NCBI RefSeq assembly: GCF_009755665.1
Contig: NZ_CP046622.1
Span: forward strand, 3,782,001 to 3,846,000
Direction: 5' to 3'
Origin: Variovorax paradoxus
Lineage (GTDB): Bacteria; Pseudomonadota; Gammaproteobacteria; Burkholderiales; Burkholderiaceae_C
Length of the DNA stretch: 64,000 bases
Part shown: positions 1 through 64,000 of the stretch, in pieces
How the letters are laid out: every line of letters begins with the position of its first letter
How positions within the stretch are numbered: position 1 is the stretch's first letter
Notes under the pieces: model-generated
What the model saw: only the letters and a program-made list of their open reading frames with translations
What the model was told of the DNA's origin: nothing
Databases searched by the model: none
Program-made: the position numbers and the translations under genes

Positions 1-531
1 CTGGGCATGCAGGTGGCCACCATCGAATACGCGCGCCACGTGGCGGGCCTGAAGAACGCGAACAGCACCGAGTTCGACCCCGAGACGCCCTGCCCCGTGA
101 TCGCGCTGATCACCGAGTGGAAGGACGCCGACGGCACCGTGAAGACGCGCAACGAGAAGTCCGACCTCGGCGGCACCATGCGCCTGGGCGCGCAAAGCTC
201 CGACGTCTCGGCCGGCACGCTGGCCCACAGCATCTACGGCGACGTGGTGACCGAGCGCCACCGCCACCGCTACGAAGCCAACGTCAACTACCTGGACGAA
301 CTGCGCGCCGCGGGCCTGGTGATTTCCGCGCTCACGCAGCGCGAGCACCTGACCGAAATCGTCGAGCTGCCGCAAGACGTGCACCCCTGGTACATGGGCG
401 TGCAGTTCCACCCCGAATTCAAGTCGACCCCGTGGAGCGGCCACCCGCTCTTCAACGCCTTCATCAAGGCGGCGCTCGACCACAAGGCCCGTAGCGCGGG
501 CGGCACGAAAAACCTGAAGGCAGTCGCATGA
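1..531 (+). CDS. pyrG: CTP synthase, C-terminal part (5' end outside window)
   Basis: CTP synthase makes CTP from UTP using glutamine-derived ammonia in the cytoplasm. Only the last 176 residues are visible, and the frame is open from base 1, so the true start lies upstream. The visible part is the end of the class I glutamine amidotransferase domain, with the HRHRYE region and the GVQFHPEF motif that carries the catalytic His and Glu. The stop overlaps the kdsA start by four bases (ATGA), which suggests translational coupling. The pyrG-kdsA-eno-ftsB order is typical of beta-proteobacteria. Confidence 0.97.
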
Positions 532-1382
532 AACTCTGCGGATTCGACATCGGGCTGGACCAGCCCTTCTTCCTGATCGCCGGCCCCTGCGTGGTCGAAT
601 CCGAGCAACTGCAGATGGACACCGCCGGCACGCTGAAGGAAATCACTTCCTCGCTCGGCATTCCGTTCATCTTCAAGAGCAGCTTCGACAAGGCCAATCG
701 CTCCTCGGGCACCAGCTTTCGCGGCCCGGGTCGCGAAAAAGGCCTGGAGATTTTGGCCAAGGTGAAGCGCGAACTCGCCCTGCCCGTGCTGACCGACGTG
801 CACACCGAAGACGACATCACAGAGGCCGCCAAGGTGGTCGACGTGCTGCAGACCCCCGCCTTCCTGTGCCGCCAGACCGACTTCATTCGCGCGGTGGCGC
901 AGTCGGGCAAGCCGGTGAACATCAAGAAGGGCCAGTTCCTTGCGCCCCACGACATGAAGAACGTGATCGACAAGGCGCGCGCGGCCGCCAAGGAAGCCGG
1001 CCTGCCGGAAGACAGCTTCATGGCCTGCGAGCGCGGCGCGAGCTTTGGTTACAACAACCTGGTGTCGGACATGCGTTCGCTCGCCATCATGCGCGAGACT
1101 GGCGCACCCGTGGTGTTCGACGCCACGCACTCGGTGCAGCTGCCGGGCGGCCAGGGCACGAGCTCGGGCGGCCAGCGCGAAATGGTGCCGGTGCTGGCAC
1201 GGGCTGCCATCGCGGTCGGCGTGGCCGGCGTTTTCATGGAAACGCATCCCGACCCTGCCAAGGCCCTGAGCGACGGCCCCAACGCCGTGCCGCTCAAGCA
1301 TATGAAGGCGCTGCTGGAAACGCTGCTCGAGCTGGACCGCATCACCAAGAAGAACGGCTTCCTGGAAAGCTCCTTCAACTGA
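528..1382 (+). CDS. kdsA: 2-dehydro-3-deoxyphosphooctonate aldolase (KDO8P synthase)
   Basis: This cytoplasmic enzyme condenses phosphoenolpyruvate with arabinose 5-phosphate to give KDO 8-phosphate, a precursor of the lipopolysaccharide inner core. The 284-residue length is normal. Near the N-terminus the motif IAGPCVVES has Cys21 where the E. coli enzyme has Asn. From knowledge of the family, Cys here marks the metal-dependent class. The SFDKANRSS and [12 protein letters not shown] segments match phosphate and substrate binding loops. The start overlaps the pyrG stop. Confidence 0.97.
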
Positions 1383-1411
1383 GCCCCGCAACAAGACTAT
1401 TGGAGAACACC

Positions 1412-1717
1412 GTGGCCCCCGCCTACATCATCGTCGACATGAAGATCACCGACCCCGAGCAGTACAAGCAGTACATGGCTGCCGCCCCCGACGCGGTGAA
1501 GGCAGCGGGCGGCGAGTACCTGGTGCGCGGCGGCCGGTTCGAGACCATGGAAGGCAACTGGCAGCCGGCGCGCGTGGCCATGCTGCGCTTTCCCAGCTAC
1601 GAGAAGGCCAAGGCCTTCTACGACGACGAGTTGTACCGTGCCGCGCGCGCCAAGCGCGCCGGCGCGACCGAATTCTTCAATATGGTTCTGGTCGAGGGCG
1701 TTTCCGCCCCGGTCTGA
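1412..1717 (+). CDS. DUF1330 domain protein
   Basis: This is a small 101-residue protein of the DUF1330 family, a dimeric alpha/beta ferredoxin-like fold whose biochemical role is not established. Recognisable features are the N-terminal AYIIVDMKITDP strand-turn and the RVAMLRFPSYEKAKAFYDD region. I chose the GTG at 1412 because GGAGA lies just upstream and the family fold begins directly at AYIIV. The longer frame upstream is read-through of kdsA. It sits between kdsA and eno in the same direction and is probably co-transcribed. Confidence 0.88.
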   Translation: MAPAYIIVDMKITDPEQYKQYMAAAPDAVKAAGGEYLVRGGRFETMEGNWQPARVAMLRFPSYEKAKAFYDDELYRAARAKRAGATEFFNMVLVEGVSAPV

Positions 1718-1744
1718 GATTCAGTTCAAAACGAAAGGCAATAA

Positions 1745-3028
<1,284 letters not shown>

Positions 3029-3044
3029 CGCTCGGCACCGCGGC

Positions 3045-3323
3045 ATGCGTTCGCGCCTCGCTCCACCCATCGTGCTGTTGCTGCTGCTGGTCATCCTGCA
3101 GTGGCAGCTGTGGAACGGGCGCGGCAGCGTGCGCGATGTGTCGCAACTGCAGACCAAGCTGGCCGCGCAAAAAGAGGCCAACGCCAAGGCTGCAGTCACC
3201 AATGAGCGGCTGGCTTCGGAGGTCAACGACCTCAAGGTCGGCCTTGAAATGGTTGAAGAGCGCGCTCGTCAGGAGTTGGGCATGGTCAAGCCCAACGAAG
3301 TGTTCGTTCAAGTGACTCACTGA
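3045..3323 (+). CDS. ftsB: Cell division protein FtsB
   Basis: FtsB is a bitopic inner-membrane protein that forms the FtsQLB complex at the division septum. The 92-residue sequence has a single membrane segment at about residues 8-23 (PPIVLLLLLVILQW). A heptad-type coiled coil follows at roughly 28-70, ending in the family-typical RARQELGMVKPNEVFVQV. It lies directly after eno, the conserved place for this gene, which supports the call despite its short length. Confidence 0.93.
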   Translation: MRSRLAPPIVLLLLLVILQWQLWNGRGSVRDVSQLQTKLAAQKEANAKAAVTNERLASEVNDLKVGLEMVEERARQELGMVKPNEVFVQVTH

Positions 3324-3328
3324 ATATG

Positions 3329-3411
3329 GCCCCCACGCTCGGCACTGCGTGTCCTCGCTGCCCCCCGAGGGGGCCGCTCGCGCCTTGGGGCGGCCCGGCG
3401 GCGCTCGACGC
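3329..3411 (+). repeat. GC-rich intergenic repeat, copy 1
   Basis: The spacer between ftsB and pnuC contains a GC-rich block with the core GCACTGCGTGTC followed by a CCCCC-cga-GGGGG hairpin and a CTTGGGGCGGCCCGGCGGCG tail. The reverse complement of 46066-46168 carries the same core and a similar C-run/G-run hairpin, so the window holds two divergent copies. Similar blocks are, from memory, widespread between genes in Comamonadaceae. It may act as a processing or termination signal, but there is no T-tract. Confidence 0.6.
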
Positions 3412-3423
3412 CTGACTGCGCTG

Positions 3424-4047
3424 ATGCCCGAGTTCTTCTCGGCCCCCGCCTTCGCGCTCTGGGGCTCACCGGTCAGCTGGCTCGAACTCGTCGCTGCCGT
3501 GCTGGCGCTGGCGATGGTCGGCTGCAACATGCGCGAAATCCATTGGGGCTGGCCGCTCGCCATCATCAGCTCGCTGCTTTACGTGGCCGTGTTCGCACAG
3601 GCACGCATTTATGGCGACGCCTCGCTCCAGGTGTTCTTCGCGGTCGTCGCGTTCTGGGGCTGGTTTCAATGGCTGCGAGGCCATCGCGCCGACGGCAGCG
3701 TATTGCGTGTCAGCCGGCTTTCGCCGCGCGGCATCGCGTTTGCACTGGTGGCCTGCGCGGTGGCGTGGCCCGCGGTCGCCCTCTTTCTGCGCCGCTTCAC
3801 CGACAGTGACGTGCCTTGGTGGGACGGCTTTTCCACCGGGCTCAGCCTGGTCGGCCAATTCCTGCTCGGGCGCAAGTTCATCGAGAACTGGCTGGTATGG
3901 CTGGCGGTGAACGTCGTGAGCGTGGGCCTGTTCATCCACAAGGGCCTGTGGCTCACGGTCGGGCTCTATGCGGTGTTCGCGGTGCTCAGCGTGGCGGGCT
4001 TTCTTGCCTGGCGCTCGCGCATGCACGACGAGGCCGCGCGCGCATGA
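3424..4047 (+). CDS. pnuC: Nicotinamide riboside transporter PnuC
   Basis: PnuC is an inner-membrane facilitator that brings nicotinamide riboside into the cell for NAD salvage. The 207-residue protein has about seven hydrophobic helices. It also has the family pattern with tryptophan-rich stretches such as REIHWGWPLAI and FWGWFQWLRG, and the helix region GQFLLGRKFIENWLVW. I chose ATG 3424 over a GTG at 3349 because the earlier segment lies in the intergenic repeat and reads as low-complexity sequence. The stop overlaps the next start (ATGA), coupling it to a riboside kinase. Confidence 0.94.
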   Translation: MPEFFSAPAFALWGSPVSWLELVAAVLALAMVGCNMREIHWGWPLAIISSLLYVAVFAQARIYGDASLQVFFAVVAFWGWFQWLRGHRADGSVLRVSRLSPRGIAFALVACAVAWPAVALFLRRFTDSDVPWWDGFSTGLSLVGQFLLGRKFIENWLVWLAVNVVSVGLFIHKGLWLTVGLYAVFAVLSVAGFLAWRSRMHDEAARA

Positions 4048-4742
4048 CGCCCACGCTGCCCCCAGGCTGCGTCATTGCGCTGCTCGGCGCCGAGAGCACG
4101 GGCAAGACCGAACTTGCCCGCGCGCTCGTGCAGCGCCTTCGGGAGCGCGGCATTGCGGCCACACTGGTGGCCGAGTACCTGCGCGAGTGGTGCGAGCGCG
4201 AAGGCCGCACGCCGCGCCCCGACGAGCAACGCGCCATCGCCGAAGAGCAGACGCGCCGCATCGATGCCGCAGCCGCCTCGGGCGTGGTGGTGGCCGACAC
4301 CACGGCGCTCATGACCGCGGTCTACAGCGAGCAGCTGTTCGGCGACACCTCCCTGTACGCCGATGCGCTTGCCGCCCAGCGGCGCTACGCCATCACGCTG
4401 CTTACCGCGCTCGACATACCCTGGGTTGCCGATGCCTTGCGCGACGGCGACCACGCGCGCGAGCCGACGGACACGCTGGTGCGCGCGGCGCTTTCGGGCG
4501 CAGGGCTTTCATTCGCCGTGGTGCACGGCAGCGGCGGCGAAAGGCTTTCCAATGCCTGGAACGCCATCAACTGCATCGCCGGCAACGAAGGCCAAGCCCG
4601 GGTACGGGCCCGCGGCGATGCGAAACCCACCTCCTGGTCATGGCCTTGCGAGAAATGCTCCGACCCGGAATGCGAACATCGTCTGTTCAGCGACCTGCTC
4701 GGCCGCCGCGACAACCCGACAAACCCCCGCTCGGAGATCTGA
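4044..4742 (+). CDS. NadR-type ribosylnicotinamide kinase / AAA ATPase
   Basis: The 232-residue protein has the P-loop GAESTGKT at residues 15-22 and the LVAEYLREWCE and VVADTTALMTAVYSE segments typical of the kinase domain of NadR. It lacks the N-terminal NMN adenylyltransferase and helix-turn-helix domains of enterobacterial NadR. Coupling to pnuC implies that it phosphorylates imported nicotinamide riboside to NMN. A C-terminal CEKCSDPECEH cluster at about 202-212 (three Cys, one His) looks like a small metal-binding knuckle and is not part of the kinase core I know. Confidence 0.85.
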   Translation: MTPTLPPGCVIALLGAESTGKTELARALVQRLRERGIAATLVAEYLREWCEREGRTPRPDEQRAIAEEQTRRIDAAAASGVVVADTTALMTAVYSEQLFGDTSLYADALAAQRRYAITLLTALDIPWVADALRDGDHAREPTDTLVRAALSGAGLSFAVVHGSGGERLSNAWNAINCIAGNEGQARVRARGDAKPTSWSWPCEKCSDPECEHRLFSDLLGRRDNPTNPRSEI

Positions 4743-5719
4743 TGTTCCCGCTTCGTTTCTCTCGTCTTGCCCGTCTTCTTTGTCTCTTCGGCCCCGCGCT
4801 GCTGGCAGCCGGCGCCGCCACGGCCGCACCGGTTGCGGCCACGGTGGAAAACGCCACCACCACCACCGCCTGCGCCGAGGAAGACAACGTCTCGCTGGTG
4901 CTGCGCGGCGAAGGCATCCGGCGCATGCGCATCGAGGCGCTGCAGCCAGCGTATCTGGACAGCATCAGCAAGGACATCACTGCGCCGGACTTCTCGGGCT
5001 GCAACTTCGACGGCGGCGCCCATCCCACCGATCCCGCGCACAAGTTCAAGCCGCGTCGCGTGGTGCTGCTCGACGACGCGCAGTGGCGCATCGTCGGCAT
5101 GACGCTGCCCAGCTTCTGGCGGCCGCAGCAGGTGCCGGTGCGCGTGGGTGCGCGCACGGACCGCGGCTTTCACCTGTTGCAGGTCTTCCGCAAGGAAGAA
5201 GGCAAGGTGCTCGAGGCGCTGGTGCTCTACCCGGCCGACGGCTACTGGCGCATCAAGCCGCTGCCGGAAGAACGCTTCGGCGACGGCGTGTATGGCTCGT
5301 CGTTCCTGCTCGGCCCGGTCGAGCAAGGCAGCCGGCCGGTGGTCGACATTGCGTCGATCCGCATCGTGCCCAAGCCGCTGGCCATTCACCTGCGCTTTGC
5401 CAAGGGCGGCAGCGCCGTGGCCAGGGTGTCCGAAATCAGCCGCAAGCGCACCGCGCTCGACGTCAGGCTCTCGTCGCCGACCGCCGATGCGCGGCCCTTT
5501 GCGGTGCTGCGCTCGATGTACGTTGCAGCGGACAACGCCGATGTGAGCGAAGTGCGGTGGCGGGAGTCTCCCGAGGCCGCGGAGCAGGCGCTGCCTTTGC
5601 CTGAAGTGAAGACGCTCAGCGGCACGCAGATGCGCTTTGGCCGCAGCCTGCCTTCGCGCCACAACACGAGCGCGCCCGACATCGCATTCAGCGATTTCGA
5701 CGACACGGTTCCGCGCTGA
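4742..5719 (+). CDS. Exported protein of unknown function
   Basis: I do not recognise the family. The 325-residue product starts with a typical signal peptide (hydrophobic residues 10-26, likely cut near ATAAP at 27-30), so it is probably periplasmic. The rest is soluble, mixed alpha/beta with several short beta-like runs and no repeated motif or obvious catalytic signature. Two cysteines occur early in the mature part. The start overlaps the stop of the NadR-like gene by one base, so it is probably the third gene of the pnuC operon. The next gene is convergent. Confidence 0.78.
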   Translation: MFPLRFSRLARLLCLFGPALLAAGAATAAPVAATVENATTTTACAEEDNVSLVLRGEGIRRMRIEALQPAYLDSISKDITAPDFSGCNFDGGAHPTDPAHKFKPRRVVLLDDAQWRIVGMTLPSFWRPQQVPVRVGARTDRGFHLLQVFRKEEGKVLEALVLYPADGYWRIKPLPEERFGDGVYGSSFLLGPVEQGSRPVVDIASIRIVPKPLAIHLRFAKGGSAVARVSEISRKRTALDVRLSSPTADARPFAVLRSMYVAADNADVSEVRWRESPEAAEQALPLPEVKTLSGTQMRFGRSLPSRHNTSAPDIAFSDFDDTVPR

Positions 5720-5758
5720 TCGACGCGCCCGATGGGCGCCTTTGACTGGCAGTGCAGC

Positions 5759-6559
5759 CTAGCCGGCCCGCCGAACCTCGCTCGGTGTGGCGCCGAGCAC
5801 GCGGCGCATGCAGCGCGCCATGTGGCTCTGGTGCGCAAAGCCGCTTTCCAGCGCGACCTGGCTTGCAGCCATGCCGCTTCGCACCAGCAGGCCGCGCGCA
5901 CGGTCGACACGCCGGTGAACCACGTACTCGTGCACTGGCAAGCCCGTGGAGCGCTTGAACTGCGTTTTCAGGTGCGATGCGCTCAGGCCCGCCACTTCGG
6001 CCAGCCTGGCCAGCGAAAGATCGCCCTCCAGGTGGGTTTCGATGTAGTCGGTCACCCGGCGCAGCTGCGGACGGGTAAGCCCCTGTACCGGCGCGGTTTC
6101 GTGCAGCCGGTGCCCGCCGAGCAGGTGTGCCGCCAGCGCGGTGCCCAGGCTGTCGGCGTAGAGGGTGCCGTTGGGAAAGCCGGCACGCCGTTCGGCGTCG
6201 AGCGCCCATGCAATGTGCTCGATGTGCGCATCGCGCAGCTGATGGCGCTCCGCCAGGCTCGCGCGGTCGGCCGGCAGGCCCATTTCCTCGGCGGTGCGCT
6301 GCAGCAGCGAGGGCGGCATGTGCACGACCAGCGAAGTGCTCGCGGCTTCCTCGTGCCAGACGTCGGAGGTGCCGGCGGGCAGGATGTCGATGTCGCCGCG
6401 CGTGTAGCGGAACTTGTGCAGCTTGCAGGCGCCGTTGACGGGCGCACCCGCATGCACCTTGATGCGGTGGTCGGGCACGGCCTCGAAGCCGACCACGCCC
6501 CCGGGCGTGTGGCGCACGTGCACGTTCAGATGGGTGTCGGAGTGGGCGTGATCGCTCAT
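5759..6559 (-). CDS. AraC family transcriptional regulator
   Basis: The 266-residue protein has an N-terminal cupin-like sensor region (residues about 15-140) and a C-terminal double helix-turn-helix. The latter is seen as [21 protein letters not shown] and then [21 protein letters not shown] placed the start at the Met of MSDHAHSD because upstream residues have no family similarity. It is transcribed away from the SDR/imine-reductase-like pair, so it most likely controls that pair in response to an unknown effector. Confidence 0.93.
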
Positions 6560-6673
6560 CGGGCAATTATCCGGCGCACCGGCAAAGCATGCTCGCGCGC
6601 CTTCGTCCATTCGTGCTGCACCGCGGCCGAATGTGCGCGACCCTTTCGGCCGCTTTCCGGATCATCCGCAGCC

Positions 6674-7483
6674 ATGAACCCAACCACTCAAGAATCGCGA
6701 TCCATGGACACCGCTGCAAACGGCAAATACGCCGGCAAGAAGGCCGTCATTACCGGCGGCACCATCGGCATGGGCCTGGCCACCGCTCAGGCGCTGCTCG
6801 AAGGCGGCGCCGAAGCGCTCGTGACCGGCCTGAACCCGAAGAACCTGGAAGCCGCGCGCCGCACCCTGGGCCCCCGCGCTCATGTCGTCGCATCGGACGC
6901 CGGCTCGCTGGCCGACATCGACGCGCTCGCGGCGCTCGCCCGCGAAAAGCTCGGCCACATCGACCTGCTGCACATCAACGCGGGCATCTCGACCCTGGAG
7001 CCCTTCGAGCAGGTGACCGAAGCCGGCTACGACCGCGCCTTCGCGATCAACACCAAGGGCCCGTTCTTCACCGTGCAGCGCCTCGTGCCGCTGATGCGCG
7101 CGGGCAGCGCGATCGTCGTCACCTCGTCGATCGCGGACAAAGGCGGCATGCATGGCCTGAGCGTCTACAGCGCGACCAAGGCCGCGTTGCGTTCCTTCGC
7201 CTCAGGCTTTGCGGCGGAGCTGGTGGGGCGCGGCATCCGCGTCAACGTGGTGAGCCCCGGCTTCATCGACACGCCCACGCTCGGCATCGCCGATGCGACG
7301 GCAGAGGAGCGCGCCGAGTTCATCCGCCTGGGCGACCAGATCACGCCGATGCGGCGCCACGGCACGGCCGAAGAGGTGGCTCGCACGGTGCTCTTCTTCG
7401 CCTTCGAGGCGACCTTCACGACCGGAGCGCGGCTCACGGTCGATGGCGGTCTGGGCCAGAACCTCACGCCGGCCGCCGCCTGA
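6674..7483 (+). CDS. SDR family oxidoreductase
   Basis: This is a classical short-chain dehydrogenase/reductase of about 269 residues. It has the cofactor motif GGTIGMG, the INAGIS motif, the active-site serine region VTSSIA and the catalytic YSATK. The end VDGGLGQN is normal for the family. Substrate cannot be told from the sequence. The start is either ATG 6674 or ATG 6704, ten codons later. Neither has a strong ribosome site. It is followed 34 bases later by an NAD(P)-binding reductase, and both face the AraC gene. Confidence 0.93.
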
Positions 7484-7517
7484 ATTTGAATTGCAATCAA
7501 AAGGAAAGAACGAACAC

Positions 7518-8381
7518 ATGACCGACGTTTCCCTCATCGGCCTCGGCCCCATGGGCATCGCACTCGCGCGAGCGCTTCAATCCCGGCACACGGTCACGGT
7601 GTGGAACCGCACCGCCGAGCGCGCCACGCCCATCCTCGGCCAAGGCACCGTGCTCGCGCCCAGCGCCCTCGCCGCTATTCAGGCCAGCCCGCTGGTGCTG
7701 ATCTGCGTGGCCGACTATGCGGCCTCCCGGTCGATCCTCGCCTCGCCCGGCGTGGCCGATGCGCTGCGCGGCAAGGTGCTGGTGCAGTTGAGCACCGGCA
7801 CGCCGCAGGATGCGCGCGACGACTGGGCCGCCCTGAGCGGCGTCGCCTACCTCGACGGCGCCCTGCTCGCCACGCCCGGCCAGATCGGTCGGCCCGACAC
7901 GCCGCTTTTCATCTCCGGCGAAGAACGCGCGCTGGCCAGCTGCCGGCCGGTGCTCGAAGCCATTGCCGGAAACATCCTGTACATGGGCGAGCCCATCGGC
8001 AACGCGGCGGCCTGGGACCTGGCCACGCTCTCGTGCATGTTCGGCGCAATGAGCGGGTTCTTCCACGGCGTGCGCATCTGCGAATCCGAAGGGCTGAAGG
8101 TGAATGAGTTCTCGCAGATGATCGGCGCGATCTCACCGGTGCTCGGCGAAATGATCAGCGCCGAGGGCGAGGCCATTCACGCCGGCCGCTACGGCGAACC
8201 CGAAAGCTCGATGGCCACCTGTGCGGGCTCCGGCCGGCTCTTTGTGAAGCAGGCGCGCGAAGCAAAGCTCGATGCGAGCTTTCCGGATTTCCTGATGGGC
8301 TTGTTCGACCGGGCGCTGGGCGCGGGCCTTGCGAACGAGCGCCTGGCCGCAATGATCAAGGTGCTGCGGCAGCCCGCCTGA
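7518..8381 (+). CDS. NAD(P)-dependent imine-reductase-like / beta-hydroxyacid dehydrogenase family protein
   Basis: The 287-residue protein starts with a Rossmann motif GLGPMG and the VWNRTAERA loop that often selects NADPH. Beta-hydroxyacid dehydrogenases place a catalytic Lys at the start of the interdomain helix. This protein instead has NAAAWDLATL, with Asp167 at the equivalent point, the pattern I associate with imine reductases. The start has AAGGAAAG upstream. It probably forms an operon with the upstream SDR under the divergent AraC regulator. The physiological substrate is unknown. Confidence 0.85.
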   Translation: MTDVSLIGLGPMGIALARALQSRHTVTVWNRTAERATPILGQGTVLAPSALAAIQASPLVLICVADYAASRSILASPGVADALRGKVLVQLSTGTPQDARDDWAALSGVAYLDGALLATPGQIGRPDTPLFISGEERALASCRPVLEAIAGNILYMGEPIGNAAAWDLATLSCMFGAMSGFFHGVRICESEGLKVNEFSQMIGAISPVLGEMISAEGEAIHAGRYGEPESSMATCAGSGRLFVKQAREAKLDASFPDFLMGLFDRALGAGLANERLAAMIKVLRQPA

Positions 8382-8406
8382 ATGGGAGCGAAGAAGGCCC
8401 CGCGGC

Positions 8407-9417
8407 CTATTGCACCACGGGGCTCGCGGGAACCTGGTCGCCCGGCGGCGTGAATATCTGCGCCGTGTCGACCGCATCGAAGCGGTACTGCTTGCCGCAG
8501 AAGTCGCAGCCCACCTCGATGTCGCCGCGCTCGGCCAGGATTTCTTCGGCTTCTTGCACGCCGAGCCCGCGGATCATCTGCGCCACGCGGTCGCGCCCGC
8601 AGGTGCACGCGAAGTGCGGGCCGAGCAAGCCCATCTGCGGCTCGAAGCGCAACAGTTTTTCTTCCCAGAACAGGCGGCGAAGAATGGTCTCGACGTCGAG
8701 CGTCAGCAGCTCGTCTCGCGTCAGGGTCGACGCAAGAATCGAGATGCGGTTGTAGTCCTCGTTGCGGCCGATCTGGTCTTCGTTGGCCTGGTCGTGGTCC
8801 TTGACGGACGTACCGCCCGACGCACCTTCGAGGTTGCCCTCGCCCTTGACCGGCAGGCGCTGGATCAACAGGCCCGCCGCCACCTTGTCGTCGGCTGCGA
8901 GCACCAGTGTGGTGTCGAGCTGCTCGCTCTGCAGCATGTAGTGCTGCAGCACATCGCTCAGCTTGCCGAGCTTCTCGCCGTCATCGTCGAAGAGCGGCAC
9001 AACGCCCTGGTAGGGCGTGGTGCCAGGCAGCTTGTCCTTCGGGTCGAGCGTGATCGCGCAGCGGCCCTTGTTGTTCTCGTTGACCATGTCAGGCAGGCGC
9101 GCGTCGGCCGGCAGTTCGCCGATGACCTTGGCAGTGGCACGCAGGCTCAGGTCGGGCTTGGCCTCGGCCACGGCCACCTTGACCGGACCGTCGCCGAAGA
9201 TCTGCAGGATCAGCGAGCCATTGAACTTGATGTTGGCCTGCATCAGCGTGGCCGCGGCCGTCATTTCGCCGAGCAGCTCGGCCACGGGCGGCGGATAGGC
9301 GCCGGTGGTAGTGTTGGAGGCGCGCCGCGCCAGGATTTCCTGCCACGCATCTGTCAGGCGCACGATCACGCCGCGCACCGGCAGGCCATCGAACAGGAAT
9401 TTGTGCAGCTCGCTCAA
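8407..9417 (-). CDS. hslO: Hsp33 family redox-regulated chaperone
   Basis: Hsp33 is a cytoplasmic holdase activated by oxidative unfolding when its zinc-bound cysteines form disulfides. The 336-residue sequence shows the C-terminal zinc centre as CTC at about 271-273 and CDFC at 304-307, so all four cysteines are present. The N-terminal core starts with LHKFLFDG and contains TLMQANIKFNGSL. It is somewhat longer than the E. coli protein, as is usual in beta-proteobacteria. It is followed by a gamma carbonic anhydrase gene upstream on the same strand. Confidence 0.95.
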   Translation of the reverse strand: MSELHKFLFDGLPVRGVIVRLTDAWQEILARRASNTTTGAYPPPVAELLGEMTAAATLMQANIKFNGSLILQIFGDGPVKVAVAEAKPDLSLRATAKVIGELPADARLPDMVNENNKGRCAITLDPKDKLPGTTPYQGVVPLFDDDGEKLGKLSDVLQHYMLQSEQLDTTLVLAADDKVAAGLLIQRLPVKGEGNLEGASGGTSVKDHDQANEDQIGRNEDYNRISILASTLTRDELLTLDVETILRRLFWEEKLLRFEPQMGLLGPHFACTCGRDRVAQMIRGLGVQEAEEILAERGDIEVGCDFCGKQYRFDAVDTAQIFTPPGDQVPASPVVQ

Positions 9418-9450
9418 AACGGATTCTTCTTTCTGTTGGGCCTGCGCGGG

Positions 9451-9975
9451 TCAGGCGATTTTCTTGAGGCCCTTCGCATAGCGAACGGCGTTCTGTACGT
9501 AATGGTCGGACCCGTGGCGCAAGCGGGCGGCGTCTTCGTCGCTGATCGTGCGCATCACCTTGGCCGGCGAACCGAAGATCAGCGAGTTGTCTGGAAACTC
9601 CTTGCCCTCGGTCACGACGCTGCCGGCACCAACAATCGAATTGCGGCCGATCTTCGCGTTATTCAAGACCACGGCCTGGATGCCGATCAGCGAGTTGTCG
9701 CCGATGGTGCAGCCGTGCAGCATGACCTGGTGGCCAATGGTGACGTTCTCGCCAATGGTCAGTGGACTGCCGGGGTCCGAGTGCAGCATCGACATGTCCT
9801 GCACATTGCTGTTGCGGCCGATGGTCATCGTCTCGTTGTCCCCACGCAGCACCGCGCCAAACCAGATGCTCGCGTTTTCACCCAACTTCACGTTGCCGAT
9901 CACTTCCGCGCTGTCGGCCACCCATGCGCCGGTGCCAAGTTGCGGCGCAACGCCGTCGAGTTCATAAAGGGCCAT
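9451..9975 (-). CDS. Gamma carbonic anhydrase family protein (left-handed beta-helix)
   Basis: This 174-residue protein of the YrdA/CaiE type is built from hexapeptide repeats forming a left-handed beta helix, seen in runs such as GNVKLGENASIW and TIGENVTIGHQVMLHG. The three histidines expected for zinc binding are visible in MLHS, IGHQ and MLHG. I chose the inner Met (MALYELDG) because GGAG lies at a suitable distance and homologues begin there. Activity as a true carbonic anhydrase is not proven for many members. Confidence 0.93.
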   Translation of the reverse strand: MALYELDGVAPQLGTGAWVADSAEVIGNVKLGENASIWFGAVLRGDNETMTIGRNSNVQDMSMLHSDPGSPLTIGENVTIGHQVMLHGCTIGDNSLIGIQAVVLNNAKIGRNSIVGAGSVVTEGKEFPDNSLIFGSPAKVMRTISDEDAARLRHGSDHYVQNAVRYAKGLKKIA

Positions 9976-10016
9976 CGTGAAGGTCTCCGAGCGGGGCAAA
10001 AACTAGAATTGTAGGG

Positions 10017-10832
10017 ATGCACCCCCGATTGAGCGCGTTGGCCGCGCTGCGACTGACCGACCCTGAAGCCAAGGTGGCTGCGACACGCGCCACGGCTGCA
10101 CAGGCAGCTACCGATTCCATAGCACTTGAACCCCTGCGCACCGAAGGGGACGATCTTGGTGTGCCGGGCCGCCCCGAGAAGCCGGCGCGCGTGGCCGCAA
10201 CCGCCGTGCAAAAGCGCTCGCCCTTCACACCCGAGGGCCGCGCTGCGCTGATCCATTCGATCTGCCACATCGAGTTCAACGCCATCAACCTTGCGCTCGA
10301 TGCGGTGTGGCGCTACGACGGCATGCCCGAGACCTACTACCGCGACTGGCTGCGCGTGGCCGACGAGGAGGCCCAGCACTTCACGCTGCTGCATGCGCAC
10401 CTGCAGGGCATGGGATACCGCTACGGCGACTTTCCGGGCCATGACGGGCTCTGGAGCATGTGCGAGAAGACCAAGGACGACGTGCTCGCGCGCATGGCGC
10501 TGGTGCCGCGCACGCTCGAAGCCCGCGGGCTCGACGCCACACCGCTCATCCAGGCCAAGCTCAAGCGCGTCAACACGCCCGATGCGCTGCGCGCGGTCGA
10601 GATCCTCGACATCATCCTGCGCGATGAGGTGGGCCACGTTGCAATCGGCAACCGCTGGTACCGCTGGCTTTGCGAGCGCGCCGGCCGCGACCCGGAACGG
10701 ACCTACCCCGAACTCGTGGCGCACTACGAAGCGCCGCGCCTGAAGCCGCCTTTCAACTTCGAGGCACGCGAGCGCGCCGGCTTCAGCGCCGAGGAGATGC
10801 GTGCGCTTTCGGCCGGCGGCAAGACTGAGTAG
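10017..10832 (+). CDS. DUF455 family ferritin-like protein
   Basis: The 271-residue protein belongs to DUF455, a ferritin-like four-helix family with an uncharacterised role. Metal-ligand candidates are Glu in HIEFNAIN, the EAQH motif in DEEAQHF and the EVGH motif in DEVGHVAIG. Together they form the two E-x-x-H pairs of a di-iron site. No signal peptide is present, so it is cytoplasmic. It is divergent from the gamma carbonic anhydrase and convergent with the MaoC gene. Confidence 0.9.
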   Translation: MHPRLSALAALRLTDPEAKVAATRATAAQAATDSIALEPLRTEGDDLGVPGRPEKPARVAATAVQKRSPFTPEGRAALIHSICHIEFNAINLALDAVWRYDGMPETYYRDWLRVADEEAQHFTLLHAHLQGMGYRYGDFPGHDGLWSMCEKTKDDVLARMALVPRTLEARGLDATPLIQAKLKRVNTPDALRAVEILDIILRDEVGHVAIGNRWYRWLCERAGRDPERTYPELVAHYEAPRLKPPFNFEARERAGFSAEEMRALSAGGKTE

Positions 10833-10840
10833 AAGAAGGC

Positions 10841-11317
10841 CTACGCAGGCCTGGCGTGCACCACCAGCTTGGGCGCGAAGTTCTGCAGCACATCGCCGTT
10901 CTGGTTGAGCGTGCGGCAGCGCATCGTCACCATCGCACGGCCGGGCTTGGAACGCGACGGAACGATTTCGACCACCTCCCCCTCCACATGCAGCACATCG
11001 CCCGGCCGTGTGGGCTTGGGCCATTGCAGTTCGCCGCCCGAACCGATGATGCCGTCGGCCAGCGGAAGGCCGCTCTCGACCAGCAGCTTCATCGTAAGCG
11101 CCGCCGTGTGCCAGCCGCTCGCCGCAAGCCCGCCGAAGAAGGTGTTCTTCGCGGCCTCTTCGTCGGTGTGGAAAGGCTGCGGATCGAACTGGAGCGCAAA
11201 GGCCTTGATCTGCGCCGCGTCCAGCGTGTGCTCACCGCTGCGAAAACGGTCGCCGACCGACAGGTCTTCGAGGTACAGCGCGCGCTTGGCGCCGGTGTCG
11301 TCAGGGGTTGCCGCCAT
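10841..11317 (-). CDS. MaoC family dehydratase (R-specific enoyl-CoA hydratase-like)
   Basis: This single hot-dog domain protein of 158 residues carries the hydratase motif FDPQPFHTDEEAA with the Asp and His of the catalytic pair, then FGGLAASGWHTA. The start is set at the Met in MAATPDD, with AAGGAA upstream. It lies 38 bases downstream of the thiolase gene on the same strand and is probably co-transcribed with it. The pair suggests an acyl-CoA degradation step. The chain length or aromatic nature of the substrate cannot be judged. Confidence 0.92.
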   Translation of the reverse strand: MAATPDDTGAKRALYLEDLSVGDRFRSGEHTLDAAQIKAFALQFDPQPFHTDEEAAKNTFFGGLAASGWHTAALTMKLLVESGLPLADGIIGSGGELQWPKPTRPGDVLHVEGEVVEIVPSRSKPGRAMVTMRCRTLNQNGDVLQNFAPKLVVHARPA

Positions 11318-11355
11318 GAGGGTTCCTTGTAGTGCCTGCGCGCATTCTCCAACCT

Positions 11356-12489
11356 TCAGACGCGTTCGAGGATGGTGGCAATACCCTGCCCGCCGCCAAT
11401 GCATTGCGTGGCCAGCGCATAGCGGCCCTTCTCGCGCGCCAGCAGGGCCGCGGCCTTGCCCGTGATGCGCGCACCCGTCGCGCCCAGCGGATGGCCGATG
11501 GCAAGGCCGCCGCCGTCGAGATTGACCTTTGCCGGATCGAGCCCCAGGTCTCGAATGCAGGCCAGCGCCTGCGACGAGAACGCTTCGTTGAGTTCGATCA
11601 CGTCGAGGTCGGCAGCATTCAGGCCCGCACGTGCCAGCGCCTTGCGCGTCGCCGGAATCGGGCCGATGCCCATGATTGCGGGGTCTACGCCCACGGTTGC
11701 GAAGGACCTGATGCGGGCCAGCGGCTGCAGGTTGTGCTTTGCTGCAAAGGCGTCGCTGGTAACGAGCACCACCGCAGCGCCATCGGTGAGCGGCGACGAG
11801 GTGCCGGCGGTTACCACGCCATCGGGACGGAACGCCGGCTTCAGGCCTGCCAGGGCCTCGGCTGAGGTGCTCGGGCGAATGCAGCCGTCCGCATCGACCA
11901 CGCCGCCGGACGCCAACCGCACCGGTACGATTTCGCCTGCCAGGCGGCCTTCCGCGCGTGCGGCGGCGGCCTTGCGGTGCGATTCGACGGCAAAGGCCTC
12001 CTGGTCGGCGCGGCTCACGTTCCAGCGCTGCGCAACGTTTTCGGCCGTCTCGCCCATCGAAATGTAGGCGTCGGTGCTTTCCTTCAGCTCGGGGTTGGGC
12101 GAGAAGTTGAAGCCGCCCTGCGGCACCATCGTCATCGACTCCACGCCCACGCACATAAAAGCCTCGCCCATGCCTGCCTCGATCTGCGCCGCGGCAATGT
12201 GCACCGCCTGCATCGACGAGCCGCAGAAGCGGTTCACCGTCATGCCGCCCACCTCGTGCGGCAGCCCCGCGAGGAGCCCGACGATGCGCGCAAGGTTGTT
12301 GCCCTGCGAGGCTTCAGGGTAGGCGCAGCCGAGGACGATGTCTTCGAGCAGCGCCGGGTCGAGGTCGGTGCGCTGCAGCAGGCCGCGCACCACGCCGGCG
12401 GCCAACGTGTCGGGGCGAACTTCTGCAAGTGCGCCTTTCTTCGCGAAATGGAACGGCGAGCGGGCGTAGGCGGAAATCACGGCTTTCAT
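11356..12489 (-). CDS. Acetyl-CoA C-acyltransferase (thiolase)
   Basis: This degradative-type thiolase of 377 residues cleaves 3-ketoacyl-CoA with coenzyme A. Catalytic elements are visible: the nucleophilic Cys89 in NRFCGSSMQAV, the His in GGGLAIGHPLGATGAR, and the second Cys in CIGGGQG near the C-terminus. The start at MKAVISAYARSP has a strong AAGGAGC site. A palindrome (CCTACC...GGTAGG) lies 22 bases upstream of the start codon and a TetR gene comes next on the same strand, so TetR control is likely. Confidence 0.95.
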   Translation of the reverse strand: MKAVISAYARSPFHFAKKGALAEVRPDTLAAGVVRGLLQRTDLDPALLEDIVLGCAYPEASQGNNLARIVGLLAGLPHEVGGMTVNRFCGSSMQAVHIAAAQIEAGMGEAFMCVGVESMTMVPQGGFNFSPNPELKESTDAYISMGETAENVAQRWNVSRADQEAFAVESHRKAAAARAEGRLAGEIVPVRLASGGVVDADGCIRPSTSAEALAGLKPAFRPDGVVTAGTSSPLTDGAAVVLVTSDAFAAKHNLQPLARIRSFATVGVDPAIMGIGPIPATRKALARAGLNAADLDVIELNEAFSSQALACIRDLGLDPAKVNLDGGGLAIGHPLGATGARITGKAAALLAREKGRYALATQCIGGGQGIATILERV

Positions 12490-12510
12490 GAAGATGCTCC
12501 TTATGGCGTA

Positions 12511-12530
12511 CCTACCATCCAATCGGTAGG
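12511..12530. promoter_or_regulatory. Candidate TetR operator upstream of thiolase
   Basis: The inverted repeat CCTACC-8 bases-GGTAGG sits just upstream of the thiolase start. Related GGTAGG/CCTAC elements occur at 13162-13180 in front of the TetR gene itself, so the shared half-site probably marks the regulator's binding sequence. The half-site spacing differs between the two places, which weakens the assignment somewhat. Confidence 0.6.
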
Positions 12531-12582
12531 CAACAGGGTCAAAAAATAAGCACGTCGATGCGTGCCTGCGATCCGCCCGGCA

Positions 12583-13161
12583 TCAACCGGGCAATGAACT
12601 CCTGAGCTGCGCGATGGCTTCGTCGAAGTCTTCGACGCGACCCGTCATGCGCGACGCGAGCAGCGCGCCCTGGCACACCGAGAACACATAAGCCGCCAGC
12701 GATGCCGCCGATGCGCCCTTCTTGTGCCCGGCCGGCGCCAGCGCACCGAGCACGCCCGTGAGCCACAGCACCTGCGTGTTGCGCAGCTCCTGCACGGCCT
12801 GGCGCAATTCGTCGTTGATGCAGTCCCATCCGGGCGCCAACGCCCCCGCCGGGCACACGCCCGATCCCGCCTTGAGCGTGTTGCGGTACATGCGGAAATA
12901 CGATTCGAGTGCGTCCTTCGGCGTACGCACCTTTGCGGCCTCCCAGTTCTTGAAAAGCTGCGTGGCCTCGCGGATCACCGCAATGCCCAGCGCCTCCTTG
13001 GTGGGAAAGTGGTGATACAGGCTCGCCTTGCGTATGCCGACCGCATCGGCCACGTCCTGGAAGCTGAAGCCCAGGTAGGAGCGCGTTTCAATCAATGATC
13101 GCGCTACCGCGAGGATCTGCTCGCGGGTGCTGCCGGTGGCAAGGGCTGTGGCGCTGGACAT
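12583..13161 (-). CDS. TetR/AcrR family transcriptional regulator
   Basis: The 192-residue repressor has an N-terminal helix-turn-helix (residues about 12-60) with FSFQDVADAVGIRKASLYHHFPTK split across the recognition region. A helical ligand-binding C-terminal domain follows. The start ATG is directly adjacent to a CTACCT...AGGTAG palindrome, suggesting autoregulation. Downstream on the same strand lie the thiolase and MaoC genes with a similar half-site, so an acyl-CoA is a plausible inducer. Confidence 0.92.
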   Translation of the reverse strand: MSSATALATGSTREQILAVARSLIETRSYLGFSFQDVADAVGIRKASLYHHFPTKEALGIAVIREATQLFKNWEAAKVRTPKDALESYFRMYRNTLKAGSGVCPAGALAPGWDCINDELRQAVQELRNTQVLWLTGVLGALAPAGHKKGASAASLAAYVFSVCQGALLASRMTGRVEDFDEAIAQLRSSLPG

Positions 13162-13180
13162 CTACCTACTATAAGGTAGG
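13162..13180. promoter_or_regulatory. Candidate TetR autoregulatory operator
   Basis: The sequence CTACCT-ACTATA-AGGTAG starts one base before the tetR start codon on the opposite side and is a perfect inverted repeat with six-base arms. It shares the TACCTAC and GGTAGG half-sites with the site upstream of the thiolase. A repressor bound here would block tetR translation initiation or transcription start. Confidence 0.6.
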
Positions 13181-13206
13181 GAGTGACGGACCTGCAAGCG
13201 ACAGGG

Positions 13207-14190
13207 TCAATCGGCCTTGATGTTCGCGGCCTTGATGATCCGCCCGTTGCTCTCGAACTCCGAGGCGATCTCCTTCGCAAACGCGGCCGGTGTGCCGCCG
13301 GTGGGCACGTTGTCGGTGGCCGTGAGCTTGGCGCGCAGTTCGGGGCTGGCCAGTGCCTTGTTGATCTCGGCGTTGTATTTTGCAATCAGCGCGGGCGGCG
13401 TTGCCGCGGGCGCGAACACGCCGAACAGCGAGTTGATGTTTGCGGCGTTGTAGCCAAGCTCGCCCAGCGTGGGCACCTGCGGCTGGCTCTCGAGCCGCGC
13501 GGGTGCGCCCACCGCCAGCGGACGCAGCTTGCCCGACTGGATGTGCGACGAAAGCGTGGGGCTCGCGTTGGTCGAGAGAATTTCGAACTGCCCGCCCAGC
13601 GCATCGTTGAGCTGCTGGCCGCCGCCCTTGTAGGGAACGTGCGTGATGTCCACGCCCGCGGCCGCCCTCACCTGCTCCAGCACGATGTGCCCGAGCGACG
13701 CCGGTCCCGAAGTGGCCCAGCGCACCGCACCCGGCTGGGCCTTGGCATCGGCAATGAGCGCACGGAAATCCTTTGACTTGCTGGCCGGCGTGGCAATCAG
13801 CAGCACCGGCGAATACATCACGCTCGAAACGGGCGCGATGTCTTTCAGTGGATCGAAGGGCAGCTTGCCCAAGTGCGGGCTCAGCACCAGCGGGCTGATG
13901 GCCGAGAAGCCCAGTGTGGCGCCGTCGGGCGCGGCCTTGGCCACGGCGTCCATGCCGATGGCGCCGCTCGCGCCAGCCCGGTTTTCCACCACCACCGTGG
14001 TGCCGAGCTGGGCAGCGAGCTTGTCGCCGAGCGCTCGCGCCACCACGTCGCTGACGCCGCCGGCGGGGTACGCCACGATGAGGCGGATGGTCTTGGGGAC
14101 GGTTTGTGCCTGCGCGCCGGCTGCCGTGCAGAGCGCGGCAGCAGCAAGCAGCCATGAAGGCTTGAATGACGAAAAATGCATGTCGGTCAT
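13207..14190 (-). CDS. Bug family tripartite tricarboxylate transporter substrate-binding protein
   Basis: The 327-residue periplasmic receptor of the Bug (TctC-like) family has a signal peptide ending near AGAQAQ, then the family pattern TIRLIVAYPAGGVSDVVAR. It also has GASGAIGMDAVAKAAPDG and ITHVPYKGGG. These receptors bind carboxylates or related small ligands. No TctA/TctB membrane genes are nearby. It is 10 bases downstream of a second Bug gene, a tandem arrangement. The start could be the Met at 14190 or at 14181. Confidence 0.93.
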   Translation of the reverse strand: MTDMHFSSFKPSWLLAAAALCTAAGAQAQTVPKTIRLIVAYPAGGVSDVVARALGDKLAAQLGTTVVVENRAGASGAIGMDAVAKAAPDGATLGFSAISPLVLSPHLGKLPFDPLKDIAPVSSVMYSPVLLIATPASKSKDFRALIADAKAQPGAVRWATSGPASLGHIVLEQVRAAAGVDITHVPYKGGGQQLNDALGGQFEILSTNASPTLSSHIQSGKLRPLAVGAPARLESQPQVPTLGELGYNAANINSLFGVFAPAATPPALIAKYNAEINKALASPELRAKLTATDNVPTGGTPAAFAKEIASEFESNGRIIKAANIKAD

Positions 14191-14200
14191 GGAAAAAAAT

Positions 14201-15172
14201 TCAGTCGAGTTGCAGCTTGCGCTCACGGATGAGCCTGGACCACTTCTCATTGTCGGCCTTGACGAAAGCCGCGAACTCTACCGGCCCGAGCGGATGCACC
14301 TCAGCGCCCGCGGTCGCGAACTTGGCTTTGATTTCTGGCTGCGCCAGCACGCGGGCCAGTTCGCTAGAAAGACGCTCGACCACGTCCCTGGGCATGTTGG
14401 CCGGCCCTACCAGGCCCTGGAAGCCGACAGACTCCATGCCGGCAAGACCCAGCTCCTTCACTGTCGGCACATCGGGCAATTGCGGATCGCGCACCGGCCC
14501 GGTCACCGCCAGCGCCTTGAGCTTGCCGCCCTTTACCTGCGGCAGCAGCACGCTGCCCGCGTCGATGAGGATCTGCGTCTGCCCGCCGAGCAGGTCTTGC
14601 ACCGCGGGCGCGCTGCCTTTGTAGGGCACGTGGGTCATGTCCAGGCCGGTTACCTGGTTCATCAACTCGCCGTTCAGGTGCGTCGAAGTGCCGTTGCCGC
14701 CCGATGCAAAGTTGACCTTGCCCGGCTGCCCCTTGGCCCAGGCGACAAAGTCCTTGAGGTTCTTTGCCGGATGGTCGGGCCGCGCCACCGCGATGTAGCT
14801 GCCTTGGCTGATCTGGCCTATGTAGGTGAACTGCTTGATAGGGTCGTACGGCGGCTTGCTTTGCAGGTACGGCGCAATCGCGAATGGGCCGGTGTTGGCC
14901 AGCAGCAGCGTGTAGCCATCGGCCGGCTGGCGCGTGAGCTCGGTGGCTGCGATCATGCCGCTCGCGCCGGGTTTGTAGTCGACCACCAGTTGCTGCTTGA
15001 GCGCCTCCTGCAGCGGCACCTGCACTGTGCGCGCCGCAAAGTCGATGCCGCCACCGGGCGGGTAGCCCACGATCAGCCGGATGGGCTTGGCGGTGGGAAA
15101 AGCTTGCGCCGCGGCAAGGCCAGCCACTGCAGCGAGCGCCAGGCCGGCGCAGAGCTTGTTTTTGAAGTTCAT
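14201..15172 (-). CDS. Bug family substrate-binding protein (second of tandem pair)
   Basis: The 323-residue receptor has a signal peptide (hydrophobic residues 8-22, cut near AAAQA). The Bug landmarks are KPIRLIVGYPPGGGIDFAAR, GASGMIAATELTRQPADG and MTHVPYKGSAPAVQDLLGG. It is clearly a divergent paralogue of the next gene downstream rather than a recent duplicate. No membrane partner is encoded in the window, so it may use a carrier elsewhere or act as a sensor ligand-binding protein. Confidence 0.94.
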   Translation of the reverse strand: MNFKNKLCAGLALAAVAGLAAAQAFPTAKPIRLIVGYPPGGGIDFAARTVQVPLQEALKQQLVVDYKPGASGMIAATELTRQPADGYTLLLANTGPFAIAPYLQSKPPYDPIKQFTYIGQISQGSYIAVARPDHPAKNLKDFVAWAKGQPGKVNFASGGNGTSTHLNGELMNQVTGLDMTHVPYKGSAPAVQDLLGGQTQILIDAGSVLLPQVKGGKLKALAVTGPVRDPQLPDVPTVKELGLAGMESVGFQGLVGPANMPRDVVERLSSELARVLAQPEIKAKFATAGAEVHPLGPVEFAAFVKADNEKWSRLIRERKLQLD

Positions 15173-15193
15173 GGTTCTGTCTCCTCGAATGAA

Positions 15194-15943
15194 TCAGCAA
15201 TTCTGAAGCAGTCGCGCCAAGGTCATTGCGTTGCCAACGGCCTCGCCGCCCGCCGTGTTGTCGAAAATGCACCAGCACTCGGCACCCTCGCCCTGCGCCA
15301 GCCGAAGACGTGACGCAAGCCGTTCGAGCAGCGCATCTTCGTAGGCAGACCAGTAGCGCCGCGGCGAGCCGTGCAGGCGCAGGTAGACGAACCGGGGCCA
15401 TCCGCCGGGCGCAGCCGCCTCGGCGAACAGAACCGGATCGGCCAGCACGCGGGCGATCTGGAACCGCGACAGCAACGCGTCCACCTGCGGCGCGAACCAG
15501 CTGCGATGCCGCGGCTCGAGCGCAACCGCGCCCTGGTGCCGCCGCCGCAGCGCAAAAAGAAAACGCCTTGCCGCATCGGCATCGAACGCGAGGCTGGGCG
15601 GAAGCTGCACGACGAGGCAGCCGAGCTTGTCGCCCAGTCCGCCGGCCTGTTCGAGAAAGGCGTCGAACTCCGGCATGGCGTCGAGCAGCCGTTTCTCATG
15701 CGTGATGGATTGCGGCAGCTTGACCGCAAAGCGAAAGCCTTCGGGCGTACTCGCGGCCCAGCGCTCGTAGGTTTCGCGCCGGTGCGGCCTGTAGAACGAG
15801 GTGTCGAGTTCCGCCGCGCCAAAGCGCTGGGCATAGCGCTCCAGGTGCGAGCCTTCGGCCGGAAACTCCGGCCATAGCGTGCGCGGCAGGCTCCAGCCCG
15901 CGCAACCAATGTGCAGTGGCGGCAGCGGCATGGCGCGGTCCAT
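15194..15943 (-). CDS. DUF72 domain-containing protein
   Basis: The 249-residue protein belongs to DUF72 (YecE-like), a TIM-barrel family of unknown function. Family features include the start IGCAGWSLP, ELDTSFYRPHRRETYERWA, FRFAVKLPQSITH and the C-terminal WCIFDNTAGGEAVGNA. It has no signal peptide. It is 11 bases downstream of xerD on the same strand and may be co-transcribed with it. Confidence 0.92.
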   Translation of the reverse strand: MDRAMPLPPLHIGCAGWSLPRTLWPEFPAEGSHLERYAQRFGAAELDTSFYRPHRRETYERWAASTPEGFRFAVKLPQSITHEKRLLDAMPEFDAFLEQAGGLGDKLGCLVVQLPPSLAFDADAARRFLFALRRRHQGAVALEPRHRSWFAPQVDALLSRFQIARVLADPVLFAEAAAPGGWPRFVYLRLHGSPRRYWSAYEDALLERLASRLRLAQGEGAECWCIFDNTAGGEAVGNAMTLARLLQNC

Positions 15944-15954
15944 TCGCCCGGCCC

Positions 15955-16866
15955 TCAGCCCCGCGGATGATGCTGGGAGTGCAGCTGCTTGAGCCGCTCG
16001 CGCGCCACGTGGGTGTAGATGGTGGTCGTCGAAATATCGGCATGGCCCAGCAGCAGTTGCACCGCGCGCAGGTCGGCGCCATGGTTCAGCAGGTGGGTGG
16101 CAAACGCATGGCGCAAGGTGTGCGGCGACAGCGGCACGTGAATGCCGGCGGCCGCGGCCTGCTTCTTCACGATGACCCAGAACATCACGCGCGTCATGCC
16201 CGCGCCGCGCGAGGTCACGAACAGGTCGGGCGTCTGCTGCCCATCGAGGATGACGGGCCGCGACTCCTCCAGGTAGCGTTCTATCCAGCGCCGCGCCTCG
16301 CCGCCGAACGGCACCAGGCGTTCCTTGTTGCCCTTGCCCAGCACGCGCAGCACGCCGTCGTTCAGGCTCATGTCGATGGCCTTGAGCGCGACGAGTTCAC
16401 TCACGCGCAGCCCGCTCGCATACATCAGCTCGAGCATGGCGCGGTCGCGCAACCCGAGCGGTGTTTCCACATCGGGCGCGGCCAGCAGGTCGTCCACCTG
16501 CTTTTCCGACAGGGTCTTGATGGCGCGCGGCATCTGCCGGGCCGGCGCGAGCCGCAGGCTGGGGTCGGCCACGATGCGCCGCTCGCGCAATGCCCAGCGG
16601 TAGTAGCGCTTGAACACGGTGAGCCGCCGGTTGGCCGACGTAGCCTTGCCCTTGCTGGAAAGGCGCACGCCCATGTAGGCCTGCAGATCGTTTTCCTTCG
16701 CGGTGTCGAGCGCCGCCCCGCTGCGCTCCTTGCGAAGCCACTGCGCGAACAATGCCAGGTCGCGGCGGTAGGCGGCGAGCGTGTTCTTCGACAGCCCGTC
16801 CTCCAGCCAGAGGGCATCGATGAAGTCGTCGATTTCAGGGGTTTGTACGGCGGCCGCCTCGGTCAT
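15955..16866 (-). CDS. xerD: Site-specific tyrosine recombinase XerD
   Basis: XerD works with XerC at dif to resolve chromosome dimers at division. The 303-residue protein has the N-terminal core-binding domain (about 10-95) and the catalytic domain. Visible catalytic elements are Arg in ASGLRVSELVAL, the HTLRHAFATHLL motif with its H-x-x-R pair, the LGH histidine and the nucleophile Tyr284 in TTTIYTHV. The family-typical end is present. No integron or phage genes adjoin it, which supports the housekeeping role. Confidence 0.95.
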   Translation of the reverse strand: MTEAAAVQTPEIDDFIDALWLEDGLSKNTLAAYRRDLALFAQWLRKERSGAALDTAKENDLQAYMGVRLSSKGKATSANRRLTVFKRYYRWALRERRIVADPSLRLAPARQMPRAIKTLSEKQVDDLLAAPDVETPLGLRDRAMLELMYASGLRVSELVALKAIDMSLNDGVLRVLGKGNKERLVPFGGEARRWIERYLEESRPVILDGQQTPDLFVTSRGAGMTRVMFWVIVKKQAAAAGIHVPLSPHTLRHAFATHLLNHGADLRAVQLLLGHADISTTTIYTHVARERLKQLHSQHHPRG

Positions 16867-16896
16867 GCTCGCAAGATATCAAAAAGAAGACTCACC

Positions 16897-16928
16897 AAAG
16901 AAAAAGGCCGCCCGTGGTGCGGGCGGCC
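16897..16928 (-). terminator. Rho-independent terminator after Bug gene
   Basis: On the minus strand a GGCCGCCCG/CGGGCGGCC stem with a five-base loop is followed by TTTTTCTTT. It lies 18 bases beyond the stop of the Bug gene at 16947 and separates it from xerD. Confidence 0.85.
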
Positions 16929-16946
16929 TGTTCGCAAGGAGCAGGA

Positions 16947-17921
16947 TCAGTCCAGCTTCAGCTTCTGCTTGGCAACCACCTGCTTGTAGACGTCGTATTC
17001 GGCCTTGATCTGCGCGGCAAACTGGTCGGGCGTGTTGGCCACGATCAGCGAGCCCGTGTCTTCGATGCGCTTCTTCACGGCCGGATCTTCCACCGACTTC
17101 TTCACGCCTGCGTTGATCTTGTCGACCACTTCCTTCGGCAGGCCCTTGGGCCCGAGAATGCCGTAGTAGGCCATGCGATTGACCGGCTCGAGCCCCACTT
17201 CCTTGAAGGTCGGCACGTTGGGCAGCGCGGCCAAGCGCTGCGGCGCCGACACCACGATGGGGATCAGGCGGCCGCTCTGGATGAAGGGCATGGCCGACGG
17301 AATGTTGTCGAACATGATCGGCACTTGGCCGGCCACCACGTCGTTCAGCGCCGGGCCCGCGCCGCGGTAGGGAATGTGCGTGACGAAGGTGTTGGTGAGG
17401 CTCTTGTAGAGCTCCATCAGCAGGTGGCCGATGCCGCCCGTGCCCGACGAGGCGTACGAATACTTGCCGGGGTTCTTCTTGAGCTCGGCCACGAACTCGG
17501 CGTAGTTCTTGGCCGGGAAGCTCGGGTTCACCGCAATGATGTTCGGCGTGGCCGCAATGTTGATGATCGGCGTGAAATCGTTGACCGGGTCGTACGGAAC
17601 CTTGGGGTTGATGGCCGGGTTGGCCGCCGTGCTCGAGACCGTGGCAACACCCAGCTTGTAGCCGTCTGGCGTGGCGCGTGCCGTTTCGGCCGCGCCCACG
17701 ATGCCGCCGCCACCGGCGCGGTTGATCACCACCACCGGCTGGCCCAGCACCTTGCCGAGCGGGTCGGAAATCACGCGCGCCACGATGTCGGTCGTGCCGC
17801 CCGGTGCAAAGGGCACGCTCAGTTCGACCGGCTTGTTCGGATAGCCCTGCGCGAAGCTCTGGCCCGCGGCCGCGACCAGCGCTGCGGCACCCACCATGGC
17901 GCCCCATTGACGACGTTGCAT
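16947..17921 (-). CDS. Bug family tripartite tricarboxylate transporter substrate-binding protein
   Basis: This is a third Bug receptor, 324 residues, with a signal peptide cut near QSFAQG. Family landmarks are [38 protein letters not shown] and [20 protein letters not shown]. It stands alone with its own terminator and is divergent from an AEC carrier gene. Its ligand is unknown. The three Bug proteins here differ enough to suggest distinct ligands. Confidence 0.94.
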
Positions 17922-18023
17922 CTATAACTCCTTGATTGACTGATGTCGAAAAAGCAAAGCCCCGGATGCTAGCCGCTTCGCACTCTGGCGGTGCTGTGGA
18001 TTACCCATGGTCCGCGACGGTTT

Positions 18024-18941
18024 ATGCTCGAAGCGGTGAACTTCGCCCAGCTGCTCTTCCCGGATTTTTCGCTCATTGCCATCGGTTGGCTGCTCTGCCG
18101 CTACACCGCGCTCGACCGCCGCGTGTGGGACCAGGTCGAGAGCCTGGTGTACTACTTTCTTTTCCCGGTGCTGCTGTTCCATTCGATCGTGCGAAGCCCG
18201 CTCGATTTTGGCGCCACCTCGAGCCTGCTCACGGCGGGTGTCGGCGTGGGGCTCAGCGGCATTGCGCTGGCCTATGCCCTGCCCTACGTGCCGGGCCTGC
18301 GCTCGCACATCGACCGCCGCGACCATGCGGCCAGCGCGCAGATCGGGTTTCGCTTCAACTCCTTCATCTGCCTTGCGCTCGCCGAACGGCTGGCCGGCCC
18401 GCAGGGCCTGTTGCTGATTGCGGTGCTGATCGGCGTGTGCGTGCCGATGTTCAACATTGCGGCCGTGTGGCCCATGGCACGGCATGCGCAGAGCGGCTTT
18501 GCGCGGCAACTGGTGCGCAATCCGCTGATCGTCGCCACGCTGACGGGCCTGCTGGCCAACCTGCTGGGCTTCACCGTTCCGAACTGGGCCACGCCGACGC
18601 TCACGCGCATCGGCGCCGCATCACTCGCGCTGGGCCTGCTGGCCGCAGGCGCGGGCATGCAGTTCGCCACGCTGGGGCGCGGCAAGGTGCTGGCGGTTTC
18701 GGTGCTGGCGATCCGTCATTTGTTGCTGCCGCTGGTTGCCTGGGGCCTGTCTCGTGCGCTAAGGCTGGATGCAACGCAGGCTTCCGTGCTGATGGCGTTT
18801 TCCGCGGTGCCCACGGCCTCGAGCGCCTATGTGCTCGCGGCGCGCATGGGCTACAACGGCCCGTATGTGGCCGGACTCGTGACCCTGTCCACACTGCTCG
18901 GCGTGGCGAGCCTGCCGTTCGCGTTGGCGCTGCCGCGCTAG
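18024..18941 (+). CDS. AEC family transporter
   Basis: The 305-residue membrane protein of the auxin efflux carrier family has about ten hydrophobic helices in two halves. The first starts at LLFPDFSLIAIGWLLCR and the second contains the RHLLLPLVAWGL segment. Bacterial members often move malate, malonate or other organic acids. I chose ATG 18024 because upstream codons (from 17991) are polar and atypical. Its last bases overlap the end of the convergent queG gene. Confidence 0.9.
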   Translation: MLEAVNFAQLLFPDFSLIAIGWLLCRYTALDRRVWDQVESLVYYFLFPVLLFHSIVRSPLDFGATSSLLTAGVGVGLSGIALAYALPYVPGLRSHIDRRDHAASAQIGFRFNSFICLALAERLAGPQGLLLIAVLIGVCVPMFNIAAVWPMARHAQSGFARQLVRNPLIVATLTGLLANLLGFTVPNWATPTLTRIGAASLALGLLAAGAGMQFATLGRGKVLAVSVLAIRHLLLPLVAWGLSRALRLDATQASVLMAFSAVPTASSAYVLAARMGYNGPYVAGLVTLSTLLGVASLPFALALPR

Positions 18942-20026
18942 AGTTTTTTCGCCGCGTCGGGGCGCTGCGCCAGCGCCCAGGCCACGTGCTCCCGCACCAG
19001 TTCGCTCGCATCCGATGCCCGCGTGGCCAGGGCTTCAGCGGCGCCCCTCTCGCCCGCGCGCAGTGCGTTGCCCAGCGCCACGGCGATGTTGCGCAGCCAG
19101 CGCTCATGCCCGATGCGCCGGATGGGGCTGCCTTCGGTGAAGCGCAAGAAATCTTCCTCCGTCCAGGCAAAGAGCGAAGCCAGCGCCTGGCCCGTGAGCC
19201 CTTCGCGTGCGTCGAAATCGGGCAGCGCGCTCTTCTTTGCAAACTTGTTCCAGGGGCAGATCAACTGGCAATCGTCGCAGCCGTAGATGCGGTTGGCCAT
19301 CAGCGGCCGAAGCTCCAGCGGAATCGGCCCACCGTGCTCGATGGTGAGGTACGAAATGCAGCGCCGCGCATCCAGCCGGTGCGGCGCGATGATGGCCTTG
19401 GTCGGACACACGTCGATGCAGGCGCTGCAGCTGCCGCAATGCGCGGTGACCGGCTCGCTCTCGGGCAGTGCCATGTCGACATAGATCTCGCCAAGAAAGA
19501 ACATCGAGCCCGCGCTGCGGTCCAGCACCAGCGTGTGTTTGCCGCGCCAACCCTGGCCGCTGCGCGATGCGAGCTCGGCCTCGAGCACGGGCGCCGAATC
19601 GGTGAAGGCGCGATGTCCGAAGGGCCCCACCTCTTCCGCGATGCGTTCGGCGAGTTTTGCGAGCCGCGCGCGCAGAACCTTGTGATAGTCGCGGCCGCGC
19701 GCATAAATCGAGACGATGGCCTCGCCGGGCCGCTCGAGGCGATCGAATTCCACGGCCTGCCAATCGTCCAGGGGCGTGTCGCGCGGCAGGTAGTCCATGC
19801 GCGCGGTGATGACGCTCACCGTGCCAGGCACCAGTTCGGCGGGCCGCGCGCGGCGCGTGCCGTGCGTTGCCATGTATTTCATCTCGCCATGGAACCCATG
19901 GGCCAGCCATTGCATCAGACCTTCCTCGGCGCTCGATAAATCGACGCCCGCGATTCCGATTTGGGAGAATCCGAGTTCCCGGGCCAATGCCTGAATACGA
20001 GCAACGAGTGGATGGCTGACGATCAC
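18938..20026 (-). CDS. queG: Epoxyqueuosine reductase QueG
   Basis: QueG is a cobalamin and iron-sulfur enzyme that performs the last step of queuosine formation in tRNA. The 362-residue protein has the two 4Fe-4S cluster motifs CGSCSACIDVCP and CDDCQLICPWN, the family HGFHGEMKYM segment, and a C-terminal HEAT-like end. The most likely start is GTG 20026, since homologues begin just before the ARIQALARELGF helix. That start lies inside the first codons of the divergent tsaE gene. The longer upstream frame is antisense to tsaE and not supported. Confidence 0.93.
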   Translation of the reverse strand: MIVSHPLVARIQALARELGFSQIGIAGVDLSSAEEGLMQWLAHGFHGEMKYMATHGTRRARPAELVPGTVSVITARMDYLPRDTPLDDWQAVEFDRLERPGEAIVSIYARGRDYHKVLRARLAKLAERIAEEVGPFGHRAFTDSAPVLEAELASRSGQGWRGKHTLVLDRSAGSMFFLGEIYVDMALPESEPVTAHCGSCSACIDVCPTKAIIAPHRLDARRCISYLTIEHGGPIPLELRPLMANRIYGCDDCQLICPWNKFAKKSALPDFDAREGLTGQALASLFAWTEEDFLRFTEGSPIRRIGHERWLRNIAVALGNALRAGERGAAEALATRASDASELVREHVAWALAQRPDAAKKL

Positions 20027-20521
20027 TTGCCGATTGTAGAAACGCCGAAGAACGCCGGCCGCACACTGCGCTGGCGCAGCGAGGAGGACACCGACGCCTT
20101 CGCACGCGCCCTCGCGGCCTCGCCCGCGCTGCGCGATGCCTTCATTGCGCTGCACGGCGACCTCGGCGCCGGCAAGACCACCTTCGTGCGGCACCTGCTG
20201 CGCGCGCTCGGCATCCAGGGCCGCATCAAGAGCCCGACCTATGCCGTGGTGGAGCCGCACGAGGCGCCCGACGGCCTTGGCATCTTCCATTTCGATTTCT
20301 ATCGATTCAACGATCCGCGCGAGTGGGACGACGCCGGCTTCCGTGACATTTTTGCCGGACCGGGGCTCAAGCTGGCCGAATGGCCAGAAAACGCTGCGGG
20401 CCGCACACCAATTGCGGACCTCGCTATTAAAATAGAAGCAATGACAGACGACACACGCAGCGTGACCCTTCTTGCGAACACTCCTCGCGGCAGCGACCTG
20501 CTGACGCACATCGCCGCATGA
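20012..20521 (+). CDS. tsaE: tRNA threonylcarbamoyladenosine biosynthesis ATPase TsaE
   Basis: TsaE is the ATPase partner of TsaD/TsaB in making the t6A modification of tRNA. The 169-residue protein has the P-loop GDLGAGKTTF and the IKSPTYAVVEPHE and FHFDFYRF motifs of the family. Met at 20012 is the likely start. This makes the 5' ends of tsaE and queG overlap by about 15 bases on opposite strands. The stop overlaps the start of the amidase gene (ATGA). The tsaE-amiC order is common in proteobacteria. Confidence 0.94.
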   Translation: MADDHLPIVETPKNAGRTLRWRSEEDTDAFARALAASPALRDAFIALHGDLGAGKTTFVRHLLRALGIQGRIKSPTYAVVEPHEAPDGLGIFHFDFYRFNDPREWDDAGFRDIFAGPGLKLAEWPENAAGRTPIADLAIKIEAMTDDTRSVTLLANTPRGSDLLTHIAA

Positions 20522-22101
20522 AGGCGGGCGGCCTCAAGCGGCGCGTGCTCCTGCAGGGCGGCAGCATTGCGCTGATGCTCGGCGTGCACCAGATTGCGCG
20601 CGGCGCCACCATCCTCGCCGTGCGCGTGTGGCCCGCGGCCGACTACACGCGCGTCACCATCGAGTCCGATGCACGGCTGCATTCGCAGCAGCTGGTGGTC
20701 GGCAGCCCGCCACGGCTGGCGGTGGACATCGAAGGCATCGACCTCAACCCCGAGCTGCGCGAACTGGTCGGCAAGATCAAGCCCGGCGATCCGTACATCA
20801 ACGGCCTGCGCGTGGGGCAGAACGCGCCAAAGGTGGTGCGCATCGTGTTCGACCTGAAGCAGGCCGTGGTGCCGCAGGTCTTTTCGCTTGCGCCCATTGC
20901 TGCGTACAAGCACCGGCTGGTGCTCGACCTGTACCCGGAAAAAGCCATCGACCCGATGGAAGCGCTGATCACCGAGCGCCTGCGCGAGGCCCCGCGCAGC
21001 AGCGGGAGCAGCAGCAACGACACCTCGGTAGCCAGCGCCCCTTCGGTGCCGCCACCCGCAGCGCCTTCTTCGCGCCTGGCGCCGGACGGCGGCCCGCCGA
21101 TCCTCGTGCGGCCCTCGCCCAACGTGCCCGCGCCGCGCCCCGCGTCCGGCAGCATCGCGCCTCCCGCGACTCCCGCCCGGCCGCCAGCCGTGGCCATGCC
21201 GCCATCCGCGCCCGCACCCGATCCGCTGGGCGAGCTGATGGCGCAACAGGCCACGCGGCCCGGCCCCGCCGCGCCACCGACGCCCGTCGCACCTCCCGCA
21301 GCGCCGCCCGTGGCCGTCGCGCCGCCTCCCGCGCCCGCCCCGGCCTCGCGCGGCGGCGCCACCGCAAGCCGCACCGACCGCATCATCATCGTGGCGCTCG
21401 ACCCCGGCCACGGCGGCGAAGACCCCGGCGCCATCGGCCCGAACGGCACGCGCGAGAAAGACATCGTGCTGCAAATTGCGCATCGCTTGCGCGACCGCAT
21501 CAACGCCAGCAGCGTCGGCGGCAATCCGATGCGCGCATTTCTCACGCGGGATGCCGACTTCTTCGTGCCGCTTGGCGTTCGCGTGCAAAAAGCGCGGCGC
21601 GTGCAGGCCGATCTTTTCGTGAGCATCCACGCGGACGCGTTCACCACGCCGGCCGCGCGCGGCGCGAGTGTTTTTGCGCTCAGCCAGAGCGGCGCCTCGA
21701 GCAGCGCCGCGCGCTGGCTCGCCAACAAGGAAAACGAAGCCGACAAGGTCGGCGGCGTGAACGTCGGCAGCCACGAGGCGCAAGTGCAGCGTGCGCTGCT
21801 CGACATGAGCACCACGGCGCAAATCAACGACAGCCTCAAGCTCGGCGGCGCCATGCTCGGCGAAATTCGCGGCATTGGGGCGCGGCTGCACAAGCCGCAT
21901 GTCGAGCAGGCGGGTTTTGCCGTGCTCAAGGCCCCCGATATTCCGAGCGTGCTGGTGGAGACGGCGTTCATCAGCAACCCCGAGGAAGAATCGAACCTGC
22001 GTAGCGCGAGCTACCAGGAAAGCCTTGCCGATGCGCTGATGCGCGGCATCCAGCGCTACTTTGCGCAGAACCCGCCGCTCGCGCGCAGCCGTCAGCTTTA
22101 A
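20518..22101 (+). CDS. amiC: N-acetylmuramoyl-L-alanine amidase (AmiC-type)
   Basis: This periplasmic zinc amidase cleaves septal peptidoglycan during daughter cell separation. The 527-residue protein begins with a twin-arginine signal (KRRVLLQGG, residues 7-15). An AMIN domain follows (about 30-150), then a long Pro/Ala-rich linker (about 170-285) and a C-terminal amidase_3 domain. Zinc and catalytic residues are visible in DPGHGGEDPGA, EKDIVLQIA, FVSIHADAF and VLVETAFISN. Its start overlaps the tsaE stop. Confidence 0.94.
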   Translation: MKAGGLKRRVLLQGGSIALMLGVHQIARGATILAVRVWPAADYTRVTIESDARLHSQQLVVGSPPRLAVDIEGIDLNPELRELVGKIKPGDPYINGLRVGQNAPKVVRIVFDLKQAVVPQVFSLAPIAAYKHRLVLDLYPEKAIDPMEALITERLREAPRSSGSSSNDTSVASAPSVPPPAAPSSRLAPDGGPPILVRPSPNVPAPRPASGSIAPPATPARPPAVAMPPSAPAPDPLGELMAQQATRPGPAAPPTPVAPPAAPPVAVAPPPAPAPASRGGATASRTDRIIIVALDPGHGGEDPGAIGPNGTREKDIVLQIAHRLRDRINASSVGGNPMRAFLTRDADFFVPLGVRVQKARRVQADLFVSIHADAFTTPAARGASVFALSQSGASSSAARWLANKENEADKVGGVNVGSHEAQVQRALLDMSTTAQINDSLKLGGAMLGEIRGIGARLHKPHVEQAGFAVLKAPDIPSVLVETAFISNPEEESNLRSASYQESLADALMRGIQRYFAQNPPLARSRQL

Positions 22102-22234
22102 ACCCTTGCGCGCCGCCCTGCTGTCCCACGCGGGGCGGCCCGTGGCACCGCACAGTCAGGCGCGGCAGGCTCCTACACAGGGGCCGGGCCGCTTTTGCCC
22201 ATCATGAACCCATCACTTTAGAAAGGTGGACATC

Positions 22235-22531
22235 ATGAAAGCACGCATCTGGATTACCGCTGCAGCAGCGACCTCGGTCATGGCGCTCGCAGGTTGCGCT
22301 TCCGGTCCCAACCAGAACCTGGGCACGGGCGTTGGCGCACTCGGCGGCGCAGCGGTCGGCCACGCTATCGGCGGCAATACGGCCAGTACCCTGGGCGGTG
22401 CAGCCGTGGGCGGCGTGATCGGCAATCAAGTGGGCCGCAGTGTCGACGAACGCAACCAGCGCAACTACTACGAGAGCCAGCGCGCCTATCCGCCGGGTAC
22501 CTATTACCCGCGCAATGGCCCGACCTACTGA
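22235..22531 (+). CDS. Glycine-zipper 2TM lipoprotein (osmotically inducible/SlyB-like)
   Basis: The 98-residue protein has a lipoprotein signal with lipobox LAGC (Cys23 or nearby). A glycine zipper made of GVGALGGAAVGHAIGG and GGAAVGGVIGNQVG follows, then a polar Tyr/Arg-rich tail. Such proteins sit in the outer membrane and support envelope integrity, though the exact role is unclear. The ATG at 22235 is preferred over a GTG at 22226 because AAAGGTGG is placed correctly for it. A terminator follows. Confidence 0.9.
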   Translation: MKARIWITAAAATSVMALAGCASGPNQNLGTGVGALGGAAVGHAIGGNTASTLGGAAVGGVIGNQVGRSVDERNQRNYYESQRAYPPGTYYPRNGPTY

Positions 22532-22551
22532 CCCTCTACCAACCCATGCTG

Positions 22552-22579
22552 AAGCGCGCCATCACTGGCGCGCTTTTTT
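22552..22579 (+). terminator. Rho-independent terminator after glycine-zipper lipoprotein
   Basis: A GCGCGCC/GGCGCGC stem with a six-base loop is followed by six T residues, 20 bases after the lipoprotein stop. It also separates the gene from the convergent dedA-family gene. Confidence 0.85.
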
Positions 22580-22593
22580 CATGGGCCCGATGT

Positions 22594-23262
22594 TCAGGCC
22601 TTCGAAGGCAGTTGCGCGCGCGCCTTTTCCGCTCGCGAAGCACGCCATGCGCCGAAAATCGCAAGCAGGCCGGGCACGAAGATCAGCGCCCAGATGATCT
22701 TGTCGAGGTGCTCGCGAACGAAGGGCAGGTTGCCGAAGAAGTAACCCGCCGTTGCAATGCCAAGCACCCAGATCAGCGCCCCCCCCACGTTGAACATGGT
22801 GAACTTGGCCCGGTTCATTTCGGCAACGCCGGCCACGAAGGGTGCGAAGGTACGAATGAAAGGCATGAAGCGCGCCAGCACGATCGTGACGCCGCCGTAG
22901 CGCTCGTAGAACGCATGCGCCTGGTCGAAGGCCTTGCGGTTGAAGAATCGCGAGTTCTCCCACTTGAACACCTTGGGCCCGAAGTAACGGCCGATGCTGT
23001 AGTTGCACTGGTCGCCCAGAATGGCCGCGACGATGAGCACCGCGCAGGCGATCGGATAGCTCATGAGCCCCACGCCGCACAGCGCCCCCACGATGAAGAG
23101 CAGCGAGTCGCCGGGCAAGAACGGCATCACCACCGCGCCGGTCTCCACGAACACGATCAGGAAAAGCAACGCATAGACCCAGGGGCCATAGGCGACGACG
23201 AAGGCCTCGAGGTGTTTGTCGACATGCAGGATGAAGTCGACGAGAAAGCTGATGATTTCCAT
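22594..23262 (-). CDS. DedA family membrane protein
   Basis: The 222-residue integral membrane protein belongs to the DedA/VTT superfamily, whose members are implicated in lipid carrier recycling and proton-dependent transport. Family signatures are FVETGAVVMPFLPGDSLLF, GDQCNYSIGRYFG and the arginine-containing ARFMPFIRTFAPFVAGVAEM. It is divergent from mutL. Substrate cannot be inferred. Confidence 0.93.
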   Translation of the reverse strand: MEIISFLVDFILHVDKHLEAFVVAYGPWVYALLFLIVFVETGAVVMPFLPGDSLLFIVGALCGVGLMSYPIACAVLIVAAILGDQCNYSIGRYFGPKVFKWENSRFFNRKAFDQAHAFYERYGGVTIVLARFMPFIRTFAPFVAGVAEMNRAKFTMFNVGGALIWVLGIATAGYFFGNLPFVREHLDKIIWALIFVPGLLAIFGAWRASRAEKARAQLPSKA

Positions 23263-23366
23263 GGTGGCGGATTATCCGTGCTGCACGCCAACCGATGTCC
23301 CGTGACGGATTCGGACACGCTCGATGACAGCTCGATACACCCCGGCAGGGCTTCTAGAATGCTCGC

Positions 23367-25262
23367 GTGAGCGCCCTTCCCTCCTCCATTCCCACCCTCG
23401 AACGCCGGCCGATCCGCGAGCTCCCCGACGAGCTGATCAGCCAGATCGCCGCTGGCGAAGTGGTCGAGCGGCCGGCTTCGGTGGTGCGCGAGTTGCTCGA
23501 CAACGCACTCGATGCAGGCGCGAGCCAGGTCACAGTGCGGTTGGCATCGGGCGGCGTGCGGCTGATCTCCGTCGAAGACGACGGCCTGGGTATTCCGCGC
23601 GAGGAACTCACGGTGGCCTTGCGCCGCCACGCGACCAGCAAGATCGCGAGCCTCAACGACCTCGAAACGGTCGGCACCATGGGCTTTCGCGGCGAGGCGC
23701 TCGCGGCAATCAACGCGATTGCCGAGCTCAGCATTCTTTCGCGCTTTGGCGGCGCCGACAGCGCCTTTGCGCTCGACGGACGCACCGGCGAACTGCGCCC
23801 GGTGGCTCGCTCCGTCGGCACCACCGTCGAAGTGCGCGAGCTGTTCTTCGCAACGCCCGCGCGCCGCAAGTTCCTGAAGACCGACGCCACCGAACTGGCC
23901 CACTGCATCGAGGCGGTGCGCCGGCATGCGCTGGCGCGGCCCGAAGTCGGTTTTTCGGTATGGCACGACGGCAAGCTGATGGAGCAATGGCGCGCCGCCG
24001 ACAAGCGCGAGCAGCGGCTGGCCGATGCACTCAGCGACGACTTCGTGACGCAGAGCGTGGCGGTCGATCACATCGGCGGCGCGGTGCGCGTGGTGGGCCG
24101 TGCGGGCATTCCCGATGCGGCGCGCTCGCGCGGCGACCAGCAGTTCTTCTACGTCAACGGCCGTTTCGTGCGCGACAAGGTGCTTTCGCACGCGGTGCGC
24201 AGCGCCTACGAAGACGTGCTGCACGGCCAGCGCCAGCCTGTGTACGCGCTCTACCTCGAAATCGATCCGTCACGGGTCGATGTGAACGTGCACCCGACCA
24301 AGATCGAAGTGCGTTTTCGCGATGGTCGCGAGGTGCATCAGGCGGTGCGCCACGCCATCGAGAACGCGCTTGCAGCGCCTCGCGCGGGCGATGCGGTGGT
24401 GCCGGCAGCGGCGCAGCAGCCCTTCTTCAAGCCCAATGTGCCTGCCTCGGGAGCCAACTGGGCGCAGCCGGCCATCAATTTCACGGCAGCAGAACGCGGC
24501 GTCGGTGACTTCGACGCCATGTGGCCGCGGCGAACCGATGAATCGGCCATGGAGCATTCCGGCGCCGAAGCCTCCCGCTGGCCCGTGATCGGCACGCCAC
24601 CCATCTTGTTCCGGGCGCCGGTCGGGCTCCCGGCGGAACCTGCTGCGTCGTCCGAGTCGTTGGCCACCAACGAACAGGCGTGGCCGCTCGGCCGCGCGGT
24701 GGCCCAGTTGCATGGCATCTACATCCTGGCCGAGAACAGCCAGGGCCTGATCGTGGTCGACATGCATGCGGCGCACGAGCGCATCGTGTACGAGCGGCTC
24801 AAGACGCAGCTGGACGGTGCCGCCATCACCAGCCAGCCGCTGCTGATCCCCGCCACGTTCGCGGCCACGCCGCAAGAAGTGGCCACGGCCGAGGCCTGTT
24901 CCGCGGTGCTGCCCACGCTGGGCCTCGAAATCACGCCCTTTTCGCCGCGCACTCTTGCGGTGCGCGCCGTGCCGGGCACGCTGGCAGACGGCGACCCGGT
25001 AGAACTCGCTCGCAGCGTTCTGGCCGAACTGGCCCAGCACGACGCCAGCACTGTGGTGCAGAGGGCACAGAACGAACTGCTCTCGACCATGGCCTGCCAT
25101 GGTGCGGTGCGGGCCAACCGCAAGCTCACCATCGACGAAATGAATGCTTTATTACGCCAAATGGAGGCAACCGAGCGTTCGGATCAGTGCAACCATGGCC
25201 GCCCGACGTGGCGGCAACTGTCGATTCGCGAGCTGGACGCGCTTTTTATGCGCGGCAGGTAA
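23367..25262 (+). CDS. mutL: DNA mismatch repair protein MutL
   Basis: MutL couples mismatch recognition by MutS to downstream strand removal. The 631-residue protein has the GHKL ATPase motifs: QIAAGEVVERPASVVRELLDN split at the start, VEDDGLGI and GFRGEAL. A variable linker (about 340-440) and the C-terminal dimerisation domain follow. Start is GTG; no better ATG precedes the conserved IRELPDELISQIAAGEV. I do not see the endonuclease motif DQHAxxER; the segment VVDMHAAHERIVYE is close to it but is the usual conserved C-terminal block. Confidence 0.95.
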   Translation: MSALPSSIPTLERRPIRELPDELISQIAAGEVVERPASVVRELLDNALDAGASQVTVRLASGGVRLISVEDDGLGIPREELTVALRRHATSKIASLNDLETVGTMGFRGEALAAINAIAELSILSRFGGADSAFALDGRTGELRPVARSVGTTVEVRELFFATPARRKFLKTDATELAHCIEAVRRHALARPEVGFSVWHDGKLMEQWRAADKREQRLADALSDDFVTQSVAVDHIGGAVRVVGRAGIPDAARSRGDQQFFYVNGRFVRDKVLSHAVRSAYEDVLHGQRQPVYALYLEIDPSRVDVNVHPTKIEVRFRDGREVHQAVRHAIENALAAPRAGDAVVPAAAQQPFFKPNVPASGANWAQPAINFTAAERGVGDFDAMWPRRTDESAMEHSGAEASRWPVIGTPPILFRAPVGLPAEPAASSESLATNEQAWPLGRAVAQLHGIYILAENSQGLIVVDMHAAHERIVYERLKTQLDGAAITSQPLLIPATFAATPQEVATAEACSAVLPTLGLEITPFSPRTLAVRAVPGTLADGDPVELARSVLAELAQHDASTVVQRAQNELLSTMACHGAVRANRKLTIDEMNALLRQMEATERSDQCNHGRPTWRQLSIRELDALFMRGR

Positions 25263-25345
25263 CAAATCCGGGTGTTTTGAGGGTTTTTACCGAGTTTTTG
25301 GCGGTCATCCGTGAAGCGGGCACGGGCGTTGCATGTGTAGAACAA

Positions 25346-25401
25346 AGTGCCACTCTAGGCACTCCGGGGAGGCTCTGAAACGCAGTGTCGGCGCGTTTCA
25401 G
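25346..25401. promoter_or_regulatory. Two hairpins in the mutL-hydrolase spacer
   Basis: The 185-base spacer before the lipoprotein hydrolase contains AGTGCC-6-GGCACT at 25346-25363. It also holds a stronger CTGAAACGC-9-GCGTTTCAG stem at 25375-25401 with nine perfect pairs. Neither is followed by a T-tract, so they look like operator or 5' leader structures rather than a simple terminator. No gene fits in the spacer. Confidence 0.45.
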
Positions 25402-25447
25402 TCGAAAGCGTATGAACTTTCTGCCGGCTTCGCTGTCCCTCTAGCTC

Positions 25448-26446
25448 ATGAAACGCTGGTCTCTGCTTGCCTCCGTTATTTCGCTGTGCGCCCTTCTGGC
25501 CGCCGGCTGCTCCACATTCGACGAACAGCAGCGCGAATGGATATTTCAACCCAGCGACCGCAGCTGGGGCAACACTGCCACCATGACCGAGGGCATGCAG
25601 GACGTCTGGATCGACTTCCAGTCGTCCATTACCGGCGAATCCGCGCGCCTGCACGGCCTCTGGCTCGGCGGCGAGCCCGAGACCACCGACCGGCCCGTGA
25701 TGCTGTACCTGCACGGCGCCCGCTACAACGTGGCTGGTTCGGCACCGCGCATCCAACGCATGCATGAACTGGGTTTTTCGGTGCTGGCCATCGACTACCG
25801 GGGTTTCGGCAAAAGCTCCAAGGGCCTGCCCTCGGAAGAATCCGCACGTGAAGACGCCCGGGCCGCCTGGATGTGGCTCGCTGCGCGCCACCCGCGCCAG
25901 CACCGCTACATCTTCGGCCACTCGCTGGGCGGCGCCATCGGCATCGACCTGGCGGCCAACGTCAAGGACGAGAGCGGCACCATCGTCGAAAGCACCTTTA
26001 CCTCCATTGCCGACGTGGTGAGCGGCTTCAAATGGGGCTGGCTGCCGTTCGGTCCGCTCATCACGCAGCGTTTCGAGGCCATCAACCGGGTCAAGGACAT
26101 CGGCGCGCCGCTCCTGGTGGTGCATGGCACGGCCGACAGCCTGATCAACCCCACGCTGGGCCGCAAGCTCTACGACGCGGCCACGGTGCCCAAGCTCTTC
26201 GTGCTGGTCGAGGGCGGTTCGCACCACAACACCAATTCGGTCGGCGAAGCGCAGTACCGTTCGGCGCTCTTGCAGCTGTTTCGCATGAAGCCCGAGACCA
26301 CCCTTGCCTCCCGACAGGCGGAGGGCGCGCCCGTCGTGCGCGGCGCGCAGCCGGTGCCAGTGCTGCCGGCGGCGCCTCGTCTTGATTCGGCCGTGCTGCC
26401 GCAAGAGGCGCGCGGCAAGGCCACGGCAAGCGCACAGGCCATCTGA
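25448..26446 (+). CDS. Alpha/beta hydrolase lipoprotein
   Basis: The 332-residue protein has a lipobox LAAGC with Cys21, so it is probably anchored in the envelope. The alpha/beta hydrolase core shows the oxyanion segment LYLHGARYN, the IDYRGFGKS strand-loop, the nucleophile elbow GHSLGG with Ser159, and a late acid/His region ([14 protein letters not shown]). The substrate is unknown. A low-complexity C-terminal tail follows the fold. It is followed by miaA on the same strand. Confidence 0.9.
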
Positions 26447-26489
26447 GCGAAAGTCCCGGCTTCGGTTTTGTTGTTACCCTCGGGCGCTT

Positions 26490-27473
26490 ATGCCGCCCTC
26501 CGTTGCCGATTCCGGCCTTCCTGAAAAACTGAAATACATCGCCCTCGCGGGGCCCACGGCCTCCGGCAAGACCGCCGTGGCGCTCGCGGTGGCGCAACTG
26601 CGGCCTGTCGAAATCATCAGCGTCGATTCCGCCCTGATCTATCGCGGCATGGACATCGGCACGGCCAAGCCGAGCCAGGCCGAACAAGCCAGCGTGCCGC
26701 ACCACCTCATCGATATTCGCGACCCGGCCGAAAGCTACAGTGCGGCGGCTTTCGTGGCCGACGCGACGCGGCTCGTCGAAGAGATCCGCGGACGCGGCGC
26801 CCTGCCGCTTCTGGTGGGCGGCACCATGCTGTACTTCAAGGCATTGTTCGACGGCATCGACGCCATGCCCGCAGCCGATGCGGCAGTGCGGTCACGCATC
26901 GACGCCGAAGCCGCGGCGCTCGGCTGGCCCGCCATGCATGCGCGGCTGGCCGAGGTCGACCCCGCCACGGCCGCACGCCTTGCGCCGCAAGACAGCCAGC
27001 GCATCCAGCGTGCACTCGAAGTGTGGGAAAGCAGCGGACAGCCGTTGTCCAGCTTTCATGCGGGTGAAAACAAGGCCGCAAAAGGCCTGGCCGGCGGCGC
27101 GCTCTTTTCGCTCGAGCCCGCCGACCGCGCCTGGCTGCACGCGCGCATTGCCGATCGCTTCGACGCCATGTTTGCCGCCGGCTTTCTCGACGAGGTCAAG
27201 GCACTGCGCGCGCGCGGCGATTTGTCGACAGAGCTTCCGTCGATGCGCTGCGTGGGCTATCGGCAAGCGTGGGAAATGCTCGATGCCTGCGGCGACGAGA
27301 GGCCCGACGCCAAGGCCATGGCCGAGCTGCGCGAGCGCGGCATTGCGGCCACGCGCCAGTTGGCCAAGCGGCAGATCACCTGGCTGCGCAGCATGCCTGA
27401 GCGCACCGTCATTGCCTGCGACGCGCCCGACGCGGTGCGCACCGCCGTTCAACGCATTGCAACCGCCGCATGA
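26490..27473 (+). CDS. miaA: tRNA dimethylallyltransferase MiaA
   Basis: MiaA adds the isopentenyl group to A37 of tRNAs that read UNN codons. The 327-residue protein has the P-loop GPTASGKT, the [20 protein letters not shown] motif, [13 protein letters not shown] and the late RCVGYRQAW segment. The start is Met 26490; the frame open upstream overlaps the hydrolase gene and lacks family similarity. Its stop overlaps the next start (ATGA), so it is coupled to an ABC ATPase. mutL-miaA proximity is common. Confidence 0.95.
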
Positions 27474-28120
27474 CATTGCGCATCTCCAATCTTGCCAAGC
27501 ACTACGGCGACGTGCCCGTCTTCGAGAACGTGACGCTCACCGTCGAGCCCGGCGAGTTCGTCGCCATCGTGGGCGAATCGGGCGTGGGCAAGTCGACGCT
27601 GCTCAACTGCATGGCCGGGCTCGACAACTGGGACGCTGGCACCGTCACGCACGAGGGAACCGACATCGGCGCACTCGACGGCGAGGCCTGCGCGCTCTGG
27701 CGCCGCCGTCATGTCGGCTTCGTGTTCCAGGCCTTTCACGTGCTGCCGCACCTGGACGTGGCGCAGAACGTGTCGCTGCCGCTGATGCTGCTCGGCCAGC
27801 AGCGCGATGCAAACCGTGTAGTGCACATGCTCGATGCGGTCGGCCTGCCCGGCATGGGCGCGCGGCTGCCGCAAACGCTTTCAGGCGGGCAGCTGCAGCG
27901 CGTGGCCATTGCGCGCGCACTGGTGCACCGCCCCGCCCTGCTGCTGGCCGACGAGCCCACGGGCAATCTCGATCCGACCACCGCGGCCAAGGTGATGGAG
28001 CTGCTCATCGGCCAGACGCGTGAACACGGCGCCTCGCTGGTACTGGTCACGCACTCCGAAAGCGCCGCGGCCCGCGCGGACCGGCTGCTGCACCTGACCG
28101 CCGAAGGAATCCGCGCCTGA
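27470..28120 (+). CDS. ABC transporter ATP-binding protein (LolD/YbbA/AttE-like)
   Basis: The 216-residue ATPase has Walker [10 protein letters not shown] (residues 35-43), a Q-loop ([12 protein letters not shown]), the signature [15 protein letters not shown] and Walker [13 protein letters not shown]. It is of the MacB/LolD type that pairs with FtsX-like permeases. The next gene is convergent and unrelated, so the permease is missing locally. The 868-residue FtsX permease at 33630 has no ATPase of its own and is the likely partner. Confidence 0.92.
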
Positions 28121-28129
28121 GCGAGTGAG

Positions 28130-29086
28130 CTAGGCGAGCAAGGCCGCGTAGCGCGACAGGTCGACATTGCCGCCGCTGATCACGATGCCGACCCGCTGCC
28201 CCGCGATGGCCTCGCGTGCCGCGATGGCGCCCGCAAACGCAAGGCAACCCGTCGGCTCCACCACCATCTTCATGCGCTCCGCAAAGAAGCGCATCGCTTC
28301 GACGAGCTGGTCGTCCGTCACGGTGAAGATGTCGTTCACGTCGCGCTTGATGATGCCGAAGGTGTATTCGCCCAGATGCTGCGTCTGCGCGCCGTCGGCA
28401 ATGGTCTTGGGCGTTTCGATGTGCACGATCTTTCCCGCTTGGAACGATTGCTGGCCGTCGTTGCCGGCTTCGGGCTCCACACCGTAGACCTTGCAACCGG
28501 GCGCCAGCGCACGTGCCGACAACGCCGAGCCCGACAGCAGCCCGCCGCCCCCCAAACACACGAACAGGTGGTCGAGCGGACCGGTTTCCTCGATCAGCTC
28601 CTTCACCGCCGTGCCCTGCCCCGTGAGCACGTCGGGGTGGTCGTAGGGCGGAATCATCGTCATGCCGCGCTCCTGCGCGAGCCGCCTGGTCAGCGCCTCG
28701 CGGTCTTCCGTGAAACGGTCGTACATCACCACTTCGGCGCCGTAGCCCTTTGTGGCCGCCACCTTCGCGGCGGGTGCGTCCTTGGGCATGACGATCACCG
28801 CGGGCATTGACAACAACCGCGCCGAGAGCGCAATCGCCTGCGCGTGGTTGCCCGAAGAAAACGCGATCACGCCACCCTTGCGCTGCGTAGCGTCGAATTT
28901 CGAGAGCGCATTGAAGGCGCCGCGAAACTTGAAGGCGCCCATGCGCTGGAAGTTCTCGCACTTGAAGAAGAACCGGGCGCCCCATTGCTCGTCGGCAGTG
29001 GTCGAACGCAGCAGAGGCGTGCGATGGGCGTGGCCTTCGAGCCGCGCGGCCGCGGCAATGACGTCGTCGTAGGTGGGTAGTTGCAT
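28130..29086 (-). CDS. Threonine/serine dehydratase-like PLP enzyme
   Basis: The 318-residue fold-type II PLP enzyme has the cofactor lysine Lys53 in AFKFRGAFNAL, SSGNHAQAIALSA, and the phosphate-binding glycine loop CLGGGGLLSG. It lacks the C-terminal ACT regulatory domain of biosynthetic IlvA, so it is a catabolic dehydratase or a serine racemase/threo-3-hydroxyaspartate ammonia-lyase type. It is divergent from the GntR gene and could belong to the same catabolic cluster. It ends 9 bases from the convergent ABC ATPase stop. Confidence 0.88.
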   Translation of the reverse strand: MQLPTYDDVIAAAARLEGHAHRTPLLRSTTADEQWGARFFFKCENFQRMGAFKFRGAFNALSKFDATQRKGGVIAFSSGNHAQAIALSARLLSMPAVIVMPKDAPAAKVAATKGYGAEVVMYDRFTEDREALTRRLAQERGMTMIPPYDHPDVLTGQGTAVKELIEETGPLDHLFVCLGGGGLLSGSALSARALAPGCKVYGVEPEAGNDGQQSFQAGKIVHIETPKTIADGAQTQHLGEYTFGIIKRDVNDIFTVTDDQLVEAMRFFAERMKMVVEPTGCLAFAGAIAAREAIAGQRVGIVISGGNVDLSRYAALLA

Positions 29087-29167
29087 GCGCCGAGCTTAGC
29101 GGCGGCTTACGTTTTTTTGCAGGGCCGATGGGTAAAAACCCGGGATACGCCGGGCCCGCAGCTTTGT

Positions 29168-29183
29168 ACTCTGTATACAGAGT
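29168..29183. promoter_or_regulatory. Candidate GntR operator (perfect 16-bp palindrome)
   Basis: ACTCTGTATACAGAGT is a perfect palindrome located 17 bases before the gntR start and in the space shared with the divergent dehydratase. A GTATAC centre with flanking symmetric bases is typical of FCD-type GntR operators, so autoregulation of the gntR-dioxygenase-oxidoreductase operon is likely. Confidence 0.72.
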
Positions 29184-29200
29184 TCAGAGAAAGACGATCC

Positions 29201-29914
29201 ATGCCAGCCCACCTCGTCAGCATCGAAGCCTCGCCCGACCTCGTCGACCAGGTCTACCGCGCCCTTCTCGGCGCCATCAGCAGCGGTTCGCTCGCGCCGG
29301 GCGAACGCATCACGCAGGAAGACATTGCGCAGCGCCTCTCGGTGTCGCGCCAGCCGGTGCTGCAGGCGCTGCGTTTGCTCAAGAAAGACGGCTTCGTGCT
29401 CGATGCCCCGGGCCGGGGCGTACTGGTGGCGCCGCTCGATGCCGAGTGGATGCGCAAGGTCTACCAGGTGCGCGGCGCACTCGACGTGCTGGCCGCACGG
29501 CTGGCGGCGGGCCAGCGCTTTCGCATCGACCCCAAATTGATGGAGCGCGGCCGGCGCGCAGCACGCGGGCGCAATGTCGAAGCCATGATCGACGCCGACA
29601 TGGCTTTTCATGAGGCCATCTACAAGGCGTCCGGCAATCCGCTCATCGGCCAGAGCGCCGGCCAGCATTGGCGCCACCTGCGCCGCGCCATGGGTGCGGT
29701 GCTGCAGGCCGAGCCGCAGCGCGAATCGCTATGGGACGAGCACCAGGCCATTGCCGACGCCATTGCCGCTGGCAACGCACAACGTGCCGCGCAGTTGAGC
29801 GAGGAGCATGTTGCGCAAGCCAGCGAAGCGTTGAGCCAGCGGCTCGCGCAGCAGCTGGCGCGCAGCGCATCGCCCACCCATCACACCAACCACCGCAAAG
29901 GAGACAAGGCATGA
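29201..29914 (+). CDS. GntR family (FCD domain) transcriptional regulator
   Basis: The 237-residue regulator has an N-terminal winged helix-turn-helix (about 12-75, with ITQEDIAQRLSVSRQPVLQAL). The C-terminal FCD-type helical ligand domain carries acidic and His residues in DADMAFHEAIY and HWRHLR that could bind a metal. The start at 29201 excludes an upstream segment without family similarity. Its stop overlaps the dioxygenase start (ATGA), so it heads a three-gene operon, and a perfect palindrome precedes it. Confidence 0.92.
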   Translation: MPAHLVSIEASPDLVDQVYRALLGAISSGSLAPGERITQEDIAQRLSVSRQPVLQALRLLKKDGFVLDAPGRGVLVAPLDAEWMRKVYQVRGALDVLAARLAAGQRFRIDPKLMERGRRAARGRNVEAMIDADMAFHEAIYKASGNPLIGQSAGQHWRHLRRAMGAVLQAEPQRESLWDEHQAIADAIAAGNAQRAAQLSEEHVAQASEALSQRLAQQLARSASPTHHTNHRKGDKA

Positions 29915-30786
29915 AGTTGAGCCCCGACCAGCGCGCGCAATTCGAGCGCGACGGCTACCTGTTCTTCCCCGGCCATTTTTCACCCGAAGAGACAAAGGTG
30001 TTGACCGATGCGGTGCCCGAGCTCTACAGCCGGCGCGAAGCCTTCAACGTGCGCGAAAAGGGCTCGGATGCCGTGCGCACGAACTTTGCCGCGCACCTGA
30101 TCAGCGAGCCCTTCGCCCGGCTGGCGCGGCATCCGCGCATGGTGGAGCCGGTGATGGATCTGTTCGAAGAACAGGTCTACATGCACCAGTTCAAGATCAA
30201 CGGCAAGATGGCCTTCGAAGGCGACGTGTGGCAGTGGCACCAGGACTACGGCACCTGGCTCAACGACGACCTGATGCCCACCGAGCGTGCGATGAACGTC
30301 GCCATTTTTCTGGACGACGTGAACGAGCACAACGGCCCGCTGATGTTCATTCCGGGCAGCCACCGCAAGGGCGTGGTCGATGCGAAGCATGACCTCACGA
30401 CCACGAGCTACCCGCTCTGGACGGTCGACAACGACCTGATCCGCCAACTGGTAGACCGTGCCGGCGGCAAGCAGGGTGGCATCGTCTCGCCCAAGGGCCC
30501 CGCCGGTTCGATGATCCTCTTCCACAGCTGCCTCGTGCATGCATCGGGCAGCAACCTTTCGCCTTTCAACCGCGTGGCCGTGTACCTGAGCCTGTGCGCC
30601 GTCAGCAACCATATCCGGCGCCACAAGCGGCCCGAGTACATCGCGCACCGGGACTTCACGCCCATCGAAATGCTGCCCGACGATTGCCTGCTGAAGCCCT
30701 ACCCGGTCGAGGTGCCGTGGAAGAACGGCCTGCCCGAAAGCGCGCTGCAGACTTCGCTCGAAACTCTCGACGCCGTGGAGGCCTGA
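29911..30786 (+). CDS. Phytanoyl-CoA dioxygenase (PhyH/EctD-like) family protein
   Basis: This is a 291-residue Fe(II)/2-oxoglutarate oxygenase. The iron ligands are probably His110 and Asp112 in WQWHQDYGTW and His210 in SCLVHASGSN. Arg221 is a candidate 2-oxoglutarate anchor. NGPLMFIPGSHRKG and the SGSNLSPFNR end resemble ectoine hydroxylase, but the EctD-specific signature is not complete and no ectABC genes are nearby. The likely role is hydroxylation of a small polar metabolite. AAAGGAG precedes the start, and it is coupled to gntR and to the SAF-domain oxidoreductase. Confidence 0.88.
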   Translation: MKLSPDQRAQFERDGYLFFPGHFSPEETKVLTDAVPELYSRREAFNVREKGSDAVRTNFAAHLISEPFARLARHPRMVEPVMDLFEEQVYMHQFKINGKMAFEGDVWQWHQDYGTWLNDDLMPTERAMNVAIFLDDVNEHNGPLMFIPGSHRKGVVDAKHDLTTTSYPLWTVDNDLIRQLVDRAGGKQGGIVSPKGPAGSMILFHSCLVHASGSNLSPFNRVAVYLSLCAVSNHIRRHKRPEYIAHRDFTPIEMLPDDCLLKPYPVEVPWKNGLPESALQTSLETLDAVEA

Positions 30787-30790
30787 TCTC

Positions 30791-32152
30791 ATGAGCCTCT
30801 ACACCCGCCTGCAGCAGCGCGCCGCCGAAGGCCGCCCCATCCGTATCGGCCTGATCGGCGCCGGCAAGTTCGGCTCGATGTATCTCGCGCAGATTCCGCG
30901 CACGCCCGGCGTGCAGCTGGTTGCCATTGCCGACCTCTCGCCCGCCGCCGCACGCGCCAACCTCGAACGGGTCGGCTGGCAGGCCGAGCGCACCGCAGCG
31001 GACTCGGTGCAGCAAGCGCTGAAGACCGGCAGCACATGGATTACCGACGACTGGCAAGCGGTGACGCGCGAGCCTTCCATCGACATCGTGGTCGAGTGCA
31101 CCGGCAATCCGGTGGCGGCGGTCGACCATTGCCTGGATGCCTTTGCGCACGGCAAGCACGTGGTGAACGTGACCGTTGAAGCCGACGCCTTCTGCGGGCC
31201 GCTGCTCGCGCGCAAGGCGCAGCAGGCGAGTGTGATCTATTCGCTGGCCTTCGGCGACCAGCCCGCGCTCATCTGCGACCTGGTGGACTGGGCGCGCACC
31301 TGCGGCTTTCCCGTGGTGGCTGCCGGACGCGGCCACAAGTGGCTGCCGCACTTCACCGAATCGACGCCGGAAACCGTGTGGGGCAACTACGGCCTCACGC
31401 CCGAACAGGCGCGGCGCGGCGGGCTCAACCCGAAAATGTTCAACAGCTTTCTCGACGGCTCCAAGCCTTCGATAGAAAGCTCGGCCGTGGCCAATGCCAC
31501 CGGCCTCACGGTGCCTTCGGACGGCCTGCTCTACCCGCCCGCGAGCGTGGAAGACATCCCGTTCGTCACACGCCCGCAGAGCGAAGGCGGCGTGCTGGAG
31601 CGCAAGGGCATGGTCGAGGTGATTTCATCGCTCGAAGCCAATGGGCGAAAGATTCCCTACGACATCCGCATGGGCGTGTGGGTCACGGTCGAGGCCGAGA
31701 CCGACTACATCAAGAACTGCTTCGAGGAATACAACGCACACACCGACCCGAGCGGCCGCTACTTCACGCTCTACAAGCGCTGGCACCTCATCGGCCTGGA
31801 GGTCGGCATGTCGGTGGCAAGCGTGGCCTTGCGCGGCGAGCCTACGGGCGTTGCCACCTGCTGGAACGCCGACGTGGTCGCCACCGCCAAGCGCGACCTC
31901 GCGCCCGGCGAAACGCTCGACGGCGAAGGCGGCTACACCGTCTGGGGCAAGCTGCTGCCGGCCGAGCGCTCCATGCGGCTGGGCGGCCTGCCGCTCGGGC
32001 TCGCGCACAACGTCAAGCTGGTGCGCGCGGTGAAGAAAGGCCAGAGCCTTTGCTGGGCCGACGTGGCCATGGACACATCGACCCATGCCTACCAGCTTCG
32101 CGCCGAGCTGGAGGCCATGTTTGCGCCCTCCACGCATGCTCAGGCGGCCTAG
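30791..32152 (+). CDS. Homoserine dehydrogenase-like oxidoreductase with C-terminal SAF domain
   Basis: The 453-residue protein has an N-terminal NAD(P)-binding fold (IGLIGAGKFGS, residues about 19-29) and a middle region similar to homoserine dehydrogenase (VVECTGNP, GKHVVNVTVEADAF). A C-terminal SAF domain follows at about 370-440, like the one in sugar-acid dehydratases and FlgA. It is often misnamed a flagellar protein because of SAF. Four bases after the dioxygenase gene, it completes the GntR operon. I infer a catabolic oxidation; the substrate is unknown. Confidence 0.87.
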   Translation: MSLYTRLQQRAAEGRPIRIGLIGAGKFGSMYLAQIPRTPGVQLVAIADLSPAAARANLERVGWQAERTAADSVQQALKTGSTWITDDWQAVTREPSIDIVVECTGNPVAAVDHCLDAFAHGKHVVNVTVEADAFCGPLLARKAQQASVIYSLAFGDQPALICDLVDWARTCGFPVVAAGRGHKWLPHFTESTPETVWGNYGLTPEQARRGGLNPKMFNSFLDGSKPSIESSAVANATGLTVPSDGLLYPPASVEDIPFVTRPQSEGGVLERKGMVEVISSLEANGRKIPYDIRMGVWVTVEAETDYIKNCFEEYNAHTDPSGRYFTLYKRWHLIGLEVGMSVASVALRGEPTGVATCWNADVVATAKRDLAPGETLDGEGGYTVWGKLLPAERSMRLGGLPLGLAHNVKLVRAVKKGQSLCWADVAMDTSTHAYQLRAELEAMFAPSTHAQAA

Positions 32153-32254
32153 CGGATCCGCGGATTTCATCCGCGCGCGGCCCTTGGCTTTTGCCATTGC
32201 GCCGGCGCATTTTTAGGGAAAGAATTAATTGTTCGGCATGCAGTACGCATGTCG

Positions 32255-32279
32255 AAATGACTGGCTGCGAGCCGTCATT
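32255..32279. promoter_or_regulatory. Hairpin in the sigma-factor leader region
   Basis: The spacer 32153-32327 contains an AT-rich stretch near 32215-32230. It also contains an AATGAC-t-GGCT...AGCC-GTCATT hairpin with one bulge and a three-base loop. It precedes a good ribosome site and the 14-codon leader ORF. No T-tract follows, so it is more likely a 5' leader element or operator than a terminator. Confidence 0.4.
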
Positions 32280-32327
32280 GTGGTGAGCAATCTTGCTCGG
32301 CGAGCTTGTCCTCGACGGAGAAACACC

Positions 32328-32372
32328 ATGCAATTCAGCTTCTGTGCAACTGGAACTCCGGGCGCACCGTGA
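32328..32372 (+). CDS. 14-codon leader ORF overlapping the sigma factor start
   Basis: A short ORF starting MQFSFCATG has an excellent ribosome site (ACGGAG, seven bases before ATG). It ends in TGA that overlaps the GTG start of the sigma factor gene (GTGA). The sigma start itself has no visible ribosome site, so translation may depend on this leader. It could be a coupling peptide, a chance ORF, or the remnant N-terminus of a deleted upstream gene. Confidence 0.45.
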   Translation: MQFSFCATGTPGAP

Positions 32373-33601
32373 ACGAACTGGCGGCTCCCCGAGCCGCCGA
32401 GCGGGCGGCGCGTGAATCGTATGGGCGGTTGCTCGCGATTCTTTCAGCGCGCACGCATGACATCGCCGCATCGGAAAACGCACTCGCGCAAGCCTTTGCA
32501 CGGGCTCTCGAACGCTGGCCCGCCGACGGCATTCCCGAGCAGCCGGACGCCTGGCTGCTGAGCGTGGCGCGGCACCGCAAGCTCGACGCCTGGCGCCACA
32601 GCCGCATCCAGGACGCCGCCGCGCAGGCCCTGCTGCTGCTGGCCGGCGAGGTCGATGTGGGCACGGTCGACGGCACCGCCGTGCCGGACGAGCGCCTGCG
32701 GCTGCTCTTCGTCTGCGCGCATCCGGCCATCGACGCCACCGCCCGCGCGCCGCTCATGCTGCAGGTTGTGCTCGGGCTCGATGCAGCCCGCATGGCGGGG
32801 GCGTTCCTCACTTCGCCTTCCACGCTCGGCCAGCGGCTGGTGCGAGCCAAGGCGCGCATCCGCAGCGCGGGCATTTCTTTCGAGTATCCCGAAGCACGCG
32901 AACTGCCGCTGCGCTTGCAGGACGTGCTCCAAGGCATCCATGCCGCCTACGGCAACGGCTGGGACGACGTCGATGGCGCGGACACCCTGCCCCGCGGCCT
33001 TGCCGCCGAAGCCATCGAGCTCGGCCGCACGCTGTGCGCACTGATGCCGAACGAGCCCGAGCCGCTGGGCCTTCTCGCTCTGATGCTGTTCTGCCAGAGC
33101 CGGGCGGGGGCGCGGCTCAACGATGCCGGCGCCTATGTACCGCTCGACCAGCAGGACACGGCGCGCTGGGATCCGGACCTGCTTGCACAGGCCGAGCAGC
33201 ACCTGCGGCAAGCGTCGAGCAGGAATATTTCCGGCGCCTGCCAACTGGAGGCCGCCATCCAGTCGGCCCATTGCGAGCGCCGCGTCGGCGCGCCGGTGGC
33301 GCCCGAAGCAATGGTTGCGCTGTACGACAACCTGCTGGCGCTGCGCCCCAGCCTGGGCGCCCAGGTGAGCCGCGCCTGCGCCCTCGCCAAAGCGCGCGGC
33401 CACGACGTCGGCCTGCAGGCGCTCGACGCCATTGCGGCCGGCGAGGTAGCGAGCTACCAGCCCTTCTGGGCGGCGCGCGGCCACCTGCTCTCGGCAGGCG
33501 GCGCCCGTGCTGCCGCGCGCCAGGCCTTCGATCGCGCGATCGGCCTGAGCACGAGCGCGGCGGTGCGCGCGTATCTCAACGGGACGTCCGAGCGGCTCTG
33601 A
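32369..33601 (+). CDS. ECF42-type RNA polymerase sigma factor (DUF6596 C-terminal domain)
   Basis: The 410-residue protein has shortened sigma2 and sigma4 regions (ALERWPADGIPEQPDAWLLSVARHRKLDAWR; a C-terminal sigma4 helix with FLTSPSTLGQRLVRAKARIR, each split here for length). A long TPR-like extension follows, with the family hallmark LALMLFCQSRAGAR followed by GAYVPLDQQDTARWD. ECF42 factors are normally encoded beside YCII/DGPF-domain genes, but none is adjacent. The start is uncertain: GTG 32369 overlaps the leader ORF stop, and TTG 32306 is an alternative in frame. Confidence 0.82.
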   Translation: MNELAAPRAAERAARESYGRLLAILSARTHDIAASENALAQAFARALERWPADGIPEQPDAWLLSVARHRKLDAWRHSRIQDAAAQALLLLAGEVDVGTVDGTAVPDERLRLLFVCAHPAIDATARAPLMLQVVLGLDAARMAGAFLTSPSTLGQRLVRAKARIRSAGISFEYPEARELPLRLQDVLQGIHAAYGNGWDDVDGADTLPRGLAAEAIELGRTLCALMPNEPEPLGLLALMLFCQSRAGARLNDAGAYVPLDQQDTARWDPDLLAQAEQHLRQASSRNISGACQLEAAIQSAHCERRVGAPVAPEAMVALYDNLLALRPSLGAQVSRACALAKARGHDVGLQALDAIAAGEVASYQPFWAARGHLLSAGGARAAARQAFDRAIGLSTSAAVRAYLNGTSERL

Positions 33602-33629
33602 TTTTTCTGCGCGCGGCCACAATGGCGGC

Positions 33630-36236
33630 ATGCGCGCCTTGCTCACCACCTTCTCATGGCAGGAACTGCGCCACCACCCCTGGCGCAACGCCGCGGCCGT
33701 ATTGGCCGTGATGCTGGGCGTGGCGCTCGCGTTCTCGGTGCAGCTGATCAACGCGTCGGCCCTCGACGAGTTCTCGAGCGCCGTAAGGTCGGTCAACGGC
33801 CAGCCGGACCTCGAAGTGCGCGCCGTGCAGGGCAGCTTCGATGAAGCGGTGTTCGGGCGCCTCGCGCAGCATCCGCAGGTGACGCTGGCGAGCCCGGTGC
33901 TCGAGTTCCAGGGCCTCGCATTGGCCGGCGAACGACAAGTGCCGATTCGCGTGATCGGCGTCGACGCGCTGGCCTTGCCGGCCATTGCACCGGCGCTGAT
34001 GCCGCAGCCCCGCAAGAATGCCGATCGCTTCGCGATACTGGTGCCGGGCCATGTGTTTCTGAACGCCGCGGCGCGCAATGTGCTGGGCCTGCCCGCACAG
34101 GCGGCCGAAGACCGTGCCGAGACGGTGGAATTGCGCAGCGGCGGCGCCTGGCAACGGCTCGAAGTGGCGGGCCATGTCGCCGCCACCGGCACCGCGCTCG
34201 CCGTGATGGATATCGGGGCTGCGCAAGACCTGTTCGACAAAGCGGGCCAGCTCAGCCGCGTCGACTTGAGGCTTGCTCCTGGCACAGACCGGGCGGCCTT
34301 CATCGCATCGCTGCAGCGCGCCCCAGGCTGGCCCGCGGGCTTGCAGTTTGCAGAGCCCGGCGATGCTGCCGAACGCGTGAGCAATCTCTCGCGCGCCTAC
34401 CGCGTCAACCTGACGGTGCTGGCGCTGGTGGCGCTTTTTACCGGCGCGTTCCTGGTGTTCTCGGTGCTGGCGCTCAGCGTTGCCAAGCGCGCACAGCAGT
34501 TCGCTCTGCTCGGCGTGCTGGGCCTGACGCCGCGCGAGCGGCTCCGGCTGGTGCTGGCGGAGTCGTTCGTGCTTGGCCTGATAGGAAGCGCCGCCGGGCT
34601 GGCGCTGGGCACGGCGCTCGCGGCTTTCGCGCTGCGCGTGCTGGGCGGTGACCTGGGCGGCGGCTATTTCCAGGGCGTGGCGCCCACGCTGCACTGGAGC
34701 GGCGGCTCGGCCCTCCTGTACGGCGGGCTCGGCGTGCTTGCGGCGCTGGTGGGCGGCTGGTGGCCCGCGCGCGCGGCACAGGCGCTGCCCGAGGCGCAAA
34801 CGCTCAAGGGCCTGGGCGCCGCGCCGGTCCAAAGCAAAAGCCATTGGCTCGCGCTCGGCCTTATTGCCGCAAGCGCGGCATTGGCCAACATGCCGGCCGT
34901 CGGAGGCATTCCGGTGGCGGCATATCTTTCGGTGGGTTGCCTGCTGGTGGGCGGCATCACCGCATTGCCCTGGCTGATTGCGCTGCTGTACGACCGCGTT
35001 GCACCCGCGTTTGCGCAGCGCGTGCTGCCGATGCTGGCCATCGAGCGCGCAAGGCGCATGCGCGGCACCGCAGCCGTGGCGGTCAGTGGCGTGGTCGCGA
35101 GCCTGAGCCTCGCAGTTGCACTCACGGTCATGGTCGCAAGCTTTCGCGATTCAGTGACGCGTTGGCTCGACGTGGTGCTGCCGGCCGACCTTTATCTTCG
35201 CGCCACGTCGAGCGGCCGCTCCGCGAATTCGGGCACCCAGAGCAGCAGCGATACCGCCACGTTTTCTGCGGCCTTCGTGCAGGCGCTGGCACAACTGCCC
35301 GGCGTGGAACGCACCGGCACGCTGCGCACCCGCTCGTTGCAGCTGGACCCTGCGCAACCCGCCGTCACGCTGATCGCGCGAAGCCTCGAGGGTGGCGCCG
35401 CGCAGGCACTGCCGCTGGTGGGCCTTTCGCTGCCGGTACCTGCCGGGCAGATCGGCATCTACGTGAGCGAACCGATGGTGGAGCTGTATGGCGCCAAGCC
35501 GGGCGCGCTGTTTGCGCCGCTCTCGAATGCGCTGGGCACCAGCGGGTCTGCGCCGGCTGCGGTCTTCGTGGCAGGCGTGTGGCGCGACTACGCGCGTCAG
35601 TTCGGCGCCATCACCATGGATGCGCGTGATTTCGAACGCCTGACGGGCGAGCGCGAAGTGAGCGACGTGTCGCTGTGGCTTGCGCCGGGCGCATCGGAGG
35701 GCGCGGTTCAGGCCGCCGTTCGCGAATTGGCGGCGCGCCAGCCGAGCGGAATTGACGGCTCCGGTTCGAGCATCGAGATTTCATCGGTCGGGCAGATCCG
35801 CGCGACCTCGCTGCGCATCTTCGACCGCAGCTTTGCGGTGACCTACTGGCTGCAGGCGGTGGCGATTGCCATCGGGCTCTTCGGCATTGCGGCGAGCTTC
35901 AGCGCGCAGGTGCTGGCAAGGCGCAAGGAGTTCGGGCTGCTCGCGCACCTGGGATTCACGCGGCGGCAGGTGCTGGCGGTGGTGGCGGGTGAAGGCGCGG
36001 CGTGGACGGCCATTGGTGCCGTGGCGGGGCTCTTGCTGGGGTTGGCGGTTTCGGTGGTGCTGGTGAAGGTGGTGAATCCGCAGAGCTTTCACTGGACCAT
36101 GGATTTGCTGGTGCCTTGGGGGAGGCTGGTGGTGCTGTGCGGCGCGGTGGTGGTGGCCGGCACTGTCACCGCCTGGCTGGCGGGACGGGCCGCGGCGGGC
36201 AAGGACGTGGTGCTCGCGGTGAAAGAGGACTGGTAA
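33630..36236 (+). CDS. FtsX-like permease, duplicated-domain ABC permease (AttFG-like)
   Basis: The 868-residue inner-membrane protein has one N-terminal membrane helix (about 20-42) and a large periplasmic domain. Three helices of the first FtsX domain follow (about 265-385), then a second set with another periplasmic domain and three C-terminal helices (about 735-860). This is a fused two-domain permease of the MacB/LolC superfamily. It has no ATPase next to it. The ATPase at 27470 and the AttH-like protein at 40557 are the usual companions of this permease type. Confidence 0.92.
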   Translation: MRALLTTFSWQELRHHPWRNAAAVLAVMLGVALAFSVQLINASALDEFSSAVRSVNGQPDLEVRAVQGSFDEAVFGRLAQHPQVTLASPVLEFQGLALAGERQVPIRVIGVDALALPAIAPALMPQPRKNADRFAILVPGHVFLNAAARNVLGLPAQAAEDRAETVELRSGGAWQRLEVAGHVAATGTALAVMDIGAAQDLFDKAGQLSRVDLRLAPGTDRAAFIASLQRAPGWPAGLQFAEPGDAAERVSNLSRAYRVNLTVLALVALFTGAFLVFSVLALSVAKRAQQFALLGVLGLTPRERLRLVLAESFVLGLIGSAAGLALGTALAAFALRVLGGDLGGGYFQGVAPTLHWSGGSALLYGGLGVLAALVGGWWPARAAQALPEAQTLKGLGAAPVQSKSHWLALGLIAASAALANMPAVGGIPVAAYLSVGCLLVGGITALPWLIALLYDRVAPAFAQRVLPMLAIERARRMRGTAAVAVSGVVASLSLAVALTVMVASFRDSVTRWLDVVLPADLYLRATSSGRSANSGTQSSSDTATFSAAFVQALAQLPGVERTGTLRTRSLQLDPAQPAVTLIARSLEGGAAQALPLVGLSLPVPAGQIGIYVSEPMVELYGAKPGALFAPLSNALGTSGSAPAAVFVAGVWRDYARQFGAITMDARDFERLTGEREVSDVSLWLAPGASEGAVQAAVRELAARQPSGIDGSGSSIEISSVGQIRATSLRIFDRSFAVTYWLQAVAIAIGLFGIAASFSAQVLARRKEFGLLAHLGFTRRQVLAVVAGEGAAWTAIGAVAGLLLGLAVSVVLVKVVNPQSFHWTMDLLVPWGRLVVLCGAVVVAGTVTAWLAGRAAAGKDVVLAVKEDW

Positions 36237-36282
36237 AGGGCGTTGGTTTGCTTGCCGATGGCGGGCCTGGTTTTTTTCCCGA

Positions 36283-36856
36283 GGCCGGGTCTCGCCCCGG
36301 CGGGCGACTCACTTTCTTTGCTTCGCCAAAGAAAGTAAGCAAAGAAAGGCGACCCCTACTGTCTGCGTCCCCTGCGCTGCGCTGCGGGGAAACCTGCGGT
36401 GCTCGACTCCGGCGGGGGTCCGCAGAACTCGCTTCGCTCAGACAGCTGCGGCCCTGATCCCGCCTCCATCTGCGCTCCTCGGCGCATACAGAAGGGGGGT
36501 GGGAGCGGGCGGCCTTCGCTTCGCTCGGCCCCAATACCAACAGCCCAACTCAATACCGATAGCCAATGCCAGCCACCGCAGGCGCGCAGCGCCTGCGGTG
36601 GCCTGGTGGCCGAGCGAAGCAAAGGCCCGTTCGGTTTCCAAGCCCCTCTGTATGCGCCGAGGAGCGGAGGGTTTCGCGGATCAGGGCTCGCAGCTGTTTG
36701 AGCGAAGCGAGTTCTGCGAGACCCCGCGAAAACCGAGCACCGCAGGTTGCCCGCAGCGAAGCGGAGGGTCGCAGACAGTGGGGTCGCCTTTTCTTTGCTT
36801 ACTTTCTTTTGGCGAAGCAAAAGAAAGTGAGTCCGCCGCCGGGCGGAATCCCGGCC
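36283..36856. repeat. 574-bp imperfect inverted repeat between convergent genes
   Basis: The whole 631-base gap between the permease stop and the convergent acylase stop is a long palindrome. Matching blocks share one axis at about 36569: 36283-36289 with 36850-36856, 36391-36405 with 36734-36748, 36421-36440 with 36699-36718 (20 identical bases), 36474-36492 with 36647-36665, and 36518-36530 with 36608-36620. Nested hairpins ACTTTCTTTG-cttcgc-CAAAGAAAGT (left) and the 11-bp version at 36801-36828 (right) occur inside the arms. Open frames inside have no domain and are structural by-products. Similar segments are, from memory, dispersed in many proteobacterial genomes. Confidence 0.85.
36572..36602. 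repeat. Central 14-bp stem hairpin of the palindrome
   Basis: A perfect 14-pair stem GCCACCGCAGGCGC with loop GCA and its complement lies near the middle of the long inverted repeat. Its centre is about 18 bases to the right of the repeat axis, so it is an independent hairpin inside the unpaired tip rather than the end of the arms. Confidence 0.8.
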
Positions 36857-36867
36857 CCGAAACCAAA

Positions 36868-39381
36868 CTACCGCCCAACAGGTACCAAAAGAACCCGCTC
36901 CACAGTCTCCCTCTCCACAGCCCCCCGGCTATACACAAGCGGCACGTACTTCCCCTCAAGCCACAACGGCGCAAGATCCCGGTAGTTCGGGCTGTCTGGA
37001 TTCCCCGACTGCCCCGGCGTATTGATCACCCGCGAGGCATCCCAGTTGCCCACGTCCAGCACCATCCGGAACGAAGCCCCCGATGTCAGCCTGTAGTCGC
37101 TGGCACGGTAGCTCGCAGCCATCGGCGTGAAGGCGGAACCAGACATCGGCCAGTCGCCAACCTCCAGCTTCTTGCGGGTAGCCGCATCGACCACGCCGCC
37201 GAGCGGATGGCGGAACTCCGCACGATGCAGCGCACCCCACTTCCAGCCAGTCATGTCAGGCCCGAGCTTGGCGGTGAGCTCCTGCATTGCCGGCGGCAAG
37301 GTCTGCAGCAGCAAGGCGTTGCGCTGCGCATCGCTGACCCAGCCTGACGGGTTCTCGAGCAGCAGCACCATGCGCGTGTTGTCGCCGGGCGCGGCCAGCG
37401 ATGCAGCGGCGTCGCCGGCCCCGGCCTTGAGTACGGCGGCGCGAAGGGTCTTGCTGCTCCACACTTCGTAGAGCGCAGCGGCGGCGCTGTCGCGGTGCAT
37501 GGTGCCGTCCCAACCCTGCAGCAGGCGCAGGGCGGCCGCGGTTTGCGCATCGTCGCTGCGCAAGCCGGCCAGGAGCTTCAGCAGCCGCTGCGCGGGCGTC
37601 GCGACGATGTCGTTCTGCATGCGTTCCGAGTCCTCGATGGTGAAGCGCGAGCCCGCGGCCGCCTTTGCGGCGAACAGCTCCTTGAGGCGGCGCGAACGGG
37701 CCGCGTCGCTCCACTCGTAGCCGATGCCTTTCTTCGCAGCCGGATGATCGGGCGGAATGTTGTTTTCGTTTGCGGTCACCACATAGCCGCGCGCGGGGTT
37801 GAACTCCGAAGGCAGCTCATCGCCATTGCGAAAGCCCGACCACTCGTAGCGGCCGTCGCCCGGCACGGGCATGAGGCCGTCCCAGTTGGGCCTAATGGGT
37901 GTGAGCCCGCCCGGCATCCAGCCGACGTTGCCATTGCGGTCGGCATAGACCTGGTTCTCGCCGGGTGCGCCCCAGCGGTTCATCGCGGCGCGGAACTGGT
38001 CCCAGTTCTGCGCGCGCATGTAGTCCATCGAACCGAAGTACGGCGCCATGCCGGGCTCGAGCCACGCCGCACGCAATGCGAAGGCACGCTGCTTGCCGGG
38101 CTCGGACAGCAGCACCGGGCCGTGGCGGGTGAAGGTGTTGACCACCTCGCGCGGCGCGCTCTCGCCACGCACCGCAATGCGCTCGGTCACGCTCGTCATC
38201 GGCTCCCATCGGCCCTGGTAGCGGTACTCGTTCGGGTTCTGCGGGTTCAGCTGGTACACGTACAGGTCTTCCTGGTCCATGTAGAAGCGCGTGAGGCCGA
38301 ATGCGATGGTCCCGTTGTGGCCGATGGAAAGGCCCGGTAGAAAGGGCTCGCCCGCGCCGATGGCGTCCATGCCCGGCGCGCTCAGATGCGTCATGTAGCG
38401 CAGGCTTGGCGCGCCATGGGCGCGGTGCGGATCGTTGGCGAGGATGGGCCTTCCTGTGGAGGTGAGCTGTGGCGCGATCACCCAGTTGTTGCTGCCATAG
38501 GCGGCCGTGGGGTCGCCTTGCATGGCCTGTTGCTTGTCTTCTTCATCGTCGGCCTTTGCGGCCACCGCAGCAGCCGAAGCGCCCGCCAGCCGCGTGTTCT
38601 CCTTGGTGAAGCGCGGCGACTCGGTGGCGCGCAGGTAGGCGGCACGCAACTCGGCTGCCGGAATGGTGCAGGGATCGAAGCCAGGCGGCACCTGCGGCGT
38701 GACCGGCGGATCCAGCTCGCGGCGGAGCCAGTCGGCTTTGATGCCTTCGCTGCCGGCGCAGAAGGCGCGGGCACGGTCGATCTCGGAAGTGAAATTGAGC
38801 GTGAGGCCGTGGTGCCGGATGCGCACCACGTCTTCAGGTGACCACACGGCCGGCTGGTAGCCCAGCAATGCGAATTCGGTCGGCAGCAGCGCCGGCTGCG
38901 CGCGCACCTGCGCAACGTAGGCGTTGACGCCCGCGGTAAAGGCCTCGGCCACGCGCTTGGCATCGGAGCCATAGGCCAGCCACTCGCGGTACATGTCGCC
39001 GCGATAGAGCACGGCGCGCGCGGCACGGTCGCTGTCGACCCATGCGGGGCCGAAGTCCTTGGCCATTTCGCCGAGGCCGCGCTTGCGCCAGAGGTCCATC
39101 TGCCAGAGCCGGTCGCGTGCGGCAATGAAGCCCTGCGCAACGAACGCGTCGTACAGCGTGCCGGCATAAAGATGCGGCACGCCCCAGCGGTCGACCAGCA
39201 CCTCGGCCGGCTTCTCGAGGCCGGGCACGGCAAAGGACGATGGCGCGCGAGGCGGTGTCTGCACACCCGGAGGCCCCGACGCGCAGCCCGCAAGCACGAG
39301 GGCTGCGAGCGCTGCGGCGCCGATGGAATGCCTTTGGCCTAACGAGCGCCGCGACGTGGGGCGCAGGTGTCTTGTTCTCAT
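36868..39381 (-). CDS. Penicillin acylase family lipoprotein (possible acyl-homoserine lactone acylase)
   Basis: The 837-residue Ntn-hydrolase is made as a precursor that self-cleaves. The signal has a lipobox LAGC with Cys33. The alpha part contains RWGVPHLYA and AQGFIAARDRLWQMD. The new beta-chain N-terminus is probably Ser297 in YGSNNWVIAP, followed by NDPHRA and SIGHNGTIAFGLT. Length and the SNNW motif fit AHL or related amide acylases as well as penicillin acylases. AGGAGAC precedes the chosen start. It ends at the edge of the palindrome. Confidence 0.9.
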   Translation of the reverse strand: MRTRHLRPTSRRSLGQRHSIGAAALAALVLAGCASGPPGVQTPPRAPSSFAVPGLEKPAEVLVDRWGVPHLYAGTLYDAFVAQGFIAARDRLWQMDLWRKRGLGEMAKDFGPAWVDSDRAARAVLYRGDMYREWLAYGSDAKRVAEAFTAGVNAYVAQVRAQPALLPTEFALLGYQPAVWSPEDVVRIRHHGLTLNFTSEIDRARAFCAGSEGIKADWLRRELDPPVTPQVPPGFDPCTIPAAELRAAYLRATESPRFTKENTRLAGASAAAVAAKADDEEDKQQAMQGDPTAAYGSNNWVIAPQLTSTGRPILANDPHRAHGAPSLRYMTHLSAPGMDAIGAGEPFLPGLSIGHNGTIAFGLTRFYMDQEDLYVYQLNPQNPNEYRYQGRWEPMTSVTERIAVRGESAPREVVNTFTRHGPVLLSEPGKQRAFALRAAWLEPGMAPYFGSMDYMRAQNWDQFRAAMNRWGAPGENQVYADRNGNVGWMPGGLTPIRPNWDGLMPVPGDGRYEWSGFRNGDELPSEFNPARGYVVTANENNIPPDHPAAKKGIGYEWSDAARSRRLKELFAAKAAAGSRFTIEDSERMQNDIVATPAQRLLKLLAGLRSDDAQTAAALRLLQGWDGTMHRDSAAAALYEVWSSKTLRAAVLKAGAGDAAASLAAPGDNTRMVLLLENPSGWVSDAQRNALLLQTLPPAMQELTAKLGPDMTGWKWGALHRAEFRHPLGGVVDAATRKKLEVGDWPMSGSAFTPMAASYRASDYRLTSGASFRMVLDVGNWDASRVINTPGQSGNPDSPNYRDLAPLWLEGKYVPLVYSRGAVERETVERVLLVPVGR

Positions 39382-39480
39382 GCGTCTTGTCTCCTGCCGG
39401 GTGGAACTTGGCAGCGCACAGTATCCCGATTTGCATATCCGCTGGGTACTGCGAGAGATGACTTGTAGACTTCCTCCTAC

Positions 39481-40557
39481 ATGCAGCAAACACCCTCCTC
39501 CATCTCATGCGGCGGCTGGCTCGGCTCTGCCATACGCCGCATCGAAGCCGACTACCAGCGCAGCGCCGACACGCACCTGATTCCGCTGCCGCTGCCCTCG
39601 CTTGCCGCGGCCGGCATTGACCTGTACCTGAAGGATGAGTCGACCCACCCGACCGGCAGCCTCAAGCACAGGCTCGCACGTTCGCTCTTTCTCTATGCGC
39701 TGTGCAACGGATGGGTGCGCGAAGGCACGACCATCGTCGAGGCCTCGAGCGGCTCCACCGCGGTGAGCGAAGCCTACTTCGCGCGGCTGCTGGGCCTGCC
39801 CTTCATTGCGGTGATGCCGCGCAGCACCTCGCCCGAGAAGGTGGCGCAAATCGCCTTCTACGGTGCGCGTTGCCACTTCGTCGATCATGCAGCGCAGGTC
39901 TATGAAGAGGCGCGCGCGGTCGCCGAGCAGACCGGCGGCCACTACATGGACCAGTTCACCTATGCCGAGCGCGCGACCGACTGGCGCGGCAACAACAACA
40001 TCGCCGAGAGCATGTTCCAGCAGATGGCACGCGAGCGGCATCCGGTGCCGGCATGGATCGTGGTGGGCGCGGGCACCGGCGGCACCAGCGCCACCATCGG
40101 GCGCTATGTACGCTTTCGCTGCCACGACACGCAGGTGTGCGTGCCCGACCCCGAAGGCTCGGTGTTCTCGGCCTATCACCGCACGGGCGATGCAACGCTG
40201 ACGGCGGCGGGTTCGCGCATCGAAGGCATCGGCCGGCCACGGGTGGAGCCGAGCTTCGTCCGCACGCTGGTCGACCGAATGATCGAAGTGCCCAACCTCG
40301 ATTCGGTGGCCGCCATGCTTGCGCTCTCTGCGCTGCTGGGGCGCAAGGTCGGACCGTCGACCGGCACCAACTTTGTCGGCATGCTGGCCATAGCCCGCGA
40401 GATGCGTGCGGCGGGCCAACAGGGCTCCATTCTTTCGCTGCTCTGCGATGCGGGCGAGCGCTATCTGCCGAGCTATCACGACGCTGCGTGGGTGCAGAGC
40501 GCCTTCGGCGACGTGGGCCCGGCACAGCGGCGCATCGACGCGCTGGTTGCGCAGTGA
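39481..40557 (+). CDS. PLP-dependent cysteine synthase family protein
   Basis: The 358-residue fold-type II PLP enzyme has the Schiff-base Lys62 in [13 protein letters not shown], the substrate loop [15 protein letters not shown] and the glycine-rich phosphate loop [13 protein letters not shown]. It is close to the cysteine synthase/cystathionine beta-synthase core but with an N-terminal stretch and a C-terminus like the Cds1 type, which can act as a cysteine desulfhydrase. It is divergent from the acylase gene, and its stop overlaps the next start (TGATG). Confidence 0.88.
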
Positions 40558-41627
40558 TGCCTGCGCCGGCCTTCTGCAAGCTCTCGCGCCGCAGCCTGCT
40601 GCTTGCGGCGCTGGCCGCAGCGCCCGCAAGCTGGGCGCTGCCCGAGCGCACCCTGCAGTTTCCGCGCGACTTCGGCAGCCACCCCGACCTGCGCACCGAG
40701 TGGTGGTACATCACTGGCCACGCAAGAACTTCGGCGGGGCGCGAGTTCGGTTTTCAGGTGACGTTCTTTCGCTCGCGCGTCGATGCCGCGCAGGGCATGC
40801 GCTCGGCGTTCGCGGCCAAGAACCTCGTGTTTGCGCACGCCGCGGTCACAGACCTCGAAGGCCGCGTGCTGCTGCATGACCAGCGCATTGCGCGGGCGGG
40901 GTTCGGCGTTGCGTCGGCCAGCGAAGCCGACACCGAGGTGCGCCTGCGCGACTGGTCGCTCGTGCGCAAGGACGGCAGCTATTCCGCCCGCGTGCCTGCG
41001 GGCGAATTCACGCTAGACCTCCGCTTTGCGCCCACCCAGCCGGTGCTGCTGCAAGGCAAGGCGGGGCTCTCGCGCAAGGGCCCCGAAGAAGCACAGGCAA
41101 GCTATTACTACAGCGAACCGCAGCTCAAGACGCAAGGGCGGCTCACGCTCAAGGGCCAGGCCTTCGATGTCGATGGAACGGCCTGGCTCGACCACGAATG
41201 GAGCGAGGCGCTGATGCATCCCGAGGCCGTGGGCTGGGACTGGATCGGCATGAACCTGGACGACGGCAGCGCCCTCACCGCCTTTCGCCTGCGGCGCCGC
41301 GACGGCAGTGCGCTGTGGGCTGGCGGTTCGTTTCGCGCACGCGACGGTGCGCTGCGCGTTTTCAGCAACGACGAGGTGCGCTTCGACGGTGCTGATGCGT
41401 GGACCAGCCCGCGCACGCAGGCCAAGTACCCGACCCGGTGGCGCGTGCAGACCCCGTCGGGAAGCTTCGAGGTGCGCGCCCTGCTCGACGACCAGGAGCT
41501 CGACAGCCGCGGCTCCACAGGCGGGGTGTACTGGGAAGGCGTGAGCGACCTGCTCGATGCACAAGGCCGCCGGGTCGGCCGGGGCTACCTGGAGATGACC
41601 GGCTACGCCGCACCGCTGCGGCTCTGA
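40557..41627 (+). CDS. AttH/CrtC-like lipocalin-fold exported protein
   Basis: The 356-residue protein starts with a twin-arginine-like signal (LSRRSLLLAAL, cut near ASWAL). The family hallmark EWWYITGHA, then FGFQVTFFRSR, DGTAWLDHEWS and GWDWIGMNLDDG follow. This matches the lipocalin-like family annotated as carotenoid 1,2-hydratase or AttH, thought to bind lipids and to work with an AttEFG-type ABC transporter. It is translationally coupled to the cysteine-synthase-like gene, but its natural partners are probably the ATPase at 27470 and the permease at 33630. Confidence 0.88.
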   Translation: MPAPAFCKLSRRSLLLAALAAAPASWALPERTLQFPRDFGSHPDLRTEWWYITGHARTSAGREFGFQVTFFRSRVDAAQGMRSAFAAKNLVFAHAAVTDLEGRVLLHDQRIARAGFGVASASEADTEVRLRDWSLVRKDGSYSARVPAGEFTLDLRFAPTQPVLLQGKAGLSRKGPEEAQASYYYSEPQLKTQGRLTLKGQAFDVDGTAWLDHEWSEALMHPEAVGWDWIGMNLDDGSALTAFRLRRRDGSALWAGGSFRARDGALRVFSNDEVRFDGADAWTSPRTQAKYPTRWRVQTPSGSFEVRALLDDQELDSRGSTGGVYWEGVSDLLDAQGRRVGRGYLEMTGYAAPLRL

Positions 41628-41720
41628 GGCCGCTCAGCGCGCGTCTGTCATCAAGCCGTCATGCCGAGGCCCTGAACTCGGCCTCCGACACCGCACGCTT
41701 GAACGTGCACCAAGGCTTGA

Positions 41721-42176
41721 ATGAACAGAAGACTCCGGCTCATCGCGCTGCTGATGGTTGTAATGGCTGCCGCGGGCGCCGCGTGGGTGTTCGCGGCCAC
41801 GCGATCCGCATCACCGGCAACGAGCGCGCTGCTTGAAATCCGCTGGCACGGCAACGGCATCATCCTCCAGGGCGCTGTGACGGATGCGGCGACGCAACAG
41901 GTGCTGGTGGAGGGCGCGACCGCACGGCTCGGCGGAGAAGCCAACCAGGTAGTGGACTGGCTGGACATCGCGCCCGCGGCGCTGCCCGTCCCGGATGCCG
42001 CGTCGCTCGCCAGCCTCATCCGCCTTGGGCAAGAGGGCTGGCACCTGCAGCGGCACGCCACCGACGCATGGCTCGCCGTGCAATCGCCGAATGACGATCG
42101 CAGCATGCAAGCCAGGCAATTGCTGCAACGCGCCTTCGGCCCCGGCGTAACCATCCGCCTCATTCCGCTCTCTTGA
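41721..42176 (+). CDS. Small membrane-anchored protein of unknown function
   Basis: The 151-residue protein has an N-terminal membrane helix or uncleaved signal (residues 5-26) and a soluble outside domain. The segment LEIRWHGNGIILQGAVTDAAT resembles the repeated beta-alpha-beta unit found in BON and OmpA-linked periplasmic proteins, but the match is weak. AAGG lies nine bases before the start. It stands alone between the AttH-like gene and the nucleotidase gene. Confidence 0.68.
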   Translation: MNRRLRLIALLMVVMAAAGAAWVFAATRSASPATSALLEIRWHGNGIILQGAVTDAATQQVLVEGATARLGGEANQVVDWLDIAPAALPVPDAASLASLIRLGQEGWHLQRHATDAWLAVQSPNDDRSMQARQLLQRAFGPGVTIRLIPLS

Positions 42177-42270
42177 GCGTGCGATGTGCGCTGCGCTGCG
42201 CCAGCGGTCATGGCGACGTCATCTGCCTTGTCCAGCATGCGCTGCATTTCATCTAAAAGAGGAGAGGCGC

Positions 42271-44106
42271 ATGCCTGCATCGCTGAAACATCTCGCCATG
42301 GCGGGAGTTGTCCTGGCCACGTTGTCCGCCTGCGGCGGCAGCAACGATTCGAACGGCTTCATTCCGTTTCTCCCGCCGCCGGCACCGGCGCCCGCTCCTC
42401 CGGCGCCGCCGCCTGCTGCGGCAAGGCCCGGCAGCGTGGACGTGAAGCTGATCGCCTTCAACGACCTGCACGGCAACCTCGAGCCGCCCAGGCTTTCCAT
42501 CACCGCCGCGGCCAGCGGCGGCGGCACGGTGCCGGTGCCGGCGGGCGGCGCCGCGTACATGGCGTCGGCCATTGCATCGCTCAAGGCCAAGAACGAGAAC
42601 AACGCCGTGGTTTCTGCCGGCGACATGATCGGCGCCTCGCCGCTGGTGTCGGCCCTGTTCCTCGACGAGCCGACCATCGAAGCCGTCAACGCGATGAAGA
42701 TCGACTTCAACGCGGTCGGCAATCATGAGTTCGACAAGGGCCAGACCGAACTCCTGCGCATGAAGAACGGTGGCTGCGCCAAGAACACGCCGCTGGAGCC
42801 GTGCCGGGTCAACAAGGCCTTTCCAGGCGCCAACTTCGGGTTCCTGGCGGCCAACACCGTGAAGACCGACGGCAATACGCTCTTCCCCGCCACGGGCATG
42901 AAGACCTTCACCAAGGACGGCGCCACGGTGAAGGTGGCGTTCATCGGCATGACGCTCAAGGGCACGCCGAGCATCGTGACGCCGGCCGGCGTTGCGGGCC
43001 TGAGTTTCAAGGACGAGGCAGACACGGCCAACGCGCTGATTCCGCAGCTGAAGGCCGAGGGCGCGGACGCCATCGTCGTCGTGGTGCACGAAGGGGCCAC
43101 GACCACCGTCGGCTACAACGACAAGAGCTGCGCGGGGCTGAGCGGCGACATCTTGCCGATTCTCAACAAGCTCGATGCGGCCGTGGACGTGGTGATCTCG
43201 GGCCATACGCACCGCTCGTACATCTGCGACTACAGCAAGACCAACCCGGCCAAGCCCTTCCTGCTGACGAGCGCCGGCCAGTACGGCACTTTGCTGACCG
43301 ACATCAACCTGACGATCGACACGCGCACGCGCAAGGTCAGGGCCAAGTCGGCCGACAACGTGATCGTCCAGGGCGAGGCCTATACCAGCGGTGCCAACAC
43401 GGTGCCGGTGACCGACCACTACCCGGTGTTCGGCAAGAACCAGGAAGTGGCCGCGCTCATCAGCCAGTACCTTTCCGTTGCGGCGCCGCTGGTGCAGCGG
43501 GTGGTGGGCACCCTCTCGGGCCCGGCCACGCGCACGCAGACGGCATCGCGCGAAAGCGTGCTCGGCAACCTGATTGCGGATGCGCAGCTCGATGCGACCA
43601 GCCCCAGCAACAAGGGCGGCGCGCAAATCGCCTTCATGAACCCGGGCGGCGTGCGAGCCGACCTCGTGCCGGCCAACGACAGCAGCGTGACCTATGGGCA
43701 GCTCTTCAGCGTGCAGCCCTTCGGCAACAGCCTGGTGGTGAAGACGATGACGGGCGCGCAGATCAAGGCGCTGCTCGAGCAGCAGTTCAACAGCGGCACC
43801 AACACGGTCGCCGCGCCGAGGGTGCTGCTGCCTTCGCGCAGCCTGAGCTACAGCTACAGCCTGTCGGCACCCGCAGGCTCGCGCATCAGCAACATGGCAC
43901 TCAACGGCACCGCGATGACCGACGGCGCGAGCTACCGCGTGACGATGAACAGCTTTCTGGCGACCGGCGGAGACAACTTCACGGTCTTCAACCAGGGCAC
44001 GGACACGCTGGGCGGCGACCAGGACGTGGATGCCCTGGAGGCCTACATCAAGGAGAACAGCCCGCTGGCACCACCCACGGCCAACCGCATCACGGCGCTG
44101 CCCTGA
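42271..44106 (+). CDS. Bifunctional metallophosphatase/5'-nucleotidase lipoprotein
   Basis: This 611-residue exported enzyme of the UshA type releases phosphate from nucleotides outside the cytoplasm. The signal ends in a lipobox LSAC (Cys21), followed by a Pro/Ala-rich tether (about 34-52). Metal ligands of the N-terminal phosphoesterase domain are seen in FNDLHG (Asp65, His67), SAGDMIG (Asp118), GNHEFD (Asn151, His152) and SGHTHRS. The C-terminal nucleotide-binding domain has NPGGVRADL. An AGAGGAGAGG ribosome site supports the start. Confidence 0.94.
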   Translation: MPASLKHLAMAGVVLATLSACGGSNDSNGFIPFLPPPAPAPAPPAPPPAAARPGSVDVKLIAFNDLHGNLEPPRLSITAAASGGGTVPVPAGGAAYMASAIASLKAKNENNAVVSAGDMIGASPLVSALFLDEPTIEAVNAMKIDFNAVGNHEFDKGQTELLRMKNGGCAKNTPLEPCRVNKAFPGANFGFLAANTVKTDGNTLFPATGMKTFTKDGATVKVAFIGMTLKGTPSIVTPAGVAGLSFKDEADTANALIPQLKAEGADAIVVVVHEGATTTVGYNDKSCAGLSGDILPILNKLDAAVDVVISGHTHRSYICDYSKTNPAKPFLLTSAGQYGTLLTDINLTIDTRTRKVRAKSADNVIVQGEAYTSGANTVPVTDHYPVFGKNQEVAALISQYLSVAAPLVQRVVGTLSGPATRTQTASRESVLGNLIADAQLDATSPSNKGGAQIAFMNPGGVRADLVPANDSSVTYGQLFSVQPFGNSLVVKTMTGAQIKALLEQQFNSGTNTVAAPRVLLPSRSLSYSYSLSAPAGSRISNMALNGTAMTDGASYRVTMNSFLATGGDNFTVFNQGTDTLGGDQDVDALEAYIKENSPLAPPTANRITALP

Positions 44107-44123
44107 GAGGGCTTCCCGCCCCA

Positions 44124-44163
44124 GAAACGAAAAAGGCGGACAGGGTCCGCCTTTTTTCGTTTC
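44124..44163. terminator. Bidirectional rho-independent terminator
   Basis: The sequence from GAAACG through AAAAAGGCGGAC, loop agg, GTCCGCCTTTTTT to CGTTTC is an almost perfect hairpin with T-tracts on both strands. It serves the nucleotidase gene on the plus strand and the liv operon on the minus strand. The livM stop overlaps its end. Confidence 0.9.
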
Positions 44164-45148
44164 ATCGAGCCTTGCCTTTTCGGCGGTCGATGAAGGCGAT
44201 GACTTCGCCCATGATGCCCTTGCGGAACGCCAGCACGCAGATCACGAAGATCAGGCCGGTGACCATGGTCACCGATTCGCCGAGCGTGTTGAACCAGTCG
44301 ACGCCCGTGAGGCGCGCCATGAAGGTGCCGAAGTCGCCGACCTTGTTCTCCAGCAGCACCACCACGGCCGAACCCACCAGCGGGCCCGAGAGCGTGCCGA
44401 GGCCGCCCACCAGGGTCATCAGGATCACGTGGCCCGAGGCGGTCCAGTGCACGTCGCTGAGCGAAGCGAAGCCGAGCACCAGCGTTTTCAACGAGCCGGC
44501 CAGGCCCGACAGCGCGGCCGAGATCACGAAAGCCAGCAGCTTGAAGCGGTTGACGTCGTAGCCGAGCGAAATGGCGCGAGGCTCGTTTTCCTTGATGCCC
44601 TTGAGCACCTGCCCGAAGGGCGAATGCACCGTGCGCGCAATGAGCAGGAAGGCCGCGACGACGATGACCAGCGCCACGTAGTACATCGTCAGGTCGTCGC
44701 GCAGATCGATGAGGCCGAACAGCTTGCCGCGTGGCACGCTCTGCAGGCCGTCTTCGCCGCCGGTGAAGGGTGCCTGCAGCGCGACGAAATACATCATCTG
44801 CGCCAGCGCCAGCGTGATCATCGAGAAGTAGATGCCCTGGCGGCGAATGGCCAGCCAGCCGAACACCAGCCCAAGCAGCGCACCGGCCAGCGTGCCGGCA
44901 ATGAGACCGAGTTCGGGTGTGAGATGCCAGACCTTCAGCGCATGGCCGGTGAGATAGGCCGAGCCGCCCAGGAACGCGGCGTGGCCGAAAGACAGCATGC
45001 CGGTGTAGCCCAGCAGCAGGTTGAAGGCGCAGGCGAACAGTGCGAAGCACAGCACCTTCATCACGAACACGGGGTAGAAGCCGATGAAAGGTGCGGCGAT
45101 GAGCGCCAGCAGCAGCACCCCGTAGACGACGAGCGATATTTTCTTCAT
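44162..45148 (-). CDS. livM: Branched-chain amino acid ABC transporter permease (LivM)
   Basis: This is a 328-residue inner-membrane permease. It has the family pattern of several helices, with NLLLGYTGMLSFGHAAFLGGSAYL and RRQGIYFSMITLALAQM in the first half and the cytoplasmic EAA-like loop GIKENEPRAISLGYDVNRFKLLAF (each split here). The start is Met 45148; the longer frame upstream overlaps livH. It is the last gene of a livG-livF-receptor-livH-livM operon. Confidence 0.94.
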   Translation of the reverse strand: MKKISLVVYGVLLLALIAAPFIGFYPVFVMKVLCFALFACAFNLLLGYTGMLSFGHAAFLGGSAYLTGHALKVWHLTPELGLIAGTLAGALLGLVFGWLAIRRQGIYFSMITLALAQMMYFVALQAPFTGGEDGLQSVPRGKLFGLIDLRDDLTMYYVALVIVVAAFLLIARTVHSPFGQVLKGIKENEPRAISLGYDVNRFKLLAFVISAALSGLAGSLKTLVLGFASLSDVHWTASGHVILMTLVGGLGTLSGPLVGSAVVVLLENKVGDFGTFMARLTGVDWFNTLGESVTMVTGLIFVICVLAFRKGIMGEVIAFIDRRKGKAR

Positions 45149-45153
45149 GGACT

Positions 45154-46029
45154 TTACTTCTCGCTGCCGAAGAGGCCGGCCGGACGAATCAGCAGCACCA
45201 CGACCATGATCACGAACACCACGGTGGCCGAGGCCTCCGGATAGAACACCTTGGTCAGCCCCTCGATCACGCCGAGCCCCAGGCCCGTGAGGATGGCTCC
45301 CATGATCGAGCCCATGCCGCCGATGACGACCACCGCGAACACGATGATGATGAGGTTCTGCCCCATGAGCGGCGAGATCTGGATCACCGGCGCGGCAAGC
45401 ACGCCCGCGAATGCGGCCAGTGCCACGCCGAAGCCGTAGGTCAGCGTCACCATCAACGGCACGTTGACGCCGAAGGCCTCGACCAGCCGCGGGTTCTCGG
45501 TGCCCGCGCGCAGGTAGGCGCCGAGCCGCGTCTTCTCGATGGCATACCAGGTGGCAAAGCACACCACCAGCGACGCCACGACCACCCACGCGCGGTAGTT
45601 GGGCAGGAACATGAAGCCGAGGTTGGTGCCGCCGCTCAGCGCCTCCGGCGTGTTGTAGGCCAGGCCCGATACGCCGTACACCGAGCGGAAGCCGCCTTCG
45701 ATCAGCAGCGTGAGGCCCAGCGTGAGCAACAGGCCGTAGAGGTGGTCGAGCTTGTAGATCCAGCGCAGCAGCAGCCGCTCGATCAGCACGCCGAACACAC
45801 TGACGATGAGCGGCGCCGCCACCAGCATGACCCAGTAGTTGACGTTGAAGTAGTTCATCGCCATCCACGACAGCACCGCCCCCATCATGAACAGCGCGCC
45901 ATGCGCGAAGTTGATGACGTTGAGCAGCCCGAAGATCACCGCCAGCCCCAGGCTCAGGATCGCGTAGAACGACCCGTTGACCAGCCCCAACAGGAGCTGG
46001 CTCAACAGGGCAGGCATAGAGATGTTCAT
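45154..46029 (-). CDS. livH: Branched-chain amino acid ABC transporter permease (LivH)
   Basis: The 291-residue LivH-type permease begins with LLLGLVNGSFYAILSLGLAV and INFAHGALFMMGA. It contains the loop AGTENPRLVEAFGVNV and the GMGSIMGAILTG segment near the C-terminus. It forms the membrane channel with LivM, which starts five bases after its stop. The spacer upstream, before the receptor gene, contains the second intergenic repeat copy. Confidence 0.94.
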   Translation of the reverse strand: MNISMPALLSQLLLGLVNGSFYAILSLGLAVIFGLLNVINFAHGALFMMGAVLSWMAMNYFNVNYWVMLVAAPLIVSVFGVLIERLLLRWIYKLDHLYGLLLTLGLTLLIEGGFRSVYGVSGLAYNTPEALSGGTNLGFMFLPNYRAWVVVASLVVCFATWYAIEKTRLGAYLRAGTENPRLVEAFGVNVPLMVTLTYGFGVALAAFAGVLAAPVIQISPLMGQNLIIIVFAVVVIGGMGSIMGAILTGLGLGVIEGLTKVFYPEASATVVFVIMVVVLLIRPAGLFGSEK

Positions 46030-46065
46030 CGTATCGACGAGGTTCGGAAAAATAGCAATGACTTC

Positions 46066-46168
46066 ACGTGGGGGCCGCCGCGCACGGCCGCCCGAAGCGG
46101 CCGGACCGCCCCCCGGTCAGGGGGGTTGGCGAAGCGACACGCAGTGCGCGAAGACTGGGGGGCGAGCA
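46066..46168 (-). repeat. GC-rich intergenic repeat, copy 2
   Basis: The 143-base spacer between livH and the receptor gene is a GC-rich block with a CCCCCC-ggtca-GGGGGG hairpin and, on the minus strand, the core GCACTGCGTGTC. It matches in arrangement the block at 3329-3411 between ftsB and pnuC. Here it lies inside an operon, so it may lower livHM expression relative to the receptor by acting as an mRNA processing site. Confidence 0.6.
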
Positions 46169-46172
46169 ACAT

Positions 46173-47369
46173 TCACTTCCAGAGGGCGCAGGTGCTTTCT
46201 TCCTTCGTTGTATAGACCTGGTCGCCCGGCACCTTCTTGACGATCTTCAGCAGGTCCCATGGGCCCTTGGATTCCGAAGGCTTCTTGACCTCGGCCAGCA
46301 GCATGTCGTGCACCATGCGGCCGTCGGGACGGATCACGCCCTTGGCGTAGAAGTCGTTGATCGGCGTCTTCTTGAGGTGTGCCATGACCTTGTCGGCATC
46401 GGTGCTCTTCACGGCTTCCACGGCCTTGAGGTAGGCCATGGTGGCCGAGTAGTCGGCGGCCTGAATGTCGGTCGGCTTGTTCTTGGTCTTGGCTTCGTAG
46501 CGGGCGGCCCACTTGCGCGACTCGTCGTCGGCGTCCCAGTACCAGCTGGTGGTGTGCAGCAGGCCTTGCGTGGCCGGCAGGCCCAGGCTCTTCACGTCGG
46601 TCAGGAACACCAGCAGGCCCGCGACCTTCATCGACTTGTCGATGCCGAATTCCTTCGATGCCTTCATCGAGTTGATGAAGTCGCCGCCGGCATTGGCCAG
46701 GCCGAGCACCTGGGCCTTGGAGTTCTGCGCCTGCAACAGGAAGGACGAGAAGTCCGACGCGTTGAGCGGCGCACGCACCGTGCCCACCACCGAGCCGCCC
46801 TTGGCCTTGACGACCTTGGCGGTGTCTGCCTCGAGTGCGTGGCCGAAGGCGTAGTCGGCCGTCAGGAAGAACCAGCTCTTGCCACCCGTGTCGACCACGG
46901 CGCCGCCGGTGCTCTTGGCGAGCGCGACGGTGTCGTAGGCATAGTGCACGGTGTAGGGGCTGCACTGCGCATTGGTCAGCGCCGAGGTGGCCGCGCCGTT
47001 GGTGAAGAACACGCGCTTCTTTTCTTGCGCGACCTTGGCGGTGGCCAGCGCCACGCCCGAATTGGTGCCAGCGAAGATCATCGTGGCGCCGGCGGTGTCG
47101 ATCCACTCGCGGGCCTTGGAGGCGGCGATGTCGGGCTTGTTCTGGTGGTCGACGCTCAGCACCTCCACCGGCTGGCCGAGCACTTTGCCGCCCATGTCGT
47201 CGATGGCCATCTGGATGGCGGTTGCGCCGCCCTTGCCTTCCAGGTCGGCATACAGGCCCGACAGGTCGCTGATGTAGCCGATGACGACCTTCTCTTGCGC
47301 TTGCACGGCATGGCTTGCAAGACCCGCGGCGCCGAGCATGAGTGCAATGATTTTGAGCTTGGTTTGCAT
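46173..47369 (-). CDS. ABC transporter substrate-binding protein (LivK-like)
   Basis: The 398-residue periplasmic receptor of the leucine/urea/amide family (type I fold) has a signal peptide cut near AVQAQ. The mature start KVVIGYISDLSGLYADLEGKGG is split here as KVVIGYISDLSGLYAD. Features such as MIFAGTNSGVALAT and FYAKGVIRPDGRMVH fit receptors for branched-chain amino acids, aromatic acids or amides. AGGAGACACC precedes the start. Its position between livF and livH is unusual compared with the first-gene position in E. coli. Confidence 0.93.
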   Translation of the reverse strand: MQTKLKIIALMLGAAGLASHAVQAQEKVVIGYISDLSGLYADLEGKGGATAIQMAIDDMGGKVLGQPVEVLSVDHQNKPDIAASKAREWIDTAGATMIFAGTNSGVALATAKVAQEKKRVFFTNGAATSALTNAQCSPYTVHYAYDTVALAKSTGGAVVDTGGKSWFFLTADYAFGHALEADTAKVVKAKGGSVVGTVRAPLNASDFSSFLLQAQNSKAQVLGLANAGGDFINSMKASKEFGIDKSMKVAGLLVFLTDVKSLGLPATQGLLHTTSWYWDADDESRKWAARYEAKTKNKPTDIQAADYSATMAYLKAVEAVKSTDADKVMAHLKKTPINDFYAKGVIRPDGRMVHDMLLAEVKKPSESKGPWDLLKIVKKVPGDQVYTTKEESTCALWK

Positions 47370-47426
47370 GGTGTCTCCTGGATGATTTGAGAGAGTCAAC
47401 GGAAAAAACAATTGGCCAGGGCTTGG

Positions 47427-48134
47427 CTACACGCCCAACAGTTCGCTGAGCACCGGCATCTTGGCGTCGAGCTCCTTGGCGCCGAAAGCCTCGACCATGC
47501 GGCCGTGCTCCATCACGTAGAAGCGGTCGGCCAGCGGCGCGGCAAAGCGGAAGTTCTGCTCCACCATCACGATGGTGTAGCCCTTGCCGCGCAGGGTGTG
47601 GATCATTCGCGCGAGGGCCTGCACGATCACGGGCGCCAGCCCTTCGGAAATCTCGTCGAGCAGCAGCAGCTTGGCGCCGGTGCGCAGGATGCGCGCCACG
47701 GCGAGCATCTGCTGCTCGCCGCCCGAAAGCCGCGTACCCGGGCTGTTGCGGCGCTCGGCCAGGTTGGGAAACATCTCGTAGATTTCGGCCACCGACATGC
47801 CCTGCCCCGCACCCTTGAGCGCGGGCGGCAGCAGCAGGTTTTCCTCGGCCGAAAGACTCGCGAAGATGCCGCGCTCTTCGGGGCAATAGCCGATGCCCAG
47901 GTGCGCGATGCGGTGCGTGGCCATGCCGATGGTCTGCACGCCGTTCACTTCGATGCTGCCCTTGCGCGAGCCGGTCAGGCCCATGATGGCGCGCAGCGTG
48001 CTGGTGCGCCCTGCGCCGTTGCGCCCGAGCAGCGTAACCACCTCGCCGGGCTGCACCACCATGTTGACGCCGTGCAGCACGTGCGATTCGCCGTACCAGG
48101 CGTGGAGGTCCTTGATCTCAAGCGCGGCGGTCAT
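47427..48134 (-). CDS. livF: Branched-chain amino acid ABC transporter ATP-binding protein (LivF) with Walker A Arg
   Basis: The 235-residue LivF ATPase has LLDEISEGLAP (Walker B), the signature LSGGEQQMLAVARIL and the H-loop MVEQNF. The Walker A motif reads GRNGAGRTS at residues 37-45, with Arg43 (codon at 48006-48008) replacing the usual catalytic Lys. The rest of the frame is intact, so this is not a pseudogene. The start lies two bases after the livG stop region, so the two ATPases are coupled. Confidence 0.93.
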   Translation of the reverse strand: MTAALEIKDLHAWYGESHVLHGVNMVVQPGEVVTLLGRNGAGRTSTLRAIMGLTGSRKGSIEVNGVQTIGMATHRIAHLGIGYCPEERGIFASLSAEENLLLPPALKGAGQGMSVAEIYEMFPNLAERRNSPGTRLSGGEQQMLAVARILRTGAKLLLLDEISEGLAPVIVQALARMIHTLRGKGYTIVMVEQNFRFAAPLADRFYVMEHGRMVEAFGAKELDAKMPVLSELLGV

Positions 48135-48135
48135 G

Positions 48136-48906
48136 TCAATGCGCCCCCTGCAGTTGACCTTCGGTGGTGCCCATGTAGGCTTCCATCACCTGCGGATTCT
48201 TCGAGACTTCAGCGTACGGCCCTTCGGCCAGCACGGCGCCGCGCTGAAGCACGGTGATGGTGTCTGCAATGGTCGAGACCACGCTCATGTTGTGCTCGAC
48301 CATGAGGATGGTGCGGCCTGCCGACACGCGCTTGATGAGTTCAGCCACGCGGTGCACATCTTCATGGCCCATGCCCTGCGTGGGTTCGTCGAGCAGCATC
48401 AGCTCGGGGTCCATGGCCAGAGTGGTGGCAATTTCGAGCGCGCGCTTGTGGCCGTAGGGCAGGTTCACGGTGAGTTCGTCCGCCTGGTCCGCCAGGCCGA
48501 CCTCGGCCAGCAGTTCGCGGGCGCGTGCATCCAGCGGCGTGAGTGTCTTTTCGCTCTTCCAGAAATGGTACGAAGTGCCGAGCGCGCGCTGCAGGCCGAG
48601 GCGCACGTTCTCCAGCAGCGTGAGGTGCGGAAACACCGCCGAGATCTGGAACGAGCGGATGATGCCGCGCCGGGCGATCTGCGCGGGCTGCTCGCCCGTG
48701 ATGTCTTGCCCGTTGAACAGGATCGTGCCGCTGGTCGGCTCGAGAAACTTGGTGAGCAGGTTGAAGCAGGTCGTCTTGCCGGCACCGTTGGGACCGATGA
48801 GCGCATGGATGGAGCCGCGCACCACCGACAGGTTGACCTTGCTGACCGCGGTGAACCCTTTGAATTCCTTGGTGAGCTGGCGTGTTTCGAGGATGACGTC
48901 GCTCAT
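48136..48906 (-). CDS. livG: Branched-chain amino acid ABC transporter ATP-binding protein (LivG)
   Basis: The 256-residue ATPase has a normal Walker A GPNGAGKTT, the LivG-typical IRSFQISAVFPHLTLLENV, the signature region NLPYGHKRALEIATTLA and Walker B LMLLDEPTQGM. The ABC signature is the degenerate LPYGH type usual for LivG. It heads the operon livG-livF-receptor-livH-livM. Upstream 223 bases separate it from a divergent epimerase gene. Confidence 0.94.
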   Translation of the reverse strand: MSDVILETRQLTKEFKGFTAVSKVNLSVVRGSIHALIGPNGAGKTTCFNLLTKFLEPTSGTILFNGQDITGEQPAQIARRGIIRSFQISAVFPHLTLLENVRLGLQRALGTSYHFWKSEKTLTPLDARARELLAEVGLADQADELTVNLPYGHKRALEIATTLAMDPELMLLDEPTQGMGHEDVHRVAELIKRVSAGRTILMVEHNMSVVSTIADTITVLQRGAVLAEGPYAEVSKNPQVMEAYMGTTEGQLQGAH

Positions 48907-49129
48907 CTCGCGAAGTCGCCCGGGTTCAGGAAAGATATGTCGGTCATGCGGTCCATCTCATGCGCCACTACCGAGCGCGGCCTGATTGTTGGTGGGCGCC
49001 TCGCACTTGCATACTGGGGCAAATGCCTATGCTGCAGTGCAACCTGCCCGCGCCGGCGGTTCCGGCATCGGGCGACTGTCGTCACAATGACAATGGCTTA
49101 TCGGTTCGAACCCTTACCCCGTGTTTCCC

Positions 49130-50329
49130 ATGCCGAACTTCCGCTCACCCGACTTTCTTGCTGACCACATCCTGAACACGCTGGCGTTCTATGCGCCGGT
49201 CAGCCGCGACCCGTCAGGCGGCTTCTTTCATTTCTTCAAGGACGACGGCGCGGTGTACGACCGGCGCACGCGGCACCTGGTAAGCAGCACGCGCTTCGTC
49301 TTCAACCATGCCATGGCGTACCGGCGCTTCGGCAAGCCGCAGGATCTGGAGGCGGCACGCCACGGCCTCGCGTTCGTGCAGCATGCGCATGCGCAGCCGG
49401 GAGGCGGCTATGCATGGCAGATCGACTGGCACGATGCGCAAGCCGGCGTGCAAGACGGCACGCACCATTGCTACGGCCTCGCCTTCGTGCTGCTTGCTCA
49501 CGCGCACGCGCTGATGGCGGGCATCGGCGAAGCGCGCGCGGGACTCGAGCAAACCTGGCAGTTGATGGAACAGCGTTTCTGGGAGCCGCAACATGCGCTG
49601 TATGCCGACGAAGCCACTCCTGATTGGCACGTGGGGCCGTATCGGGGACAGAACGCCAACATGCATGCCTGCGAGGCGATGCTTGCCGCATACGAAGCAA
49701 CGCAGGAGCCGCGCTATCTCGATCGTGCGCGGGCGCTTGCAGCATCGGTAACGGGCAAGCTCGCCGCGCTGGCCGGCGGACTCGTGTGGGAGCACTACCG
49801 CGAAGACTGGTCGATCGACTGGGACTACAACCGCGGCGACAAGACCAACATCTTCCGGCCCTGGGGTTTTCAGACGGGCCATCTCACCGAGTGGACCAAG
49901 CTGCTGCTGCAGCTGGAGCGAGCGCTTGTTGCCGCGGGCCGCGAAGCGGACTGGATCGTGCCGCGTGCCAGGCATTTCTTCGACACCGCCATGCTGCGCG
50001 GCTGGGACGCGGAACATGGCGGCCTCGTCTACGGATTCGGCCCCGACGGCAAAGTGTGCGACGGCGACAAGTACTTCTGGGTGCAGGCCGAGAGCTTCGC
50101 CGCCGCGGCGCTGCTGGCCGCGCGCACCGGCGATGCGGGCTATTGGAGCTGGTACGACCGCATCTGGGCCTACAGCTGGGAGCATTTCGTCGACCACCGG
50201 CACGGGGCGTGGTACCGCATTCTCACGCCGGACAACCGCAAGATCAGCGACGAGAAGAGCCCCGCCGGCAAGACGGACTATCACACCATGGGCGCGTGCT
50301 ACGACGTGCTGCGCGCGCTGGGTGCGTGA
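49130..50329 (+). CDS. AGE family epimerase/isomerase
   Basis: The 399-residue (alpha/alpha)6-barrel protein of the N-acylglucosamine 2-epimerase/aldose-ketose isomerase family has RFVFNHAMAYRRFG, GQNANMHACEAMLAAYEA and FRPWGFQTGHLTEWTKLLLQ. The HxxE and late TDYHTMGACYDV histidines carry the expected catalytic pattern. It is closest in style to mannose isomerases (YihS type). The start is Met 49130; a GTG nine bases earlier is possible. Confidence 0.91.
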   Translation: MPNFRSPDFLADHILNTLAFYAPVSRDPSGGFFHFFKDDGAVYDRRTRHLVSSTRFVFNHAMAYRRFGKPQDLEAARHGLAFVQHAHAQPGGGYAWQIDWHDAQAGVQDGTHHCYGLAFVLLAHAHALMAGIGEARAGLEQTWQLMEQRFWEPQHALYADEATPDWHVGPYRGQNANMHACEAMLAAYEATQEPRYLDRARALAASVTGKLAALAGGLVWEHYREDWSIDWDYNRGDKTNIFRPWGFQTGHLTEWTKLLLQLERALVAAGREADWIVPRARHFFDTAMLRGWDAEHGGLVYGFGPDGKVCDGDKYFWVQAESFAAAALLAARTGDAGYWSWYDRIWAYSWEHFVDHRHGAWYRILTPDNRKISDEKSPAGKTDYHTMGACYDVLRALGA

Positions 50330-50374
50330 CCAGCGCGCGCAGTGCCCCCGGTGGTGCGCGGCTTTGCTCGACGC

Positions 50375-51940
50375 CTAGTGCGCGCCTGCCGCGGCGTCGC
50401 CGCCCGCTCCGCCCTTTTGCGGCCGTGCCAACCATACCAGCGGTATCAGCAGCAGGAACAGAATGGCCGACGCATAGAAGATGTCGTTCGCGGCCAGCAT
50501 GAACGACTGCTGGTCGACCAGCCGGTTGATCTGGCCCAGCACCTGCTCGCTGCTCAAGCCGCTGCTCGCCAACCCGTTCATCGCGCTGGTTGCCGCGCCG
50601 TTGCCCAGGTTCACCGATTCGGCCAGTTGCGAGTGATGCAGCGCGGCGCGGTTCTCCCACAGCGTGGTGGTGATCGAAGTGCCCATGGCGCCCGCGGTAA
50701 TGCGCAGGAAGTTCGACAGGCCCGAGGCAGCCGGAATGCGGTCGGGCGTGAGGCCCGACAGCGTGATGGTCACCAGCGGAATGAAGAAGAACGCCATTGC
50801 AATGCCCTGGATGATCGTCGGGATGATGATCGTCACGAAGTCGGCCTGCGTGTTGAAGTTCGACCGCATCCACAGCACCAGCGCAAACACCAGGAACGAG
50901 AAGGTCGCGTAGCGGCGCGGATCGATCTTCGACACGGTGAGCCCCACCACCGGCGAGAAGAAGATGGCCAGGAGCCCCACGGGCGCCATGATCATGCCGG
51001 CCTGCGTGGCGGTGTAGCCCATCCACTGCTGCAGCCACAGCGGCAGCAGCACCACGTTGCCGAAGAACAGGCCGTAAGCCACGGCGGTGGCCACCGCGCC
51101 CGACCAGAAGTTGCGCCGCTTGAAGAGCGAAAGGTCGACCACCGGGTGCTTGTCCGTCAGCTCCCAAATAAGGAAGAACGCGAAGCCGACCACGGCCACC
51201 ACCGCCATCGTGATGATCTCGGGCGAATGGAACCAGTCGAGCTCCTTGCCCTTGTCGAGCATGAGCTGCATCGCGCCGACCCACAGCACCAGCAGTGCGA
51301 GGCCGATGGCGTCGATGGGCACCTTGCGCGTGGTGCTTTCACGGTCGCGGTAAAGCGCCCAGGTGATGGCCGCCGCAACAATGCCCACGGGAATGTTGAT
51401 GTAGAAGATCCACGGCCACGAGATGTTGTCGGTGATCCAGCCGCCAAGGAGCGGCCCCATCACAGGCGCCACGAGCGTGGTCATCGACCACATGGCCATG
51501 GCCAGGCCGGCCTTGGCGCGCGGGTAGCTCGAGAGCAGCAGCGTCTGCGACAGCGGGATCATCGGGCCCGCGACGAAGCCCTGCAGCGCGCGGAACGCGA
51601 TCAGCATGGTCATGTTGGGTGCCAGCCCGCAGAGCAGCGAACTGACCATGAAAAGGATCACGCTCGCCATGAACAGGCGCACCTGGCCGAAGCGCTGGGT
51701 CATGAAACCCGTGAGCGGCACCGCAATGGCGTTGGCCACCGCGAAACTGGTGATGACCCAGGTGCCCTGGGTGGTGCTCACCCCCAGGTCGCCCGAGATG
51801 GCCGGCAGCGACACGTTCGCGATCGACGAATCGAGCACGTTCATGAACGTTGCCGCAGAAAGCGCGATGGTGCCCCACACGCGGGCGGAGCCCTCGAGCG
51901 GCGGCGGCGCTACGTAAGCGGAAGCGGCAGCAGTGGCCAT
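50375..51940 (-). CDS. DHA2 family multidrug efflux MFS transporter (EmrB-like)
   Basis: The 521-residue inner-membrane proton-driven exporter has about 14 helices, as expected for the DHA2 family. It shows the motif NVLDSSIANVSLPAISGDLG, WVITSFAVANAIAVPLTGF and RALQGFVAGPMIPLSQ. It is the last gene of the marR-nodT-emrA-emrB operon, together forming a three-part pump from cytoplasm to outside. The substrate is unknown. Confidence 0.94.
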   Translation of the reverse strand: MATAAASAYVAPPPLEGSARVWGTIALSAATFMNVLDSSIANVSLPAISGDLGVSTTQGTWVITSFAVANAIAVPLTGFMTQRFGQVRLFMASVILFMVSSLLCGLAPNMTMLIAFRALQGFVAGPMIPLSQTLLLSSYPRAKAGLAMAMWSMTTLVAPVMGPLLGGWITDNISWPWIFYINIPVGIVAAAITWALYRDRESTTRKVPIDAIGLALLVLWVGAMQLMLDKGKELDWFHSPEIITMAVVAVVGFAFFLIWELTDKHPVVDLSLFKRRNFWSGAVATAVAYGLFFGNVVLLPLWLQQWMGYTATQAGMIMAPVGLLAIFFSPVVGLTVSKIDPRRYATFSFLVFALVLWMRSNFNTQADFVTIIIPTIIQGIAMAFFFIPLVTITLSGLTPDRIPAASGLSNFLRITAGAMGTSITTTLWENRAALHHSQLAESVNLGNGAATSAMNGLASSGLSSEQVLGQINRLVDQQSFMLAANDIFYASAILFLLLIPLVWLARPQKGGAGGDAAAGAH

Positions 51941-51967
51941 TGGCTTTGCCTTGAAGACCGGCGGCGA

Positions 51968-53305
51968 TCAGCCGGGGTGCGACTGCGATGCCGTGTGACC
52001 CGCGTTGCCTGCGGTTGCGGACGTTGCTGCGGCACGGCCCGCCGGCTGCGCGGCCGCTGCGGGCGCGCTGCGGCCGAGGTTGGCGGCCACGATGCGATCG
52101 ACTTCTGCATTGGCACCGTCGTCGAGCTTGCTGTAGACCTGCGTCTGCGAAATGGCCGTGGCGCGCGGCGCATCGGCCAGCATCTTGCCGCCCTTCTGCG
52201 TGATGTCGATCTCCGCGTCCATCGAAAGGCCGATGCGCAGCGGGTTGGCCTTGAGCTGCTCGGGGTCGAGCGCAATGCGCACGGGCACGCGCTGCACCAC
52301 CTTGATCCAGTTGCCGGTGGCATTCTGCGCGGGCAGCAGCGCAAACGCACTGCCGGTGCCCACGCCCAGGCCCGCAACCTTGCCGGTGTACTCGACCTTC
52401 TTGCCGTACACGTCGGCGGTGAGCTTCACGGGCTGGTCGATGCGGATGTTGCGCAGCTGCACTTCCTTGAAGTTCGCGTCGACCCACAGCTGGTTCAGCG
52501 GCACGATCGACATCATCGGCGTGCCGGCCGCCACGCGCTGGCCGAGCTGCACCGTGCGCTTGGCGACGTAGCCGTCCACCGGCGCGGGCATGGCCACGCG
52601 CTGCGTGGCGAGGTAGGCCTCGCGCACCTTGGCGGCGGCGGCCAGCACGCTCGGGTGCTGGGCCACGCTGGTGCCTTCGGTCAGCGACTGGTTGCTTGCA
52701 AGCTGCTCGCGCGCGGCCACCACGCCGGCTTGCGCCGCTGCGAGTTGGCTCTTGGCGTTGTCGAGCGCGGTTTCGGCGTGGTTGAGTTCTTCCTTGGAGA
52801 CGGCGCCGTTGCCCGACAGCGCGCGGCGGCGCTGCAGGTCGTCCTGCGCCTTGGCAATGTCGCTCTGCGCCTTGACGATGTCGGCTTGGCGCAAGCTGAC
52901 CTGCGCCGCGAGCGAGCCGTTGTTGGCGTACAGCGTGCGCACCTGGCGCACCGCTTGGGCGAGCGCGGCCTCGGCCTGTTCGAGCGCCACCTTCGCATCG
53001 GCGGGGTCCAGCTGCACCAGCGGCTGGCCGGCTTTCACGAAGTCGGTGTCGTCGGCGTTGATGGCCATGACGGTGCCGCCGATCTGGGGCGTGATCTGGA
53101 TCACGTTGCCCTGCACGTAGGCGTTGTCGGTGTTCTCGTAGTGGCTGGCAACCAGCCATTCGTAGAGGCCCCAGCCGCCGCCGGCGACGATGACCACCGC
53201 GGCAAGCGCTGTGAGTGCGCGGCGGCGCTTGCCGTTGCTGGCAGGGGCTTCGGGTGTTGCAGAGGCTGCAGTGGCAGCGGGCGTCGGAGTGTTGTTATCG
53301 CTCAT
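51968..53305 (-). CDS. HlyD/EmrA family membrane fusion protein
   Basis: The 445-residue adaptor protein has a short cytoplasmic tail, one membrane helix (about 28-48) and the lipoyl-like half VASHYENTDNAYVQGNVIQI. A long coiled-coil hairpin (about 95-205) and a beta-barrel domain (VDGYVAKRTVQLGQRV) follow. The C-terminus is an Ala/Pro-rich low-complexity tail. It links EmrB to the outer-membrane NodT-type channel encoded just upstream in the operon. Confidence 0.94.
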   Translation of the reverse strand: MSDNNTPTPAATAASATPEAPASNGKRRRALTALAAVVIVAGGGWGLYEWLVASHYENTDNAYVQGNVIQITPQIGGTVMAINADDTDFVKAGQPLVQLDPADAKVALEQAEAALAQAVRQVRTLYANNGSLAAQVSLRQADIVKAQSDIAKAQDDLQRRRALSGNGAVSKEELNHAETALDNAKSQLAAAQAGVVAAREQLASNQSLTEGTSVAQHPSVLAAAAKVREAYLATQRVAMPAPVDGYVAKRTVQLGQRVAAGTPMMSIVPLNQLWVDANFKEVQLRNIRIDQPVKLTADVYGKKVEYTGKVAGLGVGTGSAFALLPAQNATGNWIKVVQRVPVRIALDPEQLKANPLRIGLSMDAEIDITQKGGKMLADAPRATAISQTQVYSKLDDGANAEVDRIVAANLGRSAPAAAAQPAGRAAATSATAGNAGHTASQSHPG

Positions 53306-53339
53306 GATGAAGTTCTTTCCGAAGACGAAAAATGTCGGT

Positions 53340-54821
53340 TCAGTTCAGTGCGGCCGATGAGGCCGGCGCATTGGCCGTGGCCGTGGCTGGCGCTTGCCAG
53401 CCGCCGCCGAGGGCGCGCGCCAGGCCCACCTGCGTGTCGAGGGCGCGCGCGGCAAGGTCCACGGCCAGCCGGCGTTGTGCGAGCACGGCGGTCTCCGCGG
53501 TCAGCACGTTGAGGTAGTTGCCGAGGCCTGCGCGGTAGCGCTGCACGGCAATGTCGTAGGCGCCTTCGGCCGCGGTCTGCGCGTCGCGTTGTTCGGCCTG
53601 CTGGCGTGCGATCGACTGCGCGCTCGACGCCTGGTCGGCCGCGTCGCGCACCGCATCGATCACCGTGGCGTTGTAGCTCTCGATGGCTGCGTCGAGATCG
53701 GCGGCCTTGCCGCGCAGGTTGGCGCGCAGCTGGCCGCCTTCGAAGATCGGCAGATGGATGGCGGGGCCCACGCCCCACTGCTCGCTGCCCGACTTGAGCA
53801 GCTTGCCGAAACCCAGGCTCTGGAAGCCGGCAAAGGCCGTGAGGTTCACGTTGGGATAGAACTGCGTCTTTGCATTGGCCACGTCGCTCGTGGCTGCTTC
53901 GACGCGCCAGCGCGCGGCCGCAATGTCGGCGCGGCGGCCGAGCAGGTCGGCCGGAATATTGGCTTGCATCGCAATCGGCTTGACTGCTTCGAGCATCGGC
54001 GGCTTGAGCGATGCGGACACGTTGGGCTGGCCCACGAGTGCATCGAGCGCGTGCTGCTGCAGCGCAATCTGCTCCCTGAGCGCTTCGATCTGCTGGCGCG
54101 CCTCGGGCAGGCCGCCTTCGCTCTGGCGCAGCTCGAGGCGGGTGTCGAGGCCGGCGGACACGCGGTCGCGTACCAGCTTGAGCGTTTCATCGCGCTGGGC
54201 CAGCGTGCGCTGGGCCACGCCGAGCTGTTCGTTCAGCCGGGCCCATTGAAAGTAGCTGCGCGCCACGTTGCTGGCCAGCAGCACGCGGGCGGCATCGGCG
54301 TCGGCCGCAGCTGCATTGGCGGCGCCGATGGCGGCCTCGAGCGCGGTGCGGTTCTTGCCGAAGAAGTCGAGCTCCCAGCTTGCGCCGAGCTGCAGCAGCC
54401 CGATGTTCTGGGTCGAGCCGCCTAGCGGTGCGGGATAGATGTAGTTGCTGTTGAACTTCTGGCGGTTCAGGTTCAGCTCGCCGTTTACCTTTGGCTTGAG
54501 GGCCGACTCGGCAATGTCCGCCGAGGCTTGCGCCCGCGCGAGGCGCGCACGTGCCACCTGGAGGTTAGGGTTGCCGTCCACGGCCCGGTCGATCAGCGTG
54601 TTGAGTTGCGCGTCGCCAAAAGTGCGCCACCACTGGCTGTCGACGCTGGGCACAACCGCCGCATTGGTGTCGGCGGCAATGCCGAGAGACGACGCATCGC
54701 GCAGCTTGGCGTGCGAGTTGATGCCGGCCATGTCAGCACAGCCGGCCAGCGCAACCATGAGGAGCGCGGCGGCAACAACAGGGGTGCGGCGCATGGCGCG
54801 CGCGGCAAGGGATTCAGTCAT
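53340..54821 (-). CDS. NodT family outer-membrane efflux lipoprotein
   Basis: The 493-residue TolC-like channel has a lipobox LAGC (Cys28) and two OEP repeats. Examples are WWRTFGDAQLNTLIDRAVDGN early and the second-repeat start RRADIAAARWRVEAATSDVA. The GLGNYLNVLTAETAVL segment is typical of this family. Its start overlaps the marR stop region by about eight bases on the same strand, so it is coupled to the regulator. It completes the pump with EmrA and EmrB. Confidence 0.94.
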   Translation of the reverse strand: MTESLAARAMRRTPVVAAALLMVALAGCADMAGINSHAKLRDASSLGIAADTNAAVVPSVDSQWWRTFGDAQLNTLIDRAVDGNPNLQVARARLARAQASADIAESALKPKVNGELNLNRQKFNSNYIYPAPLGGSTQNIGLLQLGASWELDFFGKNRTALEAAIGAANAAAADADAARVLLASNVARSYFQWARLNEQLGVAQRTLAQRDETLKLVRDRVSAGLDTRLELRQSEGGLPEARQQIEALREQIALQQHALDALVGQPNVSASLKPPMLEAVKPIAMQANIPADLLGRRADIAAARWRVEAATSDVANAKTQFYPNVNLTAFAGFQSLGFGKLLKSGSEQWGVGPAIHLPIFEGGQLRANLRGKAADLDAAIESYNATVIDAVRDAADQASSAQSIARQQAEQRDAQTAAEGAYDIAVQRYRAGLGNYLNVLTAETAVLAQRRLAVDLAARALDTQVGLARALGGGWQAPATATANAPASSAALN

Positions 54822-55350
54822 TCTTTTCTCCACGGGCTGCGAGGGCCTGCGCGTTCTCGAGGATGCGGCGCAGGTAACCCTTAAGCTGCTCCCATTCTTC
54901 GTTGGTGAAACCCGCCAGGTGCTCGTTCTGCACGCGGCTGAGCACGTGCGGAACTTCCTTGGCGGCGGCACGGCCTTCTTCGGTAAGTTCGATATTGACC
55001 ACGCGACGGTCTTCGAGCGACCGGACGCGGCGGCACAGGCCCTTGGCTTCCAGGCGGTCGAGCAGGCGCGTCATGGCACCGGCGTCGAGCTCGCAAGCCC
55101 GGGCCAGTTCGGCGACCGTTGTGGCGGCGCCGACGTGCAACTTGTACAGGGGCAACCATTGGGGAAAGGTCGGGCTGCCGGGCTCGCACATGCGGGTTTC
55201 CACGGCCTGGGCCACCGCACTCAATATGCGCCGCATCAAATACCCGATGCTTTCCTCGGCTTTGTAGGTCTCGGCTCGGTAGAAGTCGGCCGGCCGCCGT
55301 TCGGGGTCACCGAAGGCGGAAGGGACTTGCGGGGTGTCTGCATCGCTCAT
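54814..55350 (-). CDS. MarR family transcriptional regulator
   Basis: The 178-residue regulator has a winged helix-turn-helix (about 70-140), with TVAELARACELDAGAMTRLLDRLEA split across the recognition helix and the wing DRRVVNIELTEEG. The start at MSDADTPQ is chosen because a palindrome lies 12 bases upstream, and codons further upstream would overlap that operator. It heads the nodT-emrA-emrB operon and probably responds to toxic phenolic or hydrophobic compounds. Confidence 0.93.
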   Translation of the reverse strand: MSDADTPQVPSAFGDPERRPADFYRAETYKAEESIGYLMRRILSAVAQAVETRMCEPGSPTFPQWLPLYKLHVGAATTVAELARACELDAGAMTRLLDRLEAKGLCRRVRSLEDRRVVNIELTEEGRAAAKEVPHVLSRVQNEHLAGFTNEEWEQLKGYLRRILENAQALAARGEKND

Positions 55351-55361
55351 GGCCCAAATAT

Positions 55362-55379
55362 TAATTGCCCAAGCAATTA
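55362..55379. promoter_or_regulatory. Candidate MarR operator
   Basis: TAATTGC-ccaa-GCAATTA is a perfect inverted repeat with seven-base arms in an AT-rich stretch that stands out from the surrounding GC-rich DNA. It lies between marR and the divergent ABC exporter gene, 12 bases before the marR start, and has the TTGC...GCAA pattern of MarR-type sites. It could control both directions. Confidence 0.78.
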
Positions 55380-55426
55380 TTGTCAAGGCCGCCTTTGCGG
55401 CGGCAAGGGTCGCTAGAATCGGTCTC

Positions 55427-57211
55427 ATGGCTTCCTCTCCCCTGTCCTCGCCGGCCAAGGGCTCGCCCCGATCCCTGTCGGGCCTGAGCCCTTTTCTTCG
55501 GCCCTACCGCGTCCAGATCGTGCTGGCCGGAATTTTTCTGGTGATGGCTGCCGTCACTACGCTGGTGTTTCCGCTGGCGCTGCGCAGCCTCATAGACGGC
55601 GGACTGATCAGCGCCGACAAGGGTGCACAAACCATGGCATTGCGCGAGCATTTCGGCGCCCTTTTCGCTGTGGCCGTGGCACTGGGGGTTTTCTCGGCGG
55701 CGCGCTTCTATACGGTGAGCTGGCTCGGCGAGCGCGTGACAGCCGACCTGCGCAATGCGGTCTACGGACACGTGCTGCGCCAGAGCCCGGCGTTCTTCGA
55801 GACGACGCAAACCGGCGAAGTGCTGTCGCGCCTGACGGCGGACACCACGCTGGTACAGACGGTGGTCGGCTCGTCCCTCAGCATGGGGCTGCGCAACGCC
55901 GTCATGGGCGTTGGCGCGCTGGCGGTGCTGATCTGGACCAACCCCTACGTGATGGTGCAGGTGCTGGGCATTCTGGTGCTGGTGGTGCTGCCGAGCATGT
56001 GGTTTGGCCGGCGCGTGCGCAAGCTCTCGCGCGCCAGCCAGGACCGCGTGGCCGATTCGAGCGCCATCGCGGCCGAGGTGCTCAATGCGATTCCGGTGGT
56101 GCAAAGCTACACCGCCGAAGCGCGTGAGGCCGGCCGCTTCAATGCGTCGACCGAGAACGCCTTCAGAACCGCCGTGCGGCGCACCAAGGCGCGCTCGGTG
56201 CTGGTGGCCTTCATCATCATCGCGACGTCGGCGGCGCTGCTCTGGGGCCTGTACCAGGGCACGCAAGCCGTGCTGCGCGGCGACATCACGGCCGGCCATC
56301 TCGGCCAGACGGTCGTTTATGTGGCCATTCTTGCAAGCGCGACCGCCGTGCTTGGCGAGGTCTACGGCGATCTGCTTCGGGCAGCGGGCGCCACCGAGCG
56401 CCTGATGGAACTGCTGCACGCGCCGGCCGCCATCGTTTCGCCGGCCGCACCCGCGGCTGCGCCCGTTCCGGTGGCGGGCAGTGCCGTCAAGTTCGAGGCC
56501 GTCACTTTTCACTACCCTTCCAGGCCCGGCACTCCGGCGCTGAAAGACTTCAGCCTGGACGTCGCACCCGGTGAGACGGTGGCGCTGGTGGGTTCGAGCG
56601 GCGCAGGCAAGAGCACGGTTTTCCAGCTGCTGCTGCGCTACTACGATCCGCAGTCGGGCCACTTGCTGCTCGACGGCGCGCCGCTGGCTTCACTGGCCTT
56701 GCCAGACCTGCGCACGCGTATCGGACTGGTGCCGCAAGACGCGGTGATCTTCTCGGCCAGCGCCTTCGAGAACATCCGCTATGGCCGCCCCGAGGCAACG
56801 GCCGACGAAGTGCACGCCGCTGCCCGCGCAGCCTTTGCCCACGACTTTCTGCAAGCGCTGCCAGAGGGCTACGACACCTTCCTTGGTGAACGTGGGGTGC
56901 GCCTTTCGGGCGGACAGCGCCAGCGCATTGCGATTGCGCGCGCCATTCTCAAGAACCCGCCGCTCCTGTTGCTGGACGAAGCCACGAGCGCGCTCGATGC
57001 GGAGAGCGAGCGCATGGTGCAGGCCGCGCTCGAATCGGCCATGGAAGGCCGCACTACGCTGGTCATTGCACACCGGCTCGCCACGGTGCAAAAGGCCGAT
57101 CGCATCATCGTGCTCGACCATGGCGGCATCGTGGAACAAGGGACGCATGCCACGCTGGTGGCGCAAGGCGGGGTGTATGCCCGCCTGGCCGCCCTTCAAT
57201 TCACTGCCTGA
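55427..57211 (+). CDS. MsbA-like ABC transporter, fused permease and ATPase
   Basis: The 594-residue exporter half-transporter has six membrane helices (about 25-320) with ETTQTGEVLSRLTADTTLVQ. The nucleotide-binding domain (about 345-590) shows Walker A GSSGAGKST, LSGGQRQRIAIARAIL and Walker B LLLLDEATSALD. It works as a dimer, probably for lipid or drug export. The start at MASSPLSS is chosen over upstream codons that overlap the MarR operator. A stem GCCGCC/GGCGGC at 57212-57229 follows the stop. Confidence 0.93.
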   Translation: MASSPLSSPAKGSPRSLSGLSPFLRPYRVQIVLAGIFLVMAAVTTLVFPLALRSLIDGGLISADKGAQTMALREHFGALFAVAVALGVFSAARFYTVSWLGERVTADLRNAVYGHVLRQSPAFFETTQTGEVLSRLTADTTLVQTVVGSSLSMGLRNAVMGVGALAVLIWTNPYVMVQVLGILVLVVLPSMWFGRRVRKLSRASQDRVADSSAIAAEVLNAIPVVQSYTAEAREAGRFNASTENAFRTAVRRTKARSVLVAFIIIATSAALLWGLYQGTQAVLRGDITAGHLGQTVVYVAILASATAVLGEVYGDLLRAAGATERLMELLHAPAAIVSPAAPAAAPVPVAGSAVKFEAVTFHYPSRPGTPALKDFSLDVAPGETVALVGSSGAGKSTVFQLLLRYYDPQSGHLLLDGAPLASLALPDLRTRIGLVPQDAVIFSASAFENIRYGRPEATADEVHAAARAAFAHDFLQALPEGYDTFLGERGVRLSGGQRQRIAIARAILKNPPLLLLDEATSALDAESERMVQAALESAMEGRTTLVIAHRLATVQKADRIIVLDHGGIVEQGTHATLVAQGGVYARLAALQFTA

Positions 57212-57241
57212 GCCGCCACGACGGGCGGCAGCAGATTGCTG

Positions 57242-57706
57242 CTACTGCAGCGTTTCCTTGAGGGCTGCGGGAATCGGCAGCGGCATGACCGGAATGCCCT
57301 CGTCCATCAGCGCTTCGGTCTGCTCGCGCGTTGCCTGGCCGCGGATGCCGCGCTCTTCGGTTTCGCCGTAATGCATCTTGCGCGCCTCGTCGGCAAAACG
57401 GTCGCCGACGTCCTCGGTCTTTGCAAGAACTTCGCGCACGGCGCGCATCCAGCGTGCTTCTGGAGACTGTTCGGCGGGCACCTGGGCTGACGATGCTGCT
57501 GGTGCCGGCGATGCGGCGGCCTCTGCGGGCGCCTTGGCATTGCCCAGGTTGAGGCGCGGTGCGCTCAACAGCTTGACGATGCGCGTGTCGGCACAGACCG
57601 GGCATTCAACCAGGCCATCGGCGAGTTGACTTTCAAAAGCTTCGTTGGACGCAAACCAGCCTTCGAAGCCGTGGCCGTGCGAGCAGCGGAGATCGAGAAC
57701 CTTCAT
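57242..57706 (-). CDS. DUF1178 family protein
   Basis: The 154-residue protein has the DUF1178 N-terminus MKVLDLRCSHGHGFEGWF and a CPVC pair at residues 35-38. With Cys8 this suggests a small zinc ribbon. An Ala/Pro-rich linker follows (about 55-80), then the C-terminal RWMRAVREVLAKTEDVGDRFADEARKMHYGE (split here) typical of the family. The role is unknown. It lies seven bases downstream of the NUDIX gene on the same strand, and longer upstream frames overlap that gene. Confidence 0.9.
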   Translation of the reverse strand: MKVLDLRCSHGHGFEGWFASNEAFESQLADGLVECPVCADTRIVKLLSAPRLNLGNAKAPAEAAASPAPAASSAQVPAEQSPEARWMRAVREVLAKTEDVGDRFADEARKMHYGETEERGIRGQATREQTEALMDEGIPVMPLPIPAALKETLQ

Positions 57707-57713
57707 GCGCGGA

Positions 57714-58319
57714 TTATCCCGCGCCGCCTTGCGAAGCGGTGCCCTGCCAATCGAGTGCCCATGCGCCCGAAAGGACGTTCTGCAGCCACAGCGTGCAGGT
57801 GAGCGACTTGGCGTCGGTGATCTTGCCTTCGCGGCACCAGCCGGCCACTTCCTGCGGCGTGGCCGTGAATACGTCGAGAAACTCGCCGTGGTCGAGCTGG
57901 CGCGTGCCGAGCGAGAGGCCGCGCGCAAAGTAGATGTGGATGATTTCGGTGGAGTACGCCACCGCCAGGTGCATGGCGCCGGCATAGGCCCATTCACGCG
58001 CGGTGTAGCCGGTTTCCTCGAGCAGTTCGCGCTGGCCGCAAACCAGCGGATCTTCGCCCGCGTCGAGCTTGCCGGCCGGAAACTCGACCATCACATGTCC
58101 AACCGGATAGCGGTATTGCCGCTCCAGCACCACGCGGCCGTCGTCCAGAAGAGGAACCACCACCACCGCGCCCGGGTGAATCACGTACTCGCGCGTGGCG
58201 GTATGGCCATCGGGCAGACGCACCGTATCGCGGCACACTTTGAGAAAGTTGCCCTTGAGCAGCACCTCGCTGGCGGTGCGTTCTTCCTTCAGATGCGAGT
58301 CGATGGCCGGATCAGTCAT
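57714..58319 (-). CDS. NUDIX hydrolase (ADP-ribose pyrophosphatase-like)
   Basis: The 201-residue hydrolase has a NUDIX box that fits G-x5-E-x7-RE-x2-EE-x-G: Gly83, Glu89, Arg97-Glu98, Glu101-Glu102, Gly104. The VEFPAGKLD lead-in is typical of ADP-ribose and nucleotide-sugar pyrophosphatases. It would remove free ADP-ribose in the cytoplasm. It overlaps the DUF2818 gene by about eight bases and follows the nuo operon. Confidence 0.93.
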   Translation of the reverse strand: MTDPAIDSHLKEERTASEVLLKGNFLKVCRDTVRLPDGHTATREYVIHPGAVVVVPLLDDGRVVLERQYRYPVGHVMVEFPAGKLDAGEDPLVCGQRELLEETGYTAREWAYAGAMHLAVAYSTEIIHIYFARGLSLGTRQLDHGEFLDVFTATPQEVAGWCREGKITDAKSLTCTLWLQNVLSGAWALDWQGTASQGGAG

Positions 58320-58626
58320 GTGAGTGCCTATGCTTCATCAGGTAGCGCCAGGTGAACCCGGGAAAAGCCAGCACGATGAAAAGCGCGCCGGTCACCGCAT
58401 AGAACTCCCAGCCTTGGGGAGCAATCTGCCCTGCCCGGCTTTCGAACAGAAAGCCGATGCCGCCGGCCACGAAATACAGCGCCACCAATTCGGCGAGCCG
58501 CACTGCGAGCGGCTTGGGCCGCGTGGCCAGCGGCACGACGCCGAACAACCGTTCATTGAAGAACGGCAGGTTGGCCGCCACCAGCGCTACCAGCAGAACG
58601 ACCCAGACCGATGCGGTTTGCGACAC
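58312..58626 (-). CDS. DUF2818 family membrane protein
   Basis: The 104-residue protein has three hydrophobic segments (about 6-24, 45-60, 75-95) with NLPFFNERLFG and the late GFTWRYLMKHRH end. It matches DUF2818, a family found directly after nuoN in Burkholderiales. The position suggests a role linked to complex I, but none is established. It overlaps the NUDIX gene and lies 16 bases after nuoN. Confidence 0.88.
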   Translation of the reverse strand: MSQTASVWVVLLVALVAANLPFFNERLFGVVPLATRPKPLAVRLAELVALYFVAGGIGFLFESRAGQIAPQGWEFYAVTGALFIVLAFPGFTWRYLMKHRHSHD

Positions 58627-58642
58627 CGTGAGTGAACCGGGA

Positions 58643-60130
58643 TCAGTTGGCCAGCGTGGCCACGATCGCCTTGGCGCACAGCGTCATGAGGCCGCCGGGA
58701 ACGATGCCCAGCACGAGAATGAGCAGGCCATTGACCGAGAGCACGGCACGCACGTCGCGCGGCGCCGACACGGTGCTGACGGTAACGGGTGCATCGAAGT
58801 ACATGACCTTGACCACGCGCAAGTAGTAGAAAGCGCCGATCAGCGACATGATCACCGCGAACACCGCCAAGCCGATGTAGATCGCCTGGCCCGAGGCGAT
58901 CAGCGCCTGCAGGACCGCGAGCTTGGCGTAGAACCCGACCAGCGGCGGCAGACCGGCGAGCGAGAACATCGCAATAGCCATCACGCCGGCATACAGCGGG
59001 CTGCGCTGGTTGAGGCCGGCAAGATCGGTGATTTCTTCGCTTTCGAAGCCTTCGCGCGCCAGCAGCAAAATGATGCCGAAGCTCGCCAGCGTGGTCAGAA
59101 CGTAGGTCACGATGTAGAACATCGACGCGCTGTATGCGAACTGCGCGTTGTAGGTATTGCCGTTGACCACGCCCGCCACCAAGCCGAGCAGCATGAAGCC
59201 CATCTGCGCAATGGTCGAGTAGGCCAGCATGCGCTTGAGGTTGGTCTGCGCAATGGCGGCCAGGTTGCCCACCAGCAGCGAAGCAATCGCCAGCAGGGCC
59301 AGCATCTGCTGCCAGTCGATGGCGAGCGGCAGCAGCCCTTCCACCAGCAGGCGGATGATGATGGCAAAGGCGGCCAGCTCGGGCGCCGCGCCGATCAGCA
59401 GCGTGACCGCGGTCGGTGCGCCCTGGTACACGTCAGGCACCCACATGTGGAAAGGCGCCGCCCCTACCTTGAAGGCCAGGCCCGCAACGATGAACACCAG
59501 GCCGAACACCAGCACCTGATGGTTCACCTTGCCGCTGGCGATGATCTTGAACACTTCGTTCACGTCGAGCGAGCCGGTGGCGCCGTAGAGCATCGATAGG
59601 CCGTAGAGCAAGAAGCCGCTGGCCATCGCGCCGAGCACGAAGTACTTCATGGCCGCTTCGCTGGCCACCGCGTTGTCCCGGCGCAGCGCCACCAAGGCGT
59701 AGCTGGACAAGGTGAGCAGCTCGAGACCCAGGTAGATCAGGAGGAAGTTGCTGCCCGAGATCATCACGAACATGCCCAGCAGCGCGAACATGCTGATGGT
59801 GAACAGTTCGCCGCCGCGCAGCATTTCGCGGTCTGCCGCGTAGGGACGGCCGTAGACCAGCGTGACCATCAGCGCGACCGTGGCAAAGCACTTGAGCCAG
59901 TTGCCCATGGGGTCGCTCACGACCATGCCGCCAAAGCCGTAGATCGTCTTGCCGTCGTTGGCGGCCATGCCAGTGAGCACAGCCACCACGGCCAGCGTGA
60001 GCAGCGTCAGGATGTAGGTGCGCGTGCGGCGGGCGCTGGTGGTCGACAGGTCGACGAGCGCAATGATGCAGGCCATGACCAGCAGCACGATTTCGGGGTA
60101 GATCGCGACCCAGCTGAGTTTGTCAATCAT
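58643..60130 (-). CDS. nuoN: NADH-quinone oxidoreductase subunit N
   Basis: The 495-residue antiporter-like membrane subunit of complex I has about 14 helices. The second half contains the conserved Lys in [21 protein letters not shown], and [15 protein letters not shown] follows. It forms part of the proton-translocating arm. It is the last nuo gene of the operon, followed by DUF2818. Confidence 0.96.
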
Positions 60131-60154
60131 CTCGTTCTCTTCTTCAGCGTGGAA

Positions 60155-61630
60155 TCAGGGCAGTTTGGAAGTTGCCACATGGCGCAGGAGCTCCATCACG
60201 GAAACGTCCATCACATCGGTGAATGGCTTCGGATAGATGCCCATCCACAGCACGGCAATGGCAAGCAGCGAGAGCATCAGGAACTCGCGGGCGTTGATGT
60301 CGGTGAGCTCCTTGACGTGGTCGTTGCCGACCGGGCCAAGGTACACGCGCTTGTACATCCAGAGGGTGTACGCCGCGCCGAAGATCAGTGCCGTTGCGGC
60401 GCCCAGGCCGATCCAGAAGTTGGACTTGACCGCACCCAGGATGACCATCCACTCGCCCACGAAACCGGCGGTGCCCGGCAGGCCGCAATTGGCCATGGCG
60501 AACAGCAGCGCGAACGCGGCGAACTTGGGCATGGTGTTGACCACGCCGCCGTAGTCGGCAATCTGGCGCGAATGCACGCGGTCGTAAAGCACGCCGATGC
60601 CCAGGAACATGGCGCCCGAGACGAAGCCGTGCGCAATCATCTGCACGATGCCGCCGGACACGCCCAGCTCGTTGAAGATGAAGAAGCCGAGAGTCACGAA
60701 GCCCATGTGCGCGACGGATGAATAAGCGACGAGCTTCTTCATGTCTTCCTGCACCAGCGCCACCAGGCCGACGTAGATCACCGCGATGAGCGACAGCGCG
60801 ATCATGAGCCAGGCCCATTCGTGCGATGCATCGGGAGCGATCGGCATGGAGAAGCGCAGGAAACCATAGGCGCCGAGCTTCAGCATGATGGCGGCCAGCA
60901 CCGCCGAGCCGCCGGTCGGCGCCTCGACGTGCACGTCGGGCAGCCAGGTGTGGACCGGCCACATCGGCACCTTGACCGCGAAGGCGGCAAAGAACGCGAA
61001 GAACAGGAAGGTCTGCGCCGTCGAGCCGAGCGGCAGCTTGTGCCAGCTCAGGATGTCGAAGCTGCCGCCCGACTTGTTGTACAGGTAGATCAACGCCACC
61101 AGCATCAGCAGCGAGCCGAGCAAGGTGTAGATGAAGAACTTGAATGCTGCGTAGATCTTGTTCGGACCGCCCCAGATGCCGATGATCAGGTACATCGGGA
61201 TCAGCGTGGCTTCGAAGAACACGTAGAACAGAATGCCGTCGAGCGCGGCAAACACGCCAATCATGAAGCCGGAAAGAATCAGGAACGCGCCCATGTACTG
61301 GTTGACGCGCTCGGTAATCACTTCCCAGGCCGAGATCACGACCACGACGGTAATGAACGAGGTCAGCAGCACCAGCCAGAGCGACAACCCGTCGACACCG
61401 AGGTGGTAGTTGACGTTGAAGCGCGATATCCAGCTGGCCTTCTCGACGAACTGCATTGCGGCAGTGCCGTTCTGAAAGCCCGTGTAAAGCGGCACGGTGA
61501 CCAGGAAGCTGACGATCGCGCCGACCAGCGCGACCCAGCGCACGCCCCTGGCGTTCTCGTCACGCCCAAACGCCAGCAGCGCGGTACCGAATGCGATCGG
61601 CACCCAGATGGCAAGGCTCAACAAACCCAT
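60155..61630 (-). CDS. nuoM: NADH-quinone oxidoreductase subunit M
   Basis: The 491-residue proton-pumping subunit has the conserved glutamate in the FFEATLIPMYLIIG helix and the lysine helix FFAAFAVKVPMWPVHTWLPD. VAYSSVAHMGFVTLGF corresponds to the same element in NuoN and NuoL. It lies between nuoL and nuoN with short spacers (about 25 bases each). Confidence 0.96.
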   Translation of the reverse strand: MGLLSLAIWVPIAFGTALLAFGRDENARGVRWVALVGAIVSFLVTVPLYTGFQNGTAAMQFVEKASWISRFNVNYHLGVDGLSLWLVLLTSFITVVVVISAWEVITERVNQYMGAFLILSGFMIGVFAALDGILFYVFFEATLIPMYLIIGIWGGPNKIYAAFKFFIYTLLGSLLMLVALIYLYNKSGGSFDILSWHKLPLGSTAQTFLFFAFFAAFAVKVPMWPVHTWLPDVHVEAPTGGSAVLAAIMLKLGAYGFLRFSMPIAPDASHEWAWLMIALSLIAVIYVGLVALVQEDMKKLVAYSSVAHMGFVTLGFFIFNELGVSGGIVQMIAHGFVSGAMFLGIGVLYDRVHSRQIADYGGVVNTMPKFAAFALLFAMANCGLPGTAGFVGEWMVILGAVKSNFWIGLGAATALIFGAAYTLWMYKRVYLGPVGNDHVKELTDINAREFLMLSLLAIAVLWMGIYPKPFTDVMDVSVMELLRHVATSKLP

Positions 61631-61655
61631 TTTTCTTTTTCTCCAGCGTTCGGGC

Positions 61656-63692
61656 TCAGCGTTTGAACCAGACGAAGTACGTCATCAGGATGAAGATGCC
61701 AAGCAGCATCGCGAAGGCGTAGTGATAGATGTAGCCCGACTGCAGCCACCGCACCACACCGGAGATGCGGCCGACGACCTTCCACGAACCGTTGACCACG
61801 GCGCCATCGATCAGCGCCTGGTCGCCGCCCTTCCACAGGCCGGTGCCAAGGGCACGCGCGCCGCGGGCGACGATGTTCTCGTTGATCCAGTCGAGGTAGT
61901 ACTTGTTGTCGAGCAGGCGGTAGACCGGGCCGAACGCGCGCTTGATCGCGGCGGGCACTGCCGGGAACTGCATGTACATGAGGTACGAAACAACCACACC
62001 CGCGAGCGCCAGCCAGAACGGCGGGGTTTGCAGTCCGTGGATCGCCATGGCCACCGGGCCGTGGAACGCTTCGCCGAGTTCCTTCATCGCATGGTGCTTG
62101 GTAGCGTCCACGAAGATCGCGTCCTTGAAGAACTCGCCGAAGAGCATCGGCTGGATCGTCATGAAGCCGATCACCACGGACGGAATGGCCAGCAGCACCA
62201 GCGGCAGCCACACCACCATCGGTGACTCATGCGGCTTGTGGTCTTGATGGCCATGGCCGTGGTCGTCGCCATGCGCTGCATGGTCGTCGTGGTGTGCATC
62301 GGGGTTCTGGTCGTAGCGCTCCTTGCCATGGAACACCAGGAAGTACATGCGGAACGAATAGAACGCCGTGACGAACACGCCGGCCAGCACCGCGTAGTAG
62401 GCAAACTGCGCACCCCACAGGTGGCTTTCGTGCACCGCCTCGATGATGCTGTCCTTGGAGTAGAAGCCCGAGAAGAACGGCGTGCCGATCAGCGCGAGCG
62501 ACCCCAGCAGCGACGTGATCCAGGTAATGGGCATGTACTTGCGCACGCCGCCCATCCAGCGGATGTCCTGGTTGTGGTGCATGCCGATGATCACCGATCC
62601 TGCGCCCAGGAAGAGAAGCGCCTTGAAGAAGGCGTGCGTCATCAGGTGGAACACCGCGACCGAATAGGCCGACGCGCCAAGCGCCACCGTCATGTAGCCG
62701 AGCTGCGAGAGCGTCGAGTACGCGACCACGCGCTTGATGTCGTTCTGGATGATGCCCAGGAATCCCATGAACAGCGCCGTGATGGCACCGATCACCAGGA
62801 TGAACGAGAGCGCGGTATCGCTGAGTTCGAACAGCGGCGACATGCGCGCCACCATGAAGATGCCGGCCGTCACCATGGTTGCCGCGTGGATCAGCGCGGA
62901 GATGGGCGTCGGGCCTTCCATCGAGTCGGGCAGCCACACGTGCAGCGGGAACTGCGCGCTCTTGCCCATGGCGCCGATGAACAGGCAGATGCAGATCACG
63001 GTCACCAGCATCCACTCGGTGCCGGGGAAGGTAATGCCGGCCAGCGTGTTGGCCTTGGCGAAGGCTTCGCCGTAGTTCAGCGTGCCGGCGTAGGCCGCGA
63101 TCAGGCCGATGCCCAGGATGAAGCCGAAGTCGCCCACGCGGTTGACCAGGAAGGCCTTCATGTTGGCGAAGATGGCCGTGGGCTTGTTGAACCAGAAGCC
63201 GATCAACAGGTACGACACCAAGCCCACCGCTTCCCAGCCGAAGAACAGCTGGAGCATGTTGTTGCTCATGACGAGCATCAGCATGGAGAAGGTGAAGAGC
63301 GAGATGTACGCGAAGAAGCGGTTGTAGCCCTCGTCTTCTTCCATGTAGCCAATGGTGTAGATGTGCACCATCAGCGAGACGAAGGTCACCACGCACATCA
63401 TCATGGCCGTGAGCCCGTCGACCAGGAAGCCGACTTCCATCTTCAGGCCGCCGACCATCATCCATTCGTAGATGGTGGCGTTGAAGCGGGCGCCGTCGAC
63501 GACCACCGACTTCAGCGTCATGGCCGAGATGATGAAGGCGACCAGCACGCCGAGGATGGTCAGCGAATGCGTGACTTTGCGGCCGATGTGGTTGCCGCCG
63601 AACTTCGTGCCGAACAGGCCGGCAACGGCGGCGCCGACCAGGGGTGCCAGCGGCACGGCCAGCAGGGTGGATGCGGAAAGGGTTGCGCTCAT
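61656..63692 (-). CDS. nuoL: NADH-quinone oxidoreductase subunit L
   Basis: The 678-residue distal proton-pumping subunit has the conserved GWEAVGLVSYLLIGFWF helix, SAQFPLHVWLPDSMEGPTPI and VAYSTLSQLGYMTVALG. The long amphipathic C-terminal helix is expected beyond about residue 560. A histidine- and aspartate-rich loop lies at about 464-487 with many H-D and H-G pairs. It could bind metal ions or be a flexible linker. Confidence 0.96.
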   Translation of the reverse strand: MSATLSASTLLAVPLAPLVGAAVAGLFGTKFGGNHIGRKVTHSLTILGVLVAFIISAMTLKSVVVDGARFNATIYEWMMVGGLKMEVGFLVDGLTAMMMCVVTFVSLMVHIYTIGYMEEDEGYNRFFAYISLFTFSMLMLVMSNNMLQLFFGWEAVGLVSYLLIGFWFNKPTAIFANMKAFLVNRVGDFGFILGIGLIAAYAGTLNYGEAFAKANTLAGITFPGTEWMLVTVICICLFIGAMGKSAQFPLHVWLPDSMEGPTPISALIHAATMVTAGIFMVARMSPLFELSDTALSFILVIGAITALFMGFLGIIQNDIKRVVAYSTLSQLGYMTVALGASAYSVAVFHLMTHAFFKALLFLGAGSVIIGMHHNQDIRWMGGVRKYMPITWITSLLGSLALIGTPFFSGFYSKDSIIEAVHESHLWGAQFAYYAVLAGVFVTAFYSFRMYFLVFHGKERYDQNPDAHHDDHAAHGDDHGHGHQDHKPHESPMVVWLPLVLLAIPSVVIGFMTIQPMLFGEFFKDAIFVDATKHHAMKELGEAFHGPVAMAIHGLQTPPFWLALAGVVVSYLMYMQFPAVPAAIKRAFGPVYRLLDNKYYLDWINENIVARGARALGTGLWKGGDQALIDGAVVNGSWKVVGRISGVVRWLQSGYIYHYAFAMLLGIFILMTYFVWFKR

Positions 63693-63699
63693 ACTGCTT

Positions 63700-64000
63700 T
63701 CAACCCTTGAGCGAGTTGAGTTCGTCTACGTTGATGTTGGATTTGTTGCGGAACAACAAGACCAGCAGCGCGAGACCGATTGCCGACTCGGCCGCAGCCA
63801 CCGTCAGGATGAAGAACACGAAGATCTGGCCGTGCATGTCGCCCAGGTAGTACGAGAACGCCACGAAGTTCATGTTTACCGCGAGCAGCATCAGCTCGAT
63901 CGCCATCAGCAGCACGATGAGGTTCTTGCGGTTCAGGAAAATGCCGATCACCGAAAGCGCAAAGAGCATTGCGCCGAGCGAAAGAAAGTGTCCGAGCGTG
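63700..64000 (-). CDS. nuoK: NADH-quinone oxidoreductase subunit K (start outside window)
   Basis: About 99 residues are visible, ending in SLKG. The frame is still open at base 64000, with [16 protein letters not shown] upstream of the first internal Met. NuoK is normally about 101-102 residues, so only two or three N-terminal residues are missing. The conserved membrane glutamates appear in [13 protein letters not shown] and in [10 protein letters not shown]. It lies seven bases before nuoL. Confidence 0.94.

Follow-up and report, generated by a model that had tools for sequence, protein, structure and literature searches.

Three dispersed genes of a Variovorax paradoxus locus are probably parts of one repeatedly split ABC transport operon

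Three genes in a 64,000-nucleotide stretch of the Variovorax paradoxus genome (the window) code for an ABC ATPase, a double-FtsX permease (FtsX) and an AttH/CrtC lipocalin-fold protein (CrtC). We consider it probable, at roughly 85%, that the members of this trio belonged to a single ancient operon that was split repeatedly, and that its products probably serve one transport system. The splitting was stepwise in part and apparently reversed in part. The initial annotation of the window had proposed that insertions broke one operon. The split itself is upheld by contiguous trios in relatives (see below), but it did not arise by a single insertion at each junction of a single genome; it is a recurrent, family-wide process.

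Pfam matches and coordinates confirm that all three genes lie on the plus strand in the order ATPase, FtsX, CrtC and that two unrelated blocks of 5.5 kb (ATPase to FtsX) and 4.3 kb (FtsX to CrtC) part them, as first annotated (Table 1). The ATPase is still coupled to miaA, its start overlapping the stop of that gene (ATGA at 27470). The ATPase retains intact nucleotide-binding motifs (Walker A GESGVGKS, signature LSGGQ, Walker B LLLADE) and is closest to the YbbA, LolD and FtsE models in a family-model scan. Among the 61 genus genomes searched (this one included), 56 have a full-length FtsX with no stop codon inside it, the others being fragments or drafts. Together with the intact ATPase motifs, this led us to reject pseudogene remnants. 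CrtC matches PDB 2ICH over residues 27-355 (E 1.7e-103), its start shares the last base of the PALP2 stop (TGATG at 40557), and a twin-arginine (SRR) motif near its N terminus predicts export. Within the blocks, PALP1 is convergent with the ATPase, their stops 9 bp apart, and the penicillin-acylase-type gene may start at 39228 instead. Terminator-like sites in the region number 16 compared with 10.3 expected.

Table 1. Features of the split trio and of the two intervening blocks (window coordinates)
Feature	Position	Strand	Evidence or remark
LolD/YbbA-like ABC ATPase	27470..28120	+	Pfam ABC_tran 3.7e-35
PALP1, threo-3-hydroxy-L-aspartate ammonia-lyase, block 1	28130..29086	-	NF005454 above cut-off
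GntR/FCD regulator, block 1	29201..29914	+	
PhyH-type dioxygenase, block 1	29911..30786	+	
DRL-type oxidoreductase, block 1	30791..32152	+	
ECF-like sigma factor with DUF6596, block 1	32369..33601	+	28 bp 5' of FtsX
-10-like hexamer CACAAT, putative FtsX promoter	33618..33623	+	6 nt 5' of FtsX start codon
868-aa double-FtsX permease	33630..36236	+	Pfam, two FtsX stretches, 7.5e-29
FtsX Lys-Glu codons AAA GAG	36222..36227	+	usually AAG GAG in contiguous operons
Terminator-like stem and T run directly 3' of FtsX	36245..36267	+	
Nested palindromic repeat element, block 2	36265..36868		no strand; ~600 bp, non-coding
Penicillin-acylase-type protein, block 2	36868..39489	-	Penicil_amidase 3.5e-211
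-10-like TAGACT	39466..39471	+	9 nt 5' of PALP2 start
PALP2, L-cysteine desulfhydrase Cds1-like, block 2	39481..40557	+	559 bits, under the Cds1 model cut-off of 600
AttH/CrtC lipocalin-fold protein	40557..41627	+	CrtC 1.8e-60, Lipocalin_9 4e-41

The trio is contiguous in Rhizobium (pRL9), in Caballeronia and in 35 of the 97 fetched loci from other genera of the family, and both gaps are closed in 9 of the 12 other-family genomes with the trio. The adjacency in some other beta-proteobacteria stated in the initial annotation is thereby confirmed. Since distant relatives have the three genes side by side, the arrangement in V. paradoxus goes beyond chance. For the other-family group we rely on the count of 9/12 and not on fetched loci, since 7 of the 12 genomes were fetched and these did not include the two whose first junction is open (G089 and G099). 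All three genes occur in 138 of the 148 family genomes with any of them, based on 143 FtsX, 143 ATPase and 145 CrtC match rows (V. paradoxus itself and G032 left out, two FtsX pieces of G199 merged); adding G168 and G183 (FtsX) and G239 (CrtC) raises the count to 140/148. Partners were split between contigs in 13 and 17 of the 143 family genomes. Both searches of the V. paradoxus genome gave one CrtC match, so no second complete att operon, which by the initial annotation would have refuted a split, was found there.

To score the junctions, we fetched 150 loci and called a junction open when more than 300 bp separated the two genes. The ATPase-FtsX junction was open in 92 loci and the FtsX-CrtC junction in 72. 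On a protein tree, parsimony required no fewer than 24 changes of state at the first junction and 31 at the second, without regard to direction, and four trees with three thresholds each gave 22-25 and 28-32. The 97 loci of other genera come from 109 family genomes with the trio on one contig and strand, 12 spanning more than 20 kb having been excluded. For the genus itself (60 genomes taken as Variovorax by inference), ten loci were excluded because a partner sat on a different contig; of 12 over-long loci, nine were retrieved in two pieces, G042 was fetched and left unused, and neither G032 nor G048 was fetched.

Such numbers could simply reflect the ordinary rate at which a non-essential operon breaks up in this family, with nothing special about the locus. 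We give this explanation an appreciable chance, although one short of even. It is already known that genes insert into operons and that operons break up, and our first control is a strict yardstick because LolCDE is essential in well-studied species. The LolC-LolD junction was closed in 91 of 94 genomes, whereas in the same draw the trio junctions were closed in 26/60 and 28/61. For this control 95 of 100 genomes were used, those without a LolC or LolD row being dropped; G105 and G191 are represented by a LolC-like copy beside LolD and G165 by two merged pieces. V. paradoxus has a separate LolC-like and LolD-like pair. The second control is the neighbouring junction: among 123 loci with miaA in reach, miaA-ATPase was closed in 118 and open in 5 (5 changes), against 86 open (18 changes) for ATPase-FtsX and 68 open (27 changes) for FtsX-CrtC. 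This control is weaker than 5/123 implies, given that miaA was not matched within 1.3 kb at 27 of the 150 loci; if these are scored open, the miaA-ATPase junction is open in 32/150 with 17 changes, as a general background rate would have it. In a study of haloarchaea, internal insertions made up only 86 of 946 single-type changes (PMC7760734), which speaks against the background explanation. Larger genomes were rejected as a driver: among the 97 loci of other genera, an open first junction goes with slightly smaller genomes (mean 4.39 versus 4.91 Mb, p 0.02), and the second junction shows no difference in genome size.

The inserted genes (cargo, 590 in all) differ between lineages, with 64 gene inventories at ATPase-FtsX and 37 at FtsX-CrtC, counts that include loci without a called insert gene and that call errors can inflate (genes were called by a codon-usage script, which gave no calls for G075). 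In Variovorax, junction 1 has grown stepwise. ATPase and FtsX have opposite-strand genes between them in 42 of the 46 Variovorax loci; together with the -10-like hexamer before FtsX, these lend indirect support to the putative separate promoters suggested by the initial annotation. The DUF6596 sigma-factor gene is the immediate upstream neighbour of FtsX in 17 loci (at most 62 bp away in 15), and the cysteine-desulfhydrase-like gene (PALP2) that of CrtC in 44; some pieces may thus have found new operon partners. Pairing of the three genes with other partners had been named as grounds for doubting a split. Some new neighbours are indeed seen, but they vary while the trio persists.

Two candidate causes of insertion were discarded. 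The palindromic repeat was matched in only 8 of the 150 loci, in 6 of them just after FtsX. As for mobile cargo, no integrase or transposase was among the best 25 families per scan (31 to 112 further families lay beyond these in each scan) for 187 of the 201 singleton cargo proteins. One singleton protein matched a PHROG named tail fiber protein.

Sequence signals at the junctions differ with junction state. Of 88 loci open at ATPase-FtsX, 72 carry a -10-like hexamer 5-10 nt 5' of FtsX, versus 5 of 54 closed ones. The hexamer is present as well when the gene just before FtsX is close by and on the same strand (21 of 28 such open loci). Elsewhere it occurs in 54 of 3000 random windows and, for cargo genes, at 48/372 leaders and 28/260 followers. 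At the other end of FtsX, the Lys-Glu codons AAG GAG could act as a ribosome-binding site for CrtC; these SD-bearing codons are present in 42 of 57 closed loci versus 23 of 68 open ones. Once corrected for relatedness, both associations are only suggestive (median p 0.07 for each; range 0.016-0.73 for the hexamer and 0.004-0.73 for the codons). No promoter difference was seen at the CrtC start (open 4/65, closed 1/65), nor did a stricter 5-base SD word at FtsX differ (open 0/88, closed 2/54), and a general consensus sigma-70 scan gave nothing beyond shuffles (1 site, shuffle mean 1.0).

A TAGACT-type element precedes PALP2 in 17 of the 25 Variovorax loci with that gene. A few Variovorax have lost PALP2 but appear to carry remnants of it on CrtC, namely the promoter-like element and the initial codons, and at these scar-like loci CrtC again adjoins FtsX where the cargo is missing. 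They are candidate evidence for operon re-formation by deletion. The authors of the haloarchaeal paper knew of no evidence of natural operon formation by progressive deletion and offered one possible case (PMC7760734).

We propose the following course of events. An ancestral operon would have run from ATPase through double-FtsX permease to AttH-like lipocalin, with a link to miaA across most of the family. Unrelated genes would then have entered both internal junctions many times, and some inserts would later have been deleted. The unit would survive splitting because every piece retains or acquires a means of being expressed by itself: (i) the ATPase would stay coupled to miaA, (ii) FtsX would probably be read from a leaderless promoter, judging from the -10-like element directly before its start codon, and (iii) CrtC would often be read from behind a promoter-bearing cargo gene. 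ATPase and FtsX most likely continue to assemble into a single ABC complex of the inner membrane, which would move or extract a hydrophobic molecule, passed to or from the exported lipocalin-like protein. A fuller version has the junctions opening and re-closing, by insertion, a leaderless FtsX promoter, decay of the ribosome-binding codons and deletion that leaves promoter and start-codon fossils; we put the odds of this version at about even. If true, the locus would provide a natural series of operon death and re-formation by deletion at one site, in which two partners of a single complex, ATPase and permease, would be expressed from different units.

It is improbable that the split genes no longer cooperate and that the ATPase serves another permease. 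A possible recipient is the orphan 838-aa YbbP-like double-FtsX gene of the same genome (L282:2632-5148, minus strand), which has no adjoining ABC ATPase within the 8 kb examined, but across 200 family genomes ATPase, FtsX and CrtC are present or absent together and stay intact even when split. That the trio was never one unit, its members being independent genes in order whose adjacency arose later by clustering, is very unlikely: the local partners of each gene (miaA, the sigma-factor gene and PALP2) would suit it, but the contiguous order in Alphaproteobacteria and several families of the order, the near-complete co-occurrence, the order and strand mostly kept across variable inserts and the scar-like return of CrtC to FtsX all speak against it.

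Subunits of a complex are expected in one operon because co-expression matters. Under the split-operon reading, the link between ATPase and permease has been broken many times here, yet all three genes persist, intact and for the most part colinear. Replicate break-ups, intermediates and apparent re-closures are all available at this locus. Therefore, whether a promoter comes before or after insertion, whether translational coupling decays and whether operons re-form by deletion, questions that mostly rest on averages over whole genomes, can be put to the test at a single site, in hosts that include Variovorax. It illustrates an operon falling apart, gaining promoter-like signals and sometimes closing again.

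Among known systems, the AttH-like ABC systems (NE1406, PDB 2ICH 'Putative AttH') match the contiguous trios in all three gene types and in their order. In those systems the genes lie side by side, whereas in V. paradoxus they are parted and appear to form three transcription units. The AttEFGH name in the initial annotation fits in gene content (LolD/MacB-like ATPase, two-repeat FtsX permease, AttH/CrtC protein), as compared through AttH-like relatives only; adjacency in one operon is absent from this genome and found in many relatives. Agrobacterium plasmids also turned up as search hits. Compared with LolCDE/MacB-type (mechanotransmission) systems, the FtsX part matches LolF, MacB, LolC and others weakly (best 9e-8), and the trio differs by its single 868-aa two-FtsX permease and exported lipocalin-like partner. 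No LolC/LolE, LolD or ADOP model exceeded its curated cut-off for the trio in the family-model scan, the duplicated ADOP permease model TIGR03434 reaching 36 bits against 622.3.

Our search of open-licence papers found no published account of the splitting of this operon. Operon break-up and gene insertion into operons were reportedly treated by Price et al. 2006, and the haloarchaeal study describes both (PMC7760734). As in operon death by insertion, co-directional genes are parted by unrelated inserted genes. Here, however, the process is recurrent, affects two junctions in many genera, mostly keeps gene order and includes inserts that grew stepwise, scar-like sequences and a promoter-like element ahead of a freed gene; a recurrent, colinear and apparently reversible case of this kind is unusual. 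Accessory-gene insertion hotspots likewise have conserved flanks around a content that varies from species to species, but here the variable sites lie inside an operon, one of them between the ATPase and its presumed permease.

Pfam and the sequence bore out the three genes singled out in the initial annotation: a LolD-like ATPase, an 868-aa double-FtsX permease (FtsX) and an AttH/CrtC lipocalin-fold protein (CrtC). In the window, miaA and the ATPase gene overlap by ATGA, PALP2 and CrtC overlap by TGATG, and 28 bp separate the sigma-factor gene from FtsX.

Features of the split locus (window coordinates unless a record is named; gap 1, ATPase-FtsX; gap 2, FtsX-CrtC)
Feature	Coordinates	Strand	Location
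LolD-like ATPase	27470-28120	+	
PALP1 (hydroxyaspartate ammonia-lyase)	28130-29086	-	gap 1
PALP1-GntR-PhyH-DRL cluster	28130-32152		gap 1
DUF6596 sigma factor	32369-33601		gap 1
FtsX	33630-36236	+	
Palindromic repeat (~600 bp, non-coding, nested inverted repeats)	36265-36868		gap 2
Penicillin-acylase-type gene		-	gap 2
PALP2	39481-40557	+	gap 2
CrtC	40557-41627	+	
CrtC N-terminus with twin-arginine motif SRRSLLL	40557-40640		
838-aa YbbP-like double-FtsX permease	L282:2632-5148	-	elsewhere in the genome

The idea that an AttEFGH-type ABC operon was cut into three by two unrelated gene blocks also holds, as the trio is contiguous in most of the other-family genomes that have it and, in deposited annotation, adjoins on Rhizobium johnstonii pRL9 and a Caballeronia plasmid. 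Of 12 other-family genomes with clearly orthologous FtsX, 10 had a closed (at most 300 bp) ATPase-FtsX gap (junction 1) and 10 a closed FtsX-CrtC gap (junction 2), one more having CrtC on another contig; 9 had both closed. Eleftheria terrae has the order miaA, ATPase, two other genes, permease, CrtC. What is new here is the recurrence of the split, its colinearity, the gain of a promoter-like element and the scar-like sequences at the split operon.

Across 200 genomes from 141 genera of the family (Burkholderiaceae_C), searches recovered FtsX in 147, the ATPase in 145 and CrtC in 148. All three were present in 138 of the 148 genomes with any member by parsed match rows, or in 140 once three genomes present only in genome tables were added; the remaining eight are draft assemblies with at least 90 contigs. 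Thus, at the cut-offs applied, the trio is retained or missing as a set.

Of 109 family genomes in which both gaps were measurable, 33 had both closed and 33 both open (>300 bp); the first alone was open in 26 and the second alone in 17. Within Variovorax, the first gap was open in 53 of 54 measurable genomes and the second in 39 of 54, with maxima of 27 and 19 kb, respectively, apart from a single 312-kb relocation. Despite the inserts, gene order and strand are mostly kept across the family: the ATPase lies on the other strand in 3 loci, the order is wrong in 1 first and 2 second gaps, and 5 gaps exceed 30 kb. In 150 fetched loci (46 Variovorax, 97 from other genera of the family, 7 other-family), the first junction was open in 45/46 and 47/97, and the second in 34/46 and 37/97, respectively; the 7 other-family loci, which leave out the two other-family genomes with an open first junction, had 0 and 1 open. 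A named-genome search, overlapping with the surveyed genomes, kept 80 loci (37 titled Variovorax, as were the best matches), with the first gap open in 44 of 57 measurable and the second in 52 of 64. On a FastTree phylogeny of the three proteins, the fewest state changes were 24 for junction 1 and 31 for junction 2 (22-25 and 28-32 over four trees and three thresholds); assuming no re-closure would require 33 and 42 separate openings.

Break-up at this locus could simply reflect the ordinary background rate for operons. Against this, another permease-ATPase pair, LolC-LolD, was closed in 91/94 genomes, and in the same draw the two trio junctions were closed in 26/60 and 28/61. LolCDE is essential in well-studied species, so this is a strict yardstick. 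The miaA-ATPase junction was closed in 118 of the 123 loci with miaA in reach (the five open gaps being 0.5-1.0 kb), with ATPase-FtsX open in 86 and FtsX-CrtC in 68 of the same loci; state changes numbered 5, 18 and 27, respectively. miaA is absent within 1.3 kb in 27/150 loci, and scoring these as open gives 32/150 open and 17 changes; therefore, the miaA link, too, was lost repeatedly. This loss, and a comparison covering LolC-LolD and miaA-ATPase rather than a wider set of non-essential operons, raise the odds of an ordinary rate.

The inserts are diverse. Gene calling gave 590 cargo genes, 436 from gap 1 and 154 from gap 2. They group into 254 clusters: 201 singletons and 53 with more than one member, and 2 of the latter are common to both gaps. 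The 92 open first junctions hold 64 distinct gene inventories and the 72 open second junctions 37, and the Pfam families listed are mostly metabolic, regulatory and transport. With Variovorax loci in tree order, junction 1 grows stepwise, with exceptions and losses: G036 is insert-free, G028 and G058 carry YCII and a sigma factor, and later steps add PALP1, then GntR, PhyH and DRL, then further modules. In V. dokdonensis (named record L098), the two gaps measure 37 and 412 bp, and the window's cargo genes are all missing. Genes on the opposite strand separate ATPase from FtsX in 42/46 Variovorax loci and in 79/92 of all open loci, and FtsX from CrtC in 31/72 open loci. The DUF6596 sigma-factor gene, often with YCII, adjoins FtsX upstream in 17 loci, and the permease may now be under its control. 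GntR, PhyH and DRL are found as a group in 24 Variovorax loci; together with PALP1 they resemble a small gene cluster for catabolism, possibly of a hydroxylated amino acid. An opposite-strand HSP20 gene recurs in gap 1 of 15 genomes of other genera (10 state changes on the tree). The palindromic repeat has five more copies (89-94% identity) and one partial copy in its own genome, and was matched directly 3' of the FtsX stop in 6/150 loci, its own included.

Open and closed loci differ at the FtsX start. A -10-like hexamer lies 5-10 nt upstream of the start codon in 72/88 open versus 5/54 closed loci (CACAAT 43, CAGAAT 13, GACAAT 10, others 6), set against 54/3000 random 18-nt windows and 18/143 ATPase starts; in other genera alone, the counts are 28/43 and 4/47. 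It is present in 41/48 loci with an opposite-strand upstream neighbour and, where the upstream gene is on the same strand, in 21/28 within 60 bp and 10/12 further away. Before cargo genes it occurs at 48/372 leaders, 13/118 intermediate genes and 28/260 followers. Its spacing suggests that FtsX transcripts would be leaderless. No promoter difference between open and closed loci was seen at the CrtC start. Four-base Shine-Dalgarno words precede FtsX in 23/54 closed and 2/88 open loci, and CrtC in 46/65 and 7/65; five-base words differ before CrtC (40/65 versus 3/65) and not before FtsX (2/54 and 0/88). In 42/57 closed versus 23/68 open loci, the C-terminal Lys-Glu of FtsX is encoded as AAG GAG, codons that contain a ribosome-binding site for CrtC (p 0.09 in Variovorax alone; the 17/142 loci lacking Lys-Glu at this position are not counted). 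In the rest of FtsX, AAG shares are 0.84 in open and 0.81 in closed loci, and GAG shares 0.63 and 0.70. In tree-independent pairs, the promoter association ran in the expected direction 5.8 versus 0.6 times on average (19 pairs) and the codon association 7.3 versus 1.2 times (21 pairs), both with median p 0.07; after tree correction, both are suggestive, not decisive.

Some junctions appear to have closed again. Of the 25 Variovorax loci that carry PALP2, 17 have a GACTTGTAGACTGG-like element (no more than 3 mismatches) 4-8 nt upstream of the gene's start codon. G049, a genome without PALP2, has such an element and the start ATGCAG directly before CrtC; the match at this position in G014 is weaker. 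FtsX-CrtC spacing is again about 50-65 bp in G009, G051 and L021 (the locus of G060), where CrtC begins MQQAP, PALP2 itself mostly beginning MQQTP or MQPTP. L021 retains the TAGACT hexamer unchanged; G009 and G051 carry altered forms. These sequences fit a deletion of PALP2 in which CrtC would have inherited the lost gene's first codons and promoter-like element. The reverse course of events, with PALP2 inserted behind a start already on CrtC, is less likely, since the element is lacking in the basal closed-junction Variovorax that were inspected. PALP2 distances correlate with those of FtsX (Spearman 0.80; FtsX versus CrtC, 0.79), as would follow from ancient vertical inheritance and recurrent loss.

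The twin-arginine motif of CrtC, with RR in 18/18 sequences inspected, suggests export via Tat. A further CrtC/AttH homologue, distantly related (28-36% identity), is encoded elsewhere in 22 same-genus genomes and was not found in the window's own. This genome also encodes the 838-aa YbbP-like permease, whose neighbours, labelled by eye, are an fdhD-like and an OLD-like ATPase gene; no adjoining ABC ATPase was found in the 8-kb stretch examined around it (L282). CrtC is homologous to NE1406 (PDB 2ICH), for which the source paper proposes a lipid-related role and remarks on a LolD and ABC ATPase context (PMC2954199). The trio likely comprises a mechanotransmission-type ABC complex and an exported lipocalin-like partner, which would act together on a hydrophobic substrate; the FtsX permease matches LolF, MacB and LolC weakly.
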